64,000 nucleotides of DNA from Segatella cerevisiae (GTDB lineage Bacteria; Bacteroidota; Bacteroidia; Bacteroidales; Bacteroidaceae). A model generated the notes under the pieces. That model searched no databases and was not told where the DNA came from. It worked only from the letters and a program-made list of their open reading frames with translations. A program made the translations under genes and the position numbers. The stretch lies in the NCBI RefSeq assembly GCF_024054555.1, contig NZ_JAMXLY010000007.1, positions 1-64,000 of the forward strand. Reading direction: 5' to 3'. Shown here one piece after another: positions 1 to 64,000 of this stretch (its first letter is position 1; each line of letters begins with the position of its first letter).

Positions 1-385
1 AATCGCAGTTGGTCAAGCTATGCTGATTTCGCTGGCAGGCAACTGATCCTGATATAAGTTTTACACATCGATTGTTCGTAAAAGTGTCTGTCTGTAGGAG
101 GATAAGTCAGTATCAAGGTCAGATCATCTCTGACTTTGACATCATGAAATTACGGTAGCAACGGCTATTTTTCAAGGTTAGCAGTGTCTGTCTTTTAACT
201 AGAGCGTTAAAAAACTTGCAGAAATTATCTGCAATACAAAAAAATCAGTAACTTTGTATTCGTCGATTATAGCAATTCTTGTTTGAGAAACTTTGATTTC
301 CAATACCTTAAAGTTGCAATACCTTTTGCAGGTCACAAATCATTGGATAACGATATTTGTCGAATTTACCTTAAATAATATAACC
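1..385. other. Left-edge intergenic stretch
   Basis: No convincing gene is seen here. Plus-strand frame 1 is open from base 1 to a TAA at 55-57 and could be the last 18 codons of a gene cut by the window edge, but 18 codons cannot be assigned. The rest holds an inverted repeat and a -7 box that serve the lipoprotein gene starting at 386. Confidence 0.5.
216..256 (+). promoter_or_regulatory. Promoter with operator-like inverted repeat
   Basis: TAACTTTG at 249-256 matches the Bacteroidetes -7 consensus TAnnTTTG. The place where a -33 TTTG should lie (about 225-228) is instead inside a perfect inverted repeat at 216-234, TTGCAGA / TCTGCAA with a 5-base spacer. A regulator binding there would sit on the -33 region. 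That the repeat is an operator is inference. Confidence 0.5.
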
Positions 386-796
386 ATGAAAAGTGTAAAA
401 TTAGTATTGTGTGTTTTGATTGTTTTGCTGGCCGCTTGTAGCAGCGATAACGAAGATGAGAAAATGGAAGTGCGTAGCAGTTCTTTGGCAGTTAGGAACA
501 TTTGGGGAACTTGGATCGCTGACTCTTTGAGGTTTACGGAGGATAGCGAAAAATCGGAATGGTCGACTTGGATAAATACTGAACCCGATACCATCGTATT
601 CTCGCTGGACCGTGCCTATTTCGGATTTACGGATAAGGATGAAGTCTCCGGCACTTACAACTATTCAGGAAATAATGAACAAATACGGTTTGATCAACTG
701 GGGCTCACATGGAAAATCAGGTCAGACGGAAGATTATTCCTGCAATTTGATTCTCCTAAAGAAATTGACCAATACCTTTATCGGAAAATAGAATAG
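386..796 (+). CDS. Small lipoprotein, lipocalin-like
   Basis: The 136-residue product starts with a lipoprotein signal (MKSVKLVLCV, hydrophobic stretch, lipobox LAAC with Cys18) followed by an acidic Ser/Asp/Glu linker. The rest is rich in Trp and Tyr and alternates beta-strand-like segments (GTWIADSLRF near the start, GLTWKI and QYLYRKIE at the end). This resembles the small lipocalin-like lipoproteins common in Bacteroidales, but I do not recognise a named family. The ATG at 386 is chosen because it puts the signal peptide first; an upstream in-frame start at 293 would add 31 residues without signal character. It is monocistronic, with its own promoter at 249-256 and the next gene on the other strand. 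Confidence 0.75.
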   Translation: MKSVKLVLCVLIVLLAACSSDNEDEKMEVRSSSLAVRNIWGTWIADSLRFTEDSEKSEWSTWINTEPDTIVFSLDRAYFGFTDKDEVSGTYNYSGNNEQIRFDQLGLTWKIRSDGRLFLQFDSPKEIDQYLYRKIE

Positions 797-898
797 CACC
801 TCACTCTCTGAAGTGCTGTATGTCCTGGATTTCCAAACTTCTGTTTCCCGTGAAGTTCTTCTGCTTGTCAGGTATTTTAGAACTCAGTCACTTATGCC

Positions 899-2200
899 CT
901 ATGCCTGTTGGTTACTGTGGCGCTTCTTCCTGTAGATAATATGTTCCATGATAAGTACAGCGACAATACCGATCACGAACCCATTTGCCAATAGAGGTCG
1001 GAGTATTGGCGGGATGGCAGCGGTAAGTTGGGCTGGCATGAAGACGGCAACCATGGCAATCATCAAGGGGACTGATATGATCATGCAACTATCGAAATCC
1101 ATAGCAGCCTTTTTCTGACTCATCAATTGGAAAGCCGAGGCGAGTTGTGTCATCATCAGGTAGAGGAGGACCATTCCCATGATCGGCTTCGGAATCAACG
1201 TCAGAAATTCGATGGCACTGGGAAAGAATGCGCAGAGGATCAAGGCTATCCCGGTAGGAAGTAAAGTATATCGGGAAGCACAACCGGTACTCATGATCAC
1301 TCCGGGACTCAGCGAATAATCCACTGGTCCGACAACTCCTAAAGCTCCTGAAAGGGCATTCAGCAATCCAGTAAATCTCAATCCTTTCTTGCTCCTTGCC
1401 TCCAGATTTTTCTCATTGATGGTCGCTCCTACAGCTTGGATAGATCCTATCTCATTGATGAAAAGGGCGATATAACAGAACAAGAAAGACAGGATGATAC
1501 CGGGATTCAATTGGAACTTACTGATGAACAGTGACTGTCCGGATACGGAGTTGATGCTGGGCAGTGTAGGCGCTATCCCCAGAACGATGTCGTAGCAAAT
1601 TGAGCCGATCAGGATCCCCCATAGGACCACGGTGGATTTCCATATCCCTCTCAAGAATTTGTTGGCAATGAGCAATGCCAAAACCAGAATCGGTGTGAAA
1701 GCCAAGGGAAAAAGATTGCCTTTGCTGCCGTCGAAAATGAGTTGCAGAATACTCGGCATGATCGTCACGGCGATCAAAGCCAGGATGACGATAATTACCC
1801 TGCTTGTAAACAATTTCTGAAGATAGAACATCAGTTTGGTGTAGGACAACAAGAATATCAGGACACTTCCTACGATCATTGCCGTTTGTATTTCTGAGGC
1901 ATCAGAGGTCTGAGACGTGATCAGTCCTATAAGCAGCACTGTTGCAGGACCTAAGACCAAAGGCAGTTTGTGTCCGAACAGAATTTGCAGGATGAATCCT
2001 ATTCCTGCCACAGCAAACAGTTTTTGATTGTAAAGGATCACTTCTGCCGGACTTAAGTTCTCTATGCCACCGACTACCACACTGGTAATAATGATGTTTG
2101 GAATGGCAATCAAAAACCATTGCAGACCGTACAATATCAGCGGAAGCAAAGGCGGCTTATCATCATTCTGGTACTTGAGACCAGACAACTTAAAACTCAT
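899..2200 (-). CDS. NCS2 family xanthine/uracil-type permease
   Basis: Inner-membrane nucleobase transporter of the NCS2 family, expected to import uracil, xanthine or a related purine or pyrimidine by cation symport. The 433-residue protein is almost wholly hydrophobic, with 12-14 likely membrane segments, and carries family signatures: GPATVLL in the third segment region, a conserved Glu-containing NEIGSIQAVGA loop near mid-protein, and GPVDYSLSPGVI after it. The C-terminus is short and basic (YRKKRHSNQQA), as expected for a cytoplasmic tail. The substrate cannot be chosen from sequence alone and no purine or pyrimidine gene is adjacent. It is transcribed alone from the minus strand; no clear -7 box lies just upstream. 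Confidence 0.88.
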   Translation of the reverse strand: MSFKLSGLKYQNDDKPPLLPLILYGLQWFLIAIPNIIITSVVVGGIENLSPAEVILYNQKLFAVAGIGFILQILFGHKLPLVLGPATVLLIGLITSQTSDASEIQTAMIVGSVLIFLLSYTKLMFYLQKLFTSRVIIVILALIAVTIMPSILQLIFDGSKGNLFPLAFTPILVLALLIANKFLRGIWKSTVVLWGILIGSICYDIVLGIAPTLPSINSVSGQSLFISKFQLNPGIILSFLFCYIALFINEIGSIQAVGATINEKNLEARSKKGLRFTGLLNALSGALGVVGPVDYSLSPGVIMSTGCASRYTLLPTGIALILCAFFPSAIEFLTLIPKPIMGMVLLYLMMTQLASAFQLMSQKKAAMDFDSCMIISVPLMIAMVAVFMPAQLTAAIPPILRPLLANGFVIGIVAVLIMEHIIYRKKRHSNQQA

Positions 2201-2653
2201 AACAATATATAATTAAACGTATGACGAATCCGTTGTTTATAACGCTTGACGTGGTTATAAAATTATTATTGAATCGGTTTTCGAGACAATTTCTTGTGGA
2301 ATTATATAATTTTAACATTTGGCATCTACTCTCCTTTTAAAAATGGAGTATGACGAAATGCCTCTATACTGAATCACCGGTCGTTCAGGATAAGAGAAGT
2401 TGATGAAGGAAGTGGATGTATTCTGTCTTGTAATGAACCTTTTGCCCGAAACTTACTAAGTTAGATTAGGGTATATTCATCTTTCATTTCCCCCGAAGAC
2501 TTTCGATTTTCTGTCAGGCTTTAGGACTTGTCCACACAGGTCTCTGTCTCTTGTGGTGAATGCGAACCTAGGATATTCTTGCCTTCACAAAAGGGCAAAA
2601 ATAAAGCCTTGAATGCAACCATGATGATTGCCTATCAAGACTTATAAATATTG
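2201..2653. other. Intergenic region, no gene seen
   Basis: The 453 bases between the permease start and tRNA-Pro hold no open frame with coding character. A short hairpin (CTCC...GGAG around 2330-2347) is the only structure noticed. No purine-riboswitch core was recognised upstream of the permease. Confidence 0.5.
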
Positions 2654-2726
2654 TCGGGATGACCAGACTTGAACTGGCGACCTCGCGCCCCCCAGACGTG
2701 TGCGCTACCAACTGCGCTACATCCCG
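2654..2726 (-). tRNA. tRNA-Pro(GGG)
   Basis: 73-base cloverleaf read on the minus strand. The acceptor stem CGGGATG pairs with CATCCCG, the D-arm stem is GCGC/GCGC, and the T-arm contains TTCAAGT. The anticodon loop CTGGGGG gives anticodon GGG. The CCA end is not encoded. One A-C mismatch in the anticodon stem is apparent by eye. It lies 41 bases downstream of tRNA-Lys on the same strand and is probably co-transcribed with it. Confidence 0.92.
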
Positions 2727-2767
2727 AAACCTTTAAAGTAGCGCTCTTAGAGCAGCTTTATCAACTG

Positions 2768-2840
2768 TGATCCGCATGGGGTTCGAACCCATGACCCCAA
2801 CATTAAAAGTGTTGTGCTCTACCAACTGAGCTAGCGGATC
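2768..2840 (-). tRNA. tRNA-Lys(TTT)
   Basis: 73-base cloverleaf on the minus strand. Acceptor stem GATCCGC/GCGGATC, D stem GCTC/GAGC, anticodon loop CTTTTAA with anticodon TTT, and T-arm GGGTTCGAACCC. No encoded CCA. It is the first gene of a two-tRNA transcript driven by the promoter at 2875-2906. Confidence 0.96.
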
Positions 2841-2874
2841 TCTACGAATTAATGCTCATTAACGAAAGCGAGTG

Positions 2875-2906
2875 CAAAGGTACAATGTTTTTTTTAAAAT
2901 GCCAAA
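2875..2906 (-). promoter_or_regulatory. Promoter of the tRNA-Lys/tRNA-Pro unit
   Basis: On the minus strand TTTG (2903-2906), a 20-base spacer and TACCTTTG (2875-2882) match the Bacteroidetes -33/-7 consensus exactly. The predicted start is about 30 bases upstream of mature tRNA-Lys. Confidence 0.85.
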
Positions 2907-3026
2907 AATATTCTGAATTTTTTTATACCTTCTCCCCTTTCAGTCTTGGAAATTCTGTTCAGAGAAAGTGGCACTACAAATCCCTCTTTCCCCTTCCAGA
3001 AACGGTGTGACACACTTTCACCGGAC

Positions 3027-4190
3027 CTAGTCTGTCGTCAGATGATCTTTGGGAGGCACTTCCACTCTTTCTTCTTTCGGTGGAACTATCGGTACATGCT
3101 CTTTCCTGTTGAGATCGATATCTGTGCGGTCTTTGGTCACATAACGCTGCCAATAAGCGATGAGTATCGTCGTGAGCGGCAGGGCAATGATCAGACCGAT
3201 GAAACCGAGGAGTTCTCCCCAGACAGAAAGGCTCAACAACAGGATGGCAGGGTTGAGGCCCATGGCTTTCCCCATCACCTTAGGTGTGACTACCATATCT
3301 GAAATGACCTGAGCGACAGCGAATACGATAAGTGCTTCACCGAAGATGAGAAAATAACTCTGTCCGGTATCTGCCGCTTTCAGCATGGCGAGGAAGGCTG
3401 TAGGGATAAGGGCAAAGGCGTGCATATAAGGAATAAGGTCAAGAAGTCCGATGAGGATTCCCATACCTATTGCCATCGGGAATCCGATGATCGTGAATCC
3501 GATGCAGAACATGATGGCCATGATGAAGGCAACCAGTCCTTGACCTCTGACATAATGGTCTAATTCTATGGCCACATCACTCGCCAGTTCATGCCAGAAA
3601 GGCCGGTTCTTTTTCGGGAAGATCTTGATCCATGAACTTGTAAGGTATTCGTAATCGAGAAGGATGAAAAAGAGATAGACCAACGAGAACAAAGCCGCGA
3701 TAATGCTGAAAACAATATTGGCAGTCTGACCGAGAATGGTGAACAGTTTGGGCATGACCACTTTTACCCCGTCAGAGAAGTCTTTGCTCTTGAAAATGCG
3801 TTCCAGCATACTTTGGTTGTTGATGAACCAGTTTTTGATGCCTGCGGTCAGGTTATTGGTATGAGTGGAACTGTTCAGCCATTTACTCAAGATATCGCCT
3901 AATTTTCCGAATTGCTCGATCATCGGCGGTACGATGGCATACACGAGTCCTGCAACAACGGCAATAACGAGGATGAGGGTGATGACAATCGCCAGCACCC
4001 GTACGTGCACATGGAGTTTATATTGGACGAAGTGGACAATGGGGTAGAGGAGATAGGCTAAGACCCAGGCTATGAAGAAAGGGATTAACACCGTCTTCAG
4101 ATAATTCGTGAAATAGAGGACAGCCAGTATGATTAAGACGATCCCTGCCCAGCGAATGAATTTGTCAAAAGTAATCTTTTGTTGTGGCAT
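3027..4190 (-). CDS. AI-2E family transporter (PerM/YhhT-like)
   Basis: Polytopic inner-membrane protein of the AI-2E family (formerly UPF0118), whose members export small molecules or act as Na+/H+ antiporters; the substrate here is unknown. The 387-residue protein has two close N-terminal membrane segments, a soluble stretch rich in Phe, Lys and Asn in the middle, and a cluster of segments toward the C-terminus with the family-typical GLLDLIPY and VTPKVMGKAMGLNPAILLL-like region. It ends in a charged tail (EERVEVPPKDHLTTD). The start at 4190 (MPQQKITFDKF) is preferred; a longer frame to 4319 would run back into tdk. It follows tdk by 56 bases on the same strand and is probably co-transcribed. 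Although named after AI-2, nothing links it to luxS at 48.6 kb. Confidence 0.85.
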   Translation of the reverse strand: MPQQKITFDKFIRWAGIVLIILAVLYFTNYLKTVLIPFFIAWVLAYLLYPIVHFVQYKLHVHVRVLAIVITLILVIAVVAGLVYAIVPPMIEQFGKLGDILSKWLNSSTHTNNLTAGIKNWFINNQSMLERIFKSKDFSDGVKVVMPKLFTILGQTANIVFSIIAALFSLVYLFFILLDYEYLTSSWIKIFPKKNRPFWHELASDVAIELDHYVRGQGLVAFIMAIMFCIGFTIIGFPMAIGMGILIGLLDLIPYMHAFALIPTAFLAMLKAADTGQSYFLIFGEALIVFAVAQVISDMVVTPKVMGKAMGLNPAILLLSLSVWGELLGFIGLIIALPLTTILIAYWQRYVTKDRTDIDLNRKEHVPIVPPKEERVEVPPKDHLTTD

Positions 4191-4246
4191 ATCATATTTT
4201 ATTATGTTTCCGGTTTTATATGTAATCTCTTTGACGAGACAAATTG

Positions 4247-4867
4247 CTAAAGTTTTCCTGTTAGATCGTTCTCTGAATCTTTCCGGCACTGTTCTTCCTC
4301 CAGTACCTTGCGATAACATTCACGGCATAAAGGTTCATACTCTTCCCTTTCACCTAAGAGTACGCGTTTGTCATTGTGCACAAGGCGGTGGCTGACGTAT
4401 GCCAATGCCCCACAACGTACACAAATGGCATGTACTTTCGTCACTTCATCAGCAATGGCACAGAGTCCGGGAATAGGTCCGAAAGGCCTGCCTTTGTAAT
4501 CCATGTCCAGTCCTGCCACAATGACACGGACTCCATGGTATGCCAGTTGGTTGCAAACGGTTATCAGGCCTTCATCGAAAAATTGAGCTTCATCTATGCC
4601 GACCACTTGTAAGTCGGAAGAGAGGAGCAGGATGCTGGCTGAAGTGTCGACAGGGGTAGAAATAATGGAGTTGTGGTCATGGCTCACGACATCGTGATCA
4701 GAGTAGCGTGTATCCATAGAGGGTTTGAAAATGCCAACCTTCTGTCTCGCGAATTTTGCTCTTTTCATCCGTCGGATCAGTTCTTCGGTCTTCCCCGAGA
4801 ACATAGAACCACACACCACTTCTATTCTGCCAGGATGGCGTGTCTCCCCTGCTAAATTTTCAACCAT
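4247..4867 (-). CDS. tdk: Thymidine kinase
   Basis: Phosphorylates thymidine to dTMP with ATP in the pyrimidine salvage pathway (cytoplasm, type II homotetrameric kinase). The 206-residue sequence shows the P-loop GSMFSGKT near residue 21, the DEAQFFD Walker B/substrate loop, the [13 protein letters not shown] lasso region, and zinc-site cysteines in ICVRCGALA and CRECYR. The length is normal for bacterial type II enzymes. The start at 4867 has a near-perfect promoter whose -7 box ends only 9 bases upstream, so the mRNA may have almost no 5' leader. Divergent from rsmI, upstream of the AI-2E transporter. Confidence 0.96.
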
Positions 4868-4875
4868 GATGATTG

Positions 4876-4906
4876 CAAAGATAATGCTATTTAGAGAAAT
4901 TGCAAA
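4876..4906 (-). promoter_or_regulatory. tdk promoter, near-zero leader
   Basis: Minus-strand TTTG (4903-4906), 19-base spacer, TATCTTTG (4876-4883). With transcription expected 5-7 bases after the -7 box, the start point falls at about 4869-4871, next to the ATG at 4867. Confidence 0.75.
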
Positions 4907-5092
4907 AAAAATCTGTCCTTATTATCTCGTCTGAAAGTATTCTGACTTCATGGAGATACCTCTCTTTATTTATAGAACTTGGGACAATCTTGTTTTTAGA
5001 AAGATTTTTTATTTTTATATCGCTTTTTTTAGATAGAAATAATATGAATTGTTATGAAACTTTCTAAAAATTGTGAAGAAATGGTACCTTTT

Positions 5093-5124
5093 TTTGTTTT
5101 GTATCGATTTAATTCCTATTTTTG
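5093..5124 (+). promoter_or_regulatory. rsmI promoter, near-zero leader
   Basis: TTTG at 5093-5096, exactly 20 bases, then TATTTTTG at 5117-5124. The expected start point (about 5130) is at or within 3 bases of the rsmI start codon at 5133. Confidence 0.75.
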
Positions 5125-5132
5125 CATGAGTG

Positions 5133-5903
5133 ATGGGTATATTATATATTGTCCCTACTCCGGTGGGTAATTTGGAAGATATGACATTTCGTGCTGTTCG
5201 TATTCTTAAAGAGGCGGATGTTGTATTAGCTGAAGATACACGAACCTCGAGTGTCTTATTGAAGCATTATGGTATCAAGAATCAATTAATAGCTCATCAT
5301 AAGTTCAATGAGCATGGGACGACTGCAAGTATCATTGACCGCTTGAAAGCCGGAGAAACCATAGCACAGATCAGTGACGCCGGAACTCCCGGTATTAGCG
5401 ATCCCGGTTTTTTCCTGGCACGTGAAGCAATAAAAGCGGGTATTACGGTACAGACACTGCCCGGGGCAACCGCTTGCATACCGGCACTCGTTTCTTCCGG
5501 GTTACCTTGTGACCGATTTTGTTTTGAAGGCTTTCTGCCTCAGAAAAAAGGTCGTCAGAGTCGGTTGGAAACTTTGAAGAACGAAACGAGGACAATGGTT
5601 TTTTATGAATCGCCTTATCGTGTGTTGAAGACGCTGCAACAATTTGGAGAGATTTTCGGACTTGACAGACAAGCAAGTATCAGCCGCGAGATATCCAAAG
5701 TGTTTGAAGAAACGATAAGAGGGGCATTAAAGGATTTGATACTGCACTTTTCCGAAACTGAACCGCGGGGCGAATTTGTCCTTGTCGTTTCTGGAAAAGA
5801 TCCTTCTCTAGTCAAGGAGGAACTGAAAAAAGAAGAGCGGGAAGAGAAGATGAAAAACCGGGAACTGAAGAAATTGAAGGCGGAAATATCTGAAGAAAAC
5901 TGA
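5133..5903 (+). CDS. rsmI: 16S rRNA 2'-O-ribose C1402 methyltransferase
   Basis: Methylates the ribose of C1402 in 16S rRNA, helping decoding fidelity. The 256-residue protein opens with the family signature LYIVPTPVGNLEDMTFRA, followed by LAEDTRTS, SDAGTPGISDPG (AdoMet-binding loop), GLPCDRFCFEGFLP and FYESPYR, all in the expected order. The last 40 residues are a highly charged Lys/Glu tail (EELKKEEREEKMKNRELKK), an extension often seen in Bacteroidetes copies. The ATG at 5133 is chosen over the GTG at 5130 because homologues begin MGxLY. A promoter ends 8 bases upstream, so the message may be leaderless. Divergent from tdk. Confidence 0.95.
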   Translation: MGILYIVPTPVGNLEDMTFRAVRILKEADVVLAEDTRTSSVLLKHYGIKNQLIAHHKFNEHGTTASIIDRLKAGETIAQISDAGTPGISDPGFFLAREAIKAGITVQTLPGATACIPALVSSGLPCDRFCFEGFLPQKKGRQSRLETLKNETRTMVFYESPYRVLKTLQQFGEIFGLDRQASISREISKVFEETIRGALKDLILHFSETEPRGEFVLVVSGKDPSLVKEELKKEEREEKMKNRELKKLKAEISEEN

Positions 5904-6051
5904 CGCCAGTCTCAGAATCTTAATCAAGTGCCTTGTAAGAGAGTTGTTTAAAATCATTTATAAAAGAAGAATATCATTTTTAATAGAACACTCAGAACGT
6001 AATCAGTATTGATAATAAATAACGGAATGAGGACTTAAAATAAATTTAACG

Positions 6052-6921
6052 ATGAGAAAATTTATGTTAGTAGCTTGTCTTACTACTGCTGTATTGTTAA
6101 CGGGATGTAAGCAAGAGAAAAAGAAGGTTCCTAATTTAAATAAGGTGGAACAAAATGATTCTTTGAATAAGACCATTGCTCAGAAAAACAATGAGATCAA
6201 CGATATGATGAGTACTCTGAATCTAATCGATGACGGGTTTCAGCAGATCAATGATGCAGAGGATCGGGTGAATTTGGAAAAAGCTGGTGAAGGAGCTGAC
6301 AAGTCTCAGCAACTCAAGGAGAATATACAATTTATTGCTCATCGGATGAGGCAGAACCGTGCCCTTATCACTAAATTGCAAAATCAGTTGGCTAACAGTT
6401 CTTTCAAGAATGAACGCCTGAGAGCTACCATGAGCAAAACTGTCCGCAATCTGATGAAACAGTTGAATGAGAAGGATCAGCAATTGCAGCAACTGCGCGT
6501 GGAACTGGATGCCAAGGATATTCATATCTCTGCATTGGATGAGACCATCAATAATCTGAATACGAATGTCAGTGACTTGCAGACCAAGAATACGCAGAGT
6601 ACTGAGACGATCTCAGCACAAGACAAACAATTGAACACGGCTTGGTTCGTATTCGGTACGAAAAAGGAATTGAAGGAACAGCATATCATCGAAAGCGGTA
6701 AGGTGCTGCAGGCTAATTTCAACAAGAACTATTTCACGAAAGTTGATATCCGGAACAATCGGGAAATCAAACTCTATTCCAAGAGCGCGAAAATACTGAC
6801 CATCCATCCTTCAGGGAGTTATACGCTGGCTAAAGATGCCAACAAGCAATATGTCTTGAAGATAACGAACCCCCAGATTTTCTGGAGTACTAGTAAATAT
6901 CTGGTTATTCTTGTAAAATAA
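6052..6921 (+). CDS. Coiled-coil lipoprotein
   Basis: Predicted lipoprotein of 289 residues: signal MRKFMLVACLTTAVLLTGC with lipobox LTGC (Cys19), then a basic stretch. Residues of roughly 30-205 are long amphipathic helix rich in Gln, Asn, Leu and Lys (segments such as LMKQLNEKDQQLQQLRVEL), a classic coiled coil. The last 80 residues change character into a small beta-type domain (AWFVFGTKKELKEQHII ... SGSYTLAKD ... NPQIFWSTSKYLVILVK) conserved in Bacteroidetes proteins of this architecture. Function unknown; a periplasmic or outer-membrane-attached structural role is a guess from the architecture. It follows rsmI by 148 bases and ends at a strong terminator. Confidence 0.8.
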   Translation: MRKFMLVACLTTAVLLTGCKQEKKKVPNLNKVEQNDSLNKTIAQKNNEINDMMSTLNLIDDGFQQINDAEDRVNLEKAGEGADKSQQLKENIQFIAHRMRQNRALITKLQNQLANSSFKNERLRATMSKTVRNLMKQLNEKDQQLQQLRVELDAKDIHISALDETINNLNTNVSDLQTKNTQSTETISAQDKQLNTAWFVFGTKKELKEQHIIESGKVLQANFNKNYFTKVDIRNNREIKLYSKSAKILTIHPSGSYTLAKDANKQYVLKITNPQIFWSTSKYLVILVK

Positions 6922-6940
6922 CTTTTGAGATGATTAATGA

Positions 6941-6970
6941 AAGGGGTTTCCTCTAGGGGAAACCTTTTTT
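6941..6970 (+). terminator. Rho-independent terminator
   Basis: Stem GGTTTCC / GGAAACC (6945-6951 with 6958-6964), extended by flanking AAGG/CCTT, loop about 6 bases, followed by TTTTTTCGTTTTT. It closes the coiled-coil lipoprotein gene. Confidence 0.85.
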
Positions 6971-7107
6971 CGTTTTTATGGGGTTTGACTTTTCTTGAAT
7001 GTGTCCGGATGGATTTGCCGCTACCGGTACGCCACTGCTGATAGGCGGTGTGGCTTTTCGTGTGTTTGAGGCAGACAACGGTCTGCTCTTGTTGTGGCGG
7101 TCCTGAC

Positions 7108-7593
7108 TTATCGGCGTTCCCGGAAGAAGTCTTGCAGAAGTTGTCGACATTCGTTTTCCAAGATACCGGTGGTCACCGTTGTCTTCGGATGCAGGACCAA
7201 TGGCGCGTATTTCCGGTAACCCCGTTTCTCGTCGGTAGCTCCGAATACCAGACGCGGAATTTGTGCCCATCCAATGGCGGTAGCGCACATGGCACAAGGT
7301 TCGATGGTGACATAAAGCGTGCAGTCGGTCAGATATTTCCCATTCAGGGTGTCGGCAGCAGCTGTTATCGCCTGCATCTCGGCATGGGCTGTCACGTCAT
7401 GGAGCGTTTCCGTGAGGTTATGTGCCCGACTGATGATGCGGTTGTGGCATACAATGACAGCGCCAATCGGAATCTCACCTTTCGCTGCAGCCTCGTGGGC
7501 TTCGAGAAGGGCCTTTCGCATGTACATCTCGTCTGTGTTATGCTGCTCATCTGCCTTGTGCTCGTCTTTATTGAACTGATCTTCTGAACTCAT
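7108..7593 (-). CDS. tadA: tRNA-specific adenosine deaminase
   Basis: Deaminates A34 to inosine in tRNA-Arg(ACG). The 161-residue protein has the cytidine/deoxycytidylate deaminase zinc signature: HAE at 70-72 (zinc His and proton-shuttle Glu) and PCAMC at 99-103 (two zinc cysteines), plus GEIPIGAVIV before and GATDEKRGYRKYAPL after, as in TadA. The start at 7593 (MSSEDQ) is preferred to a frame extension to 7641. A polar acidic N-terminal stretch of about 22 residues precedes the domain. Divergent from yraN with closely spaced promoters between them. Confidence 0.93.
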   Translation of the reverse strand: MSSEDQFNKDEHKADEQHNTDEMYMRKALLEAHEAAAKGEIPIGAVIVCHNRIISRAHNLTETLHDVTAHAEMQAITAAADTLNGKYLTDCTLYVTIEPCAMCATAIGWAQIPRLVFGATDEKRGYRKYAPLVLHPKTTVTTGILENECRQLLQDFFRERR

Positions 7594-7704
7594 GACTTCA
7601 AGTTTTATGGTTTGATGGAATTCTATGTGGAGTCCGATCAAACTGCTTTGTCTGATGTGGATTTTTGATCTGCTTCCTGATAGAACCTTTTCTCATTATT
7701 ATTG

Positions 7705-7735
7705 CAAATTTAATTATTTTTGCTTGACAATCAAG
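7705..7735 (-). promoter_or_regulatory. tadA promoter
   Basis: Minus-strand TAAATTTG (7705-7712) fits TAnnTTTG; CTTG (7732-7735) 19 bases upstream is a 3/4 match to the -33 element. It overlaps the -33 region of the yraN promoter on the other strand. Confidence 0.6.
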
Positions 7736-7754
7736 GATAAAATTCTTATTTTTG
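7723..7754 (+). promoter_or_regulatory. yraN-birA promoter
   Basis: CTTG (7723-7726), 20-base spacer, TATTTTTG (7747-7754). The yraN ATG follows 30 bases after the -7 box. Confidence 0.65.
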
Positions 7755-7784
7755 CACCAGATTCTGCCTAAGATCCAAAACTGA

Positions 7785-8192
7785 ATGTCAGAGCATAATG
7801 AAAGAGGTATATGGGGTGAGGAACTAGCTTCGGCTTTCCTCCGGGATAAAGGTTACACCATTCTTGACCGGGACTGGCATCAGGGAAAGCGTGATCTGGA
7901 TATCGTTGCCATGGCTGAAGATGGTGAGACGCTTGTCTTTGTGGAGGTCAAGACACGCCGGAATGCCGATTATCTGTTGCCTGAGGAGGCTGTCGATGAC
8001 CGGAAGATCCGCAATCTTGCCTATGCCGCCAATTCGTATCTCCAGAACACGAAAGTGCTTTTCCGCTATATCCGCTTTGACATCATTTCCATTATAAGCC
8101 AAGGCGCCGATGGCATTAAGATCGATCATATAGAAGATGCCTTCAATCCTTTGCTGACTTTGGGCAGACGCAACAGAACAAGACATTTCTGA
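7785..8192 (+). CDS. YraN family (UPF0102) endonuclease-like protein
   Basis: 135-residue member of UPF0102, a small family with a restriction-endonuclease-like fold. It shows the expected E...D...EVK arrangement: GEELASAFLRDKGY, then KRDLDIVAM and FVEVKTRRN, where Asp, Glu and Lys form the predicted metal site. The biological role is not settled in general. It is followed after 4 bases by birA, a probable two-gene operon driven from 7723-7754. Length is normal for the family. Confidence 0.87.
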   Translation: MSEHNERGIWGEELASAFLRDKGYTILDRDWHQGKRDLDIVAMAEDGETLVFVEVKTRRNADYLLPEEAVDDRKIRNLAYAANSYLQNTKVLFRYIRFDIISIISQGADGIKIDHIEDAFNPLLTLGRRNRTRHF

Positions 8193-8196
8193 TGAA

Positions 8197-8928
8197 ATGA
8201 AGAAAACTAAAATCATCAAATTAAAGGAAACGGATTCGACTAATTCGTATCTGAAGAATTATACCCCTGACAAGGCTGAAGACATGACGGTCGTCGTGGC
8301 AGATTATCAGTCTGCTGGGCGTGGTCAGGGCAAGAATACTTGGGAGAGTGAACCCGGTAAAAATCTTTTGTTCAGTATTCTGGTACATCCTGTATGTGTG
8401 CCTGTCAACCGCCAGTTCTTGCTTTCCATGGCCGGGGCTGTAGCCCTGAAACATGCTTTGGATAAGTATGACGGCGGATTCATGATGAAATGGCCCAATG
8501 ATATTTATTGGCAGGATAAGAAGATCAGCGGGACTCTGATAGAGACGACGATCGCCCGGCACCATATCCAGAATTGCATTTTCGGAATCGGGATAGATGT
8601 CAATCAGACGGAATTTCCGGATACAGTCCCCAACCCGGTATCTCTCTGTCAGATTACAGGAAAAGAGGTCTCTCTCAAGCACCTTCTGAAAGAGGTGGTA
8701 GAGGCTTTTCAAGATGTGCTTGAGATGATAGAGGACGGCGACTATACGGATATAGCTGCTCTTTATCATCAATCGCTCTACTACGGTAAAGGTTTTCATC
8801 GCTTTGAAGACGAGAATGGAGTCTTTGAGGCCGGTATTGTAGAAGTAGAGGATGACGGGCATCTGGTCCTGCATGATCGTGAAGGCGTAATCCGTGAATA
8901 TGCTGTCAAGGAAGTGAAATTCTTATGA
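8197..8928 (+). CDS. birA: Biotin--[acetyl-CoA-carboxylase] ligase
   Basis: Attaches biotin to the carboxyl carrier protein of biotin-dependent carboxylases using ATP. The 243-residue protein contains the catalytic GRGQGKNTW loop (41-49) that binds biotinyl-AMP, KWPNDIYW near residue 98, KISGTLIE after it, and a FGIGIDVNQ motif. It lacks the N-terminal winged-helix domain of E. coli BirA, so it is a monofunctional (class I) ligase rather than a repressor. The start at 8197 overlaps the tail of a TGATGAAATG sequence holding the yraN stop; the two genes are almost certainly translationally coupled. Confidence 0.93.
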   Translation: MKKTKIIKLKETDSTNSYLKNYTPDKAEDMTVVVADYQSAGRGQGKNTWESEPGKNLLFSILVHPVCVPVNRQFLLSMAGAVALKHALDKYDGGFMMKWPNDIYWQDKKISGTLIETTIARHHIQNCIFGIGIDVNQTEFPDTVPNPVSLCQITGKEVSLKHLLKEVVEAFQDVLEMIEDGDYTDIAALYHQSLYYGKGFHRFEDENGVFEAGIVEVEDDGHLVLHDREGVIREYAVKEVKFL

Positions 8929-9000
8929 TATCCTTCATGTTTGTGGGATATTCTTTTCAGGAATTAATCAGGATTATAAATTTTAATAGAAGATATTGAT

Positions 9001-9711
9001 ATGGCAAAGTTTAAGCGAATATTATTGAAGTTGAGCGGTGAGAGTTTGATGGGTCAACAGGGTTATGGGATCGATCAGAACCGGCTTTCCGATTATGCAC
9101 GTCAGATCAAGGAAATCTATGATATGCACGTACAGATAGGAATCGTCATCGGGGGAGGAAATATCTTCCGTGGCTTGAGTGGCAGTCAGAAAGGTTTTGA
9201 CCGTGTGAAAGGTGACCAAATGGGGATGTGCGCGACGGTCATCAATTCCCTGGCCCTGAGTAGTGCCTTGGATTCTGTCGGTGCAAAGACAAAGGTTCTG
9301 ACAGCTATCAGGATGGAGCCTATCGGAGAATTCTATAGCAAATGGAAAGCTATTGAAGCTATGGAGGCTGGCTATATCTGCATCTTCTCTGCGGGTACGG
9401 GGAATCCTTACTTTACAACTGACACAGGCGCCTCCTTGAGAGGTATTGAAATCGGAGCGGACGTGATGCTGAAAGGAACTCGCGTAGATGGCGTTTATAC
9501 GGCTGATCCGGAAAAGGATCCTCAAGCAAAGAAATTCAAGGATATTACGTATGACGAAATCTATACCCGTGGCTTGAAAGTGATGGACTTGACCGCTACG
9601 ACGATGTGCAAAGAGAACCACCTTCCTATCTATGTCTTTGACATGGATTGCTATGGTAACTTGAAGAAGGTCTTGGATGGTGAAGAAATAGGGACATTAG
9701 TCCATAATTAG
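9001..9711 (+). CDS. pyrH: UMP kinase
   Basis: Phosphorylates UMP to UDP in pyrimidine nucleotide synthesis (hexameric amino-acid-kinase fold enzyme). The 236-residue product shows LLKLSGESL at the N-terminus, the glycine loop GGGNIFRG near 56-63, and the acceptor-binding stretch GTGNPYFTTDTGASLRG followed by LKGTRVDGVYTADPEKD. Length and motif order are those of bacterial PyrH. It is preceded by a short hairpin (ATATCC/GGATAT around 8930-8955) after birA and followed by a terminator at 9777-9810. Confidence 0.97.
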   Translation: MAKFKRILLKLSGESLMGQQGYGIDQNRLSDYARQIKEIYDMHVQIGIVIGGGNIFRGLSGSQKGFDRVKGDQMGMCATVINSLALSSALDSVGAKTKVLTAIRMEPIGEFYSKWKAIEAMEAGYICIFSAGTGNPYFTTDTGASLRGIEIGADVMLKGTRVDGVYTADPEKDPQAKKFKDITYDEIYTRGLKVMDLTATTMCKENHLPIYVFDMDCYGNLKKVLDGEEIGTLVHN

Positions 9712-9776
9712 AGGAGTGTAACAGATTACTTCTTTAATTACTTTGGTCTTCGCAAAGAGAAGGATCAGTTGGAAAC

Positions 9777-9810
9777 AGACTCGTGGCAATTCGTCGCAAC
9801 GGGTCTTTTT
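9777..9810 (+). terminator. pyrH terminator
   Basis: AGACTCGT (9777-9784) pairs with ACGGGTCT (9799-9806, one T-G pair) and is followed by a run of T. It lies between the convergent pyrH and pssA genes. Confidence 0.65.
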
Positions 9811-9819
9811 CTTTAAGGA

Positions 9820-10551
9820 TTATGGTTCTTTCGTTACGGAGACCTTTTTCCTGAAATCGGTATAGAGAGAAATGAGGAAATAGCATAGGATGATCAGCCA
9901 CCAGGCTTTCAGCATTCCCATACAAGCCATCAGTACAACGGCCAAGATAATAAAGCCATACCTTATCTCATTGCCTTTCCATCCCCAGTGCTTGAACTTC
10001 AGGGCGAACATCGGTATTTCGCTGACCATCAGCCAACTTGATACGAATGCCATGACCAGGATCATGAACCATGAAAATGCAGAGTTCATCCAACCTGGGT
10101 TCGAATAAATGAGCGCGCCCCAGAACAGTGCATTGGCAGGGACCGGGAGTCCGATAAAGGAAGTGGTCTGTCGTTGATCGAGGTTGAACTTCGCCAATCG
10201 CAGACCTGAGAAGGCTGCCATGATGAATGCCAAAAATGGGATGAGACTCTTTACGGCACTGAGAAAATCAGGATATTCTACGACGCCCAGTTGCCAGAAG
10301 ATCATGCAAGAAGGCGCTACGCCGAAAGTGACGTCATCGGCAAGGGAATCGAGTTCTTTTCCTATGGGAGAAGACACTTTCAGCAACCTTGCACTCATCC
10401 CGTCGAAGAAGTCAAATATAGCGCCGATAATGATCCACGTCAAGGCCCACTCCGGATTCCCGCCTAAAGCGAATGTGATTGCCACACAACCTGAGAACAG
10501 GTTGCCACATGTCAGTGTGTTGGGCATATTCTTCCTGATAAAATTTGCCAT
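9820..10551 (-). CDS. pssA: CDP-diacylglycerol--serine O-phosphatidyltransferase
   Basis: Makes phosphatidylserine from CDP-diacylglycerol and serine in the inner membrane, the step before Psd. The 243-residue protein has about 7 hydrophobic segments and the CDP-alcohol phosphatidyltransferase motif D-x2-DG-x2-AR-x8-G-x3-D-x3-D, seen as FDFFDGMSARL followed by GKELDSLADD. The downstream pattern (FGVAPSCMIF) is typical of type II PssA. Its start is one base from the psd stop codon, so psd-pssA form a tight operon read on the minus strand. Confidence 0.95.
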   Translation of the reverse strand: MANFIRKNMPNTLTCGNLFSGCVAITFALGGNPEWALTWIIIGAIFDFFDGMSARLLKVSSPIGKELDSLADDVTFGVAPSCMIFWQLGVVEYPDFLSAVKSLIPFLAFIMAAFSGLRLAKFNLDQRQTTSFIGLPVPANALFWGALIYSNPGWMNSAFSWFMILVMAFVSSWLMVSEIPMFALKFKHWGWKGNEIRYGFIILAVVLMACMGMLKAWWLIILCYFLISLYTDFRKKVSVTKEP

Positions 10552-10552
10552 A

Positions 10553-11245
10553 TTATTTTAATTTTGCAATGATGGTCTGGTCTCCTGTAGTTGCCTGACC
10601 CATCTTTACACATACTTCAGTACCTATTGGAAGATAGACATCGACACGAGAGCCGAACTTGATGAACCCCAGATGCTCGTCAATATAGCACTCTTCATCG
10701 GCTTTCGCATAGGTGACGATACGCCGGGCAACGGCGCCTGCGATCTGCCTGCAGAGGATATCCTGACCGTTCAAAGCCGTGATCATCGTATCTGCATGCT
10801 CGTTTTCCTCACTAGCCTTTGGCAGCCACGCTTTATGATAATTGCCGTCCTCGTGGCGTATGAATTTTACTCTGCCGTCTACTGGAAACCAATTCACATG
10901 GACGTTCCATAAACTCATGAAAATGGAAATGAGAAGCCGCCGGTCATGGAAGTATTCATTTTCCTCAACTTCTTCAATGACAACAATACGGCCGTCAGCA
11001 GGTGCGACGACAAGATCCCCTGTATCTTCTACATTGAGGAACCTTGCCGGACTCCGGTAAAAGTTCAGGATAATGGCATAGCATATTCCGAAAATGACTA
11101 CGAAGCACCAAAAAGGAATTCTCGTTCCGAAGCAACTCCAAAGGATAATGGCTATCACCACAAAGGCTATCCCCCCATATAGGAGTTGGTTCGTACCTTC
11201 ACGGTGTATTCTGATTTTTCTGAGTTTCCTTAATCTACGTTTCAT
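10553..11245 (-). CDS. psd: Phosphatidylserine decarboxylase proenzyme
   Basis: Converts phosphatidylserine to phosphatidylethanolamine. This is the short Psd form (230 residues): two hydrophobic segments after a basic N-terminus (MKRRLRKLRKIR), then a catalytic domain with APADGRIVVIEE, SLWNVHVNWFPVDG and the self-cleavage site FGS (KFGSRVDVY), where Ser becomes the pyruvoyl group. The start at 11245 is chosen because it puts the basic membrane-topology signal first; the frame continues to 11284. First gene of psd-pssA, with a canonical promoter about 280 bases upstream. Confidence 0.94.
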   Translation of the reverse strand: MKRRLRKLRKIRIHREGTNQLLYGGIAFVVIAIILWSCFGTRIPFWCFVVIFGICYAIILNFYRSPARFLNVEDTGDLVVAPADGRIVVIEEVEENEYFHDRRLLISIFMSLWNVHVNWFPVDGRVKFIRHEDGNYHKAWLPKASEENEHADTMITALNGQDILCRQIAGAVARRIVTYAKADEECYIDEHLGFIKFGSRVDVYLPIGTEVCVKMGQATTGDQTIIAKLK

Positions 11246-11526
11246 TAGGATTGGAATTACATTGAATGCTTTTGGCCATAACAAGTCTGGTTTAACAGAT
11301 CAAATGAAGCGCATGAGATCTTCCCGGAATATTTAATCGATTGTCAAACAATTTGGTGGATGACGCTATAGGATTGACATGGCTCTGTACTTATCTCATT
11401 GGAAAAGGATAATCGACTTCTATGTCTTCCTGTCGGTAGAACTGTATAATGCAGATTAAAAAATTCTGTTGATGTTCACTTCATGAATGGCTTTGACTTT
11501 TTGTTCAAATGGTTTTTATTCGACTG

Positions 11527-11558
11527 CAAAGTTAATTCTTTTTTTAGATAACAACAAA
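11527..11558 (-). promoter_or_regulatory. psd-pssA promoter
   Basis: Minus-strand TTTG (11555-11558), 20-base spacer, TAACTTTG (11527-11534): full consensus. It implies a 5' leader of about 275 bases for psd, in which no gene or recognised riboswitch was seen. Confidence 0.8.
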
Positions 11559-11573
11559 TTTTGGTGTCATTCT

Positions 11574-11605
11574 TTTGGTTATCTCGTAGATTAACAGTAA
11601 CTTTG
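11574..11605 (+). promoter_or_regulatory. dnaE promoter
   Basis: TTTG (11574-11577), 20-base spacer, TAACTTTG (11598-11605): full consensus. The dnaE ATG follows 20 bases after the -7 box. It is back-to-back with the psd promoter, only 15 bases between the two -33 elements. Confidence 0.85.
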
Positions 11606-11625
11606 AATTTCGAAATTTCAAATCA

Positions 11626-14600
11626 ATGCAAGACTTTATTCATTTACACGTTCATACCCATTATTCTATTCTTGATGGTCAGTCGAAGGTCCCTTATCTC
11701 GTGGACAAGGCTGTCAAGGATGGCATGAAGGGAATGGCTCTTACTGACCATGGTGTCATGTACGGCATTAAAGAATTTGCCGATTACTGTAATAAGATCA
11801 ATAAGGGCAGGAAAGCAGAAGGTAAGGAACCGTTCAAACCTATTTTTGGATGCGAGATGTATGTCGCTCATCATCGCAAGGAAGACAAGGTGAAGGAGAA
11901 CGGGGATAATAGCGGCTATCATCTGATCGTGCTGGCTAAAAACTATCAAGGATACAAGAACCTGATCAAGTTGGTCTCTCGTTCCTGGGTGGACGGATAC
12001 TATTATCGTCCTCGTACAGACCGCTTTGATTTGGAAAAATATCACGAGGGACTGATCGTCAGTTCTGCCTGCCTTGGAGGCGAAGTGCCTTCAAGGATAT
12101 TGAAGGGTGATATAGCCGGTGCACGTGCAGCTTGTGAATGGTATCATCACCTTTTCGGGGAGGATTATTATCTGGAACTCCAGCGCCATGAGGTCAAGAA
12201 TCCGAATATTCTGGCTAACAGAGAGACTTTCCCTCTACAACAGAAAGTCAATAAAGTACTGATCCAGTTTGCACGGGAATACGGAATCAAACTGATCTGC
12301 ACGAACGACTGCCACTTCGAGGACGAGGAGACTGCTGAGGCTCATGACCATCTGCTTTGCCTGGCGACGGGCAAGGATCTGGATGACCCTAATCGTATGA
12401 GGTATACGAAGCAGGAGTGGTTCAAGACCCGTGAGGAGATGAATGAAATATTTTCTGATATTCCTGAGGCACTCTCGAATACGATGGAGATATATAATAA
12501 GGTGGAATTCTATAGTATAGAGCATGGCCCGATCATGCCTAACTTCCCGATCCCAAAGGAATTCGGAACAGAGGATGACGTCCGTACAAAATATTCCCAC
12601 GAAGACCTGCTGAAAGAGTTTTCTTCTGATGAAAACGGTGAGAACACGCTTCCTCAAGACGAAGGAATGAAGAAGATAGAGAAACTCGGTGGCTGGGATA
12701 AGGTCTATAGAATCAAGTTTGAGGCTGAATATTTGTCCAAACTGACTTATGACGGGGCGAAGGGCCGTTACGGTGATCCTCTGCCTGAAGAGGTCGCCGA
12801 GCATATCAAATTCGAATTGCACGTGATGAAGACGATGGGTTTCCCTGGTTATTTCCTTATCGTGCAGGATTTCATCAACGCAGCCCGGAATAAACTGGGG
12901 GTTATGGTCGGGCCTGGTCGAGGGTCTGCCGCAGGTTCTGTCGTCGCTTATTGTTTGGGCATCACCAAGATCGATCCTTTGAAGTACGATCTGCTGTTTG
13001 AACGTTTCCTGAACCCTGACCGTGTCAACCTCCCTGATATTGATACCGACTTCGATGATGACGGGAGAGGAAAAGTCCTTCGTTGGGTGATGGACAAATA
13101 TGGTCATGAGAATTGTGCGCATATCATTACTTATAGTAGTATGGCCACAAAGAATTCCATTAAGGATGTCGCTCGTGTAGAGAAACTTCCTTTGGATAAG
13201 GCGAATGCTCTGTGCAAGGCTATTCCTGACCGACTCCCTGACGGCATGAAGATGAATCTGAAGAATGCCATCCAATGCACGCCTGAACTTCAGGAGGCTG
13301 AGGCTTCCAGCGATCCGCGTGAAAACAATACGATCAAGTATGCCAAGATGCTGGAGGGGACGATTCGCGGGACCGGCCTTCATGCCTGTGGCTTTATCAT
13401 CTGTCGTGACCCGATCAGTGACTGGGTTCCTGTCTCTACTGCTGATGACCCTGATTTCCCGGGATTGAAGACGGCGGTGACACAGTATGACGGTCATGTC
13501 ATTGAGTCTACAGGACTGATCAAGATGGACTTCTTGGGTTTGAAGACCCTTTCAGAATTGAAAGAGGCTTGTAAAGTCATCAAGCAGACTACCGGGGATG
13601 TCATTGACCTCGATCATATTCCTATTGATGATCCCAAGACCTATAAACTCTATCAGGAGGGCAGGACTATAGGTACTTTCCAATTTGAGTCTGCCGGTAT
13701 GCAGAAGTATTTGCGGGAGTTGCACCCGACGGTCTTCGAAGACTTGATAGCCATGAATGCGCTTTATCGCCCGGGACCAATGGACTATATTCCTGAATTT
13801 ATCAAGAGGAAGAAGGATCCTTCTCTGATCAAGTACGATATACCTTGTATGGAAAAGTACTTGAAGGATACGTATGGCATCACCGTGTATCAGGAACAGG
13901 TCATGCTTCTCTCCCGGCAGTTGGCTGGTTTCACTCGAGGTGAGAGTGATGCTTTGCGGAAGGCAATGGGTAAGAAGAAGAAGGCTATCGTAGATGCCAT
14001 GAGACCTAAATTCCTGAAACAAGGAGAAGAAAAAGGACATGATCCGAAGATCCTTGCCAAGATCTGGTCAGACTGGGAGAAATTCGCTTCCTATGCTTTC
14101 AATAAGTCCCATGCAACGTGTTATAGTTGGGTGGCTTATCAGACAGCTTATCTCAAGGCGCATTATCCCGCTGAGTATATGGCTGCCTTGATGACCAGGC
14201 GCTTCAGTCAGATTACGGAGATCACGAAACTGATGGAGGAGTGCAAGTCGATGGGCATTGCTACTTTGGGGCCTGATGTCAATGAAAGTCGGAGTGAGTT
14301 TGCCGTAAATAAAAAAGGTGAGATCCGTTTCGGTATGTCTGCTATCAAGGGCATGGGATCTGCTGCGTCTAATGAAATTGTAGCGGAACGTGAGAAGGAT
14401 GGTCCTTATAAGGATATCTTCGATTTTGCCCAACGGGTGGATTATACTTCCGTCAACCGGAAGGCTTTTGAGAGTCTGGCTCTGAGCGGAGGTTTCGACA
14501 GTTTCGGGCTCCAGAGGGAACAGTACTTCGGGACTAATGCGAAAGGGGAAGTCTTTTTGGACCAACTTGTTCGCTATGGCCAGAAATATCAACAGGATCA

Positions 14601-15345
14601 AAAAGAGCAGCAGAACTCGCTCTTCGGAGGTCTGAATGACGTGGATATTAACAAACCTGCCGTCCCTGCCGTTGAGGAATGGAGCACAATAGAAAAACTC
14701 AATAAGGAGCGTGATCTTGTCGGTATCTACCTTTCGGCTCATCCTCTCGATGATTATCGGGTGATCTTGGAGGATATGTGCAATACACACTGCTCGGAGA
14801 TAGGCCGGGATGCGGACAAGAAGGCTTTGTCTGAACGGGGCGAATTGACTTTCGGAGGACTCGTTACGAATGTAAACTCCAGGGTTTCGGCAAAAACTAA
14901 CAAACCTTTTGGTTTTGTGACGATTGAGGATTATCAGGGCCCTGGAGAACTGGCTCTGTTTGGTGATGAATGGGGACGCTGGCAAGGCAAACTCCTTAAG
15001 GGTAGTCCTGTCTTTATCGTGGCTAAGAGTGTTGCCCGCTTCCGTAACAGTGATTTGTATGAGTTGAGAATACAGAGTGTAGAGCATCTCCAGGATGTGA
15101 AAGAACACCACATACAGTCGTTTACCATCTCCTTTGACAGTGATGCGATAGACAACACTACGGCAAATGATATCGCAACGCTGATCGATGATAATTCGGG
15201 GAAAACGCCTCTGTTTATCAATATACGTGACATCAAAACTCATAATGCGGTGACTTTGAGGTCCAGGAAGAAGGCTGTTACTGTAAGCAAGAATCTGGTC
15301 AATTTCCTAAGGAGCCATCCGGAGATAAGTTACCATATTAATTAA
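11626..15345 (+). CDS. dnaE: DNA polymerase III subunit alpha
   Basis: Catalytic subunit of the replicative polymerase. The 1239-residue protein has in order: an N-terminal PHP domain (LHVHTHYSILDG at 7-18, KEFADYCNK), a long palm region with GPGRGSAAGS near 430 and the catalytic aspartates in PDIDTDFDD near 470, the YRPGPMDYIPEFIKRKK stretch near 710, helix-hairpin-helix region with SHATCYSWVAYQTAYLKAHYPAEY, and a C-terminal OB fold (LTFGGLVTNVNSRV ... GFVTIEDYQG) near 1075-1115. Length fits Bacteroidetes DnaE1. Transcribed alone from a consensus promoter; trxA downstream has its own. Confidence 0.98.
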   Translation: MQDFIHLHVHTHYSILDGQSKVPYLVDKAVKDGMKGMALTDHGVMYGIKEFADYCNKINKGRKAEGKEPFKPIFGCEMYVAHHRKEDKVKENGDNSGYHLIVLAKNYQGYKNLIKLVSRSWVDGYYYRPRTDRFDLEKYHEGLIVSSACLGGEVPSRILKGDIAGARAACEWYHHLFGEDYYLELQRHEVKNPNILANRETFPLQQKVNKVLIQFAREYGIKLICTNDCHFEDEETAEAHDHLLCLATGKDLDDPNRMRYTKQEWFKTREEMNEIFSDIPEALSNTMEIYNKVEFYSIEHGPIMPNFPIPKEFGTEDDVRTKYSHEDLLKEFSSDENGENTLPQDEGMKKIEKLGGWDKVYRIKFEAEYLSKLTYDGAKGRYGDPLPEEVAEHIKFELHVMKTMGFPGYFLIVQDFINAARNKLGVMVGPGRGSAAGSVVAYCLGITKIDPLKYDLLFERFLNPDRVNLPDIDTDFDDDGRGKVLRWVMDKYGHENCAHIITYSSMATKNSIKDVARVEKLPLDKANALCKAIPDRLPDGMKMNLKNAIQCTPELQEAEASSDPRENNTIKYAKMLEGTIRGTGLHACGFIICRDPISDWVPVSTADDPDFPGLKTAVTQYDGHVIESTGLIKMDFLGLKTLSELKEACKVIKQTTGDVIDLDHIPIDDPKTYKLYQEGRTIGTFQFESAGMQKYLRELHPTVFEDLIAMNALYRPGPMDYIPEFIKRKKDPSLIKYDIPCMEKYLKDTYGITVYQEQVMLLSRQLAGFTRGESDALRKAMGKKKKAIVDAMRPKFLKQGEEKGHDPKILAKIWSDWEKFASYAFNKSHATCYSWVAYQTAYLKAHYPAEYMAALMTRRFSQITEITKLMEECKSMGIATLGPDVNESRSEFAVNKKGEIRFGMSAIKGMGSAASNEIVAEREKDGPYKDIFDFAQRVDYTSVNRKAFESLALSGGFDSFGLQREQYFGTNAKGEVFLDQLVRYGQKYQQDQKEQQNSLFGGLNDVDINKPAVPAVEEWSTIEKLNKERDLVGIYLSAHPLDDYRVILEDMCNTHCSEIGRDADKKALSERGELTFGGLVTNVNSRVSAKTNKPFGFVTIEDYQGPGELALFGDEWGRWQGKLLKGSPVFIVAKSVARFRNSDLYELRIQSVEHLQDVKEHHIQSFTISFDSDAIDNTTANDIATLIDDNSGKTPLFINIRDIKTHNAVTLRSRKKAVTVSKNLVNFLRSHPEISYHIN

Positions 15346-15364
15346 AATTTATTAAACCTAGATA

Positions 15365-15396
15365 TTTGTATGGCATCAAATCATTGCGTAACTTTG
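15365..15396 (+). promoter_or_regulatory. trxA promoter
   Basis: TTTG (15365-15368), 20-base spacer, TAACTTTG (15389-15396): full consensus, 27 bases before the trxA ATG. Confidence 0.85.
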
Positions 15397-15423
15397 CAGG
15401 ACTAACAAGAGAAAGGAAAAAAG

Positions 15424-15738
15424 ATGGAAGTTACAATTACAAATGACAACTTTAACAGTTATAAAAATGGTGACAAACCATTAGTCGTGGACTTGTGGGC
15501 AACTTGGTGTGGCCCGTGCCGCGCTTTGGCTCCAACTATTGCTGAACTTGCTAAAGATTACGATGGAAAGATCGTAGTAGGTAAATGTGACGTAGAGGAT
15601 AATAATGATGTTGCTATGGAATTTGGCGTTCGTAATATCCCTACAATATTGTTTTTTAAAGGCGGAAAACTCGTTGACAAGTTTGTCGGCGCTACTTCCA
15701 AATCTAAATTAGACGGAATGTTCAAGGCTCTCTTATGA
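15424..15738 (+). CDS. trxA: Thioredoxin
   Basis: Cytoplasmic disulfide reductase of 104 residues. The active site WCGPC has redox cysteines at 29 and 32, preceded by VVDLWATW and followed by the cis-proline region VRNIPTILFF and GGKLVDKFVGA. There is no signal peptide, so this is the general cytosolic thioredoxin, fed by thioredoxin reductase (not in the window). Own promoter at 15365-15396 and a strong terminator at 15801-15845. Confidence 0.97.
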   Translation: MEVTITNDNFNSYKNGDKPLVVDLWATWCGPCRALAPTIAELAKDYDGKIVVGKCDVEDNNDVAMEFGVRNIPTILFFKGGKLVDKFVGATSKSKLDGMFKALL

Positions 15739-15800
15739 TTGGATTCGCTTTCATCTGAAAGTGATGAAAGTGCTTCGGTGAGACCTTCTTAAATATAAAA

Positions 15801-15845
15801 ACAGAGGTTGATATAAAGTTCGCTTTATTTCAACCTCTGTTTTTG
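15801..15845. terminator. Bidirectional terminator trxA/tsaE
   Basis: Perfect 11-base arms ACAGAGGTTGA (15801-15811) and TCAACCTCTGT (15830-15840), T-rich on the plus side (TTTTTG) and A-rich before it, so it can stop both trxA (+) and tsaE (-), which converge here. Confidence 0.88.
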
Positions 15846-15865
15846 TTGTGAGAATATATCTGAAA

Positions 15866-16276
15866 TTAGAATTCCACCACGCGGCTGCCGTCATCCTCAA
15901 CACTTATCGTCACCTTCGTCGCATTCTCCGGAAGGAGGTCATCGATCAGTTCTGGCCATTCCAGAAAACAGAGATGCCCGCTGTCGAAATAGTCTTCATA
16001 TCCCAGGTCGTACACCTCTTCTATCTTCTTGATGCGGTAGAAGTCGAAGTGATAGATTGGCTCACCGGTTTTAGTCGTATATTCATTGACAATGGCGAAT
16101 GTAGGAGAAGTGATGACATCTTCTACGCCAAGTTCCTCACAGATCGCTTTGATGAAAGTGGTCTTCCCGGCTCCCATTTTGCCATAGAAGGCAAAAATGT
16201 TTCCTTTACCCATGTTCTTGATAAACTGCTTTGCAGCTTCATGGATGTCGTCAAGTGAATTGATAGTAATTTTCAT
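15866..16276 (-). CDS. tsaE: tRNA t6A biosynthesis ATPase
   Basis: ATPase partner of TsaB-TsaD in making N6-threonylcarbamoyladenosine at A37 of ANN-decoding tRNAs. The 136-residue protein has the P-loop GKMGAGKTT (32-40), the switch-like SPTFAIVNEY, the HFDFYR motif and LEWPE near residue 107, the standard TsaE signature set. Its own -7 box lies about 50 bases upstream and the gene converges on trxA. Confidence 0.95.
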   Translation of the reverse strand: MKITINSLDDIHEAAKQFIKNMGKGNIFAFYGKMGAGKTTFIKAICEELGVEDVITSPTFAIVNEYTTKTGEPIYHFDFYRIKKIEEVYDLGYEDYFDSGHLCFLEWPELIDDLLPENATKVTISVEDDGSRVVEF

Positions 16277-16327
16277 AATTATCTTTTGTCTTTAGAATTC
16301 TCTATTGCTTGCCTTTGTATTTAGATG

Positions 16328-16358
16328 CAAAATTAATCTATTTATTGAAAAATACAAT
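16328..16358 (-). promoter_or_regulatory. tsaE promoter
   Basis: Minus-strand TAATTTTG (16328-16335) fits TAnnTTTG; ATTG (16355-16358) 19 bases upstream is a 3/4 -33 match. Confidence 0.55.
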
Positions 16359-16431
16359 GAAATATCTCCCGATTTCTGAAAGTTGACCTTTATTTTTTCG
16401 TGATTTCCTGATTGAGCATTTCCTTTCATGT

Positions 16432-17277
16432 CTATATCTGACCTTCTTGCAATTCTTCAGTTTGCTGAATGTCTTCTCTCTTTTGAATGATTTTGATCAT
16501 CTTTAGGAGGCAATATACGATGATGCTGGTAAAAATGATAGCAGCCCCTGAAGGCACGTCGAACCAATAGCTGAAGCATAAACCGATCAGGCAGTCAGCC
16601 CACCCGATGAAGATACTGAGGAGAATGATCTTCTTCCAACTGTAGGAGAATAGATTGGCTGACATCTGCGGTATCGTCAACAGACTAATCGCAAGGACAA
16701 CTCCGATCAACCGTAATGTTGAAACAATGGTCATCGCAATCAATGCCATCATGAGGTTCTCTATGAAGTTGACCGGCAGATGCTGTGATCTGGCGAAGGT
16801 GCTGTCAAAGGCGACACTCTGAATAGGGTGCAGGAAGAAGATAAACAGTAATGCCACTAAAAGGGTCATACCTCCTAATAGCCATAGATCGGTCCTGTTG
16901 ATGGTGAGGATACTCCCGAACAAGTAAGACGGCAGGTTGGGCATAAAACCGGGTGTGAGAAAGCAACAGATAATGCCTACACTCATACCAAAAGTCCAGA
17001 AAAGTGCGATGGCTGAGTCCTCTCTGACATCCCCTCTATGTGACATCCATTGTATTCCGAGTGCGCTCAGAATCGAGAATACCATTGCTGAAAGTATCGG
17101 GTTGATGCCTGTAAATACTCCGATTCCTATTCCTCCGAAAGAGGCATGGGTGATGCCGCCGCTGATAAAAACAAGGCGTCGGGTGACAATATAGGTGCCT
17201 ATGAATCCACAGACGATGCTGGCTAAGAGTGAACCTAAAATAGCATTCTGAAAAAAAGAATATTGAAGAATTTCCAT
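16432..17277 (-). CDS. Metal ABC transporter permease (ZnuB/MntB family)
   Basis: Inner-membrane permease of the ABC-3 family that moves Zn2+, Mn2+ or Fe2+ together with an ATPase and a metal-binding lipoprotein. The 281-residue protein has 8-9 membrane segments and the family start QNAILGSLLASIVCGFIGTY followed by RRLVFISGGITHASFGGIGIG. The mid-region coupling stretch (ARSQHLPVNFIENLMMALIAM) is also typical. Neither a ZnuC-type ATPase nor a ZnuA-type binding protein is adjacent: upstream is a 317-base gap and then aroA, downstream is tsaE. It presumably works with components elsewhere in the genome. Metal specificity cannot be read. Confidence 0.88.
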   Translation of the reverse strand: MEILQYSFFQNAILGSLLASIVCGFIGTYIVTRRLVFISGGITHASFGGIGIGVFTGINPILSAMVFSILSALGIQWMSHRGDVREDSAIALFWTFGMSVGIICCFLTPGFMPNLPSYLFGSILTINRTDLWLLGGMTLLVALLFIFFLHPIQSVAFDSTFARSQHLPVNFIENLMMALIAMTIVSTLRLIGVVLAISLLTIPQMSANLFSYSWKKIILLSIFIGWADCLIGLCFSYWFDVPSGAAIIFTSIIVYCLLKMIKIIQKREDIQQTEELQEGQI

Positions 17278-17594
17278 ATTGTTCTGTTTCCTCCGTTTAA
17301 CTTATAACTGCCTTTTTCATGTTCGTGACCGGTGGTTGATACCTCTGCTTTCCCTAAATTGTTCTGTCCGCTCTTTCCTGAAACATCTTAATTGGGGGAT
17401 AGGATTTGCTCATTCAGTCATTGACTGGTTCTAAAAGTTGTTTTCTTTTCTTCCTGTCAACAGTAGTCGGTCTCTGTCCCTTGCGAGTCTTTGCATCGTT
17501 ATTCTGTTCTGTCTTTACTTTTGGTCATCCTACCAGAGAGTCGATTGCCTGATAAATAATTCAGACATCGGCGAGGATAATCGGGCAGGGATCT
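17278..17594. other. Intergenic region, no gene seen
   Basis: 317 bases between the metal permease start and the aroA stop. It is T-rich on the plus strand. No frame with coding character, no recognisable remnant of an ABC ATPase and no convincing terminator or -7 box was found. Confidence 0.45.
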
Positions 17595-18860
17595 TCATTC
17601 GCCGGATTCTTCTACACGATAGCCGGCTGTCCTGAGATCATTCCAATAATTCGGATAAGACTTGCTGACAACTTCAGGGTGATTGATCCTCAGATGAGGG
17701 AAGATTGATGAGAGGGGAGCGAAGGAGAGTGCCATACGATGATCCTCATAGGTGTCGATAGGTGCAAGACTTGCCTCACATTGTTCACCGTCCCAATAAA
17801 GGGTATCGCCGTTTTCGTCTTTTATGATGAATCCGAGTTTCCTCAGTTCTGTTTCTAAAGCTGCTATCCGGTCTGTCTCCTTAATTCTGAGATTAGAGAG
17901 ACCGGTGAATTTGAACGGGATTTTCAGCCCACAACAACAGGTGACCAATGTCTGTGCCAAATCGGGTGAACCTTTGAAGTCGTATTCAAGTCTGGAGAGC
18001 AGGCAAGGATGTCGTCTTAGTGTAACTGTCGTAGCTTTTCCCGGTTGAGTGGAAGCAAAACTCGTCTTGATGCCTAACAGATTAAAGATGTATTTGACGA
18101 CAGAGTCACCTTGTTTAGATCCATCCGTCAGTCCTTCGAGTTGGACCATTGACTGGGAATTCTTGCTTAAAGCCATAGCTTCATACCAGTATGAGGCAGA
18201 ACTCCAGTCATTCTCTATGGAAAAAGGTCTGTCTTGATAAGGCTTCCCTGTAACCGTGATGGTATCAATATCTGTCCAGTCTGCTTGGGCGCCAAACTCT
18301 CGCATAGTGCATAGCGTGAGATCAATGTAGGGGCGGGAAATGATTGTTCCGGTCAACTTGAGTATCAGACCGTTCTTGAGAACTGGTCCAATCAGCAGCA
18401 ATGCTGAAATGAATTGTGAACTTAAGTTTCCCGGAATTTCCAGTGCTCCTCCTTCCAACTGATGACCTTGGATGCAAAGAGGGGGATATCCTTCCTTTTC
18501 CGTATAAGTAATATCGGCTCCAAGATAGCGTAAGGAATCCACAAGAATACCTATTGGACGCTGCTTCATCCGATCCGTCCCCGTCAGGATATGCTTGCCT
18601 GGGGTAACGGATAGATATGCGGTGAGAAACCTCATCGCTGTACCTGCTGCATGGATATTGATGGTCTCAGGGAGATCACGCAGAGCAGTGATGAGGACTT
18701 GTGTGTCATCACAATCACTGAGGTTTTCCGGTAGCGTCTTTCTGCCGGATAGGGCGTAGATGATCAGCGACCTGTTACTGATACTTTTTGATGCGGGGAG
18801 TTTGATTTTTGCATTGACGTGTGCCGGTGCTGTTAGAATATATTGTAATACTGAATCCAT
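17595..18860 (-). CDS. aroA: 3-phosphoshikimate 1-carboxyvinyltransferase (EPSP synthase)
   Basis: Sixth step of the shikimate pathway: transfers enolpyruvyl from PEP to shikimate-3-phosphate. The 421-residue protein shows LPASKSISNRSLI (S3P/PEP lysine region) near the N-terminus, AAGTAMRFLTAYL, TDRMKQRPIG, the central SSASYWYEA, KETDRIAALETELRKLG and DHRMALSFAP. It is the divergent Bacteroidetes type of EPSP synthase: in place of the usual LxGNAGTA it has IHAAGTAMR. Function is well supported by the ordered motifs. It is not next to other aromatic-pathway genes. Confidence 0.94.
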   Translation of the reverse strand: MDSVLQYILTAPAHVNAKIKLPASKSISNRSLIIYALSGRKTLPENLSDCDDTQVLITALRDLPETINIHAAGTAMRFLTAYLSVTPGKHILTGTDRMKQRPIGILVDSLRYLGADITYTEKEGYPPLCIQGHQLEGGALEIPGNLSSQFISALLLIGPVLKNGLILKLTGTIISRPYIDLTLCTMREFGAQADWTDIDTITVTGKPYQDRPFSIENDWSSASYWYEAMALSKNSQSMVQLEGLTDGSKQGDSVVKYIFNLLGIKTSFASTQPGKATTVTLRRHPCLLSRLEYDFKGSPDLAQTLVTCCCGLKIPFKFTGLSNLRIKETDRIAALETELRKLGFIIKDENGDTLYWDGEQCEASLAPIDTYEDHRMALSFAPLSSIFPHLRINHPEVVSKSYPNYWNDLRTAGYRVEESGE

Positions 18861-18901
18861 TTTCTTTTGTAGAAGAGGTGTGATAGGAATTAAACATCTG
18901 T

Positions 18902-20065
18902 TTACTTTCTAGTCATGATAGGCAGATCCAAAGGCTCGTTACCTGCAGACTGATATCCTCCAGCTCTTGACGCTCCTGTCTTCTTAGGACCGGGGATCAA
19001 AGGACTGTAGTAGAGCACGTGCCTTATCCTGTCTCGTTGGTCATTCGTGAACAGATCACTCGTGCAGACAGAGTAGTCCATAAAGTTACTTGCAGTGTAA
19101 GTCGTTCCTGCGCAACTGTGCCGGATATCCATCTCATCGAGATAAAAAATCTGATGCTGATTGATATAACTGGTCAGCCAGGTATCATACTCTGTCTTAT
19201 TATAACTCGGAGTGTCTCCACAGTAATCGGTATCACCACAGGAGTCGACAATGTCTCCTGCAGTGTTTTCCGTAAATACATGATGAAGCCCCAAGTAATG
19301 CCCCAATTCGTGGGCAAGGGTCGCGCTGACATCGACCATGCTGGAATTGAAACGGTCTTGTTCTGTAGTCGCGGTATATCGACTGGAATCATATTCCTTC
19401 GAGGCGTATATTGCATTAATGGCAGAACAATAAGGAAATTTGAGATTGTCTTTTGCCATAGTTGTATATTTGGTGACATTCAGGCCTTCCAGCATATTGG
19501 GTCCGCTTGTAGTAAAGGGAAGATGCGTGATCCCTAAGGTAACACTGCCGTCAGACTCATCATCTTTGAATGGGAAAATCATCACATTGATGTAATTGTT
19601 AGGGTCCCATAGATATTTTGTATACTGCCCAGTATTGTCATTCATGAATGATTCTACATCAAGAGATTTGTTGTTCCAAAGTTCATATACTATGCCCGGA
19701 TGATCTAAAAGATTTCCTTTCTCATCGTTTTTTGCGAGTACAAAATCAACGCCTACATCTACACTACTGTTATTATATACACCTCTCCAGAGATCATTCA
19801 CATTTTTGAGAATAAAGGCAATACGTTCAGGTGTAATTGTGCTCAATGTAAGGTCCTCAGGGTCATTCGTGTGGAAAATATGGAAAATAACCGGTAGTTG
19901 GTAGCGGTAACTGTCTGTTATCTTGTTTGCATCACTGTCTCGATCTTGGTCATAGCTGGAATTGAGAGAATTGGTGCTACTGTCTTTGATATCGTCACTT
20001 GTGCTACAAGCCGTTATAGAAAAGCATACGGCTATTATTCCCATTATCCTAATCAGGTGTTTCAT
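18902..20065 (-). CDS. Zinc-dependent metalloproteinase lipoprotein
   Basis: Predicted exported metalloprotease of 387 residues, similar in layout to the Bacteroidales BF0631-type metalloproteinase lipoproteins. It starts MKHLIRIMGIIAV with lipobox ITAC at about Cys20, then a Ser/Asp-rich linker. The catalytic zinc motif HELGHYLGLHH (HExxHxxGxxH, near residues 249-259) and the Met-turn SNFMDYS later identify a metzincin-like, M43-type protease. Many Cys residues after the zinc site (DSCGDTDYCGDTP, RHSCAGT) may form disulfides. The start at 20065 is used because it gives a clean signal; an upstream TTG at 20101 is less likely. Substrate unknown; a pathogenicity role cannot be inferred. Confidence 0.88.
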   Translation of the reverse strand: MKHLIRIMGIIAVCFSITACSTSDDIKDSSTNSLNSSYDQDRDSDANKITDSYRYQLPVIFHIFHTNDPEDLTLSTITPERIAFILKNVNDLWRGVYNNSSVDVGVDFVLAKNDEKGNLLDHPGIVYELWNNKSLDVESFMNDNTGQYTKYLWDPNNYINVMIFPFKDDESDGSVTLGITHLPFTTSGPNMLEGLNVTKYTTMAKDNLKFPYCSAINAIYASKEYDSSRYTATTEQDRFNSSMVDVSATLAHELGHYLGLHHVFTENTAGDIVDSCGDTDYCGDTPSYNKTEYDTWLTSYINQHQIFYLDEMDIRHSCAGTTYTASNFMDYSVCTSDLFTNDQRDRIRHVLYYSPLIPGPKKTGASRAGGYQSAGNEPLDLPIMTRK

Positions 20066-20198
20066 TCTTCGTGTTTTTTGAGGACATAACGTGATTGACA
20101 ATAAGTTTTTGAGGGTCCCCGCCTCAAAAGTTGGTCCTTTCTCTTATCAGGTGGCCGATGTTCTCTTGTTTAAGAACGAAGATGATATCCAGCCTATG

Positions 20199-20206
20199 CA
20201 AAGTTA
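20199..20206 (-). promoter_or_regulatory. -7 box of the metalloproteinase gene
   Basis: Minus-strand TAACTTTG; no good -33 TTTG at the expected distance. It lies about 135 bases upstream of the start codon. Confidence 0.5.
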
Positions 20207-20434
20207 AGCATAAAAAATGAAAGGTAGTAGTTTGAGACAGATTTTTTTAGGAAGCATGGATCGGAGAGTTTCTTGCAGATGAAAGATGATCTGTCTATAT
20301 GGTCTTATCTTTTCTGTTTATATCGAAGAAATCCTCAGGCAAATAATGGGATTTAAAAAGACAAATTTATGCTAATATATTTCTGCACCTCATAAAAAAG
20401 CACTAATTTAGCGGTTAAATGAAATACCATCAGT

Positions 20435-20935
20435 ATGAAAAAGATATTGATTATATGTGGCTTGTTAGCCGTCTTACTGGCAGCATGCTCTACTTCCCAT
20501 TTGACAGCCGAAGGGAAAGCTAAAGCTGATGAGGCTGTTGCCCAAAGAGTGCAGAACCAGGTGAACAGTCTTAATTTCGATGCGGAAGTGACTTATATGT
20601 ATCCTGCCAGAGGCTCTGGAAGAGTTTTGGATTATGGCTGGAACGTACGGATAAAGGGAGATTCCATTTATTCTTATCTTCCTTATTTCGGAAGAGCCTA
20701 TCAACTCCCTTATGGAGGAGGAAAAGGACTTAATTTTTCTTGTCCTATCCAAACTTCGAAGATTCAAAAAGAAAGCAAGGGGAGAATCAGAGCGGTCTTT
20801 GTCATAAGGAATGAGGAGGACAGGTATATCTATTCTTTCAAAATCTATAATAATGGGAATTTTGATCTGAACATTCGTGCTGATGAACGAGAGCAGATTG
20901 ATTTCACGGGTAAGTTGAATCTTGATCGAAAATAA
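20435..20935 (+). CDS. DUF4251 domain lipoprotein
   Basis: 166-residue predicted lipoprotein (MKKILIICGLLAVLLAAC, lipobox LAAC) with a DUF4251-type domain: GWNVRIKGDSIYSYLPYFGRAY followed by a Gly-rich PYGGGKGLNF and alternating strands to the end (YIYSFKIYNNGNFDLNIRADEREQIDFTG). The family is widespread in Bacteroidales and has no known function; the beta-rich fold is reminiscent of small outer-membrane-associated lipid- or ligand-binding proteins, which is inference. It is followed after 7 bases by the TonB-C protein and is probably co-transcribed. Confidence 0.85.
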   Translation: MKKILIICGLLAVLLAACSTSHLTAEGKAKADEAVAQRVQNQVNSLNFDAEVTYMYPARGSGRVLDYGWNVRIKGDSIYSYLPYFGRAYQLPYGGGKGLNFSCPIQTSKIQKESKGRIRAVFVIRNEEDRYIYSFKIYNNGNFDLNIRADEREQIDFTGKLNLDRK

Positions 20936-20942
20936 AAATATA

Positions 20943-22076
20943 ATGAAACGTCAATTCTTTTTAGCGATAATCTTATTCATCCTTCTGCCGGTCTGTGCAC
21001 AGAACAGTTCTCAGTCTTACAGTGTATTTTATCAACAGGATCACCTCCTCTACCGTGCCGGTGACGAGATGAATGTCATAGATGTGGATTTGGAATGGCC
21101 GGAATACTTGAATTTTTCTGAGGAGCCTGTCTTGCAGCGTTATTTGGAACATCAGGTCTTCGGTCTTGAAGCAGATCACTTTACAGATGGATATACGAAT
21201 TTCCTGAACCAGTATGGACAACCAGTGTCAGGGCATTTAAACTCGGTGCCGGATGACAGTAAATTTTGCTATATCACTTGTCGCCTCCATATTATCGGGT
21301 ATGATCCTGGGCGTTTCATCTCATTTGAAATATCGAGGAAGGTTGATCCGATGCCAAATTCCACCCAGAATAAAAAAGATACCACGGAGTTGTTTACTTA
21401 TGACTTGGTCGGACATCATATATTGAGAACATCAGATCTGATTCGTACGTCTCGCTTGTCTTTTGGCTCAGGACCGACACAACTCTTCCAATATCTTTTG
21501 TTTTCAAGCATGAATTCACCTATCCCTGATGATTTTGGGACTAGTGCTTTGATATTCGAGTCGTGTCTGAAGAAAAACGGTATGTTCTTTAAGGTGGGAG
21601 TTGCAAATCCTGATCATGACTTTCTAGAACGTACCTCAGAGGTGTCTTACAAGCAACTGATGCCTTTCGCAACTAAAGGTTTAAAAACATTGCTGAGTTC
21701 CAAGGCCTCACCCAATAATCCTGAAGTAGGGAGATCGGAAGCCTATTTGGGCTCCGGTCCAGTTTATGAAACGGTAGATTCTGTGCCCCGTTATGTTCAT
21801 GGGCAAGGGACGATAACTCAAGACCTGACAAAATGGATCACAGTGACTCCCGATATTGTGAACAATCTGGTGAGCCATCGGATTCTGGTACGTTTCATCG
21901 TCGAGCCATCAGGGAATCTTTCTAATATCCGCGTGTTAGCTCCAGGAGAACCCTCTTTTGATCGGGAAATCGTGAATGCCTTGCGGCAGTTACCACGTTG
22001 GAAACCTGGTATCAAGGATGGAAAACCTGTGAGGACTTTGGTCCTTATCCCTGTTACGATCAGGGCCAACAGTTGA
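20943..22076 (+). CDS. Exported protein with TonB C-terminal domain
   Basis: 377-residue protein with an N-terminal signal peptide (MKRQFFLAIILFILLPVCAQ) and a C-terminal TonB-C domain of about 75 residues: LVRFIVEPSGNLSNIRVL, then EIVNALRQLPRWKPGIKDGKPVRTLVLIPVTIR. Between them, about 260 residues (for example FEISRKVDPM and TTELFTYDLVGHHILRTSDLI) resemble the periplasmic DUF3298/RsiV-like segment of some Bacteroidetes proteins, tentatively. There is no Pro-rich linker and no classical TonB membrane anchor motif, so energising an outer-membrane receptor in the usual way is doubtful. Start at 20943 preferred to the frame extension at 20922, which overlaps the DUF4251 gene. No transporter is adjacent. 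Confidence 0.82.
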   Translation: MKRQFFLAIILFILLPVCAQNSSQSYSVFYQQDHLLYRAGDEMNVIDVDLEWPEYLNFSEEPVLQRYLEHQVFGLEADHFTDGYTNFLNQYGQPVSGHLNSVPDDSKFCYITCRLHIIGYDPGRFISFEISRKVDPMPNSTQNKKDTTELFTYDLVGHHILRTSDLIRTSRLSFGSGPTQLFQYLLFSSMNSPIPDDFGTSALIFESCLKKNGMFFKVGVANPDHDFLERTSEVSYKQLMPFATKGLKTLLSSKASPNNPEVGRSEAYLGSGPVYETVDSVPRYVHGQGTITQDLTKWITVTPDIVNNLVSHRILVRFIVEPSGNLSNIRVLAPGEPSFDREIVNALRQLPRWKPGIKDGKPVRTLVLIPVTIRANS

Positions 22077-22417
22077 TGTCTGTTACTTCAGCATAATTTT
22101 GAATATTTTGAAGGTGATAGAAGCCTATCACAGGATTGAAAAATTGCCTTCAAAATGAAAGTGATGCATCGAATGATATAGATTGCAGTTTTGTGTTATT
22201 GACGATTAAAAAGGCTTAAAATGACAAAAAGAAAGTTTGAAGCCTTAATGCAGGTCATTTAAAGATACTGAGTTAGCAAACTGAAAGTTTTAGGCCTACT
22301 TTTCTTTTGTTTTAAATTGAAAGTCCGAGTTTAAATTATAGGAATTTTTTCGGTATAAATATTAGATAAATTATTGTTAAAAAATAGTGGACCTTCCGAA
22401 TTTATACATTATATTTG

Positions 22418-22553
22418 TATCAGAAACAAAGATAATAGATGTGTTACCATTAATCTTTTAGAAGAATTAAATCTCTCTTATATATCAAATTTTGTTGAGC
22501 ATTATATTTTATTAGAAGGATGTCTCCGTGAGGAAATATCCTTCTTCCTTTTT
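22418..22553 (+). ncRNA. Candidate small RNA (or long 3' UTR end)
   Basis: TATATTTG at 22410-22417 fits the -7 box (the -33 is poor). About 100 bases on is a hairpin with a T run (22514-22553). Nothing in between codes convincingly. The arrangement suggests a transcript of about 130 bases in the 504-base gap between the TonB-C gene and xth. The alternative is that the hairpin merely ends a long 3' UTR of the TonB-C operon. Confidence 0.3.
22514..22553 (+). terminator. Rho-independent terminator
   Basis: AGAAGGAT (22514-22521) pairs with ATCCTTCT (22538-22545), with an inner CTC/GAG stem, then TCCTTTTTAT. The T-rich side is on the plus strand, so it ends plus-strand transcription; the minus side (toward which xth reads) is less T-rich. 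Confidence 0.65.
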
Positions 22554-22580
22554 ATATACTTGTTAGTTAGAGAAAAGGTA

Positions 22581-23333
22581 TCAGAGATCTAATGTCACTT
22601 CTACCGGGCAGTGGTCGCTGCCTTCGATTTCAGTATGGATGTCAGCATCTTCCAATTTCTCTTTCAAACGGTCAGAGATGAGGAAATAATCTATGCGCCA
22701 ACCAGCATTCTTCTCCCTTGCGTGAAAGCGATAGGACCACCAAGAGTAGGTCACTTTATCGGGGTATTTGAATCTGAAGGTGTCAATGAACCCATTTGAG
22801 AGTAGGGTAGTCATCTTTTCACGTTCTTCATCAGTGAATCCTGCATTCTTATGATTGGTCTTGGGGTTCTTGATATCTATTTCCTCATGTGCGACATTCA
22901 TATCCCCACAGACGATCACCGGTTTCTTGGCATCCAGACTTTTGAGGTAGCCGAGAAAATGTTCTTCCCAAAGCATCCTGTAGTCCAGTCTGCGCAGTTC
23001 TTGTTGGGAATTGGGGGTATATACCGTCACAAGATAGAACTTGTCATATTCAAGCGTGATAACACGCCCTTCGTGATCGAACTCATCGATGTTCATCCCA
23101 TAGCTTACATGAAGCGGCGTGTGCTTGGTGAAAATCGCGGTACCGGAATAACCTTTCTTGTCGGCATAGTTCCAGTAGGATTCATAACCGTCGAATTTCA
23201 GATCCAATTGTCCCTCCTGAAGTTTCGTCTCCTGGAGACAAAAAAAATCAGCCTCAAGTTTCTTGAAGCTGTCTTCGAATCCTTTCTTCACACAAGCTCT
23301 GAGTCCATTAACATTCCATGAAATAAATTTCAT
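22581..23333 (-). CDS. xth: Exodeoxyribonuclease III (AP endonuclease)
   Basis: Cleaves abasic sites and removes 3' blocks in base-excision repair. The 250-residue protein has all exonuclease III/EEP signatures: SWNVNGLRA near the N-terminus, LQETKLQ with the metal Glu35, WNYADKKGYSGTAIFTK, the catalytic CGDMNVAH, SWWSYR with YFLISD, and the terminal GSDHCPVEV with the catalytic His. Length is typical. Transcribed alone on the minus strand; the upstream lipoprotein gene ends at a terminator. Confidence 0.96.
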   Translation of the reverse strand: MKFISWNVNGLRACVKKGFEDSFKKLEADFFCLQETKLQEGQLDLKFDGYESYWNYADKKGYSGTAIFTKHTPLHVSYGMNIDEFDHEGRVITLEYDKFYLVTVYTPNSQQELRRLDYRMLWEEHFLGYLKSLDAKKPVIVCGDMNVAHEEIDIKNPKTNHKNAGFTDEEREKMTTLLSNGFIDTFRFKYPDKVTYSWWSYRFHAREKNAGWRIDYFLISDRLKEKLEDADIHTEIEGSDHCPVEVTLDL

Positions 23334-23375
23334 TGCTTGTATCCTTCCTTTTAATCCTTATTTTTAATATAAAAC

Positions 23376-23424
23376 TTTGAATCCAGAAAACAGATCTGAT
23401 TAGAGACTGTCATCTGGATTCAAA
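23376..23424 (-). terminator. Long-armed hairpin after the lipoprotein gene
   Basis: Perfect 12-base arms TTTGAATCCAGA (23376-23387) and TCTGGATTCAAA (23413-23424), 25-base loop, followed on the minus strand by GTTTTATATT. It lies between the lipoprotein stop (23441) and xth start (23333), both on the minus strand. Confidence 0.7.
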
Positions 23425-23440
23425 ATAAATCAATAATTCT

Positions 23441-24166
23441 TTAGTTATTATCCCCTGTACTATAGATGATTTCAAAGTGGGCAGCATTATCGTTAGTTAC
23501 ATCATCCCTTAATGGATAGATCTTATCTCCCACCTTTATACTTTCTATATCGATAACTTGAGCATATTGCTCATTAAACCAGATAACAGGGTTATTTGAA
23601 GAGAAGAAATAAATTGTTTCACCCTCTTCATCCGTACCTGTTTGGTCCATGACACTAAAATTAATTTCGATATCAGTGTTACCATTCTTTGTATCGACCT
23701 TTTTATCTTTAATGAAACTGCCAAAAACATAATAGCCTTTATTATAATAGTCTTCATTGATAATATATGGTGCTCGGTATTGAACTACTAGTGGTAAACT
23801 CGGTGTACTGGCAACAATTTGTTTGTCACCAGAATCAGATATATATTTTGCTAATTTGGCAATTGGAAAATCAATATTAATTGTTGTATCCTTTTCATTC
23901 TCCTTGACTACCCAATTTATTGAGGCTAAAGTGTCGTTTCTAGATGTGGGATCTGTGGGATCCATTTCGTTCGCTTGATAAAGCCGAATAAGTTTTCCGG
24001 AGTATTCTTTGGCAATATGATAATATAATTCAGTCCTTTGTCCTTGTGATAGGTTGATAGTGTTAGAACTATTGTCGTTGTCTCCAAGGCAGGAGGATAA
24101 GAACATTGCAGTGCCGAGACCGCAGATCAGGAATAAAGTAGCTTTTAACTTTTTCATTGTATTCAT
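23441..24166 (-). CDS. Lipoprotein of unknown function, DUF4840-like
   Basis: 241-residue predicted lipoprotein. The signal MNTMKKLKATLFLICGLGTAM ends in lipobox LSSC, followed by an Asp/Asn/Ser linker. The mature part has the look of the DUF4840 group of Bacteroidales lipoproteins (a helical segment with ELYYHIAKEYSGKL near the start, then beta-rich repeats with YYNKGYYVFGSF and INFSVMDQTG), but the family call is tentative. Two start codons (24166 and 24157) both give a good signal peptide. Its base composition is more AT-rich than its neighbours by eye. No operon partner is evident. Confidence 0.75.
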   Translation of the reverse strand: MNTMKKLKATLFLICGLGTAMFLSSCLGDNDNSSNTINLSQGQRTELYYHIAKEYSGKLIRLYQANEMDPTDPTSRNDTLASINWVVKENEKDTTINIDFPIAKLAKYISDSGDKQIVASTPSLPLVVQYRAPYIINEDYYNKGYYVFGSFIKDKKVDTKNGNTDIEINFSVMDQTGTDEEGETIYFFSSNNPVIWFNEQYAQVIDIESIKVGDKIYPLRDDVTNDNAAHFEIIYSTGDNN

Positions 24167-24372
24167 TTTTTAATTGTAATTGCTTTGTTATTTGAACATA
24201 CTGAAATATCTTAGATTTTATCTTCTAATCACAGTCTCGCAGCCTTAGTTATTCGGGTTTTCGACAATCTGTAATTGACAGTCTTTATAATTGCTTAATA
24301 AATATTGAGAGATGGGGAATCTTGTAATATTTAACGCTCAAAGCAGCTACTTTAACATATAGACTATAATTT

Positions 24373-24966
24373 TTAGATCTTTTTAGAGTCGCCTTGCATC
24401 AAATCCATAAATTCCTGTCGGGTCTTTGCTTGATTGAATGCGCCGCTGATGGCACTGGTTACTGTCATGGAGTTCTGCTTCTCTACTCCCCGCATCTGCA
24501 TGCACATGTGCCGAGCCTCTATCACAACCATTGTCCCCATAGGTTGCAGGGTTTCTTGAATGCAGTCCTTGATTTGCTCAGTGAGCCGCTCCTGTACCTG
24601 TAGGCGATGACTGAAAATATCTACGACACGTGCGATCTTACTGAGTCCCGTAATGTATTTGTTGGGAATGTAGGCGACATGTACCTTACCGTAAAATGGC
24701 AGCATGTGATGTTCACACAATGAGAAGAAATCGATATCCTTGATGATGACCATTTGGTTGTACTTCTCTTCAAAAAGGGCATCTGTTAAAACTTTATGCG
24801 GATCTTGTGAATACCCACGAGTGAGAATCTGCATTGCTTTGGCCACACGCATAGGGGTCTTTACTAACCCTTCCCTCTCAGAATCTTCTCCTAGAAGTTG
24901 TAAAATGGCTTTATAATGGTCGGCTAACTCTTGAAGTCCTGGTCTGAAATCTGTTTCTGGATTCAT
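24373..24966 (-). CDS. folE: GTP cyclohydrolase I
   Basis: Converts GTP to dihydroneopterin triphosphate, the first step to folate (or, via QueD, queuosine). The 197-residue protein shows [14 protein letters not shown], the zinc motif [43 protein letters not shown] and [13 protein letters not shown] with the second zinc Cys, all in order. Length is normal. It is the last gene of a minus-strand series DUF1599, DoxX-TpiA, SPOR, folE, an order I recognise from other Bacteroidales. Confidence 0.96.
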
Positions 24967-25102
24967 AGTTCTCCTCTAAAATTTAATTCGATATAGTGAT
25001 TTTGAAATCAAGATATGGGATGGGGTTACTTGATATATGATAACTTGGACAATTGATGACTTGGACAATCCGGTTTATCTGTATCGGAAGCCGGAAGTTA
25101 TT

Positions 25103-25837
25103 TTATTTTTGAACGGTAATTTTCCCTTTTACCAGACAGGCAGAACGATATCCCATTGCCCGGATTTGCCGTAACATCTTGTTGGCTTCGTTTAAACTTT
25201 TGAAATTGCCTACTCTACAGATCCATCTTGGAGAATAAAAATGGACATAGACAGGTTGGTCGGGATACTTCATCTTGATGGCATTGCCGGTTTTTTGAGC
25301 TGTGATACGGTCTTTTCTGGAATTGCCTCCGGCAAAAGCCTGAACACGATATCCCGTGACTTTATAACTGTGACGCATGACCTTCTTCCGCATGTCTATC
25401 ACCGGAATATCAAAGTTCTCGTCGGCATTTACTGTCGTGTCTCTCTTGTGCGATTCGCGACGGATTTCTCTCTTTTCAGGAGTCTCTTTATTCTCTTGTA
25501 TCCGTTGCCTGATTTCTGCGTCCTGATTGAATTCACGCTCTCTGTTGGAATCTTTTATGACAGGGCGTCCGTTTCCGCTGGCAGATGAATTGCCCTTTTC
25601 TTTTTTGGGAGTGCTTAGACGGTTCTCTATGGTCTTCTTGTCCTTTTCATTTTGAGGAGACCGGGTCACTGTCTGATTAGTCTTACCGTTAACCAATTCG
25701 TCTATTTCTTTGCTCTGGTTAACAGTCACAACTCCCTTTCCCTGTGTACTTTTCTGCAAGTGGTCTGTGAAACTCTGGGCATTTGCAGAAATGAAAGAGA
25801 AGAGGATTATGAAAACGAATGTGACGAATTGTTTCAT
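25103..25837 (-). CDS. SPOR domain protein, exported
   Basis: 244 residues: a signal peptide (MKQFVTFVFIILFSFISANAQ), a charged low-complexity middle (repeated Lys/Glu/Arg/Asn, for example ENKETPEKREIRRESHKRD) of about 120 residues, and a C-terminal SPOR domain (GYRVQAFAGGNSRKDRITAQ ... YVHFYSPRWICRVGNFKSL ... MLRQIRAMGYRSACLVKG). SPOR domains bind denuded glycan strands at division sites, so a periplasmic cell-wall or division role is likely. Downstream of tpiA after a hairpin and upstream of folE. Confidence 0.85.
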   Translation of the reverse strand: MKQFVTFVFIILFSFISANAQSFTDHLQKSTQGKGVVTVNQSKEIDELVNGKTNQTVTRSPQNEKDKKTIENRLSTPKKEKGNSSASGNGRPVIKDSNREREFNQDAEIRQRIQENKETPEKREIRRESHKRDTTVNADENFDIPVIDMRKKVMRHSYKVTGYRVQAFAGGNSRKDRITAQKTGNAIKMKYPDQPVYVHFYSPRWICRVGNFKSLNEANKMLRQIRAMGYRSACLVKGKITVQK

Positions 25838-25862
25838 TGTTTAAGAATTTATAAATCAAATT

Positions 25863-25899
25863 GTAGTCGTACCTACACTGAAATGTCAGGTACGACTAC
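25863..25899 (-). terminator. Hairpin after tpiA
   Basis: Perfect 12-base arms GTAGTCGTACCT (25863-25874) and AGGTACGACTAC (25888-25899) with a 13-base loop. The minus-strand tail (AATTTGATTT) is only moderately T-rich, so it may be a leaky terminator or an RNA-stabilising 3' end between tpiA and the SPOR gene. Confidence 0.6.
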
Positions 25900-25919
25900 C
25901 GAATAAGAGAGGGTGGAGA

Positions 25920-26678
25920 TTATTTCCACGCGTCGATGATTCCTTTGAAACTGTCTGCTTTCAAAGAAGCACCGCCAATCAGACCTCCGTCGATATCAGG
26001 CTTGGAGAAGAGTTCAGGTGCGTTGGATGGTTTGCAGCTGCCGCCATAGAGAATGGTCGTATCTTCTGCTGCTTGTTTACCATATTTCTTGGCAACAGTA
26101 GAGCGGATGTAAGCCAGCATTTCTTCAGCCTGGTCAGATGTAGCGGTCTTACCTGTACCGATAGCCCAGATAGGTTCGTAAGCGAGAATGATGTTCTTCC
26201 ATTCATCTGCTGAAAGATTGAATACAGAACCTTCCAATTCTGCTTTTACGACGTCTTCCTGTTTGTTGGCTTCACGGTCAGTAAGTGTTTCTCCACAGCA
26301 GAAGATCACTTTCAGTCCGTTCTTCAATGCGAGTTGAACTTTGTCCTTCAGGGTTTCAGGAGTTTCCTTGTAATACTGACGGCGTTCAGAGTGACCCAGG
26401 ATGACATATTGTGCTCCTGTGCTCTTCACCATCTCTGCACTTACCTCACCTGTGAAGGCTCCCTTTTCCTTATCTGCGCAGTTTTCGGCACCAAGTCCTA
26501 CAATGTTCTGGTCGAGGAATTGTGCAATACTAGCCAGGTGAATGAAAGGTGTGCAGATGATAACATCACAGTTAGGCTTGTCTGCCTTCAGTTCACTGTT
26601 GATGGCTTTTGCTAATGTGATACCGTCTTGCAGGTTCATGTTCATTTTCCAGTTACCTGCTACAATTTTCTTTCTCAT
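25920..26678 (-). other. tpiA: TpiA module and possible internal start
   Basis: The ATG at 26678 begins [13 protein letters not shown] exactly where free-standing TpiA proteins begin and yields a 252-residue protein of normal length. The preceding bases are A-rich (AAACAAAAAAGAAAA), like ordinary Bacteroidetes translation starts. The glycolytic enzyme interconverts dihydroxyacetone phosphate and glyceraldehyde 3-phosphate and must be cytosolic, which favours internal initiation. This is a sub-region of the 691-codon frame, not an extra locus. Confidence 0.7.
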
Positions 26679-27995
26679 TTTTCTTTTTTGTTTAAAAAGT
26701 TGATTTATCTTATCTGTATCTTTTTTTTCTTTGTTTCTTACCCATTTGCCCCAGGCCCATAAACGATCAGCAAGTACAAACAGGAAAAGCGGAATTAAAA
26801 ACCAAAGAAGAATCTTTGTGATTTTCTTCGCAATGGAGTTTCCCGGTGTTTGGCCGATTTTTGATAGCTCAAGTGGTTGTGTCAATTCTCCTTCATTAGG
26901 AAGTTCATTATGACTCCATTTGCGGATGATAGTACCGTTCTTGAGAAGGATCAGTCCCGGATTGCTGCGGATGATGGTTTTCAGTGTTGTGCCATCAGTC
27001 GTACAGAACGGATATTCTGCTCCGGTCAGATCTATCCAGCGTTTTATCCCTTTTTCATTACTTGCCGTCAGACAATAGAAAGGATAGTCATGAGACTGTG
27101 CATACTCATAGAGTATATTGATCGGCCCGAAGTCTTCATCATTAGCGTGTTCCAGATAGGGAGCAATCAGAAGGAAAGTATAACCTTTATGGTCAAGTAC
27201 CTGTGGGGTAATATTTTTTCCCGTTAGTCTCGTTTCTATACTGAAATCATGAATGGGAGGAATATAACCTGCTGAGATTTGTGTAGTTTTACTGTCAATG
27301 AACTTCCACGAAGAATCGGGATAGTTGTTGATGTTAAATTCCTTGCGTTGCCCGTTTTTCTCCAGAATGAAAGTTGTCTTGAACTTCGGTTGAGGTGCTC
27401 CTTTTGGAATTGACATTCCCTCTTTGATGTTTGCGCCTATGTGATAGGGCCGGAAATCAAATATAGGCAGATACCATAAACTCAAAATACTTGAGGAAAG
27501 TATAAATAGAATGGTCCAGTTGATGGCGATCCACTGATTCGTTCTCGAGATGAACCGGACCATGCGCAAAGGCCATCTGAGGAGGACTGCAGCACATGCC
27601 AGGAGTACGATGTTTTTCCCGAAAGTCTGTGCATTTGTCAGATGTATTGCATCACCGAAGCATCCGCAGTCTTGTATGGGATCTTTGACAACCAGCCAGA
27701 GCGTAATCAGGGTCATGGCAATCATGAATATGAAGATGATCCTGGAGCATAATCTCCTTCGGATTGCCAGTAGAATGAAGAAGCCCAGACAGAATTCCAA
27801 CGTAGAGAGCAGTACGGAAACAGTCAGTGTAGACCAATCTGGAAACATACCTTGTAGACCTATTGCCTCGAGGTAGTCCTGTATCTTATACTGAGTGCCA
27901 AGAGGGTCAATGGCTTTTACATATCCGGAAAAGATGAATGTAATGCCAAGTATCAACCGACACAGGTTAGTCAGTATAGTCTTTGATTTTCCCAC
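25920..27995 (-). CDS. tpiA: DoxX-like membrane protein fused to triosephosphate isomerase
   Basis: One open frame of 691 codons covers two genes that are normally separate neighbours. Residues 1-439 are a BT_3928-like DoxX/MauE-type protein: four N-terminal membrane segments ([26 protein letters not shown] loop), a fifth segment, a thioredoxin-like periplasmic domain ([18 protein letters not shown]) and a last segment near 410. Residues 440-691 are complete Tpi[16 protein letters not shown] with the electrophilic His, [14 protein letters not shown] with the catalytic Glu, [10 protein letters not shown] and GLIGGASLK. The join reads [10 protein letters not shown] then MRKKIVAGN with no stop. 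The upstream start is a GTG at 27995; a nearby ATG is out of frame. Translation of soluble TpiA from its own ATG at 26678 remains possible. Confidence 0.8.
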
Positions 27996-28023
27996 AATTC
28001 TTCATCTTTTCAAACTTGAAGCT

Positions 28024-28581
28024 TTATTTCTGCAATCGTATTGCTCCGAATACGGCATAGTTGATAATATCCATATAGTTGGATGCGATGCCTTCGGAGA
28101 CTTTTGCTGTCCCGTCGTGGTCCTCTATTTCCTTGATGCGTTCTATTTTTGTGAGGATAAAATCTGTATAACTGCTTATTCTCATTGAGCGCCATGCTTC
28201 TCCGTAGTCATGGTTTTTTAGTTGCATCAGTTCCAGACATTCCTGAGCGTGTTTGTCATATAGGCTCAGAGCGTTTTCTGCACTGATATCTACCGTATCG
28301 GAGAATCCTTTCTCTAACTGGATGACTCCGATGATTCCGTAGTTGATCAGCGCCAAGAATTCAGGTCGGATACCTTCTCCTACCCAACTTTTCTTTGCGA
28401 TTCCCAAAGAGCGGATGCGTTTGGCTTTTATGAATAGTTGGTCAGTGAGTGAAGACGGTCTGAGAATTCTCCAGGATGCTCCATAGTCTTTCAGTTTATC
28501 TGCGAAAGTATCACGGGCTTCTTCCATTACGTCCTTAAACTCCTGCTGTGTATCTTTTGTATCTGATGATTCTTGTCCCAT
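28024..28581 (-). CDS. DUF1599 (nucleotide modification-associated) protein
   Basis: 185-residue protein made of two similar halves. Each has D-Y-G-x-x-W-R-x-x-R/RISS-T-D and a later E-G-I-x-x-x-x-x-D/A-L-I/II-N-Y pattern (KDYGASWRILRPSSLTD and INYGIIGVIQLEK; HDYGEAWRSMRISSYTD and INYAVFGAIRLQK). That is the DUF1599 layout, an all-helical family compared with MazG-like nucleotide hydrolases. The molecular function is unproven. It has a full-consensus promoter and is the first gene of the DoxX-TpiA/SPOR/folE series. Confidence 0.88.
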   Translation of the reverse strand: MGQESSDTKDTQQEFKDVMEEARDTFADKLKDYGASWRILRPSSLTDQLFIKAKRIRSLGIAKKSWVGEGIRPEFLALINYGIIGVIQLEKGFSDTVDISAENALSLYDKHAQECLELMQLKNHDYGEAWRSMRISSYTDFILTKIERIKEIEDHDGTAKVSEGIASNYMDIINYAVFGAIRLQK

Positions 28582-28617
28582 AATGATTATCTATGATTTT
28601 AAACCATATCTCATTTG

Positions 28618-28649
28618 CAAATTTAATCAATTCCAATGAAATGACCAAA
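28618..28649 (-). promoter_or_regulatory. Promoter of the DUF1599-tpiA cluster
   Basis: Minus-strand TTTG (28646-28649), 20-base spacer, TAAATTTG (28618-28625): full consensus, 36 bases before the DUF1599 ATG. Confidence 0.8.
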
Positions 28650-28785
28650 AAAAATGAGCCTAAGGATTTTTTTGTTATAATCTGTAAGAAAGAGGATTGG
28701 CTGGTTTTATGGTATAGGAACAGTCTGTTTATTGCTTCCATCTTTTTTGATACTCGTGCCATTGAGCCTGGAATGGTCGGATGAA

Positions 28786-28817
28786 TTTGAAAGATTCAAA
28801 AGTTTTTTGTATCTTTG
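28786..28817 (+). promoter_or_regulatory. cca promoter
   Basis: TTTG (28786-28789), 20-base spacer, TATCTTTG (28810-28817): full consensus, 47 bases before the ATG. Confidence 0.85.
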
Positions 28818-28864
28818 CGCACACAAATTCCGTTATTATTAGGAGCATTTAATAGATTATAATT

Positions 28865-30379
28865 ATGCGAAATCTCACAGAATCTGATTTTGTGCAGTTA
28901 CTAAATAAAGACATCTTTCATGAAATATCCGAGGTCGCTGATTCTCTTCATCTGGAATGTTATGTCGTAGGAGGCTATGTCAGGGATCTTTTTCTGGAAA
29001 GGCCGTCAAACGATATTGATGTTGTAGTCGTGGGGAGTGGAATAGATGTAGCGCGAGCCTTGAAAAGCCGTTTGGGGAAAAAGGCTTGTTTGTCGGTATT
29101 TCGTAATTTTGGTACTGCCCAGGTAAAATATCATGGATTGGAGGTGGAGTTCGTTGGAGCCCGCAAGGAAAGTTATAATCATGATTCCCGTAAACCACAT
29201 GTGGAAGATGGTACACTCAAGGATGATTTGAACCGGCGTGATTTTACCATTAATGCTTTAGCTGTTTGCCTGAATTATCATAGATTCGGTGAATTTATAG
29301 ATCCTTTTGATGGAATGGATGATATGCGTGATGGCGTTCTGGCTACACCTCTTGATCCTGATATAACTTTCTCGGACGATCCTCTTCGTATGATGCGTTG
29401 TGTCCGCTTTGCTACACAGTTAAACTTTCAGATAGAGGAGAAAACTTATGCGGCTCTTTCTCGTAATGCTGATCGGTTGAAAATTATCAGTGGAGAGCGT
29501 GTGGCTGATGAGTTGAACAAGATCATGCTCGCCTCTCATCCTAGTATCGGCTTCTATTATATGCATGATACAGGACTTCTGAAATTGATTTTACCTGAAC
29601 TTTGTTCCCTCGATCTAGTGGAAACACGCAATGGAAAATCCCATAAGAATAATTATCTTCATACTTTAGAGGTTCTGGAAAATCTGTGCAAAGCTCAAAA
29701 TGCAGCGGAATATTCTGAAACGGATTCTTCTGAGAGTTCGGAAAATGATCAGACTCCTTCTGACAGATCTTTAACCGTGAAGGACAGACATTTATATCTT
29801 CGGTGGTCGGCTCTTCTGCATGATGTAGGAAAGGCGAAGTGTAAACGCTGGGATCCGACACAGGGATGGAGTTTTCATAATCATAATCTTGTGGGTGCGA
29901 AGATGGTTCCGCAGATCTTTCGCAGATTAAAGTTGCCGATGGATGCAAAGATGAAATATGTACAGAAGTTGGTCTATCTTCACATGCGTCCGATAGCAAT
30001 TGCCGATGATGAAGTTACAGATAGTGCTGTCCGCCGTCTAATCAATGATGCCGGCGAGGATATTGATGATTTGATGATGCTTTGCGAAGCTGATATTACC
30101 AGTAAAAATCAGGTACGTAAAAAACATTTCCTTGAGAATTTCCATATCGTTCGTGAAAAACTGAAGGACCTGAAGGAACGTGATTATAAACGGCTGCTCC
30201 AGCCTTGCATTGATGGAAATGAGATTATGGAAATGTTTCATCTTCGTCCAAGTCGGGAGGTTGGTACGTTGAAACAGACGCTCAAGGATGCTGTATTGGA
30301 CAATAAAGTTCCTAATCAGCGGGAGCCTTTGATGGAGCTGCTCAAGAGCAAAGCTCATGAGATGGGCTTGGATGATTAG
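28865..30379 (+). CDS. cca: CCA tRNA nucleotidyltransferase with HD domain
   Basis: Adds or repairs the 3' CCA of tRNAs, needed here because both tRNAs in the window lack an encoded CCA. The 504-residue class II enzyme has GGYVRDLFL and NDIDVVVVG (catalytic aspartates), RRDFTINALAV, the flexible DPDITFSDDPLRMMRCVRFA motif and ERVADELNKIM. A C-terminal HD phosphohydrolase domain carries SALLHDVGKAKCK. An acidic Ser/Glu/Asp insert of about 25 residues sits between the core and the HD domain (29700-29790). Strong promoter upstream. Confidence 0.94.
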   Translation: MRNLTESDFVQLLNKDIFHEISEVADSLHLECYVVGGYVRDLFLERPSNDIDVVVVGSGIDVARALKSRLGKKACLSVFRNFGTAQVKYHGLEVEFVGARKESYNHDSRKPHVEDGTLKDDLNRRDFTINALAVCLNYHRFGEFIDPFDGMDDMRDGVLATPLDPDITFSDDPLRMMRCVRFATQLNFQIEEKTYAALSRNADRLKIISGERVADELNKIMLASHPSIGFYYMHDTGLLKLILPELCSLDLVETRNGKSHKNNYLHTLEVLENLCKAQNAAEYSETDSSESSENDQTPSDRSLTVKDRHLYLRWSALLHDVGKAKCKRWDPTQGWSFHNHNLVGAKMVPQIFRRLKLPMDAKMKYVQKLVYLHMRPIAIADDEVTDSAVRRLINDAGEDIDDLMMLCEADITSKNQVRKKHFLENFHIVREKLKDLKERDYKRLLQPCIDGNEIMEMFHLRPSREVGTLKQTLKDAVLDNKVPNQREPLMELLKSKAHEMGLDD

Positions 30380-30400
30380 CCGGAATGGATGAATGGATGG

Positions 30401-30434
30401 AGAGAAAATGACACCTCTGATTATTTTCTCTTTT
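30401..30434 (+). terminator. cca terminator
   Basis: AGAGAAAAT (30401-30409) pairs with ATTTTCTCT (30423-30431), then TTT. AT-rich and therefore modest. Confidence 0.5.
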
Positions 30435-30665
30435 GGGACGAGATTACTTTATGACTCTTCAGGTGATCTTTATCAGGTATTCTTGTCTTTCTGAACAGGT
30501 GCTACTGTATTTCTTTTAAGTACGTAACTGTCTTTTATTCTTTTTATTATATATATAAGGTGTTTCTTTGTGATCCTATGTCTCTTCTGCCTGCTTCCTT
30601 TCTTGCTTTTGTCGTATCCTGTTAAAGTTAGCAAGATTGGAAAAGTAGGGTAGATTTGTTTAGGC

Positions 30666-30673
30666 TACCTTTG
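30666..30673 (+). promoter_or_regulatory. -7 box of the AraC-type gene
   Basis: TACCTTTG, 24 bases before the ATG at 30698. No TTTG at the expected -33 distance, so it may need an activator. Nothing else notable lies in the 318-base gap after cca. Confidence 0.55.
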
Positions 30674-30697
30674 CAGTTGTGATATAACAAAAAAGCT

Positions 30698-31615
30698 ATG
30701 CAACAAAGACAATCAACCAGGGATGATTATTCGAGAAAAATAAATATTATTATCGAATATATAAACAATAATTTGACCAATGATATTGACTTGGATGTGC
30801 TAGCCTCTGTCTCTAATTTTTCTCCTTATCATTTTCATCGTATCTTTAAGGCTTTTACAGGCGAACCGATCGGGGCTTTCATCACACGGATGCGAGTTGA
30901 GACTGCAGCTCGACTACTGCGTTACAGTGATATGCCTGTCTGTGATATTGCTTATAAGGTAGGATATGATATGCCTTCTTCTTTGTCTAAGGTTTTCAAG
31001 CAGTTTTATGATATCACACCAACAGAGTATAGAAATAATAAAAAGTACACAATTATGAAACCGTTAAAAATCAATTCTAATATGGAGTTATGTAGCAATG
31101 TTGTCAATCTGGAACCTCAACAGGCAATTTATATCTCTCTGATAGGTGACTATAAGAAACTGGATTATTGTTTAGCATGGAAGAAACTGTGGAACCATGT
31201 CCGTATGTCTGGTAAGTTCTCTGAAGAGATGGGGAATGGAAAAGGTGTCGATTCAGATAAGGTGCATCAGATGCTTGCGGATGGCAGAATTGCTCATGCT
31301 GTGATTTATCATGATGATCCTAAGTTGACTGACTGCGACAAGAGAAGAGCCGATATCTGTCTTGTTTTGCCGTTTAAGATTGAGGCGAAGGGTGAGATAG
31401 TCATTAAGGAAATTGCTGGTGGCCGATATGTGGTATACCATTATCAGGGATCCTATAACCAACTGGATAAGGTCTATGATACCATTTTCGGTAAATATAT
31501 TCCTGATGGAAATTACAAGTTAGACGAGAGACCTTTGTTTGAGGTCTATCCTAATGATCCGGAATGTACTCCTCCTGACAAACTTCTGACAGAGATTCAT
31601 ATACCTATTATATAA
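30698..31615 (+). CDS. AraC family regulator with GyrI-like effector domain
   Basis: 305-residue transcription factor. Residues 10-115 form the AraC double helix-turn-helix (DVLASVSNFSPYHFHRIFKAFTGEPIGAF, then DIAYKVGYDMPSSLSKVFKQFYDITPTEYR). Residues of about 130-305 are a GyrI/SOUL-like small-molecule-binding domain (PQQAIYISLIGDYKKLD ... GGRYVVYHYQGSYNQLDKVYDTIF ... PLFEVYPNDPECTPPDKLLTEIHIPI), as in Rob/SoxS-like and BmrR-like sensors of lipophilic compounds. Its target is unknown, but it sits 0.9 kb upstream of a multidrug RND efflux operon on the same strand, so control of that operon is a reasonable guess. Confidence 0.88.
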   Translation: MQQRQSTRDDYSRKINIIIEYINNNLTNDIDLDVLASVSNFSPYHFHRIFKAFTGEPIGAFITRMRVETAARLLRYSDMPVCDIAYKVGYDMPSSLSKVFKQFYDITPTEYRNNKKYTIMKPLKINSNMELCSNVVNLEPQQAIYISLIGDYKKLDYCLAWKKLWNHVRMSGKFSEEMGNGKGVDSDKVHQMLADGRIAHAVIYHDDPKLTDCDKRRADICLVLPFKIEAKGEIVIKEIAGGRYVVYHYQGSYNQLDKVYDTIFGKYIPDGNYKLDERPLFEVYPNDPECTPPDKLLTEIHIPII

Positions 31616-31899
31616 GTATACTTGGGATTGCGATCTTTATGGTAGCAATCCCATAAGATTATTGTTGGGAGTTTGATATGTTTCACTGGCTAGTCTGAGA
31701 ATAGACACAACAGGAGTAAAACATCAGACACTGGAATGTTAATTGTTTTCTTTCTGTATGCGGAATCGGAAAGAGAAAAATAAATCTGTCAAGTGAGTCG
31801 GCTCTTCTTTAATTGAAGAAGAACTACGGAATTAAGTCACAATCATAATTACTTGGTTTTCACTTTACCGATAATAACAGGTAGGTTTACCGAAATAGG

Positions 31900-31931
31900 G
31901 TTGTAAAGTTGGTTTTGAATTACTAACTTTG
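31900..31931 (+). promoter_or_regulatory. Candidate promoter of a structured leader
   Basis: GTTG (31900-31903, 3/4 match), 20-base spacer, TAACTTTG (31924-31931). Two TTTACCGA direct repeats lie just upstream (about 31864 and 31886) and could be regulator sites. No annotated gene follows for 560 bases, only the short frame and hairpins below. Confidence 0.5.
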
Positions 31932-31996
31932 TACAGTTCTTATAAAACACAGATTCGATTTACTGTGATTGTTTCTTAATTAATGAATGAAATAAA

Positions 31997-32047
31997 ATGA
32001 GAAAAAATGGTTTGAGAGGTCTCTTCTGGGACCATAGTTCATCGTGA
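31997..32047 (+). CDS. Possible 16-residue leader peptide
   Basis: ATG at 31997 to TGA at 32045-32047, encoding MRKNGLRGLFWDHSSS. It begins about 60 bases after the predicted transcription start, is preceded by an A-rich stretch as for real starts, and ends two bases before a pair of hairpins. Short frames arise by chance, so this is a candidate only; an attenuation-type role is inference. Confidence 0.25.
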   Translation: MRKNGLRGLFWDHSSS

Positions 32048-32048
32048 C

Positions 32049-32088
32049 GCCTGTATGGCAGGCTGACCAAAATGGTGCATTTTGGTCA
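32049..32088 (+). promoter_or_regulatory. Tandem hairpin element
   Basis: Two directly abutting perfect stem-loops: GCCTG-TATGG-CAGGC (32049-32063) and an 11-base-arm hairpin TGACCAAAATG / CATTTTGGTCA with a 3-base GTG loop (32064-32088). There is no T run after them, so they do not look like a terminator. They could be a regulatory RNA structure or, as DNA, a dyad operator for a dimeric regulator. Confidence 0.5.
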
Positions 32089-32494
32089 CGGTCAGATTAT
32101 TTGCTGCAAACTAATCAATCTGATGATTGGCTTTGATCCGATGACTATATGATTATGAAAACAGATACATGGCCATAATAATGAACCGGTTCTTGATAAT
32201 TTCCAAGGTGACTGCATCCTTTTTATCTGGTTAACTAATTGGTAAATTGGTCATTTTACGAATATTTGAGGTCGTAATTGTTCTGTGTCCCTCCTGCGGT
32301 TCACGGATGAACTTGTTTTAGAAATAAAATTTGTTAAAAGTGAAATTGATGTGGTACAATGTTAAGGAATATTCTATACCTTTGCTGTGTGAAAACTTAA
32401 TCTCGTCGAAAAGTTTTTGTATACTACTGTTAGGTTTAAAAGTGGTATGAGGTATATGTGTATTTAAGGTGAATAATTTAATGTTTAAATAAGT
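32089..32494 (+). other. Upstream region of the efflux operon
   Basis: No gene seen in this 406-base stretch. TACCTTTG at 32377-32384 fits the -7 box and is the best candidate promoter for the RND operon, about 110 bases before its first ATG, but no TTTG lies at the -33 distance. The sequence around it is AT-rich. Confidence 0.5.
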
Positions 32495-33694
32495 ATGAAA
32501 ATAAAAGATTGTTTGTTCGTTGCAGTTCTTGCAGTCACTCTTGCCGCCTGTGGTGGGAAGAAGAAAGGTATGCAGTTGGGCAACAACGAGTATCCCGTAC
32601 GTACGGTAGAGGCCTCTAGCGCTTCTTTGCAAACCACCTATCCTGCTACCTTCAAGGGTATAAAGGATGTGGAGATACGTCCGATGGTATCAGGGTTCAT
32701 CACGGGTGTATTTGTTCATGAAGGTCAGGCTGTTCGTGCAGGACAAGTGCTTTTCACGATTGACAGCCAAACTTATCGTGCTGCTGTCCTTCAGGCTCGT
32801 GCTGCTGTAGGGACTGCTATTGCACAGATGAATACGACTCGTCTTACCTATCTGAATAGTAAAAAACTTTTTGCAAAGAATATCATTGGTAAATATGAGT
32901 TGCAGACAGCCTATGATTCTTACCGTTCTTCTGCTGCTCAAGTATCTCAGGTCCGTGCAGCCGTGATTTCGGCCCGGCAAAACCTGGGCTATTGCACCGT
33001 TAAGGCTCCTGTGTCAGGAGTTATCGGTAGTCTGCCCTATAAAATAGGGACACTGATTTCACCTTCTATTCAGGTTCCTTTTACTACGGTCAGTGATATC
33101 AGTAAGATTGAAGCATTCTTCTCTATCTCGGAAAGTGAAATTATGAGATTGAGCCAGTCTTCAGGAAGTTTGCAGGCAGCCCTTGCTTCTTTCCCTCTTG
33201 TGAAACTATTGCTTTCTGATGGTTCTACCTATAATCTTCCTGGCAAGGTCGTTAAAATGAGTGGTATTATCGATCCGGCAACGGGTGCGGTATCACTGAT
33301 TGCTCATTTTTCTAACCCTCAAGGATTATTAAGAAGTGGTGGATCCGGACAGATTGTGATTCCGAATGATAATAACCGTGCCATCATTATTCCACAGGAA
33401 GCCTGCAATCAGGTTCAGGATAAGATATTTGTTTATGTCTTAGGTCAAAATAATAAGGTGAAGCTTACAGAAATAAAAGTAAACTCTCAGAATGATGGTG
33501 TTAATTATATTGTTACCAATGGTCTGCATGTCGGAGATCGTATCGTAACTAAGGGCATCTCTTCGTTGACTGATGGCATGGAGATTGTACCAATTACTGA
33601 GGCACAATATCAGGTGAACCTTGACAAGGCAGCTAAATTGGCTGCTAAGCAGAACTCTGCCAAAGGTTTCATCAATGCCATGAGTGGTAAATAA
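32495..33694 (+). CDS. RND efflux periplasmic adaptor lipoprotein
   Basis: Membrane-fusion subunit of a tripartite pump, bridging the inner-membrane RND protein and the outer-membrane channel. The 399-residue protein starts with a lipoprotein signal (MKIKDCLFVAVLAVTLAAC, lipobox LAAC). It then shows the two lipoyl halves (VEIRPMVSGFITGVFVHEGQ and YCTVKAPVSGVIG), an alpha-hairpin between them (ALQARAAVGTAIAQMNTTR-like stretch), a beta-barrel and a membrane-proximal domain (ISSLTDGMEIVPI). It belongs to the AcrA/MexA type. The pump gene follows after 25 bases. Confidence 0.94.
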   Translation: MKIKDCLFVAVLAVTLAACGGKKKGMQLGNNEYPVRTVEASSASLQTTYPATFKGIKDVEIRPMVSGFITGVFVHEGQAVRAGQVLFTIDSQTYRAAVLQARAAVGTAIAQMNTTRLTYLNSKKLFAKNIIGKYELQTAYDSYRSSAAQVSQVRAAVISARQNLGYCTVKAPVSGVIGSLPYKIGTLISPSIQVPFTTVSDISKIEAFFSISESEIMRLSQSSGSLQAALASFPLVKLLLSDGSTYNLPGKVVKMSGIIDPATGAVSLIAHFSNPQGLLRSGGSGQIVIPNDNNRAIIIPQEACNQVQDKIFVYVLGQNNKVKLTEIKVNSQNDGVNYIVTNGLHVGDRIVTKGISSLTDGMEIVPITEAQYQVNLDKAAKLAAKQNSAKGFINAMSGK

Positions 33695-33719
33695 TCGTTA
33701 AAAGTTTTAAGTTTCATAT

Positions 33720-36700
33720 ATGTCATTTACCAACTTTATAAAACGCCCGGTATTATCAACGGTAATCTCTATTACCTTGGTTTTGTTGGGAATTATTGGG
33801 CTCATCAGCTTGCCTGTTGAACAATATCCGGATATAGCTCCGCCTACGATTGTCGTCTATACCACTTATCAGGGAGCTGATGCAGAGACGGTGATGAATT
33901 CTGTGATTACTCCACTTGAGGAATCTATTAATGGAGTGGAGAATATGACCTACATGACATCTACTGCTACTAATCAGGGGTCTGCTATTATAACCGTGTT
34001 GTTTAAGCACGGGACTAATCCTGATATGGCAGCTGTAAATGTCCAGAACCGTGTTCAGCAGGCTCAGGCTTTGCTTCCTGCAGAGGTTACTCGTATGGGC
34101 GTCCAGGTCATTAAACGTCAGACTTCTCAGGTCATCATGTATACTTTGACTAGTAAAGGAGGAAAATATGATGATCAATTCCTGACTAACTATAATTATA
34201 TCAATGTCATTCCGGCTATTAAGCGTATCTCTGGTGTAGGAGATGTCCAGACCCCCGGTATGGGTATGAAGACTTATTCTATAAGAATCTGGTTGAAACC
34301 GGAGAAGATGAAGCAATATGGACTGATGCCTACTGATATTACAAATGCACTGTCCGAACAAAATATTGAGGCTGCTCCGGGATCATTCGGTGAAAATAGT
34401 AATATGGCTTATGAATATACCATGCGATACAAAGGACGTCTGAAAACTCCTGAGGAGTATGGGAATATCATTATTTCATCCAATACCAATGGACAAACCT
34501 TACATCTGCGTGATGTAGCCAACATAGAACTCGGAAGTTTGATGTATTCTGTTTCCATGCAGAACAACGGCCAGCCGTCTTCTATGGGTATGGTACAGCA
34601 GTTAGCCGGGTCTAATGCTACTCAGATAGCCAAGAATGTAAAGGCTGAACTGAAAAATCAGGCTAAATCATTTCCTTCGGGGATGACTTACAAGATAGAG
34701 TATGATGTAACGGAGTACTTGAATGCTTCTATTCATGAGGTCGTCAAGACGCTTTTCATCACTTTGTTCCTGGTATTTATTGTGGTGTATATCTTTCTTC
34801 AGGACTTCAGGTCGACGCTCATTCCATTGATTGCCGTACCTGTAGCACTGGTAGGTACATTCTTCTTCCTGCTCTTGTTCGGTTTCTCCCTCAACTTGTT
34901 GACGCTATCGGCGTTGCTTCTTGCTATCGCTATTGTGGTTGACGATGCCATTGTGGTGGTTGAGGCGGTCCATGCGAAACTGGATCAGGGATACAAGAGT
35001 TCTTTGACTGCGGCTATTGATGCCATGAATGAAATTTCTGGAGCTATTATCTCAATTACCCTGGTAATGGCTGCGGTGTTTATCCCGGTGTCATTTGTCG
35101 GTGGAATATCCGGAACTTTCTATAAGGAGTTCGGAATCACGATGGCTATCAGTATCGTCATTTCTGCGTTGAATGCCTTGACGCTATCACCTGCACTTTG
35201 TGCGATATTCCTGAAACCTAAGGCGGATGGGGATAAAGAGAAGAAGATGTCATGGATTGATCGTTTTCATGCAGGGTTCAATGCTACCTATGATAAAGTA
35301 CTGGTGAAATATAAGAGGGGCGTAGAACGTGTGATCAACCATCATGTTATTACTGGCATCATTGTTATCGTCGGTATAGTTGCTCTGGTTGTTCTGATGT
35401 CTGTTACGAAGACTGGACTTGTCCCTGACGAGGATACTGGTACTCTGTATGTTACGACTTCTTTACCTCCAGGTACATCTATGGAACGTACCAAAGAAGT
35501 ATGTGGTCAGATTGACAATATGCTGGCTGACAATCCGGCAATAGAAACACAAGAGAAAATCGTGGGATACAGTTTTATAGCCGGCCAGGGTTCTAATCAG
35601 GCAACTTTCGTGGTTAAACTAAAACCATATAAAGATCGTCCGAGTGGTTTCTTTTATAATCTTGAAGGACTTTGGCATGGTGATGGACTGATGCGCTTCT
35701 TTGTCAATCCGATGTCCAATACTTCCGTATTGGGGATGATTTATAAGCAGACGGCTAGTATAAAAGGTGCGCAAGTACTTGCCTTTGCTCCGCCTATGGT
35801 ACCTGGCTTCGGTAATTCCAACGGATTGACCTTTGTCGTTCAAGACAGAACGGGTGGGGATTTGAATAAATTCTTTACGATTACTCAGCAATATTTAAAG
35901 ACGTTGAATAGTCGCCCGGAGATCAGCAACGCCATGACATCTTATAATCCTAATTATCCACAATATATGGTTAATGTGGATGTTGCAAAATGTAAGGAAG
36001 GTGGTACTTCACCGGCTGCTGTTCTGGCTACTCTTCAGGGTTATTATGGGGGAATGTATGCGTCTAACTTCAACCTCTATGGTAAATTGTATCGTGTGAT
36101 GATTCAGGGAGAAGTGGCAAGCAGAATGCGTCCAGACGGACTCTCTAAGATTTATGTCCGGACAACCAATGGAATGGCTCCTATCAGTTCATTCATAACG
36201 TTACAACGGGTATACGGACCTGCTAATATCGGCCGCTTCAATATGTTTACTAGTATCGATATTAATGCTAGCCCTTCTACAGGTTATTCCTCAGGTCAGG
36301 CTTTGAAAGCAGTACAGGAAGTTGCTAAACAGACTTTGCCGGCAGGTTATACGATTGACTATTCAGGATTGACTCGGTCAGAGGCTCAGTCTTCTAATAC
36401 GACGGGGCTCATCTTCCTCCTTTGTATTGTCTTTGTCTATCTGATTCTGAGTGCACAATATGAGAGTTATATCTTGCCTTTGTCGGTAGTGCTTTCTGTG
36501 CCGTTCGGTCTAGCGGGAGCATTCTTGTTTACCAATATCTTCGGGCATTCTAATGATATCTATATGCAGATCTCGTTGATTATGCTGATTGGTTTGTTGT
36601 CCAAGAATGCGATTTTGATTGTGCAGTTTGCTCTTGAACGGCGTAAGACAGGTATGGCTATTAAGTATAGTGCTATCCTGGGTGCCGGTGCTCGACTACG

Positions 36701-36986
36701 CCCGATCTTGATGACTTCTCTGGCTATGATTATCGGTTTGCTGCCATTGATGTTTGCCAGTGGAGTAGGTAAGAACGGTAATGAAACTTTGGGTGCTGCT
36801 GCCGTAGGTGGTATGTTGATTGGTACTTCAATCCAGATTTTCATTGTTCCGGCTTTGTTTGCTGTCTTTGAATGGCTACAGGAAAAATTCAAACCGTTAA
36901 GGTTTGATGATGAGAAGGTTTCTGAAGAAGTAACTCAGGAGTTGAAACAGTATGCTAATTTCCCTACTCAGGGTGAAGTTAAATAA
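33720..36986 (+). CDS. RND multidrug efflux permease (AcrB/HAE1 type)
   Basis: Proton-driven inner-membrane pump of 1088 residues. It shows the HAE1 family start FIKRPVLSTVISITLVLLG, LPVEQYPDIAPPTI and TYQGADAETV; the proton-relay aspartates in TM4 (AIVVDDAIVVVEAV); two large periplasmic loops; and the second-half equivalents LSKNAILIVQFA and GAGARLRPILMTSLAMIIGLLP. Twelve membrane segments are apparent in the usual 1+5+1+5 layout. It is flanked by its adaptor and its outer-membrane channel. Substrates cannot be read; HAE1 pumps export lipophilic drugs, bile acids or dyes. Confidence 0.96.
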   Translation: MSFTNFIKRPVLSTVISITLVLLGIIGLISLPVEQYPDIAPPTIVVYTTYQGADAETVMNSVITPLEESINGVENMTYMTSTATNQGSAIITVLFKHGTNPDMAAVNVQNRVQQAQALLPAEVTRMGVQVIKRQTSQVIMYTLTSKGGKYDDQFLTNYNYINVIPAIKRISGVGDVQTPGMGMKTYSIRIWLKPEKMKQYGLMPTDITNALSEQNIEAAPGSFGENSNMAYEYTMRYKGRLKTPEEYGNIIISSNTNGQTLHLRDVANIELGSLMYSVSMQNNGQPSSMGMVQQLAGSNATQIAKNVKAELKNQAKSFPSGMTYKIEYDVTEYLNASIHEVVKTLFITLFLVFIVVYIFLQDFRSTLIPLIAVPVALVGTFFFLLLFGFSLNLLTLSALLLAIAIVVDDAIVVVEAVHAKLDQGYKSSLTAAIDAMNEISGAIISITLVMAAVFIPVSFVGGISGTFYKEFGITMAISIVISALNALTLSPALCAIFLKPKADGDKEKKMSWIDRFHAGFNATYDKVLVKYKRGVERVINHHVITGIIVIVGIVALVVLMSVTKTGLVPDEDTGTLYVTTSLPPGTSMERTKEVCGQIDNMLADNPAIETQEKIVGYSFIAGQGSNQATFVVKLKPYKDRPSGFFYNLEGLWHGDGLMRFFVNPMSNTSVLGMIYKQTASIKGAQVLAFAPPMVPGFGNSNGLTFVVQDRTGGDLNKFFTITQQYLKTLNSRPEISNAMTSYNPNYPQYMVNVDVAKCKEGGTSPAAVLATLQGYYGGMYASNFNLYGKLYRVMIQGEVASRMRPDGLSKIYVRTTNGMAPISSFITLQRVYGPANIGRFNMFTSIDINASPSTGYSSGQALKAVQEVAKQTLPAGYTIDYSGLTRSEAQSSNTTGLIFLLCIVFVYLILSAQYESYILPLSVVLSVPFGLAGAFLFTNIFGHSNDIYMQISLIMLIGLLSKNAILIVQFALERRKTGMAIKYSAILGAGARLRPILMTSLAMIIGLLPLMFASGVGKNGNETLGAAAVGGMLIGTSIQIFIVPALFAVFEWLQEKFKPLRFDDEKVSEEVTQELKQYANFPTQGEVK

Positions 36987-36999
36987 GGAAGGTAAATTT

Positions 37000-38478
37000 A
37001 TGAAGAAACCAAATATAATCGTTATAGGCTTTGCAGCTCTGGCTCTTACCGGTTGCAAAAGCCTTTACGGAACTTATGAACGCCCGGGCGTGAACACAAA
37101 AAGCCTCTTTCGGGATAGTGCCTCTGTTGCCGATACTCTAGCGGTGAAGGATACTTCTAACTTTGGCAATCTACCGTGGCGTTCTGTCTTTACCGATCCG
37201 CTGTTGCAGGATCTGATAGAGAAAGGATTAAGAAATAATCCGAATTTACTGAATGCTGCAATTAATGTACAGGTAGCAGAAACTCAACTGAAGTCTGCGA
37301 AGTTGGCCTTTTTACCGGGGTTCTCTTTTACTCCTAAAGGTACAATCTCTTCCTGGGATGGCAATAGAGCTAATAAGATTTATTCTTTGCCCGTAAATGC
37401 AAGTTGGGATGCTGATATCTTCGGAACACTTACAGCTTCTAAACGTAGTGCACAGATGGCTCTTCTGCAGAGGAAAGATTATCAGGTGGGCGTACAGACT
37501 CAATTGATTGAGAATATTGCGAATCTGTATTATACCCTTGAGATGCTTGATAAGCAGGTGAAGATGGTCGATGATATGGCCGGACTGACTAAAAGTACCT
37601 GGGATATCATGAAGTCTGAAAAGGAATTGGGACGTGTCCGTTCTACTGGCGTAGAGAGTGCTGAAGCTAACTACTATTCCGTACTGACTCAGAAGACGGA
37701 TTTGCTGCGTCAGATTAGGGAAACTGAGAATTCTCTGTCTATTCTTCTCGGTGAACCTGCTCACTCCATTCCTCGTGGCAAACTTGATCAGGAGAGCCTG
37801 CCATCTGAGTTCTCTATGGGCGTTGGTATCCAGCTGCTGCGTAATCGTGCTGATGTTCATGCAAACGAGATGGCCCTTGCAGGATGTTTCTATAATATAG
37901 AAGAGGCTCGGAGTCGTTTCTATCCTGCATTGAACATTTCTGCCAGTGGGGCTTTTACCAATAATGGCGGCTTGGGTATTACGAATCCTGGAAAATTGCT
38001 GCTTTCTGCTGTTGGGGCCTTGACTCAACCCATCTTTATGAAGGGACAACTGGTAGCCGGACTGAAAGTTGCAAAGGATCAGTATCAGGTGGCTTACAAC
38101 GATTGGCAGAACTCTATCCTTAAAGCTGGGAGTGAAGTCAGCAATGCTCTGGTCTTGTATAATTCTTCTGCAGAAAAGAGTGCTATCGAAACGAAGCAAA
38201 TTGATGTGCTGAAGAAAAATGTCGAGGATACAAGGGCTCTGATGGGACAGTCGAATACGACATATCTTGAAGTGATTCAGGCACAGTCTAGTCTTCTCAA
38301 TGTAGAACTTTCTAAGGTGGCTGATGATTTCTATAAGATGCAGGCAGTAGTGAATCTCTATTCTGCTTTGGGCGGAGGATCCAATGGACTGTATGCTGCC
38401 AATGAACAGGCTGAGGCTCAGAGTGCAGCAGCAGCTAAAACTGCAAAGTCTGTCCATTCTTCTAGTGTGAAACGTTAA
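37000..38478 (+). CDS. TolC/OprM-type outer-membrane efflux lipoprotein
   Basis: Outer-membrane channel of the tripartite pump: 492 residues, start MKKPNIIVIGFAALALTGC with lipobox LTGC, then repeated long helices (LLNAAINVQVAETQLKSAKL ... SALG near the end) as in NodT/OprM family proteins, and SLSILLGEPAHSIPRG and LRNRADVHANEMAL as family marks. The start at 37000 is preferred because it gives the signal peptide; the frame upstream overlaps the pump gene. The C-terminal 30 residues are Ala/Ser-rich. Fourteen bases or so separate it from the next gene. Confidence 0.93.
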   Translation: MKKPNIIVIGFAALALTGCKSLYGTYERPGVNTKSLFRDSASVADTLAVKDTSNFGNLPWRSVFTDPLLQDLIEKGLRNNPNLLNAAINVQVAETQLKSAKLAFLPGFSFTPKGTISSWDGNRANKIYSLPVNASWDADIFGTLTASKRSAQMALLQRKDYQVGVQTQLIENIANLYYTLEMLDKQVKMVDDMAGLTKSTWDIMKSEKELGRVRSTGVESAEANYYSVLTQKTDLLRQIRETENSLSILLGEPAHSIPRGKLDQESLPSEFSMGVGIQLLRNRADVHANEMALAGCFYNIEEARSRFYPALNISASGAFTNNGGLGITNPGKLLLSAVGALTQPIFMKGQLVAGLKVAKDQYQVAYNDWQNSILKAGSEVSNALVLYNSSAEKSAIETKQIDVLKKNVEDTRALMGQSNTTYLEVIQAQSSLLNVELSKVADDFYKMQAVVNLYSALGGGSNGLYAANEQAEAQSAAAAKTAKSVHSSSVKR

Positions 38479-38491
38479 GAAATAGTTCAAT

Positions 38492-39331
38492 ATGGCAAAT
38501 AAAATAAGTGATAAAGCTGTTATCGGACCTGATGTGAAGGTTGGTGATCATGTAACTATTGGTCCTTTTGTTTCCATTTTCGGAGATGTGGTCATAGGTG
38601 ATGATGTGACTATCTATCCTAATGTGAGTATATCTGGAAAAATAGTTATTGGCAATCGCTGTACACTTTTCCCCAATGTAAGCATCATGAACGGTACCCG
38701 ACTGGGGGATGATAATATGGTATGCCAGAATACTGTGCTTGGGGCTCTTCCTCAAGACTTTAGTTTCCATGGCGAGGAAACAGAGTTGATTATTGGCAAT
38801 CAGAATATTATCCGTGAAAATACGGTGATAAACCGTGCTTCTCATACAGGTGGGCAGACGGTTATCGGTAATAATAACTTCCTGATGGAAGGCACTCATA
38901 TCTCTCATGATACGAAAGTAGGTGATAATTGTGTATTTGGATATGGCACCAAGATAGCTGGTAGTTGTGAGATCGCAGACCGGGCAATATTTTCATCCAG
39001 TGTGATTGAGAATAGCAGCACTCGAGTAGGTGTGGGGGCTATGATCCAGGCGGGAACGACTTTCTCAAAGGATGTCCCTCCTTACATCGTTGCCGGTGGC
39101 AACCCTGTGAAATTTAATGGGATCAATTCTGTGATGATGACCTCATTCGGCGTAGAAAAGAAAATCCAGAATCATGTTGCTAATGCTTATAGACTGGTGT
39201 TCCATAGCCAGAATAGCGTGCTTGATGCTGTACTTCAGATCAAAGACCAGGTGCCGGATGGACCAGAGATTCGCAATATCGTCAATTTTATCGATGCTTC
39301 CCAACTGGGTATCATCGGGAAAATATGGTGA
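38492..39331 (+). CDS. LpxA-like UDP-GlcNAc acyltransferase
   Basis: 279-residue left-handed beta-helix acyltransferase. Hexapeptide repeats fill residues 5-190 (IGPDVKVGDHVTIGPFVSI, VVIGDDVTIYPNVSI). The LpxA catalytic His region is present as THISHDTKVGDN, and the segment DVPPYIVAGGNPVKFNGIN plus the helical end NAYRLVFHS match LpxA, whose reaction is the first step of lipid A synthesis. It could be a second LpxA or an acyltransferase on another UDP-sugar. Odd feature: it follows the efflux channel gene by 13 bases and has no LpxC/FabZ/LpxD neighbours. Confidence 0.8.
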   Translation: MANKISDKAVIGPDVKVGDHVTIGPFVSIFGDVVIGDDVTIYPNVSISGKIVIGNRCTLFPNVSIMNGTRLGDDNMVCQNTVLGALPQDFSFHGEETELIIGNQNIIRENTVINRASHTGGQTVIGNNNFLMEGTHISHDTKVGDNCVFGYGTKIAGSCEIADRAIFSSSVIENSSTRVGVGAMIQAGTTFSKDVPPYIVAGGNPVKFNGINSVMMTSFGVEKKIQNHVANAYRLVFHSQNSVLDAVLQIKDQVPDGPEIRNIVNFIDASQLGIIGKIW

Positions 39332-39363
39332 CCGGAATCTCTTTGGTTTAAGTAAAATTCTCT

Positions 39364-39402
39364 ATATTCCTCATGTCTGCTACATACAGATGTGAGGAAT
39401 AT
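39364..39402. terminator. Hairpin between convergent genes
   Basis: ATATTCCTCA (39364-39373) pairs with TGAGGAATAT (39393-39402), with an inner TCTG/CAGA stem. No long T run on either side. It separates the LpxA-like gene (+) and the radical SAM gene (-). Confidence 0.55.
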
Positions 39403-39420
39403 TCGTAAATAGGTGTCTTG

Positions 39421-40200
39421 TCAATAGGAAGCAGTACAAATCAAGCCTTCCAGTTTTACCATGTCTCGTATGGTATTCAACTCATCGTGAGTGGCTTTCC
39501 TGAGATCCAGGTCTGGCGTCTCACGGTCAATGGTATAGATCATCACTTCTTTGGGGGATATATCTATGAGTGCCTTTATCCAGGGCTTGACATATTCGTC
39601 GCCGGTGTTATCAACACTTTTCCCGTTGATGGTGCCTTTCATAAACATCGTTTGTATAATCAGGCGTCCATGAAAACTTTTTAGTCCTTCTATTATCCTT
39701 TGTACATGATAGTTGGCGCTTGTAGGACGATTGACTAATTGAATGTATTCCGGATTGACAGTATCCAACTTCAGGATATTGTTATCTACTTTCATCAGGG
39801 CTCCGTGTACGTCTCCTCGAAAAATCCGGGTGGCGTTGCTCAGTACGGATATTTTCGCTTTTGGACAAAACTGATTACGTAAAGTGATGGTATCATCTAT
39901 GATTCCTGCAAAATCCGGATGCCCGGTGGGTTCACCATTACCTGCAAAAGTAAGAACGTCGGGGTGTTCATCGTTTTGATGCATCTCTCTTAGTTTTGAC
40001 TCCAGGGCCTTAGTGACTTCTTCTCGGGTTGGACGCCGTGTCGTCGTTCTGCGGTCTTTGTTAAACCCGCATTCGCAGTAAATACAGTCAAAATTGCATA
40101 TCTTTCCATCTGCCGGCATCAGATTAATACCGAGAGAAAGACCAAGTCTGCGACTATGTACGGGACCATATATGGGGGATGGATAAATTGTTGTACTCAT
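39421..40200 (-). CDS. Radical SAM protein
   Basis: 259-residue radical S-adenosylmethionine enzyme. The 4Fe-4S motif CNFDCIYC (CxxxCxxC) is at about residues 30-37, after SPIYGPVHSRRLGLSLGIN and before the GEPTGHPDF motif, a layout shared with a widespread family of uncharacterised MoaA/PflA-like proteins. No SPASM domain is evident. Reaction unknown. Start at 40200 (MSTTIYPSPI) chosen over 40233 because homologues begin near the SPIYGP motif. Own -7 box at 40251-40258; divergent from ftsX. Confidence 0.85.
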   Translation of the reverse strand: MSTTIYPSPIYGPVHSRRLGLSLGINLMPADGKICNFDCIYCECGFNKDRRTTTRRPTREEVTKALESKLREMHQNDEHPDVLTFAGNGEPTGHPDFAGIIDDTITLRNQFCPKAKISVLSNATRIFRGDVHGALMKVDNNILKLDTVNPEYIQLVNRPTSANYHVQRIIEGLKSFHGRLIIQTMFMKGTINGKSVDNTGDEYVKPWIKALIDISPKEVMIYTIDRETPDLDLRKATHDELNTIRDMVKLEGLICTASY

Positions 40201-40250
40201 TGTCGTTTTGGAATTAAATATTGCCACCGGCAATATGTGTTGTAATTCTG

Positions 40251-40258
40251 CAAAGGTA
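40251..40258 (-). promoter_or_regulatory. -7 box of the radical SAM gene
   Basis: Minus-strand TACCTTTG, 50 bases upstream of the start codon. -33 element poor. Confidence 0.5.
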
Positions 40259-40318
40259 GAAAATTAATTTGAACGGAACTTCCTGATTGGGAATTTCCAT
40301 GTTAATACTCGTTAAACG

Positions 40319-40350
40319 GTTGCGTTTTAAAAGCTTTTATAGTATATTTG
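40319..40350 (+). promoter_or_regulatory. Promoter of the ftsX-uppP-truB-queA operon
   Basis: GTTG (40319-40322), 20-base spacer, TATATTTG (40343-40350), about 100 bases before ftsX. Confidence 0.6.
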
Positions 40351-40451
40351 CAAATCAAATAGGTAAATGTTGCTCTTTTTTGAAGTTGTCTTTCATTGGA
40401 GGATAGAGTGAGTGACATGCAGAAGATATTTCTAAAATACCCTTGGTAAGG

Positions 40452-41330
40452 ATGGGAAAGAATCGCCAAAACTCCCGTAATCGTCATGGATTACAGGTTG
40501 TTACTCTATGTATAAGTACCGCTATGGTACTCGTTTTGCTAGGATTAGTTGTCTGTTCTACATTGTTGGCACGGAATCTGTCAACGTATGTAAAGGAGAA
40601 TTTTGTAGTCCAGATGATGCTTGATCAGGATATGACCGCTCCTGAAGCTCAACAGATTTGTAACAAGTTGAAGACGCGTCCTTATGTCAACAGTTTCCAT
40701 TATATCAGTAAGGAAGAGGCTTTGAGAGAAGGAACTAAGGAGCTGGGGACTGATCCCAGCGAGTTCGCAGGTATGAACCCTTTCCTTTCTTCTATTGAGA
40801 TTACAATGAAGAGTAATTATGCCAACGATGATTCTCTCAAGTGGATATCCAGAGAATTGAAGGCCTATCCCAAAGTCAGTGAAATAGATTATCAAAAAGA
40901 CTTGATCAATGATGTCAATCAGAATATAGCACGGTTAAGTGTCGTTTTGCTTGTCATCGCCGTCTTGTTGACTTTCGTCTCCTTCTCTTTGATCAGCAAT
41001 ACAGTCCGTCTCGGAATCTATTCCCGGAGATTCTCCATTCACACGATGAAATTGGTGGGAGCTTCTTGGGGATTTATCAGAAAACCTTTTATTGCTGATG
41101 CTGTCCTGATAGGACTCGTAGCAGCGTTGTTGGCTTGTCTGGTGTTAGGATGTGGTATTTATGCATTGTATCGTTATGAACCTGGAATCCTGACGGTCTT
41201 GTCTTGGCGGGAAATGGCGATAACGGGTGCATCCGTATTCCTCTTCGGAATGATCATCACGGCTTTTTGTGCAAATATATCGGTGAATAAATTCTTGAAG
41301 ATGAAAGCCAGTGAACTGTATAAGATTTGA
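40452..41330 (+). CDS. ftsX: Cell division protein FtsX
   Basis: Inner-membrane partner of FtsE that activates septal cell-wall hydrolases. The 292-residue protein has a basic N-terminus, TM1 (CISTAMVLVLLGLVVCSTLLA), a periplasmic loop with KENFVVQMMLDQDM and FHYISKEEALREG, then three C-terminal membrane segments (LSVVLLVIAVLLTFVSFSLI; FIADAVLIGLVAALLACLVLG; ASVFLFGMIITAF) with the signature TMKLVGAS. The ATG at 40452 is preferred to an in-frame TTG at 40443. ftsE is not adjacent, as usual in Bacteroidetes. It heads a likely operon with DUF3098, uppP, truB and queA, all on the plus strand with short gaps. Confidence 0.92.
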   Translation: MGKNRQNSRNRHGLQVVTLCISTAMVLVLLGLVVCSTLLARNLSTYVKENFVVQMMLDQDMTAPEAQQICNKLKTRPYVNSFHYISKEEALREGTKELGTDPSEFAGMNPFLSSIEITMKSNYANDDSLKWISRELKAYPKVSEIDYQKDLINDVNQNIARLSVVLLVIAVLLTFVSFSLISNTVRLGIYSRRFSIHTMKLVGASWGFIRKPFIADAVLIGLVAALLACLVLGCGIYALYRYEPGILTVLSWREMAITGASVFLFGMIITAFCANISVNKFLKMKASELYKI

Positions 41331-41379
41331 AGCGCGGACATCCTCTTTTTAATTTAACGGGAAATTATTGAAACATTTT

Positions 41380-41676
41380 ATGGATAAAAAAAATTACGCA
41401 TTCGATAAAGTCAATTTTATCTTATTGGCTGTCGGCATGTTGATTGTGATCATCGGTTTTATTCTGATGTCAGGAGCTGGCTCTAATGAAACGCATTTTG
41501 AACCTTCTATCTTTGACGCCAGGAGAATCAAAGTGGCTCCGGTAGTGTGCTTGGTAGGGTTCTTGTCGATGATCTATGCTGTTGCCAGAAGACCTCGCGA
41601 CACAAAAAATTCAGATGGAGAATCAGAATTGAGAGAGAACGAACAAGTGGAGTCTTCTTCTCAGGACAAACATTAA
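41380..41676 (+). CDS. DUF3098 membrane protein
   Basis: 98-residue protein with two membrane segments: VNFILLAVGMLIVIIGFILMSG and VAPVVCLVGFLSMIYAVA, with EPSIFDARRIKVAP between them, the DUF3098 pattern. Typical of Bacteroidetes, conserved between ftsX and uppP, function unknown. The C-terminal 25 residues are charged and polar. Start at the ATG 41380 rather than an upstream in-frame TTG at 41368. Confidence 0.85.
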   Translation: MDKKNYAFDKVNFILLAVGMLIVIIGFILMSGAGSNETHFEPSIFDARRIKVAPVVCLVGFLSMIYAVARRPRDTKNSDGESELRENEQVESSSQDKH

Positions 41677-41697
41677 TTCAAAATCGGAATTTTTCTC

Positions 41698-42528
41698 ATG
41701 ACTTTATTCCAGACCATTATTATCTCTGTCATCGAGGGCTTGACAGAATTCTTGCCGGTATCTTCAACGGGACACATGATTATCGCTCAGAATCTTTTGG
41801 GCGTTCAGCAAGGTGATCCTTTTGTGCATGCCTTTACTTTTATTATCCAGTTTGGCGCGATTCTTTCTGTTGTCTGCCTGTATTGGAAACATTTCTTTCA
41901 GATACGCAACAAGAAAGAACTCCAAGAGAAATTGAAGTTTTATGGGTTGCTGATAGTTGGTGTCATTCCAGCCGTCATCGTTGGATTGTGCGCGAAAAAG
42001 AGCGGATTGCTCGATTTCCTGCTTGACAGCGTGAGGGTAGTGGCTGTGATGCTGGTCATCGGCGGTGTCTTCATGTTGTTTGTAGACCGGATCTTCAATA
42101 AAGGATATGATCAGAACAAGGTGACACCTAAACGGGCTGTCATGATCGGCCTCTTCCAATGTATTTCTGTCATTCCAGGGGTTAGTCGGAGTATGGCGAC
42201 AATAGTAGGGGGTATGGCACAGAAACTGACCCGTAAGCGTGCGGCAGAGTTTTCTTTTTTCCTCGCTGTTCCGACAATGGCAGGAGCGACGCTATTGGAT
42301 TTGATGGATATGCTGAAATCCGGGACGACGTGGGCTACACCCTATAACACTATGCTTTTGATACTGGGTTGTGTCATAGCTTTTATTGTGGCAATAGCTG
42401 CTATGAAGTGGTTCGTGGGATATCTGACGAAGCATGGCTTCAGGTTTTTTGGTTGGTATCGTATAATTGTTGGCGCTATTATCTTGATCCTTCTGGCTAC
42501 AGGCCATTCTCTCGTTATTGCAGGCTGA
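41698..42528 (+). CDS. uppP: Undecaprenyl-diphosphatase
   Basis: Recycles the carrier lipid undecaprenyl pyrophosphate for peptidoglycan and O-antigen synthesis (BacA family). The 276-residue protein has about 8 membrane segments and both active-site motifs: EGLTEFLPVSSTGHMII near the N-terminus and IPGVSRSMATI with GGMAQKLTRKRAAEFSF in the middle. Co-operonic: 21 bases after DUF3098 and 14 bases before truB. Confidence 0.95.
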   Translation: MTLFQTIIISVIEGLTEFLPVSSTGHMIIAQNLLGVQQGDPFVHAFTFIIQFGAILSVVCLYWKHFFQIRNKKELQEKLKFYGLLIVGVIPAVIVGLCAKKSGLLDFLLDSVRVVAVMLVIGGVFMLFVDRIFNKGYDQNKVTPKRAVMIGLFQCISVIPGVSRSMATIVGGMAQKLTRKRAAEFSFFLAVPTMAGATLLDLMDMLKSGTTWATPYNTMLLILGCVIAFIVAIAAMKWFVGYLTKHGFRFFGWYRIIVGAIILILLATGHSLVIAG

Positions 42529-42542
42529 TATCCGTGGATTTG

Positions 42543-43325
42543 ATGGAGAAGAAGACAGCGAATGATAAGAAAATGGATTTTCTGAAGGGTGAGATCTTTG
42601 CCATAGACAAACCTTACAGAATATCGAGTTTCGGTGCTTTGGCACATGTGCGTTATTTGTTGAGGAAAACGCTACACCAACATGTAAAGATCGGGCATGC
42701 AGGGACATTGGATCCTTTGGCTACAGGTGTGTTGGTGCTTTGTACCGGCAAAATGACAAAGCAAATAGAACGGCTGCAACAAGGTCCGAAAGAATATATA
42801 GCATCTCTTCAGTTCGGCGCTACGACGCCGAGTTATGATCGTGAACAGACGGTGGATCATACTTTCCCGACGAGACAGATCTCAGAAGACAGAATCAGGG
42901 AGGCTTTGCACTCCTTCGAGGGAGACATCTTGCAGACGCCGCCTTCTTATAGCGCTGTCAAAATCAATGGTGACCGCGCTTATTCCTTGAGACGTTCGGG
43001 ACAGGAAGTGAAGTTGAAACCGAAACTCGTTCATATCGAAAAGATCGAACTCTTGGATTTTAATCCGACAGTCATGCAACTGACTATTCGGGTAGCTTGC
43101 GGAAAGGGAACTTATATTCGGGCATTGGCTCGTGACTTGGGTAGAAAACTTGATAGTGGAGCTTTTCTGACTTCACTTCGCCGTACGCGATCAAGTGGCT
43201 TTACTCTGGACGATTGCATAGATTTCGAGAATCTTAAGAGTTGGCTAGAGGACGTGATGGGACCTGAGGATAACGAATCGAATAACCTCTTATGTGAAAA
43301 GAAAGGAGAACATGAATTGATATGA
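42543..43325 (+). CDS. truB: tRNA pseudouridine(55) synthase
   Basis: Makes pseudouridine 55 in the T-loop of tRNAs. The 260-residue protein has the catalytic Asp57 in [14 protein letters not shown], the [10 protein letters not shown] and [17 protein letters not shown] motifs, and [15 protein letters not shown]. Compared with E. coli TruB it lacks the C-terminal PUA domain, as is common in Bacteroidetes. The start at 42543 follows uppP by 14 bases; its stop overlaps the queA start by 4 bases (ATGA), which indicates translational coupling. Confidence 0.95.
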
Positions 43326-44488
43326 AATTATCTCAATTTAAATTCAAATTACCGGAAGATCTGGTGGCATTGTATCCGCATCAGTCGCAGCATACAATCA
43401 CCAAAAAGGATGGGGCGAAGGAAACCTTTACGGTAACCCGCGCCGATGAGTGCCGGCTAATGGTGGCTCATAAAAAATCCGGTAAGATAGAGATGTTGAA
43501 GAAAAGTGCCAAGGGAAAACCTGTCAAGGGAAATTTCCTCACTTTTTGGAATGTGGTTGATTATTTTGGAGAAGGCGATGCCTTTGTCTTTAATGATACG
43601 AAAGTGTTTCCCGCTCGTCTTTATGGGACTAAAGAGAAGACGGACGCAAAAATCGAAGTGTTTCTCCTCAGGGAACTGAATGAGGAAATGCGGTTGTGGG
43701 ATGTTCTCGTAGAACCTGCCCGAAAAATACGAATCGGCAATAAACTTTTCTTTGATGATACAGGGACAATGGTGGCTGAAGTCATCGACAATACAACCAG
43801 TCGCGGACGTACACTCCGGTTCCTCTATGACAGTCCTCATGAGGAATTCAAGCGAAATCTTTTCGCTTTAGGAGAAGCTCCATTGCCCAAATATATTATT
43901 GACAAACGGGAGAATCATCATGCCACAGCTGATGATCTGGTTAATTTCCAGTGTGTGTTTGCCAAGAATGAGGGGGCTGTGACGGCGCCTGCCACGGGAC
44001 TGCACTTCAGCCGCGAACTGATGAAGATGATGGAGATCAAAGGTATTCATTCTGCCTACGTTACTCTGCATTGCGGACTTGGGAATTTCCATGAGATTGA
44101 AGTGGAAGACCTGACGAAACACAAGATGGACTCTGAAGAGATGTTCATCGGAAAAGAGGCGTGCGAGACGGTCAATCAGTCTAAAAAGGGTGGCCATCAT
44201 GTTTGTATCGTTGGCGCCAGTGTTGCAAAAGCTACTGAGACAGCGGTAGGTACAGACGGACTTCTGAAAGAGTACAACGGGTGGACGAATAAGTTTATCT
44301 TCCCGCCTTACAACTTTGGATTGGCCGACAGTATGGTCGTCAATTTCTATCATCCTGAATCTCCTCTGTTGATGAGTACTGCGGCTTTCGGCGGCTATGA
44401 CCTTGTGATGGAAGCTTATGAACTGGCTGTCAAGAACGGTTATAAGTTCGGTTGCTTCGGTGATGCCCTACTTATTGTCAATGACTGA
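43322..44488 (+). CDS. queA: S-adenosylmethionine:tRNA ribosyltransferase-isomerase
   Basis: Penultimate step of queuosine synthesis: transfers the ribosyl part of AdoMet to preQ1-tRNA. The 388-residue protein shows FNDTKVFPARLYG, the central AxAPTxGLHF-type motif as VTAPATGLHFSREL, TLHCGLGNFHEIEV, and the terminal AFGGYDLVMEAYELA with KFGCFGDALLI. It carries an N-terminal insertion of about 35 residues (TITKKDGAKETF ... KIEMLKK) relative to shorter homologues, seen in Bacteroidetes. Overlaps truB by 4 bases and is closed by the terminator at 44560-44607. Confidence 0.95.
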   Translation: MKLSQFKFKLPEDLVALYPHQSQHTITKKDGAKETFTVTRADECRLMVAHKKSGKIEMLKKSAKGKPVKGNFLTFWNVVDYFGEGDAFVFNDTKVFPARLYGTKEKTDAKIEVFLLRELNEEMRLWDVLVEPARKIRIGNKLFFDDTGTMVAEVIDNTTSRGRTLRFLYDSPHEEFKRNLFALGEAPLPKYIIDKRENHHATADDLVNFQCVFAKNEGAVTAPATGLHFSRELMKMMEIKGIHSAYVTLHCGLGNFHEIEVEDLTKHKMDSEEMFIGKEACETVNQSKKGGHHVCIVGASVAKATETAVGTDGLLKEYNGWTNKFIFPPYNFGLADSMVVNFYHPESPLLMSTAAFGGYDLVMEAYELAVKNGYKFGCFGDALLIVND

Positions 44489-44559
44489 GGACCCCTCTGA
44501 TACCAATGGCAGGATTATCGCCGGTAAAGGATTCTAGTGTTTTCACAGACTAACGATAT

Positions 44560-44607
44560 CAGTCTTCCTGAGATTTGCTGAAGCATGTCACGGGAAGACT
44601 GTCTTTT
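44560..44607 (+). terminator. queA operon terminator
   Basis: CAGTCTTCC (44560-44568) pairs with GGAAGACTG (44593-44601), then TCTTTTTC. It lies just upstream of folK. Confidence 0.75.
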
Positions 44608-44626
44608 TCATTTATAGGATAGACAA

Positions 44627-45055
44627 ATGCATCAGATATATCTTGGATTGGGTTCCAATATGGGAGATCGCAGGCAGAATATTCATGAGGCCATCGTTCT
44701 CATCGACAGACAGGTGGGGCGGGTTGGCCGTCGCTCTTCTTTGGTTGAGACTAAGCCCTGGGGGTTTCATTCGACTCATAATTTCCTGAATTGTTGCATC
44801 GGAGTGCAGACGTCCCTTACTCCTGACGGAGTGTTGAGAGCGACCCAAAAGATTGAGAAAGATTTGGGGCGAAGTGAGAAAACTGAAAATGGCGTTTATC
44901 ATGATCGGATCATCGACATCGACATCCTGCTTTTTGATCACTTGACAATTGATGAACCGGATTTGAAGATTCCGCATCCTCTGATGGGGGAGCGGGATTT
45001 CGTGATGCAGCCTTTGAAGGAAATACTTTCAGAAGATGACCACTTTGATTTCTAA
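44627..45055 (+). CDS. folK: 2-amino-4-hydroxy-6-hydroxymethyldihydropteridine diphosphokinase
   Basis: Pyrophosphorylates 6-hydroxymethyl-7,8-dihydropterin from ATP in folate synthesis. The 142-residue protein shows LGLGSNMGDR, SLVETKPWGF, the FLNCCIGVQT strand, the Mg-binding IIDIDILLFD and PHPLMGERDFVMQPL, which is the full HPPK signature. Shorter than E. coli FolK (159) but complete. It works in the same pathway as folE at 24.4 kb, though not in an operon with it. Convergent with rpsO. Confidence 0.93.
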   Translation: MHQIYLGLGSNMGDRRQNIHEAIVLIDRQVGRVGRRSSLVETKPWGFHSTHNFLNCCIGVQTSLTPDGVLRATQKIEKDLGRSEKTENGVYHDRIIDIDILLFDHLTIDEPDLKIPHPLMGERDFVMQPLKEILSEDDHFDF

Positions 45056-45092
45056 TGACTAGATATCTAGATATTGAAGAATAGACTTAAAC

Positions 45093-45128
45093 AAAAAGGT
45101 CCGACATATTTCTATGCCGGACCTTTTT
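45093..45128. terminator. Bidirectional terminator folK/rpsO
   Basis: Perfect 11-base arms AAAAAGGTCCG (45093-45103) and CGGACCTTTTT (45118-45128), symmetric A/T ends that work in both directions between convergent genes. Confidence 0.9.
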
Positions 45129-45145
45129 ATTTCTATGCAATCGTA

Positions 45146-45415
45146 TTATTTACGAAGACCAAGAACCTTGATGATAGAACGGTAACGCTCGATGTCATTC
45201 TTGTGCAAGTACTTGAGCAAAGCCCGACGCTTGCCTACCAATTGGGTCAGAGAACGGGTTGTCACAAAATCCTTGTGATTTTTCTTGATGTGCTCTGTCA
45301 AATGGTTGATTCGATAAGTGAACAATGCAATCTGAGCTTCTGAAGAACCGGTGTCGTTCTCACTTTTGCCGTACTTCTTGAAAATCTCCTGCTTCTTTTC
45401 TTTTTGTAAATACAT
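45146..45415 (-). CDS. rpsO: 30S ribosomal protein S15
   Basis: Small-subunit primary binding protein of 89 residues. All S15 marks are present: KYGKSENDTGSSEAQIALFT, RINHLTEHIKKNHKDF, the TRSLTQLVGKRRALLKYL helix and IERYRSIIKVLGLRK. Own -7 box at 45518-45525; the 100-base leader could host the autoregulatory S15 site known in other phyla, but no specific structure was recognised. Confidence 0.97.
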   Translation of the reverse strand: MYLQKEKKQEIFKKYGKSENDTGSSEAQIALFTYRINHLTEHIKKNHKDFVTTRSLTQLVGKRRALLKYLHKNDIERYRSIIKVLGLRK

Positions 45416-45517
45416 GTCAAATGGATTAATGATTAAAATTTATTACATCCTTCGAGCGCTCTCTGCCTTAATCCGAACAGTACGCTGTCAAATGCATCGG
45501 TAATTCCGAATTGGGTG

Positions 45518-45525
45518 CAAAGTTA
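45518..45525 (-). promoter_or_regulatory. -7 box of rpsO
   Basis: Minus-strand TAACTTTG, about 103 bases upstream of the S15 start. -33 element weak. Confidence 0.55.
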
Positions 45526-45643
45526 CAAATTATTTTTGAATTGGGGCGTTCTTCAATCAGGAATTTAAGGATAAATGGTGTTTTTAACATTGTATTTATT
45601 GATATTATTATACACTAATGACTTTAGTGTCAATCTTTTTTTG

Positions 45644-45651
45644 TATTTTTG
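45644..45651 (+). promoter_or_regulatory. -7 box of typA
   Basis: TATTTTTG, 29 bases before the typA ATG; TTTA 17 bases upstream is a poor -33. Confidence 0.55.
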
Positions 45652-45680
45652 CATTCGAAATTTTAAGGTATAGTAAAGAA

Positions 45681-47492
45681 ATGCAAGACATTAGAAATGT
45701 TGCTGTTATTGCACATGTCGATCATGGAAAGACAACTTTGGTTGACAAGATGTTGCTCGCTGGTAAACTGTTCCGTGACGGCCAGGATGAAAGCGGTGAA
45801 GTGTTGGACTCCAATGATCTGGAGCGCGAACGAGGGATAACGATTCTCTCCAAGAACGTCTCAATGAAATGGAAAGGTGTAAAAATCAACATACTAGATA
45901 CACCGGGTCACTCTGATTTCGGTGGTGAGGTAGAGCGTGTGCTCAATATGGCTGATGGCTGTCTTCTTCTGGTAGATGCTTTTGAAGGCCCTATGCCGCA
46001 GACGCGCTTCGTCCTTCAGAAGGCCCTCAAACTTGGATTGAAACCGATAGTCGTCGTGAATAAAGTTGATAAACCTAATTGCCGCCCTGAAAAAGTGGCA
46101 GAGATGGTCTTTGACTTGATGTGCGACCTGAACGCAACGGAAGACCAATTGGAATTCCCTGTTGTTTATGGTTCTGCCAAACAAGGATGGATGGGACAGG
46201 ACTGGAAGAAGCCTACTGGGAACATCGATTATCTTTTGGATGAAATCGTCAAGGTTATCCCGGCTCCAAAGCGCCTGGAAGGTACACCTCAACTGTTGAT
46301 TACTTCTCTTGATTACAGTACTTATACTGGCCGTATCGCTGTAGGCCGCGTTCGTCGTGGCGTCTTGAAAGACGGTATGAATGTAACCGTCTGCCATAGA
46401 GACGGTACTCAGGAGAAATGCAAGATCGGAGAGCTTCATACTTTTGAAGGAATTTCCCACAAACGTACGGACGAAGTCCATAGTGGCGATATCTGTGCCG
46501 TGATCGGTATCCCTCATTTTGAGATTGGCGATACGATTGCCGATTATGAAAATCCTGAACCCCTTCCTCCTATTGCTATTGATGAGCCTACGATGAGTAT
46601 GCTTTTCACCATCAATGATTCTCCATTCTTCGGTAGAGAGGGTAAGTTCTGTACTTCCCGTCAGATCGGAGATCGTCTGCATCACGAACTGGAAAGGAAT
46701 CTTGCCTTGCGTGTACATGATGTGGAAGGCTCTCGGGATAAATGGATCGTCAGTGGCCGTGGTGTGCTGCACTTGTCTGTCCTGATAGAGACCATGCGTC
46801 GTGAAGGCTATGAACTGCAGGTCGGCCAGCCTCAGGTTATCTTCAAGACCATTAACGGTAAGAAGTGTGAACCTATTGAGGAATTGACCATTAACGTTCC
46901 TCAGGAGTATTCTTCTAAGATGGTCGATATGGTCACTCGCCGGAAAGGTGAACTGACAAGTATGGACACAGAAGGGAATCGTGTCAATATCACTTTTAAT
47001 ATTCCGTCACGTGGTATCATCGGTCTTCGTACGAATGTGCTGACTGCTTCTCAAGGTGAAGCGATCATGGCTCACCGGTATAAGGAATATCAACCTTATA
47101 AGGGCGAGATCGTCCGCCGTACGAATGGCTCTATGATCGCTATGGAGACAGGTACTGCCTATGCTTATGCACTGGATAAACTCCGTGACCGCGGTAAATT
47201 CTTTATCGATCCGGGCGAAGAGGTCTATGCTGGTCAGGTCGTTGGAGAGCATGTTCATGAAAAGGACCTCGTCATCAATGTGACCAAGGCAAAACAGTTG
47301 ACTAACGTACGTGCCAGCGGTTCTGATGAGAAAGCCCGTGTCATCCCGAAGACGGTCATGAGTCTGGAGGAAAGCCTTGAGTATATCAAGGGGGATGAAT
47401 ATGTGGAGGTTACTCCGAAGAACATGCGTATGCGCAAGATTCTCTTGAATCAACTGGATCGTAAGCGGGCAGGCAAGAGTTCTGAAGAATAA
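45681..47492 (+). CDS. typA: Translational GTPase TypA/BipA
   Basis: Ribosome-associated GTPase that aids large-subunit assembly and stress or cold adaptation. The 603-residue protein has the G motifs AHVDHGKTT (11-19), [24 protein letters not shown] and [10 protein letters not shown]. They are followed by a beta-barrel, two EF-G-like domains ([35 protein letters not shown]) and the BipA-specific C-terminal region ([10 protein letters not shown]). The start at 45681 ([11 protein letters not shown]) is chosen over an upstream in-frame ATG at 45618 that lies upstream of the -7 box. Confidence 0.97.
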
Positions 47493-47526
47493 TAGAATAG
47501 GATGCTTTGAAAGAAGCTTCGATAAC

Positions 47527-47589
47527 GGGAGAATTTAAATCATCTTTATGTCGTGAGTGTAGATGTGGGTTTAAATTCTCCCTTTTTTT
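47527..47589 (+). terminator. typA terminator
   Basis: Perfect 13-base arms GGGAGAATTTAAA (47527-47539) and TTTAAATTCTCCC (47570-47582), then a run of seven T. A short direct repeat, TTTTTTATAACAG twice, follows. Confidence 0.88.
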
Positions 47590-47701
47590 ATAACAGATTT
47601 TTTATAACAGGCAGACCGGACAGTCTGGTTCATCATTCGATGAATTCATGTTTTTATCGTCACGTTTTGTGGAGGTAGGTAGCATTTAATCACAATTACT
47701 T

Positions 47702-48439
47702 ATGAAACGACTTTTATTTATGTTGGCATTTATTGCCATGACAGGTTTGATGAAAGCTCAACCGGATGCGGGAACTTTCTCCATTATTCCCCGTGTAGGT
47801 GTAAGCGTTACGAGTTTGAGCGGTTACACGATGAAATTTGATTTTTCAAATGATACCCGGAAGGCACAGTTTAACCCTGGTTATATGGCAGGCCTTGATT
47901 TCCAGTATCAGTTCACCAAAGACTTGGCTACTTCAGCCGGTGCCTTTTATGCGCTTCAGGGTACTAAGTTCAAGGATATAGAAAGTCTGAAAACGGATCA
48001 GGGTACAACTTATTTCAGTGGCGCCCATGATAACCATATCAACTTGGGTTATGTGAATGTCCCTTTGCTGATTCATTGGTATGTCTACCAAGGTTTGTCT
48101 CTTGAAAGTGGAGTTCAGGTTGGGTTCCGCGTGAATGCCAAGTCACATTATACCTACACGGAATATACTGAGAAGAAAGATGACCAAACGGGTAAAATCG
48201 AGCGTTCATATGCGAAAGATGCAGACGGTAATCTCCTGAAGGATCATAAATATACGACAGACGTGAAGAATCAGTTTAAGTCTACAGATTTTTCCATCCC
48301 TATAGGTATATCTTACGAGTCTATGAATGTCGTTTTGGATGCCAGGTATAATGTAGGTCTGCTCAATGTCTTCAAATCTGACGGGCATCGCCGTAATGAG
48401 GTCTTCCTTTTCTCAGCCGGCTATAAGTTTAATCTTTAA
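47702..48439 (+). CDS. Outer-membrane beta-barrel protein (PorT-like)
   Basis: 245-residue exported protein: signal peptide MKRLLFMLAFIAMTGLMKAQ, then alternating amphipathic strands and ending in SAGYKFNL with a C-terminal hydrophobic residue, the pattern of outer-membrane barrels. Segments such as GYMAGLDFQYQF, LGYVNVPLLIHWYV and LESGVQVGFRVNAK are typical of the Bacteroidetes outer-membrane beta-barrel domain families (PorT/OmpW-like). Ligand and function unknown. Stands alone between the typA and luxS terminators. Confidence 0.82.
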   Translation: MKRLLFMLAFIAMTGLMKAQPDAGTFSIIPRVGVSVTSLSGYTMKFDFSNDTRKAQFNPGYMAGLDFQYQFTKDLATSAGAFYALQGTKFKDIESLKTDQGTTYFSGAHDNHINLGYVNVPLLIHWYVYQGLSLESGVQVGFRVNAKSHYTYTEYTEKKDDQTGKIERSYAKDADGNLLKDHKYTTDVKNQFKSTDFSIPIGISYESMNVVLDARYNVGLLNVFKSDGHRRNEVFLFSAGYKFNL

Positions 48440-48495
48440 TGCAAAATCCGTCAGGTCCTTCTCTAAATCCGTCAGTTGAAGGATAGTCGGATTCG

Positions 48496-48568
48496 AAAAA
48501 ACAGTTTTTCAGGAAGTCAATAGAGGTGTTCCGAGACGGTCACCCATACTCCTGAAAAACTGTTTTTT
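48496..48568. terminator. Bidirectional terminator, 19-base arms
   Basis: Perfect 19-base arms at 48496-48514 and 48550-48568 (A6 CAG T5 CAGGA and its complement), with A and T runs at the two ends. It separates the convergent beta-barrel gene and luxS. Confidence 0.9.
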
Positions 48569-48618
48569 ATTTTGTATGATAAGGTAGAATATTTACCGAA
48601 TTCAGGCCAAGTTATACC

Positions 48619-49107
48619 TTATTTATCTTTACTCGGATAATTCATGTTTTCAGGTTTGATGTTTTCAAGGACTTCCTTCAGAAATTTCCGTGATTCCCAT
48701 TTTGCCATAGGTAAGTCATGGAGCAGGTAGTTGCCGCAGTCTTCCGGCCGTGCTCCGGGAATTTCGCCTTCAAAGTCAGCGATGAACCTGAATGTCCTTC
48801 TCATCAAATCCACAATATCCTTGCTTTCCAAATCACCTTTCAACAGGCAATAGAAGCCGGTGAGACAGCCCATCGGTCCCCAGTAGAGTACCCTGTCTTT
48901 CCATTCCGCATCATTGCGGAGGAAGGTGGCGCCAAGATGCTCTATCGTGTGACTGGCACCTGCATGGAGCACAGGCTCACGGTTGGGCTCTTTCATCCGG
49001 ATATCGAAGGTTGTTATCGTATTGTCTCCTATCTCATCTTTCCTGCTGATATAAATACCTCTGAGGAGTTTGATGTGATTAACTGTAAAACTTGGGATCT
49101 TTTTCAT
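48619..49107 (-). CDS. luxS: S-ribosylhomocysteine lyase
   Basis: Cleaves S-ribosylhomocysteine to homocysteine and the AI-2 precursor DPD. The 162-residue protein has the metal site HTIEH (53-57, zinc histidines) with the later Cys in DCGNYLLH, the catalytic Cys81 in GPMGCLTGFY, and the N-terminal HIKLLRGIYIS. mtnN, the preceding enzyme of the pathway, is 73 bases upstream on the same strand, so the two probably form an operon. Confidence 0.96.
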   Translation of the reverse strand: MKKIPSFTVNHIKLLRGIYISRKDEIGDNTITTFDIRMKEPNREPVLHAGASHTIEHLGATFLRNDAEWKDRVLYWGPMGCLTGFYCLLKGDLESKDIVDLMRRTFRFIADFEGEIPGARPEDCGNYLLHDLPMAKWESRKFLKEVLENIKPENMNYPSKDK

Positions 49108-49180
49108 ATTTATTGCTTTTATCTTGAATCAATCTTTTTTGGAATACCTCAACGTGCAGACCGTTGTATCGGTTGAATGG

Positions 49181-49885
49181 TCAGAGTAAACTCAGGAAGG
49201 CTTTTGTCGCTTGGAAACTTCCGTTTGCCATCTGGTTCCAGAAATCATAGTACTGTGCAGCCTTTTCATCTTTCAGTGGGACATCACTGATGATCCTGAA
49301 TGACAGGAAGGGGACCTGATAGATATGGCAGGTCTGCGCGATGCTGCAACTCTCCATGTCTACGGCGAGAGCTTCAGGAAATTTTCTGAGGATGGACCTC
49401 ATCTTCTCTTTCGTATCCACAAACCATTCCCCGCTTACCGTCAGTCCTGCTCGGACATGGAATTTCTTTCCTTCATCGCTGGAGCAGTTGTTCAGGCTTA
49501 GTGCTTTCTCTACGAGACTGCCGGGAGCCTTATATTTGGCAGGCATCCCGAGAATCTGACCGTATTCCACTTCCTTGCCACAATAGGCATCATGATAAGT
49601 ACATTCTGAGGCTACGACAATGTCTAGGGGGGACAGACGGATGTCGGCCCCTCCTGCGCATCCTGTAGAAAGAATCAAGTCCGGGTGGTAATGCCCGATC
49701 ATCTCTACAGTCCCTATGGCGGAATTGACTTTACCTATGCCGCATTGCTGGAGAATGACATCCTGGTTGCCGAGTGTTCCCGTAACAAAATCTTTATGGT
49801 TGTATTGCTTGACTTCTTTGTTTTCCAAAAGAGCCTCTAACTGGGTAAACTCCTTATCCATCGCGACGATAATGCCTATTTTCAT
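49181..49885 (-). CDS. mtnN: 5'-methylthioadenosine/S-adenosylhomocysteine nucleosidase
   Basis: Hydrolyses SAH and MTA to adenine plus S-ribosylhomocysteine or methylthioribose. The 234-residue protein begins MKIGIIVAMDKEF, and has STGCAGGAD, VASECTYHDAYCGKEVEYG, and the substrate-binding VDMESCSIAQTCHI followed by FRIISDVP with the catalytic Asp. It is immediately upstream of luxS, so both SAH-recycling enzymes are produced together. Divergent from the YfhO gene. Confidence 0.94.
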   Translation of the reverse strand: MKIGIIVAMDKEFTQLEALLENKEVKQYNHKDFVTGTLGNQDVILQQCGIGKVNSAIGTVEMIGHYHPDLILSTGCAGGADIRLSPLDIVVASECTYHDAYCGKEVEYGQILGMPAKYKAPGSLVEKALSLNNCSSDEGKKFHVRAGLTVSGEWFVDTKEKMRSILRKFPEALAVDMESCSIAQTCHIYQVPFLSFRIISDVPLKDEKAAQYYDFWNQMANGSFQATKAFLSLL

Positions 49886-49973
49886 TTTCTGAGGATGATC
49901 CGAATTTAGAAGTGCAAAGCAAGGCCGTTCTTCCTTGATTGCGCTTTGATTCTATATTTATGTAAATTTGAAG

Positions 49974-49981
49974 CAAAGTTA
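49974..49981 (-). promoter_or_regulatory. -7 box of mtnN-luxS
   Basis: Minus-strand TAACTTTG, 88 bases upstream of the mtnN start; -33 not convincing. Confidence 0.55.
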
Positions 49982-50025
49982 CGAAAAAATCACTAATCCT
50001 TAAACATTAAACGATAAACTTTTAT

Positions 50026-50033
50026 TAACTTTG
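50026..50033 (+). promoter_or_regulatory. -7 box of the YfhO gene
   Basis: TAACTTTG, 65 bases before the ATG at 50099; -33 not convincing. It faces away from the mtnN promoter, 44 bases apart. Confidence 0.55.
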
Positions 50034-50098
50034 CACAATGGGACTGACGTCCGTGAAGGGCTTGTCCTCCTTAAATTAGAACGTAAACCTGTTTGTAA

Positions 50099-52624
50099 AT
50101 GAATGCTTATTTGAAGAGATGCCTACCTGATATTCTGGTAGTTGTCGTTTTTGCCCTCATCTCCTTTGTTTATTTTATGCCTGCAGACCTTGACGGCCGT
50201 ATCCTTTATCGAGAGGATTCGCAGGCAGGACGGGGAGCAGGCATGGAGATTAATCATTATAGGAATAAAACGGGGGAGACGACCCGCTGGACCAACTCGA
50301 TTTTCAGCGGAATGCCGACTTATCAGATGGCCCCATCCTATAAATCGGACAACGTGCTGGATCAGACCATGCGCCTGTATCATTTGTGGCTTCCGGACAA
50401 TGTCTGGTATGTTTTCGCCTATCTTGTGGGCTTCTATATCTTACTGAGGGCTTTTGATTTCCGAAGGTCTCTGTCCGTCTTAGGCTCAGTCGTCTGGGCA
50501 TTCTCCAGTTATTTCTTCATTATCATCGCGGCGGGACATCTGTGGAAGGTCATGGCTTTGGCTTATCTCCCTCCGATGATTGCCGGCATCGTACTTTCTT
50601 ACAGGGGAAAATATTTGTGGGGTCTGATACTGACCGCGATCTTCGCGGCGTTTGAAATCAAGGCGAACCACGTGCAGATGACGTATTACTACCTTTTTGT
50701 CATCTTCTTCATGATCGTTGCTTTCTTGGCCAAAGCCATCAAGGAGAAGAAGTTGAAGCAATTCTGGAAAGCGACGGGAGTCTGCGTGATTGGGGCTCTG
50801 ATAGCCGTTTGTCTTAATCTCCCTAATCTCTATCACACTTATCAGTATGGGCAGTTGAGTATGAGGGGGAAGAGCGAACTGGTGAAAAAGAACACTGCCA
50901 ACCAAACCAAGAGCGGTCTGGATCGTGATTATATCACGCAGTGGAGTTATGGTGTCGGGGAAACCTGGACCCTCTTGATTCCGAATGCTAAGGGCGGGGC
51001 TTCTGTACCATTGGCTCAGAATAAGAAAGCAATGGAGAAGGCTGATCCTCAGTTTATGCAGATATACCAGCAGATGGGGCAGTATTGGGGAGACCAGCCG
51101 GGGACATCAGGGCCGGTATACGTAGGTGCCTTTGTCCTGATGTTGTTCATTCTGGGTCTGTTTATTGTCAAGGGACCTATGAAATGGGCATTGTTCGCGG
51201 CGACAGTCCTGTCTGTCCTGTTGGCATGGGGGCACAATCTGATGCCGTTTACCAATTTCTTCCTCGATTACGTGCCGATGTATTCGAAGTTCAGGACGGT
51301 GGCGTCTATTCTGGTGATTGCAGAATTTACGATCCCACTACTGGCAATGATGGCTTTGAAGGAGATTGTAGATCATCCTGAAATACTCAAGACAAAAGTT
51401 AAATTCGTATATACCAGTTTTGGACTGACGGCAGGCTTCTGTCTGTTGTTCGCCTTGTTGCCGGGGACCTTCTTCAATTTCGTCTCTGGCCAAGAGATGC
51501 AGTCCTTGCAGCAGATTCCCCAACAGTACCTCGGACCATTGCTGAGCAACCTGACAGACATCCGTAAATCGATCTTTACTTCAGATTGCTGGCGCTCTTT
51601 CTGGATCATTGTGATCGGTACGGTCATCTTGTTCCTGTTCAGAGCCAAGAAGATCAAACCCGCTTACATGATCGGTACCATCGCCGTGTTGTGTCTGGGA
51701 GAGATGTGGCTGGTCAATAAGCGTTATCTCAACGATAATATGTTCGTGGAGAAAACTCAGCGTGACATGCCTCAACCGATGACAACCACAGATAAACAGA
51801 TCCTGCAGGATAAAAGTCTTGACTACAGAGTCCTGAATTTCGCTTCCAACACGTTCAACGAGAACGAGACCTCTTATTACCATATGAGCATTGGCGGTTA
51901 TCATGCTGCTAAACTCCGGCGTTATCAGGATCTGATAGATGCTTATATCGGTCCGGAAATGCAGAAGAGCATGAAGGCGATTGCGGCAGCTAACGGAGAT
52001 ATGACTAAGGTCTCGGGAGATTCTGTCTTCCCTATTCTCAATATGCTGAATGCCAAATATTTCATCCTTCCGTTGCAGAACAATCAGACTGTTCCAGTCC
52101 AGAACCCTTATGCTTATGGAAATGCATGGTTTGTAGATCACATAGGCTATGTGGATAATGCCAATCAGGAGATCAGTCAGTTGGGTCAGATCAATCTTCG
52201 TCATCAGGCTGTAGCAGACAGTCAGTTCAAGTTACAACTCAAGGATAGTAAGGCGCAAGATACGCTTTCCATTGCCAAACTGGCTTCTTATGAGCCGAAT
52301 CACTTGATGTATGATGTCAAGTCGGACAAGGGTGGTGTCTTGGTCTTCTCTGAAATATATTATCCGGGTTGGACGGCTACCATAGATGGTAAAACGGCTG
52401 ACCTGGGGCGTGTAGACTATGTCCTCAGGGCACTGAATGTACCTGCAGGACATCATCAGATCGTATTGGATTTCCATCCTGCTTCTGTTCCTAAGACAGA
52501 GTCGGTCGCATATGCCGGATATGTCCTTTTGATTCTTTTCATAGCCTTGGGAGGTTTCTTGGAATACCGGAAGAGAAAGGACAGTGATACAGATGCTGTT
52601 CAGTCACAAGAAAATTTGAAATAA
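50099..52624 (+). CDS. YfhO family membrane protein
   Basis: 841-residue integral membrane protein with about 13 membrane segments. The first loop holds YREDSQAGRG and TGETTRWTNSIFSGMPTYQ, the YfhO signature, and the long C-terminal part after about residue 580 is a soluble periplasmic domain (YRVLNFASNTFNENETSYYH ... FSEIYYPGWTATIDG) before a last segment. YfhO proteins are GT-C-like and have been linked to glycosylation of lipoteichoic acid in Firmicutes; the role in Bacteroidetes is not known. It overlaps the next start by one base (TAATG). Confidence 0.87.
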   Translation: MNAYLKRCLPDILVVVVFALISFVYFMPADLDGRILYREDSQAGRGAGMEINHYRNKTGETTRWTNSIFSGMPTYQMAPSYKSDNVLDQTMRLYHLWLPDNVWYVFAYLVGFYILLRAFDFRRSLSVLGSVVWAFSSYFFIIIAAGHLWKVMALAYLPPMIAGIVLSYRGKYLWGLILTAIFAAFEIKANHVQMTYYYLFVIFFMIVAFLAKAIKEKKLKQFWKATGVCVIGALIAVCLNLPNLYHTYQYGQLSMRGKSELVKKNTANQTKSGLDRDYITQWSYGVGETWTLLIPNAKGGASVPLAQNKKAMEKADPQFMQIYQQMGQYWGDQPGTSGPVYVGAFVLMLFILGLFIVKGPMKWALFAATVLSVLLAWGHNLMPFTNFFLDYVPMYSKFRTVASILVIAEFTIPLLAMMALKEIVDHPEILKTKVKFVYTSFGLTAGFCLLFALLPGTFFNFVSGQEMQSLQQIPQQYLGPLLSNLTDIRKSIFTSDCWRSFWIIVIGTVILFLFRAKKIKPAYMIGTIAVLCLGEMWLVNKRYLNDNMFVEKTQRDMPQPMTTTDKQILQDKSLDYRVLNFASNTFNENETSYYHMSIGGYHAAKLRRYQDLIDAYIGPEMQKSMKAIAAANGDMTKVSGDSVFPILNMLNAKYFILPLQNNQTVPVQNPYAYGNAWFVDHIGYVDNANQEISQLGQINLRHQAVADSQFKLQLKDSKAQDTLSIAKLASYEPNHLMYDVKSDKGGVLVFSEIYYPGWTATIDGKTADLGRVDYVLRALNVPAGHHQIVLDFHPASVPKTESVAYAGYVLLILFIALGGFLEYRKRKDSDTDAVQSQENLK

Positions 52625-53073
52625 TGTATACGTATCGTTATCCTCACCCTTCCGTCACAGCTGATTGTCTGATATTTGCTGAAGACGGAGGTGATGAGAA
52701 AATCCTCCTCGTAGAAAGGAAGAATCCGCCTTATAAAGGATGCTGGGCGTTCCCTGGGGGATTTATGGAAATCAACGAGACGGCAGAGACCGCTGCATCT
52801 CGCGAATTACAGGAAGAGACAGGGCTGCAGATCCGGGAAAGCGATCTGCATCAGGTAGGAGCTTTCAGTCAGGTCGACCGCGATCCGCGGGAACGCGTCA
52901 TTACGATTGCTTATTATACAGTCCTCAATGTTTCAGGAAAAGTCAGAGGAGGGGATGATGCCGGAAAAGCAGCATGGTTCAGTTTGAAAAAACTGCCGGA
53001 TTTGGCTTTTGACCATGCTGCCATCCTGAAAGTTGCCCTTCAGCGCAGAAAAGAGGACCATTCCGGTATCTGA
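52624..53073 (+). CDS. Nudix hydrolase
   Basis: 149-residue hydrolase of nucleoside-diphosphate-linked compounds. The Nudix box is complete at about residues 44-66: GGF...E...RELQEETGL, i.e. Gx5Ex7REUxEExGU. Before it is LLVERKNPPYKGCWAFPGG, a layout often found in ADP-ribose or mutagenic-nucleotide Nudix enzymes; the substrate is not determinable. ATG overlaps the YfhO stop by one base, so it is translationally coupled to it. Confidence 0.92.
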   Translation: MYTYRYPHPSVTADCLIFAEDGGDEKILLVERKNPPYKGCWAFPGGFMEINETAETAASRELQEETGLQIRESDLHQVGAFSQVDRDPRERVITIAYYTVLNVSGKVRGGDDAGKAAWFSLKKLPDLAFDHAAILKVALQRRKEDHSGI

Positions 53074-53186
53074 GTTTAAAACTCAGGAAGGGACTCTTGA
53101 CCGTTCGGGAGTCGGATTTACCGAAGATATTCTTCTTCCGCTCTGCGACTATTGTAGATAAGAGGTCTTATCAAACATGATGGATA

Positions 53187-54092
53187 ATGGATTTTAGAAC
53201 GATTGTAGAAATCGGGAAGGCAGATTTTGAGATACCGCCGTGTGAAGCAATGCTGTTTGTCGGTTCTTGTTTCGCTGATCGTCTTGGCAAGCGTTTTCAG
53301 GAGGAAAAGTTCCGTGCCGTCGTCAACCCCTTTGGAGTGATGTATAATCCTGCAAGTATCCTGCATACAGTCGAGCGCTGGTCTGCCCATATACGTTGTA
53401 GCCATGAAGGTCAGCCGGATGAGGTTGGCCTGGAGGAAGAGAATGAGAAAACCTCCCAAACTGTTACAGGCGTCCCTCATGTGGCTGTGTTTACACTCGG
53501 CACGAATCATGTCTATATCTTAAAGGAGACTGGAGAAATCGTTGATAATTGCCGGAAGCGCCCCCAGAACTGGTTTGAAGAGAAAGCCTTGACCATTGAA
53601 CAGTGTGAAGAATATTTGAACAAGGCCGTTGGGCGCTTGAAAGAGGACTATGCCGGCATCAAAGTGATCGTGACGGTGAGTCCGATCAGGTATGCCAAAT
53701 ATGGCTATCATAAAAGTTCACTGTCTAAAGCCGTCCTGCTATTGGCAGCTGAAAAACTCCAACAGTCCTATCCTGATACCGTCAGTTATTTCCCCGCTTA
53801 TGAAATCCTCAATGATGAACTGCGGGATTACCGTTTCTATGACAGTGACATGCTACATCCCTCAGACCAGACTGTCGACTATATGTGGGAGAGATTCAGT
53901 GACTGCTATTTCGGAAAGAAGACACTCGAGTTCTTAGCAGACTGGAAACCTGTCAAATTGGCGTTGAATCACCGTCCTTTTCATCCCGAATCGAAAGCTT
54001 ATCAGGATTTCTTACACAAAACAAGGTTAAAAGTAAACGCACTTTCAAAAAAATATCCTAACTTTGCGCTCGATTGTAAAACCTTTGAATAA
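53187..54092 (+). CDS. GSCFA domain protein
   Basis: 301-residue protein of the GSCFA family. The namesake GSCFADRLGKRF motif is near residue 27, followed by NPFGVMYNPASI, HVYILKETGEIVDNCRKRPQ, IVTVSPIRYAKYG and MLHPSDQTVDYMWERF. The family is a distant SGNH/GDSL-like hydrolase set (Ser in GSCF, Asp-x-x-His in SDMLHPSD). Enzymatic substrate unknown. Its last codons contain the -7 box for murF-alr. Confidence 0.85.
   Translation: MDFRTIVEIGKADFEIPPCEAMLFVGSCFADRLGKRFQEEKFRAVVNPFGVMYNPASILHTVERWSAHIRCSHEGQPDEVGLEEENEKTSQTVTGVPHVAVFTLGTNHVYILKETGEIVDNCRKRPQNWFEEKALTIEQCEEYLNKAVGRLKEDYAGIKVIVTVSPIRYAKYGYHKSSLSKAVLLLAAEKLQQSYPDTVSYFPAYEILNDELRDYRFYDSDMLHPSDQTVDYMWERFSDCYFGKKTLEFLADWKPVKLALNHRPFHPESKAYQDFLHKTRLKVNALSKKYPNFALDCKTFE
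54059..54066 (+). promoter_or_regulatory. -7 box of murF-alr inside the GSCFA gene
   Basis: TAACTTTG within the last 12 codons of the GSCFA gene (encoding part of YPNFALD), 41 bases before the murF-alr ATG. -33 element weak. Confidence 0.5.
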
Positions 54093-54107
54093 TAATTGAT
54101 TGTTACA

Positions 54108-56582
54108 ATGACATATACTATTGAAAAAGTTACCACTCTTATTGGCGCACGCCGTTATGGGGAAAAGGATACCAATATAGGATTTATTCTTACGGATAGC
54201 CGTTCTTTATGCTTTCCGGAAGAGACGCTTTTTTTCGCATTGAAATCCGGCAGGAATGACGGGCATCGCTATATCCCTGATTTGTATCGCAGAGGGGTAT
54301 TGAACTTTGTCGTTGCCAATGTACCGGAAGACTATAAGAAAAAATACCCGGATGCTAATTTCCTGAAAGTCCTTTCGCCTCTTGAGGCTTTGCAGCGCTT
54401 GGCAGAACGCCATCGGGATGAGTTCAATATTCCTATTGTCGGGATTACAGGCTCCAACGGAAAGACGATGGTGAAAGAATGGCTTTATCAATTGATGTCC
54501 CCGGATCTGTTTGTTACCCGCAGCCCGAGAAGTTATAATTCTCAGATAGGCGTACCTCTCTCTATCTGGCTGATGAATGAGGATACCCAGTTAGGGGTGT
54601 TTGAAGCCGGTATCAGTAAACCGGGAGAGATGTTGGCACTCCGCGACATCATCCAACCGACAATCGCAGTATTAACGAATCTGGGAGCGGCTCATCAGGA
54701 GAATTTCTCTTCGATGGAGGAGAAATGCCGGGAAAAGATGATCTTGTTCCACGATGCCTCTGTCATTGTCTATAATGAGGACGACGAGATCATCCGAAAA
54801 ACCGTTCAGGCAGGTGATTTCAAAGGGGAGAAGTTGTACTGGTCCAGAAAGGACAAGAATGCGCCGATGTATGTCGAGTCTGTGAAGAAAAATGCCAAGT
54901 CGGCTTCAGTCGTTTGTTATTACAAAGGTAAGAAAATACAGTATGACCTGCCTTTCCTCGATGGGGCTTCCATAACAAATTCCATTATCTGTGCAGCAGT
55001 TGCTGCCAAACTGGGATTGAAGATAGAGGAGATCCAAAATCGGATGGAGAAACTGGAACCGGTTGCCATGCGTATGGAAGTTGTCGAAGGTCAGCGCGGT
55101 TGTACCCTGATCAATGATAGTTATAACTCGGATATCAATTCTCTGGATATCGCACTGGATTTCATGAGCCGTCGTCCTGACCAGAAAGGACGTCGCCGTA
55201 CGTTGATCCTCAGCGACATCTATCAGAGCGGCATGTCACCAGAAGATCTTTATCGTGAGGTGTCAGACTTGGCTGTGAAGCGCGGTGTCCAGAAATTCAT
55301 CGGAATCGGACCGGATTTGTGCAAACAGGCAGATGAGATACAGGTACCCGAGAAATTCTTCTTTACCACAGTTCCACAGTTCCTTCATAGTGTCGTCTTT
55401 TCCTCTCTTCAAAACGAGGTGATCCTGATAAAGGGCGCCAGAAAATTCGGATTCGACCAACTTACGGAACTCTTGGCTAAAAAAGTGCATGAGACTGTTT
55501 TGGAAGTCAATCTGGATGCTGTCGTCAAGAACCTCAATTATTACCGCTCACTCATGAAACCGGAGACCAAACTGGTCTGTATGATCAAGGCTGATGCCTA
55601 TGGCGCCGGAGCTGTGGAGATAGCCAAAACACTGGAGGATCATCGTGTGGATTACCTCGCAGTGGCAGTGGCTGATGAGGGTGTAATCCTGCGGAAGAAC
55701 GGTATTACTTCGAATATTATGATCATGAATCCGGAGATGTCTGCGTTCAAGACCATGTTCGATTATGACCTGGAACCGGAAGTTTACTGTTTCAGACTGC
55801 TTGAGGCTTTGGTGAAAGCTGCCGAAAAGGAAGGGATTACAGGTTTCCCTGTGCATATCAAAATCGATACGGGGATGCATCGTCTCGGATTTAATCCGCA
55901 GACAGATATGGATGAGTTGATCAGTAGGTTGAAGCATCAGAATGCGATCATTCCTCGTTCGGTGTTCTCTCATTTCGTGGGCTCGGACAGTGATGAATTC
56001 GATGCCTTCAGTGCCCGTCAGTTCTCCCTCTTCGACCAGGCAAGCAAGAAATTGCAGTCTGCTTTCAGTCATAAGATCATCCGCCATATTGATAATTCTG
56101 CCGGCATTGAGCATTTCCCTGAGCGACAGTTGGATATGTGCCGCCTTGGACTCGGACTTTATGGCATTGATCCCCGTACTAATAAGACTATCCACAACGT
56201 TTCGACATTGAAGACGACGATCCTGCAGTTGAGGAATGTTCCGAAAGGTGACAGTGTAGGGTATAGCCGGCGGACGATCCTGGATCGGGACAGCGTCATC
56301 GCTGCCATCCCTATCGGTTATGCAGATGGCTTGAACCGTCATTTGGGCAACCGTCATTGCTATTGTCTCGTCAATGGACAAAAAGCTTTGTATGTAGGAA
56401 ATATCTGTATGGATGTGGCTATGATTGACGTGACAGGTATCCCTTGCAAGGAAGGTGACAGCGTCGAGATCTTCGGTGATGATCTTCCTGTGACTGTTTT
56501 GAGCGATGCTTTGGATACTATTCCCTATGAGGTCATGACGACCATCAGCAGTCGTGTCAAAAGAGTCTATTTCCATGACTGA
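54108..56582 (+). CDS. murF-alr: Bifunctional MurF ligase / alanine racemase
   Basis: Fusion protein of 824 residues. Residues 1-460 are MurF, which adds D-Ala-D-Ala to UDP-MurNAc-tripeptide: FILTDSR, ITGSNGKTMVKEW (P-loop), SYNSQIGVPLS, EAGISKPGEM, NLGAAH, NDSYNSDINSLDIALDF. Residues 465-824 are alanine racemase, which supplies D-Ala: CMIKADAYGAGAVE with the PLP lysine near 495, HIKIDTGMHRLGF, SHFVGSDSDEFD, RLGLGLYGIDP and IPIGYADGLNR with the catalytic Tyr. The linker contains VHETVLEVNLDA. The fusion is known in Bacteroidetes and couples D-Ala production to its use. An in-frame TTG at 54096 is a less likely start than the ATG at 54108. Confidence 0.95.
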   Translation: MTYTIEKVTTLIGARRYGEKDTNIGFILTDSRSLCFPEETLFFALKSGRNDGHRYIPDLYRRGVLNFVVANVPEDYKKKYPDANFLKVLSPLEALQRLAERHRDEFNIPIVGITGSNGKTMVKEWLYQLMSPDLFVTRSPRSYNSQIGVPLSIWLMNEDTQLGVFEAGISKPGEMLALRDIIQPTIAVLTNLGAAHQENFSSMEEKCREKMILFHDASVIVYNEDDEIIRKTVQAGDFKGEKLYWSRKDKNAPMYVESVKKNAKSASVVCYYKGKKIQYDLPFLDGASITNSIICAAVAAKLGLKIEEIQNRMEKLEPVAMRMEVVEGQRGCTLINDSYNSDINSLDIALDFMSRRPDQKGRRRTLILSDIYQSGMSPEDLYREVSDLAVKRGVQKFIGIGPDLCKQADEIQVPEKFFFTTVPQFLHSVVFSSLQNEVILIKGARKFGFDQLTELLAKKVHETVLEVNLDAVVKNLNYYRSLMKPETKLVCMIKADAYGAGAVEIAKTLEDHRVDYLAVAVADEGVILRKNGITSNIMIMNPEMSAFKTMFDYDLEPEVYCFRLLEALVKAAEKEGITGFPVHIKIDTGMHRLGFNPQTDMDELISRLKHQNAIIPRSVFSHFVGSDSDEFDAFSARQFSLFDQASKKLQSAFSHKIIRHIDNSAGIEHFPERQLDMCRLGLGLYGIDPRTNKTIHNVSTLKTTILQLRNVPKGDSVGYSRRTILDRDSVIAAIPIGYADGLNRHLGNRHCYCLVNGQKALYVGNICMDVAMIDVTGIPCKEGDSVEIFGDDLPVTVLSDALDTIPYEVMTTISSRVKRVYFHD

Positions 56583-56922
56583 GTCGGCTTTCGGGATTTG
56601 AGAGGTTCCGAGTCGTAAATAGGATTTGGGCATGGATTGATGTCTGGAAAATTAACCTTTAAGCGGTGGGAGTCGATTTTGATGGCTCTTGCTGCTTTTT
56701 TGTTGAATTACCTGAATTTCACGGAGAGAAGATTCTTCTTTCATCTTATCTACCTTAGGCGTAGCCTTTGTAACGAACAGAAAATATATCGGGGTTTTTA
56801 TTAACCTTTTGCGTAAAAGTTTGCCATGAAACGTATTAATTATAAGAAAAAGTGTATCTTTGCATACAGTGTACTACCCTTAAAAACCTGCTAAATTAGC
56901 AACTATATCTTAAACAGTATTT
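56583..56922 (+). other. Upstream region of the uronate operon
   Basis: 340 bases without a gene. TATCTTTG at 56855-56862 is a good -7 box for the operon starting at 56923; the nearest TTTG is 31 bases upstream, too far for a proper -33. A short palindrome, GCTAAATTAGC (56890-56900), lies in the leader. Neither a regulator gene nor a clear operator is visible. Confidence 0.55.
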
Positions 56923-58341
56923 ATGGAACAAGTATTTAGTTATATTATTGGTCTTGGTGCGAGCGTAATGATGCCTATCATCTTTACGATTATCGGACTG
57001 TGTATCGGCATGAAATTCAGTAAAGCGTTGTTGTCCGGTCTATATGTCGGCGTTGGATTCGTCGGACTGGGTATCGTGACCGCTTTGCTGACAAAAAATT
57101 TCAGCGATCCCCTGACTTTGATGTCTCAAATTTATCACCTTAAACTGAAAGTGTTCGATATGGGATGGCCTGCTGCCGCTTCGGTCGCCTACAGTACTGC
57201 TGTCGGAGCACTGATTATCCCGATCTGCTTGGGTATAAATTTTCTGATGTTGATAACTAAAACAACTCGGACGGTCAATATTGATCTTTGGAATTACTGG
57301 CATTTTGCCTTTATCGGTTCTGTGGCTTATTTCTGCATGCACGAGAGTCTGGCATGGGGCTATTTTGCCGCTATCGTCTGCTATATGATCACTTTGGTCA
57401 TGGCTGATCTGACTGCTGACCGGTTCCAGAAATACTATCACTTGGAGGGGATTTCCATTCCTCAACCATTTTGTCAGAGTTTTCTGCCTTTCACATTGGC
57501 TATTGACTGGTTGTTGGATAAGATTCCGGGATTTGACAAACTCGATATTGATGCGGAAGGTATGAAGAAAAAGTTCGGAGTCCTTGGAGAACCGCTCGTA
57601 CTTGGTGTTATTGTCGGGGCGCTCATAGGGATCGTCGCTCGTATGGATATCAAGAAGATCCTCTTCCTGGGTATTACGATGGGTGCTGTGATGGAGTTGA
57701 TCCCACGTATTACCAAACTCTTTATCGATGGCTTGATGCCAATTTCCGACAAGACAAAGGAAGTGGTGGCCAGACGCTTCCACGGTAAAACCATTCATAT
57801 CGGAATGAGCCCTGCTCTGGTAATCGGACATCCGACTGCTTTGGTATGTACGCTGTTGCTGATCCCGACCTATCTTATTCTGTCAATCGTGCTGCCCGGT
57901 AATCAGTTCTTGCCATTGGCATCTTTGGCGGGCTTGTTCTATCTCTTTCCCGTGATGCTTCCTTATACTAAAGGAAATGTCCTGAAGAGTTATTTGGTGA
58001 GCCTTGTGGCACTGTTGTTCGGTTTGTGGTTCGTCACTGATATGGCACCTGATTTTACAATGGCAGCTAACTCTGTGTTCAAGGCAACTCAGGACCCGGC
58101 AACGAGTGTTCCCCAAGGATTCTTTGCGGGGAGTATGGATTTTGCCTCATCCTTGATCGGGTGGGTGATTTACAAACTCACTTGTTATGTGAAGTACATC
58201 GGACCTGCTGTTCTGGTCGTTGTAGTCTTGGCCATGATGTGGTATAACCGTCGTCGTATTCTGAAGGACGAGAAAGCTGCAGCAGCGCTTTTGGACGCTG
58301 AATCCAAGGGTGGAGACAGTCATGCCCCTCAAACGAAATAG
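56923..58341 (+). CDS. GatC-type PTS EIIC membrane protein (orphan)
   Basis: 472-residue polytopic inner-membrane protein homologous to EIIC of the galactitol PTS (GatC/SgcC). Matching blocks: VGFVGLGIV, VFDMGWPAAASV, TRTVNIDLWNYWHF, YHLEGISIPQP, FGVLGEPLVLGVIVG (substrate loop), DGLMPIS, GMSPALVIGHPTAL and VPGNQFLPLA. In classical PTS the EIIC forms the sugar path and EIIA/EIIB phosphorylate the substrate. Neither partner is in the window and Bacteroidetes usually lack the PTS altogether, so it may act as a phosphorylation-independent channel or carrier. First gene of an operon with kduI (23-base gap) and an ExuT-like transporter, which points to uronate derivatives as substrate. Confidence 0.85.
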   Translation: MEQVFSYIIGLGASVMMPIIFTIIGLCIGMKFSKALLSGLYVGVGFVGLGIVTALLTKNFSDPLTLMSQIYHLKLKVFDMGWPAAASVAYSTAVGALIIPICLGINFLMLITKTTRTVNIDLWNYWHFAFIGSVAYFCMHESLAWGYFAAIVCYMITLVMADLTADRFQKYYHLEGISIPQPFCQSFLPFTLAIDWLLDKIPGFDKLDIDAEGMKKKFGVLGEPLVLGVIVGALIGIVARMDIKKILFLGITMGAVMELIPRITKLFIDGLMPISDKTKEVVARRFHGKTIHIGMSPALVIGHPTALVCTLLLIPTYLILSIVLPGNQFLPLASLAGLFYLFPVMLPYTKGNVLKSYLVSLVALLFGLWFVTDMAPDFTMAANSVFKATQDPATSVPQGFFAGSMDFASSLIGWVIYKLTCYVKYIGPAVLVVVVLAMMWYNRRRILKDEKAAAALLDAESKGGDSHAPQTK

Positions 58342-58364
58342 AGAATTTCAAATATTATGCAATA

Positions 58365-59276
58365 ATGAAAAGAAAGATTTTAACAGTGGTGATGTGCCTG
58401 ATGGCCTGTTGGGGTATGGCGCAGAATGCTTACACACATTATGAAGTCCGCTGGGCCAGCAATCCCCGGGACGCGAAGCATTATGATACTGAGCGCCTGC
58501 GTAAGGAATTCCTGATCCAGAAGGTGATGGCACCGGGAGAGGTCAACTGGACCTATTCCCTTTATGACCGTTTCCTCGTCGGCGGTGCTGAGCCGGTGGA
58601 TGCTCCCCTGGAGCTGGCTTCCATTGCCCCGTTGGATACAAAGAACCTGTTGGATAATCGTGAACTGGGTATCATTAATATCGGTGGTGACGGTGTGGTG
58701 ACCGTTGACGGCAAGGATTATCCCCTCGCCTTTCAGGAGGCCCTGTACATCGGCCGTGGCTCATACCAGATCACCGTTTCCAGCAAGGATCCTGCTCATC
58801 CGGCCAAGTTCTATCTGAACAGTGCTTGTGCACAGAAGGCTTATCCGATCAGGAAGGTGACGTTGAAGGAGGCTCATAATATCAAAGCTGGCTCTCTGGC
58901 TGGCAGCAATGACCGGGTGATCCACCAGATGATCATTGACGGTGTGGCCGGCGTACATACGTGCCAGTTGCAGATGGGCATCACGGAATTGAAGGAAGGC
59001 TCTGTATGGAACACGATGCCGGCTCATACCCACCTCCGTCGCATGGAGACCTATTTCTATTATAAGATCCCAGAGGGCCAGCAGGTCCTTCATATTATGG
59101 GAGAACCGCAGGAGACACGTCCCATCTGGGTCAAGAATGAGCAGGCTGTCATCTCTCCTCAATGGAGTATCCATTGTGGGGCAGGAACGTCCAACTATAC
59201 CTTTATCTGGGGAATGGCGGGAGAGAACCTGATCTATACCGATATGCAGGTCGTCAAGATCTCTGACCTCAAATAG
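58365..59276 (+). CDS. kduI: 5-keto-4-deoxyuronate isomerase with export signal
   Basis: Isomerises 4-deoxy-L-threo-5-hexosulose uronate to 3-deoxy-D-glycero-2,5-hexodiulosonate in breakdown of unsaturated uronates from pectin or glycosaminoglycans. The 303-residue protein has the KduI core: HYDTERLRKEFLIQKV, YDRFLVGGAEPV, REVGIINIGG-type strand (RELGIINIGGDG), and the metal site AHTHLRRMET (His, His, Glu near 221-229) with a later His in WSIHCGAGTSN. Unlike cytoplasmic KduI of about 280 residues, it begins MKRKILTVVMCLMACWGMAQ, a basic then hydrophobic stretch ending GMA-Q, a typical Sec signal (LMAC at 12-15 is near a lipobox). A periplasmic location is inferred. Confidence 0.85.
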   Translation: MKRKILTVVMCLMACWGMAQNAYTHYEVRWASNPRDAKHYDTERLRKEFLIQKVMAPGEVNWTYSLYDRFLVGGAEPVDAPLELASIAPLDTKNLLDNRELGIINIGGDGVVTVDGKDYPLAFQEALYIGRGSYQITVSSKDPAHPAKFYLNSACAQKAYPIRKVTLKEAHNIKAGSLAGSNDRVIHQMIIDGVAGVHTCQLQMGITELKEGSVWNTMPAHTHLRRMETYFYYKIPEGQQVLHIMGEPQETRPIWVKNEQAVISPQWSIHCGAGTSNYTFIWGMAGENLIYTDMQVVKISDLK

Positions 59277-59325
59277 AAGCCGGAGAGATCATCATAACTC
59301 AACTAACCAAAACAAACCTTAAACT

Positions 59326-60807
59326 ATGAGTTCTGTTCAAACTACTAAGAAAACCAATTATCGGTGGGTGATCTGTTCCATGCTCTTCTTTGCCACAACG
59401 GTCAATTACATGGACCGTCAGGTATTGTCACTGACGTGGAAGGATTTCATCGCTCCGGAATTTCACTGGACGGATGCCGATTATGGCGTGGTAACAGGGA
59501 TTTTCTCTATTCTCTATGCGTTCTTTTGCCTTTTTGCAGGTAAGTTTATTGACAAGTTAGGGACGAAGAAGGGGTATCTTACCGCCATTGGCATTTGGTC
59601 TGTGGGTGCCTGTATGCACGCTGCCTGCGGATGGGCGACCATGCATATCGTGGGGGTTCCATCATTGGCAGCCCTGCGTGCCGTGAAAGCTGGATCAGAA
59701 TTGGCTTTGTCCATCTCCACGGTCTCTGTCTATCTCTTTCTTTTCTGCAGGGCAGTGCTTGCCATGGGTGAGTCCGGTAACTTCCCTTCGGCTATCAAGG
59801 TGACGGCTGAATATTTCCCGAAGAAAGACCGTGCGTTTGCTACGGCGATCTTTAATAGCGGGGCGTCTATCGGAGCCCTGGCGGCACCGGTCACGATCCC
59901 TGTCCTGGCTGAACATCTCGGTTGGGAGATGGCCTTCATCATCATCGGTGGACTGGGTTTCATCTGGATGGCTCTGTGGGTATTCATCTATGATCGGCCT
60001 AAAGACAGTAAGCATGTGAATGATGCGGAAATGACGTATATTAATCAGGATCAGGAGAATGACGGTCGGGTAAAGGCGGCAGAGGAGACGAGAAAAGAGG
60101 AGAAGACGATTCCCTTCCTCAAGTGTTTCCGTTATCGTCAGACTTGGTCCTTCATCGTCGGTAAATTTATGACGGATGGTGTATGGTGGTTCTATTTATT
60201 TTGGGCACCTGCCTATTTTTCCGATCAGTTCAATTACGGTTCAAATACCACGATGGGAAAATTATTGATTTTTGTCCTCTATTTCATCGTGACGGTGATC
60301 TCAATCTTCGGTGGTTATCTGCCGAAATTCTTCGTGGAGAAGAAGGGGATGGGAGCTTATCGCGGACGTATGCTCGCCATGCTGATCTTTGCCTTCTTCC
60401 CATTGCTGGCTCTCTTTGCACAACCCTTGGCTTCCTGGAAAGCCAGTCCTATTGATCCGGCATGGTGGCCGGCAATCATCATCGGGCTCGCCGGTGCAGG
60501 ACACCAGGCATGGTCTGCCAACCTCTTTTCAACTATCGGCGATATGTTCCCTACCAGTACGGTAGCCACGATTACCGGTATCGGTACCATGGCGGGAGGT
60601 ATCGGCTCCTGGCTGATCAATACAGGGTCAGGTGAACTCTTTACCTATGCAGAGAATGCCGGGTCAGCTTTTACTTTCCTCGGTTTCTCAGGCAAGCCTG
60701 CCGGGTATATGATTATCTTCTGCATCTGTGCCGTAGCCTATCTGATAGGCTGGGCAATCATGAAGACCCTCGTACCGAAATACAGGCCTATTGCTACGGA
60801 CAAATAA
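59326..60807 (+). CDS. MFS transporter, ExuT/hexuronate-like (ACS family)
   Basis: 493-residue major facilitator with 12 membrane segments of the anion:cation symporter family. Signatures: TTVNYMDRQVLSLTWKDF in TM1, FAGKFIDKLGTKKG in the TM2-3 loop, GMGES-type motif as LAMGESGNFPSAIK, and FFPKKDRAFATAIFNSGAS-like sequence. These match hexuronate transporters such as ExuT. Third gene of the operon, 49 bases after kduI; closed by the terminator at 60855-60897. It could import free uronates or the KduI product. Confidence 0.88.
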   Translation: MSSVQTTKKTNYRWVICSMLFFATTVNYMDRQVLSLTWKDFIAPEFHWTDADYGVVTGIFSILYAFFCLFAGKFIDKLGTKKGYLTAIGIWSVGACMHAACGWATMHIVGVPSLAALRAVKAGSELALSISTVSVYLFLFCRAVLAMGESGNFPSAIKVTAEYFPKKDRAFATAIFNSGASIGALAAPVTIPVLAEHLGWEMAFIIIGGLGFIWMALWVFIYDRPKDSKHVNDAEMTYINQDQENDGRVKAAEETRKEEKTIPFLKCFRYRQTWSFIVGKFMTDGVWWFYLFWAPAYFSDQFNYGSNTTMGKLLIFVLYFIVTVISIFGGYLPKFFVEKKGMGAYRGRMLAMLIFAFFPLLALFAQPLASWKASPIDPAWWPAIIIGLAGAGHQAWSANLFSTIGDMFPTSTVATITGIGTMAGGIGSWLINTGSGELFTYAENAGSAFTFLGFSGKPAGYMIIFCICAVAYLIGWAIMKTLVPKYRPIATDK

Positions 60808-60854
60808 TTTATCCGTTCCGGTACGGAGAATACCGGTATGTTGATTGATTCCTT

Positions 60855-60897
60855 CCCGAAGGTGAGCAACCGTTCTTACTCTCCTTCGGGATTTTTT
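60855..60897 (+). terminator. Uronate operon terminator
   Basis: CCCGAAGG (60855-60862) pairs with CCTTCGGG (60883-60890), followed by A and six T. Confidence 0.85.
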
Positions 60898-60934
60898 ATG
60901 ATCTTTGTTTTGCTTTTATATTCTCATGGAAAAA

Positions 60935-60996
60935 CTTGTTCGGTGTTATTCTTTTTATTATATTTGTCGTAAATTTTATGGCCATAAAATTTACGA
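60935..60996 (+). promoter_or_regulatory. Promoter with perfect 30-base palindrome at the start site
   Basis: CTTG (60935-60938), 20-base spacer, TATATTTG (60959-60966), directly followed by a perfect, loop-less palindrome at 60967-60996 (centre ATGG/CCAT). The predicted transcription start falls inside the palindrome. It may be the operator of the DUF234-type ATPase whose remnant follows, or the boundary of a mobile cassette. Confidence 0.65.
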
Positions 60997-61026
60997 TGAT
61001 AAAATAACTGGATGATAATTTTTTAG

Positions 61027-61380
61027 GAGAGAGATCGTTCTTTGATAGAGATAGGCAACTTCAAGATGCTTGGTACAATCATCAAGAACGATTATCCTGT
61101 CTTTTCCGGTTTTGCCTTGAAACGCTGGTTCCGTCAGAAGTTCATGGAGAGTCAGAACTATGTCGATATCGGTGGCTGGTGGTTGCCTCAGAGCCGTGAC
61201 CCGGAGGAGATAGATATCGTTACGGAAGACTTAGAAGGCAATATTAATGCCTGGGAAGTGAAAAGACAGCGCAAGAAATACATTCCTTCACTGTTAGAGG
61301 AAAAGGCCAGTGTCATGCAGAGCAGAATATTCAAGGGTCGTGATGTACAGATCGGCTGCCTTTCTCTGGAAGAGATGTAG
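61027..61380 (+). pseudogene. C-terminal remnant of a DUF234-type ATPase
   Basis: The frame is open from 61027 (after an in-frame TAG) to TAG at 61378-61380; the only start is a TTG at 61042. The product of about 117 residues (SLIEIGNFKML ... FSGFALKRWFRQKFMES ... DIGGWWLPQ ... EEIDIVTED ... AWEVKRQRKK) matches the C-terminal DUF234 nuclease-like domain of archaeal-type AAA ATPases, with a PD-(D/E)XK-like pattern (E-I-D-I ... W-E-V-K). The AAA module that should precede it, about 300 residues, is missing, and only 30 bases separate the upstream palindrome from the open frame. It is therefore likely a deletion remnant; a functional small protein is possible but less likely. Confidence 0.7.
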
Positions 61381-61421
61381 ATAGGAGATAAAAGCTCTTA
61401 TAAGAAAGAGGATAGTTGAAT

Positions 61422-61458
61422 AGCATGTTTTTCGGACAACCATACGAAAAAACATGCT
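61422..61458 (+). terminator. Hairpin after the ATPase remnant
   Basis: AGCATGTTTTTCG (61422-61434) pairs with CGAAAAAACATGCT (61445-61458, one bulged base). It is followed by GTTTGTGATTTTTG, only partly T-rich. Confidence 0.5.
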
Positions 61459-61488
61459 GTTTGTGATTTTTGTTATTGCTTTTTTCAT

Positions 61489-61496
61489 TATCTTTG
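61489..61496 (+). promoter_or_regulatory. -7 box of the restriction-modification cassette
   Basis: TATCTTTG, 63 bases before the first methyltransferase ATG. A TTTG at 61469-61472 is 16 bases upstream, a little close for the usual -33 spacing. Confidence 0.55.
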
Positions 61497-61559
61497 TGGT
61501 AGTCTTGGTATACCCTTTTATTTAAAAGTATTCAAGACGGACAAAAACACATATATGGA

Positions 61560-62234
61560 ATGAGAAAGGACGATTCACATACACAAATCAAATCCAGAGA
61601 AAGGGTTTCAAATCATGGAGAGGTATTCACTGCACCACGAGAAGTAAATGCGATGCTGGACCTTGTCAAGGGAGAAACAGAACGTATTGACTCACGGTTT
61701 CTTGAGCCGGCTTGTGGAACGGGTAATTTCGTTACGGTTATTCTGGAACGTAAATTGCGTGTGGCCAGACAACTCTATGCCAAGGATAAAGTCTTGTATG
61801 AATTGAATGCTTTGATTGCTGTTGGCAGTATTTATGGTATAGAACTTTTGCAAGATAATGTCAAGGAATGTCGGAATAGATTATCCAGCCAATTCAAGAA
61901 TGAATATCTTTCTGTTTTTCCTCAAGGACCTAATCCGGGATATTTTCAGAGTATAGATTATATTTTCTACCAGAATATCCTGTGGGGGGATGCCTTAACT
62001 TTAAAGACTCCGGAAGAACACCCTGTTCCGATTGTTTTTTCTGAATGGACCGTAATTAATGGACAAATCAAGAGACGGGACTATACGATGGCCAATCTGA
62101 TGGAGAATCAACCAATGGAGGGTCCGAATCTGTTTTCTGATTTGGGGGATGAGGCTTTTATTCCAACTCCAATAAAGGAATTTCCTCTGACTAATTATCT
62201 AAAAATAGCTGAATATGAAGAATTACAATCCTGA
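61560..62234 (+). CDS. Methyltransferase subunit with AdoMet motif (Eco57I-like cassette)
   Basis: 224-residue protein resembling the N-terminal AdoMet-binding part of adenine-N6 DNA methyltransferases of restriction-modification systems. It shows GEVFTAPREVNAMLDL, the AdoMet motif I FLEPACGTGNF (48-57), a motif II-like YGIELLQDNVKECRNRL and a WGDAL motif III. The motif IV tetrapeptide (N/D)PPY is absent, and the last 80 residues (EEHPVPIVFSEW ... NLMENQPMEGPN) are a different, short domain. Its stop lies 20 bases inside the next gene, which carries NPPY, so the two may form one split enzyme. Starts at a clear ATG with an A-rich upstream. Confidence 0.8.
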   Translation: MRKDDSHTQIKSRERVSNHGEVFTAPREVNAMLDLVKGETERIDSRFLEPACGTGNFVTVILERKLRVARQLYAKDKVLYELNALIAVGSIYGIELLQDNVKECRNRLSSQFKNEYLSVFPQGPNPGYFQSIDYIFYQNILWGDALTLKTPEEHPVPIVFSEWTVINGQIKRRDYTMANLMENQPMEGPNLFSDLGDEAFIPTPIKEFPLTNYLKIAEYEELQS

Positions 62235-63741
62235 TGTCCTTTCGTGTCTTGCCAATTTAAGTAACGATGAGGTCTTTACACCACCAGCTTTGGCAAATCA
62301 GATACTGGATATGTTGCCTGATGAAATCTGGCATGATAGTACAGCGACTTTTCTGGATCCGGTATGCAAGTCCGGCGTGTTCCTTCGTGAAATAGCAAAA
62401 CGATTGATTAATGGATTAAAGGATGAAATACCTGATTTACAGGAAAGACTCAATCATATTTTTACTCAACAGCTTTATGGTATTGCGATTACAGATTTAA
62501 CTTCATTATTATCACGAAGAAGCGTATATTGCAGTAAAACAGCTAATGGCGAGTATTCTGTTTGCACGACATTTAAGGATGAAAGTGGTAATATTCGTTT
62601 TCATGAAATGAAGCATACCTGGAAAGATGGAAAGTGTGTTTATTGTGGGGCAAGCCAGAGCGTTTATGATCGTGGTGATGATTATGAAAGTCATGCATAC
62701 GAATTTATACATACTGATGATCCGAATGTTATATTTAATAAGATGAAATTTGATGTTATTATAGGTAATCCTCCATACCAATTGAATGATGGAGGTGGAA
62801 CTGGTTCTAGTGCGATTCCAATTTATCAGAAATTTGTTGAGCAGGCTCAAAGGTTATCGCCAAAATATCTTTGTATGATTATCCCGGCTAGATGGTATAC
62901 AGGTGGTAGAGGATTGGATGAATTTCGTGATAAAATGTTACATGATAAATGTATTAGAGTTTTACATGATTTCCCCGATGCTTCAGAATGTTTCCCTGGT
63001 GTTCAAATAAAAGGAGGAGTTTGCTATTTCTTGTGGGAAAAGGGAAACGCTGGCAAATGTGAGATATTTACACATCAACATGAGAAAATAGAAATATCAA
63101 ATAGATTTCTGATTGAGAAAGGTGCCAAGATCTTTATTAGAAATAATCACGCAATAAATATTTTAGGAAAGATAAAATCAGAGAGCTTTAAAAGTTTTTC
63201 TTCTTTAATAAGTTCTAATGATCCTTTTGGTTATGATGTTCGAGAAAAGAATAGTTATAAAAGGGTTATGCCTCAATTTCAATTGACACCTGGAAATAAT
63301 TACATTCTATTTTATTATAATGGGTGGCGAAGTAAAGGAATCGGATATATATCAAAAGATTCTGTGAAAAAAAATCGAGATTGGATATCTAAGTATAAGA
63401 TCTTAATACCTAAAGCATGGGGCAACGGCAATGTTGCTACAGATTGGCTTAATCCTATCTATGAAGAAAAACCATGTTGCTGTACAGAAACGTATTTAGT
63501 TGTTGGTCCCTTTTTATCTTCTAAAGAAGCTCATAGTGTGCTTTCTTATATTCAAACTAAATTTTTCCATTTTTTGGTTTCTTTAGTTAAGATCACTCAA
63601 AATGCGATGAAAGGAGCTTATACTTTTGTGCCTTTATTGGATTTTGATCAGATATGGACAGATGAACTTCTTTATTCAAAATATAAATTGAGCCAAGAAG
63701 AAATTCATTTTATTGAAAATACAGTACATGTTTCAGAGTAA
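62215..63741 (+). CDS. Eco57I-type DNA methyltransferase
   Basis: 508-residue adenine-N6 methyltransferase-like protein. It begins with the same VFTPP-type motif as its neighbour (NDEVFTPPALANQILDML). Motif I is degenerate, DPVCKSGVF at 48-56 where the family has DPxxGxGxF. Motif IV NPPY (185-188) is intact in DVIIGNPPYQLNDGGGTG, and the target-recognition-like C-terminal half is rich in Phe, Lys and Ile. A CVYC pair (141, 144) after HTWKDGK may be half of a zinc site. It overlaps the preceding gene by 20 bases in another frame and is markedly AT-richer than the housekeeping genes by eye, suggesting horizontal transfer. Five bases separate it from the GIY-YIG-type gene. Confidence 0.85.
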   Translation: MKNYNPDVLSCLANLSNDEVFTPPALANQILDMLPDEIWHDSTATFLDPVCKSGVFLREIAKRLINGLKDEIPDLQERLNHIFTQQLYGIAITDLTSLLSRRSVYCSKTANGEYSVCTTFKDESGNIRFHEMKHTWKDGKCVYCGASQSVYDRGDDYESHAYEFIHTDDPNVIFNKMKFDVIIGNPPYQLNDGGGTGSSAIPIYQKFVEQAQRLSPKYLCMIIPARWYTGGRGLDEFRDKMLHDKCIRVLHDFPDASECFPGVQIKGGVCYFLWEKGNAGKCEIFTHQHEKIEISNRFLIEKGAKIFIRNNHAINILGKIKSESFKSFSSLISSNDPFGYDVREKNSYKRVMPQFQLTPGNNYILFYYNGWRSKGIGYISKDSVKKNRDWISKYKILIPKAWGNGNVATDWLNPIYEEKPCCCTETYLVVGPFLSSKEAHSVLSYIQTKFFHFLVSLVKITQNAMKGAYTFVPLLDFDQIWTDELLYSKYKLSQEEIHFIENTVHVSE

Positions 63742-63745
63742 AGTT

Positions 63746-64000
63746 ATGAGCAATTCTACAGATTTCTTTCCGCTTCGTCCTCAAGCAACCCCCGAGATTT
63801 ATGCTTATGAGGATACGAATCCACAATATAAAGGGTTGTTGAAGGTTGGATATACAACTATAGGTGTACAAAAGCGGGTAAGGCAACAATATCCTACTGC
63901 CCGACCGGGTGAATTGCCTTATCATATTGTGATGGAAGAAACGGCAATGCGTAATGATGGTACTTCATTTACCGATCATGATGTTCATCGATATTTACGA
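63746..64000 (+). CDS. GIY-YIG-type nuclease protein of the cassette (partial)
   Basis: Runs off the right edge; 85 codons visible from the ATG at 63746. The N-terminus reads MSNSTDFFPLRPQATP, then PEIYAYEDTNPQYKGLLKVGYTTIG, whose IYAY...LLKVGYT pattern matches the core strands of the GIY-YIG nuclease fold, followed by an Arg/Gln stretch (VQKRVRQQYPTARPG) and DHDVHRYLR. In related cassettes this domain sits in front of a DEAD/DEAH helicase in the restriction subunit; that the remainder here is a helicase is inference. Start 5 bases after the methyltransferase stop. Confidence 0.7.
   Translation, partial: MSNSTDFFPLRPQATPEIYAYEDTNPQYKGLLKVGYTTIGVQKRVRQQYPTARPGELPYHIVMEETAMRNDGTSFTDHDVHRYLR

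What the first reader, a model, noticed from the sequence alone, without database searches (positions are those of the whole stretch)
58365..59276. KduI isomerase with a predicted secretion signal
KduI is normally a cytoplasmic enzyme of about 280 residues. Here the complete catalytic core, including the His-x-His...Glu and later His metal ligands, is preceded by a 20-residue N-terminus with the basic-hydrophobic-GMA-Q layout of a Sec signal. If it is exported, conversion of the unsaturated-uronate product would take place in the periplasm and the transported species would be the diketo acid, not the oligouronide or 5-keto product. That would reorder the known uronate pathway.
Basis: partly seen in the sequence, partly recalled or inferred. 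Interest (0 to 1): 0.65.

Follow-up and report, generated by a model that had tools for sequence, protein, structure and literature searches.

The report
Exported KduI isomerase with orphan permease
Many gut and rumen Bacteroides and Prevotella relatives appear to export an isomerase of pectin-sugar breakdown that normally works inside the cell, and to pair it with a lone membrane permease, so the sugar intermediate they take up is probably not the one textbooks show.

Summary
Window 58365-59276 (+) encodes an intact KduI preceded by a Sec-type leader (MKRKILTVVMCLMACWGMA|Q), with all four metal ligands kept. It is not an oddity of one genome. Of 100 genomes of the genus, 47 carry a leader-bearing KduI (28 of them no other KduI) and 30 only a leaderless one. 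Leader-bearing KduIs also occur in Bacteroides and Phocaeicola. They include the crystallised B. ovatus KduI2 (PDB 9KD0); a gene encoding that exact protein has the leader, which the deposited chain lacks.

The gene lies between an orphan EIIC-GAT/GatC-like permease and an MFS transporter. The permease is present in 47 of 47 genomes with leader-bearing KduI and in 0 of 30 with only leaderless KduI. No clear PTS enzyme I was found in these bacteria. A leaderless KduD-like reductase is present in 33 of 34 leader-KduI genomes tested and in 0 of 8 without any KduI.

Best reading: isomerisation happens in the periplasm, the diketo acid is imported (probably by the orphan permease), and KduD reduces it inside. 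The leader and gene linkage are shown; localisation and transport substrate are inferred. Ten paper searches found no description of this.

The parts
56923..58341 (+). Orphan EIIC-GAT/GatC-like permease, 472 aa; candidate importer of the diketo acid
   Evidence: PF03611 251.8 bits, over cut-off; TIGR00827 378.1 bits, under its cut-off of 542.2. AlphaFold2 model (pLDDT 82.3) matches GatC 9u82, Z 34.1, and UlaA 4rp9, Z 25.2. Present in 47 of 47 leader-KduI genomes and 0 of 30 leaderless-only ones.
58365..59276 (+). KduI with leader, 303 aa
   Evidence: NF002091 392.7 bits; AlphaFold2 pLDDT 91.5, best match E. coli KduI 1xru Z 42.7, rmsd 1.3. 23 bp after the permease gene.
58365..58424 (+). Sec-type leader, residues 1-20 (MKRKILTVVMCLMACWGMAQ; cleavage predicted before Q20)
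   Evidence: [AGS]Q cleavage-like site in 118 of 122 leader-bearing homologues; leader diverges much faster than core.
59025..59033 (+). H221-T-H223 metal ligands
   Evidence: Conserved in 122 of 122 complete leader-bearing and 80 of 80 complete leaderless sequences.
59046..59048 (+). E228 metal ligand
   Evidence: Same counts.
59172..59174 (+). H270 metal ligand
   Evidence: Same counts.
59326..60807 (+). MFS transporter, 493 aa, related to D-galactonate/hexuronate (ACS-type) carriers; probably an organic-acid or uronate carrier
   Evidence: PF07690 178.7 bits; best NCBIfam TIGR00893 176.7 bits, under its cut-off of 395; PDB hit 6e9n D-galactonate transporter. 49 bp after kduI. A homologue also lies beside a leaderless KduI (L189), so it is not specific to the exported form.
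56855..56862 (+). Possible Bacteroidota -7 promoter element TATCTTTG, 61 bp before the permease start (weak; consensus TAnnTTTG recalled)
   Evidence: Single motif hit, no -33 element checked.

Best explanation
A three-gene unit rewires unsaturated-uronate catabolism. Exported GH88/GH105-type hydrolases release 5-keto-4-deoxyuronate (DKI) in the periplasm. The leader-bearing KduI is exported by Sec, cut before Q20, folds as a metal-dependent KduI cupin and converts DKI to 2,5-diketo-3-deoxygluconate (DKII) there. DKII crosses the inner membrane, most likely through the orphan EIIC-GAT-like permease working as a secondary carrier or facilitator without phosphorylation. Cytosolic KduD then reduces it to 2-keto-3-deoxygluconate, which enters the KdgK/Eda route. 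The MFS carrier probably brings in saturated hexuronates or a related acid. Shown here: leader, intact enzyme, gene linkage, co-occurrence, retention of KduD, lack of a clear PTS enzyme I. Inferred: cleavage, periplasmic location, activity of this protein, and which compound each carrier moves. My odds: periplasmic KduI about 0.9; DKII as the imported species about 0.75; the EIIC-like protein as its carrier about 0.6.
For: (1) Leader in 47 of 47 intact proteins of two clades of the genus, 0 of 49 in the third; 76 of 76 KduI genes found beside the permease in 80 named-genome loci; 22 of 22 Bacteroides/Phocaeicola-group loci read. (2) Catalytic ligands kept in 122 of 122. (3) The gene that encodes a protein identical over 285 residues to B. 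ovatus KduI2 (9KD0) has the leader MKKLAIAMMLGIAAMSASAQ and sits between the same permease and MFS; the PDB chain begins at most two residues before the predicted mature sequence. (4) Permease present in 47 of 47 leader-KduI genomes, 0 of 30 leaderless-only; one genome (G002) has it without any KduI. (5) PTS enzyme I (PF05524): 0 of 20 genomes over cut-off in the genus, 15 of them with the module; 1 of 12 in the sister groups, borderline (24.7 against 24.4). (6) KduD-like gene in 33 of 34 leader-KduI genomes, including 29 of the 30 with no other KduI, against 0 of 8 without KduI. (7) In G024 and G045 the ancestral slot tyrS-kduI-kduD has lost kduI and kept kduD. (8) Operons: kduD-permease-kduI-PfkB kinase (G091); DUF2264-GH88-x-kduD-permease-kduI-DUF4861 (G038); DUF2264-kduD-DUF4861-permease-kduI-kdgK (G565). 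(9) All 3 GH88 hits over cut-off in the window's genome carry leaders.
Against: No localisation, activity or transport data. The signal-peptide rule is home-made and flags 11 of 79 cytosolic KduD-like proteins. A start at Met18 (MAQNAYTHYEV...) would give a leaderless KduI in this genome; only 46 of 122 leader-bearing proteins (5 of 25 near the window's clade) lack any in-frame ATG between residue 9 and the core, and GTG/TTG were not examined. GH88 proteins carry leaders in leaderless-KduI genomes too (27 of 28 read, both kinds), so periplasmic DKI does not by itself explain export. Permease without KduI: G002 and, within the stretch held, L217 and L249. KduD-like gene not found in G030, 92% complete. 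KduD-like proteins score under the curated kduD cut-off (212-235 against 338.85). The genomes are related, so the p-value (5.7e-28) overstates independence. The window's genome still has a leaderless KduI beside kduD.
Confidence: 0.62

Rival explanations
1. The exported KduI acts on DKI outside mainly to detoxify or stabilise this reactive aldehyde, or to make a compound for cross-feeding, while DKI or saturated uronate stays the main imported species.
For: 19 of 47 leader-KduI genomes also keep a leaderless KduI, so an import route for DKI may persist there; the MFS neighbour could carry DKI or uronates.
Against: 28 of 47 genomes have no other KduI found (11 of these at least 90% complete) but keep a KduD-like gene where tested, which needs DKII inside; the permease tracks the exported form only.
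Confidence: 0.17
2. The exported enzyme has shifted substrate: it isomerises another uronate in the periplasm (for example galacturonate or glucuronate), and the permease takes up that product.
For: Position 98 is Asn in 115 of 123 leader-bearing and Arg in 79 of 83 leaderless sequences; clades are 50-58% identical to each other. A side activity of KduI on hexuronates is recalled, not checked.
Against: All metal ligands and the fold are kept; it replaces cytosolic KduI in genomes that keep KduD; operons hold KduD, kinase and GH88. B. ovatus KduI2 is titled as a glycosaminoglycan-metabolism KduI.
Confidence: 0.12
3. The leader is not functional, or an internal start makes the working protein, so the enzyme stays in the cytosol.
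For: Met18 in the window gene and other internal Met codons in many homologues.
Against: Leader character is kept while its sequence diverges (mean identity 0.36-0.40 against 0.79-0.84 in the core); 46 of 122 have no internal ATG; the label changes once on the tree; the permease link is specific.
Confidence: 0.06
4. It is a surface lipoprotein: the leader contains L-M-A-C15.
For: Lipobox-like LMAC in this leader.
Against: Cys at that place is not kept in the other clade-A leaders, whereas [AGS]Q is kept in 118 of 122.
Confidence: 0.03

Closest known systems
KduI, 5-dehydro-4-deoxy-D-glucuronate (5-keto-4-deoxyuronate) isomerase; E. coli 1XRU/1X8M, L. rhamnosus 7E4S
   Same: Full-length family match, cupin fold, four metal ligands.
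   Different: These KduI chains lack the leader; here a Sec-type leader is added.
Bacteroides ovatus KduI2, PDB 9KD0 (released 2025-10-29)
   Same: Same leader-bearing branch; a gene for the identical protein has the leader and the same permease/MFS neighbours.
   Different: Deposited without the leader; title says glycosaminoglycan metabolism and nothing on location. I found no paper on it. Window protein is about 55% identical.
Galactitol PTS permease GatC / EIIC-GAT (L. grimontii 9U82) and ascorbate EIIC UlaA
   Same: Same family and fold.
   Different: Under the galactitol-specific cut-off; no IIA/IIB gene named beside it; no clear enzyme I in the genomes tested.
GatC and a GatC-like EIIC of E. 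coli as xylose carriers (PMC10989795, passages read)
   Same: Shows EIIC-GAT proteins can move a sugar other than the PTS substrate; the authors class it as facilitated diffusion.
   Different: Those strains have IIA/IIB and the whole PTS; substrate is xylose.
Canonical KduI-KduD-KdgK-Eda pathway
   Same: Same enzymes and intermediates; KduD-like reductase kept.
   Different: Isomerase step moved outside the inner membrane; different compound imported.

Membership tests
KduI (NF002091) | Full-length match over the curated cut-off | tested here: met
   392.7 bits against 250, profile 2-277 of 277
KduI (NF002091) | Metal ligands HxH...E and later H | tested here: met
   H221, H223, E228, H270; 122 of 122 complete leader-bearing sequences
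KduI (NF002091) | KduI fold | tested here: met
   1xru Z 42.7, rmsd 1.3, 279 aligned
KduI (NF002091) | Isomerase activity on DKI | not testable with these tools
   No assay; 9KD0 title only
Sec/SPI-exported protein | n-, h- and c-region with cleavage site | tested here: met
   Crude rule only, no SignalP
Sec/SPI-exported protein | Periplasmic location, cleaved N-terminus | not testable with these tools
   Needs fractionation or N-terminal mass spectrometry
Galactitol-specific PTS EIIC (TIGR00827) | Curated score cut-off | tested here: not met
   378.1 against 542.2 bits
EIIC-GAT family (PF03611) | Family score and fold | tested here: met
   251.8 against 24.2 bits; GatC Z 34.1
Working PTS | Enzyme I in the genome | tested here: not met
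   0 of 20 genomes over cut-off incl. the window's; 1 of 12 sister-group genomes borderline. HPr, IIA and IIB were not searched
KduD (TIGR01832), for the partner reductase | Curated score cut-off | tested here: not met
   212-235 bits against 338.85 in 10 genomes at E <= 1e-60; called KduD-like from its place beside leaderless kduI

The most novel reading that the evidence does not exclude
In roughly half of Prevotella-group and Bacteroides-group genomes sampled, unsaturated-uronate catabolism has been re-plumbed: the KduI step is periplasmic, and an orphan PTS-type EIIC permease, in bacteria without a PTS, has become a phosphorylation-independent importer of 2,5-diketo-3-deoxygluconate.
Probability: 0.5. 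Interest if true: 0.78.

Novelty: new variant of a known kind. Interest (0 to 1): 0.64.

Why it matters
Pectin and glycosaminoglycan lyase products feed many gut and rumen Bacteroidota, yet in the passages I read of a 2022 review of their glycosaminoglycan use (PMC9067506) the monomers are simply 'imported' across the inner membrane, with only a putative hexose carrier named for heparan sulphate. Here is a concrete, testable candidate carrier for the unsaturated-uronate branch and a change in which compound crosses the membrane. Pathway reconstructions that place KduI in the cytosol would be wrong for these organisms. An EIIC protein at work without a PTS would also be a clean natural case for how such permeases move sugars on their own.

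Tried and rejected
Considered and set aside: (a) chance or misread start: rejected, since the leader is kept in all intact clade members, though an extra internal start cannot be excluded for this gene. (b) Lipoprotein via LMAC: Cys not conserved. (c) A Prevotella-only trait: rejected. (d) Export explained by exported GH88 alone: not supported, because GH88 proteins carry leaders in leaderless-KduI genomes too. (e) DKII import by the MFS: possible, but an MFS of that kind also lies beside a leaderless KduI (L189), and MFS is found in only 48 of the 80 named loci, some of them cut short, and in 19 of 22.

What led nowhere: ten paper searches found no report of an exported KduI; papers under other licences are not held. 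Papers were seen as follows: PMC12269599 abstract/outline and passages; PMC10989795, PMC9067506, PMC7953866, PMC5306329, PMC5430744 passages only; the rest as search listings. Phylum survey: KduI in 101 of 392 genomes; I read N-termini in 35 of these genomes and found leaders in 3 (plus for L189); for the rest only the alignment start and frame length were seen. The tree ('quick' method) needs one change of the leader label, but the branch joining the two leader clades has SH-aLRT 76, so one origin is favoured, not shown; long branches met among the outgroups.

Rows dropped before counts: three 5'-truncated KduI (L099, L101, L102) were left unclassified; G071's only KduI is one of these, so 47 + 30 + 1 = 78 genomes. 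Of 35 GH88 matches I read 29, leaving out six partial or weak ones (L140, L141, L145, L333, L338, L341); one of the 29 (L144) gave no hit with my seeds.

Full report
What is there. Window 58365-59276 (+) is a complete KduI gene, 303 codons. The KduI family model covers residues 27-303 at 392.7 bits, over its cut-off of 250. The first 20 residues, MKRKILTVVMCLMACWGMAQ, have a basic start, a hydrophobic stretch and a GMA|Q site. The four metal ligands are present: H221, H223, E228, H270. An AlphaFold2 model from 33 aligned sequences (pLDDT 91.5) matches E. coli KduI at Z 42.7, rmsd 1.3. The gene lies 23 bp after an EIIC-GAT-like permease gene (56923-58341) and 49 bp before an MFS gene (59326-60807), all on the + strand.

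Is the leader real? I took KduI from 100 genomes of the genus and fetched the N-termini. 78 of 100 genomes have a KduI. Among 99 distinct sequences, 47 have a leader (10 near the window protein, 67-100% identical; 37 of a second clade, about 45-52%), 49 have none and begin near MKTNYEIRYA, and 3 are cut at the 5' end. With 76 further named loci and the phylum sample, 122 complete leader-bearing proteins show an [AGS]Q site in 118, a leader that varies far more than the core (mean pairwise identity 0.36-0.40 against 0.79-0.84), and higher N-terminal hydropathy than 80 leaderless ones. My rule is crude: it flags 11 of 79 KduD-like and 0 of 41 MurF-Alr controls. An internal start at Met18 cannot be excluded for this gene, but 46 of 122 leader-bearing homologues have no internal ATG at all in that stretch.

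How widespread? The permease was found in 3 of 392 Bacteroidota genomes sampled evenly and KduI in 101 of 392. Of 35 such genomes whose N-termini I read, the 3 with the permease have the leader and the other 32 do not. In the window's genus the permease is in 48 of 100. In the genus of G329, 38 of 80 genomes have a full-length match of at least 69% identity starting at residue 1 of G329's leader-bearing KduI, plus one partial; I read 20 of these and all 20 have the leader. Named carriers include Hallella colorans, H. seregens, Hoylesella loescheii, H. enoeca, Segatella baroniae, Xylanibacter ruminicola, Prevotella ruminicola, Bacteroides finegoldii and Phocaeicola massiliensis.

A solved relative. 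PDB 9KD0 is titled B. ovatus KduI2 and 9KCZ B. ovatus KduI1. 9KD0 falls in the leader branch and 9KCZ in the leaderless branch. The deposited chain matches from its residue 3, so the leader is not in it. That the depositors removed it knowingly is my inference.

The permease goes with the exported form. Leader-bearing KduI: 47 genomes, permease in 47. Only leaderless KduI: 30 genomes, permease in 0. One genome, G002 (81% complete), has the permease without KduI. Fisher p = 5.7e-28, not corrected for relatedness. The permease belongs to EIIC-GAT (PF03611) but falls under the galactitol-specific cut-off; its model matches GatC (Z 34.1) and UlaA (Z 25.2). PTS enzyme I was over its cut-off in 0 of 20 genomes of the genus and, borderline, in 1 of 12 sister-group genomes (24.7 against 24.4 bits, in an 1115-codon frame). 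HPr, IIA and IIB were not searched. So the permease is unlikely to work by phosphotransfer. E. coli EIIC-GAT proteins have been reported to carry xylose, described there as facilitated diffusion (PMC10989795, passages).

Which compound enters? A KduD-like reductase, without a leader, is found in 33 of 34 leader-KduI genomes tested, including 29 of 30 that have no other KduI, and in 0 of 8 genomes without KduI; the exception is G030 (92% complete). These reductases score 212-235 bits, under the curated kduD cut-off of 338.85, so the name rests on family and on their place beside leaderless kduI. In G024 and G045 the slot tyrS-kduI-kduD seen in other genomes has lost kduI but kept kduD. In G091 the order is kduD, permease, leader-bearing kduI, PfkB-family kinase; in G064 permease, kduI, kduD; in G038 DUF2264, GH88, a 595-aa protein, kduD, permease, kduI, DUF4861; in G565 DUF2264, kduD, DUF4861, permease, kduI, kdgK. 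An isomerase outside and its next enzyme inside, with a permease between them in the operon, points to import of DKII.

A result against the simplest story: GH88-type hydrolases carry leaders in both kinds of genome (27 of 28 read by eye). So DKI is probably made in the periplasm everywhere, and the genus seems to hold two solutions: import DKI and isomerise inside, or isomerise outside and import DKII. The permease tracks only the second. 19 of the 47 genomes, and the window's own, have both KduI types.

Origin. On a tree built without the leader columns (71 sequences), the leader label changes once; the branch uniting the two leader clades has SH-aLRT 76. One origin is favoured, not proven.

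Novelty. KduI and EIIC-GAT are known families; the exported form and its pairing with an orphan permease are a new variant. Ten searches of the paper library found nothing on it, and the 9KD0 report itself was not found, so it may describe the leader. Interest 0.64: a specialist would be surprised by the compartment and by the PTS-less EIIC, and the question is directly testable; it stays short of higher because location and transport are inferred.

Noticed in passing
L039, L047, L049, L052, L070 (between the permease and kduI); L249 after the permease: A 142-148 aa gene (GxxExxY-like, label recalled) is inserted between the permease and leader-bearing kduI in some genomes; it is not in the window.
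   Followed up: no
window 58656-58658 (residue 98 of KduI): Position 98 is Asn in 115 of 123 leader-bearing KduI and Arg in 79 of 83 leaderless ones and in E. coli; the Bacteroides-type 9KD0 keeps Arg. Could bear on substrate or stability.
   Followed up: partly
window 61560-63741 (+): Two adjacent ORFs with DNA methyltransferase matches (MmeI_Mtase weak, Eco57I 133 bits) follow the MFS gene; looks like a restriction-modification region.
   Followed up: no
L059 2379-3665 and 10181-11350; L305: DUF2264 and DUF4861 proteins recur in operons with the permease and leader-bearing kduI, suggesting roles in the same uronate pathway.
   Followed up: no
L129 958-2937 (G002): The one genus genome with the permease but no KduI has it in a 659-codon frame, longer than usual.
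   Followed up: no
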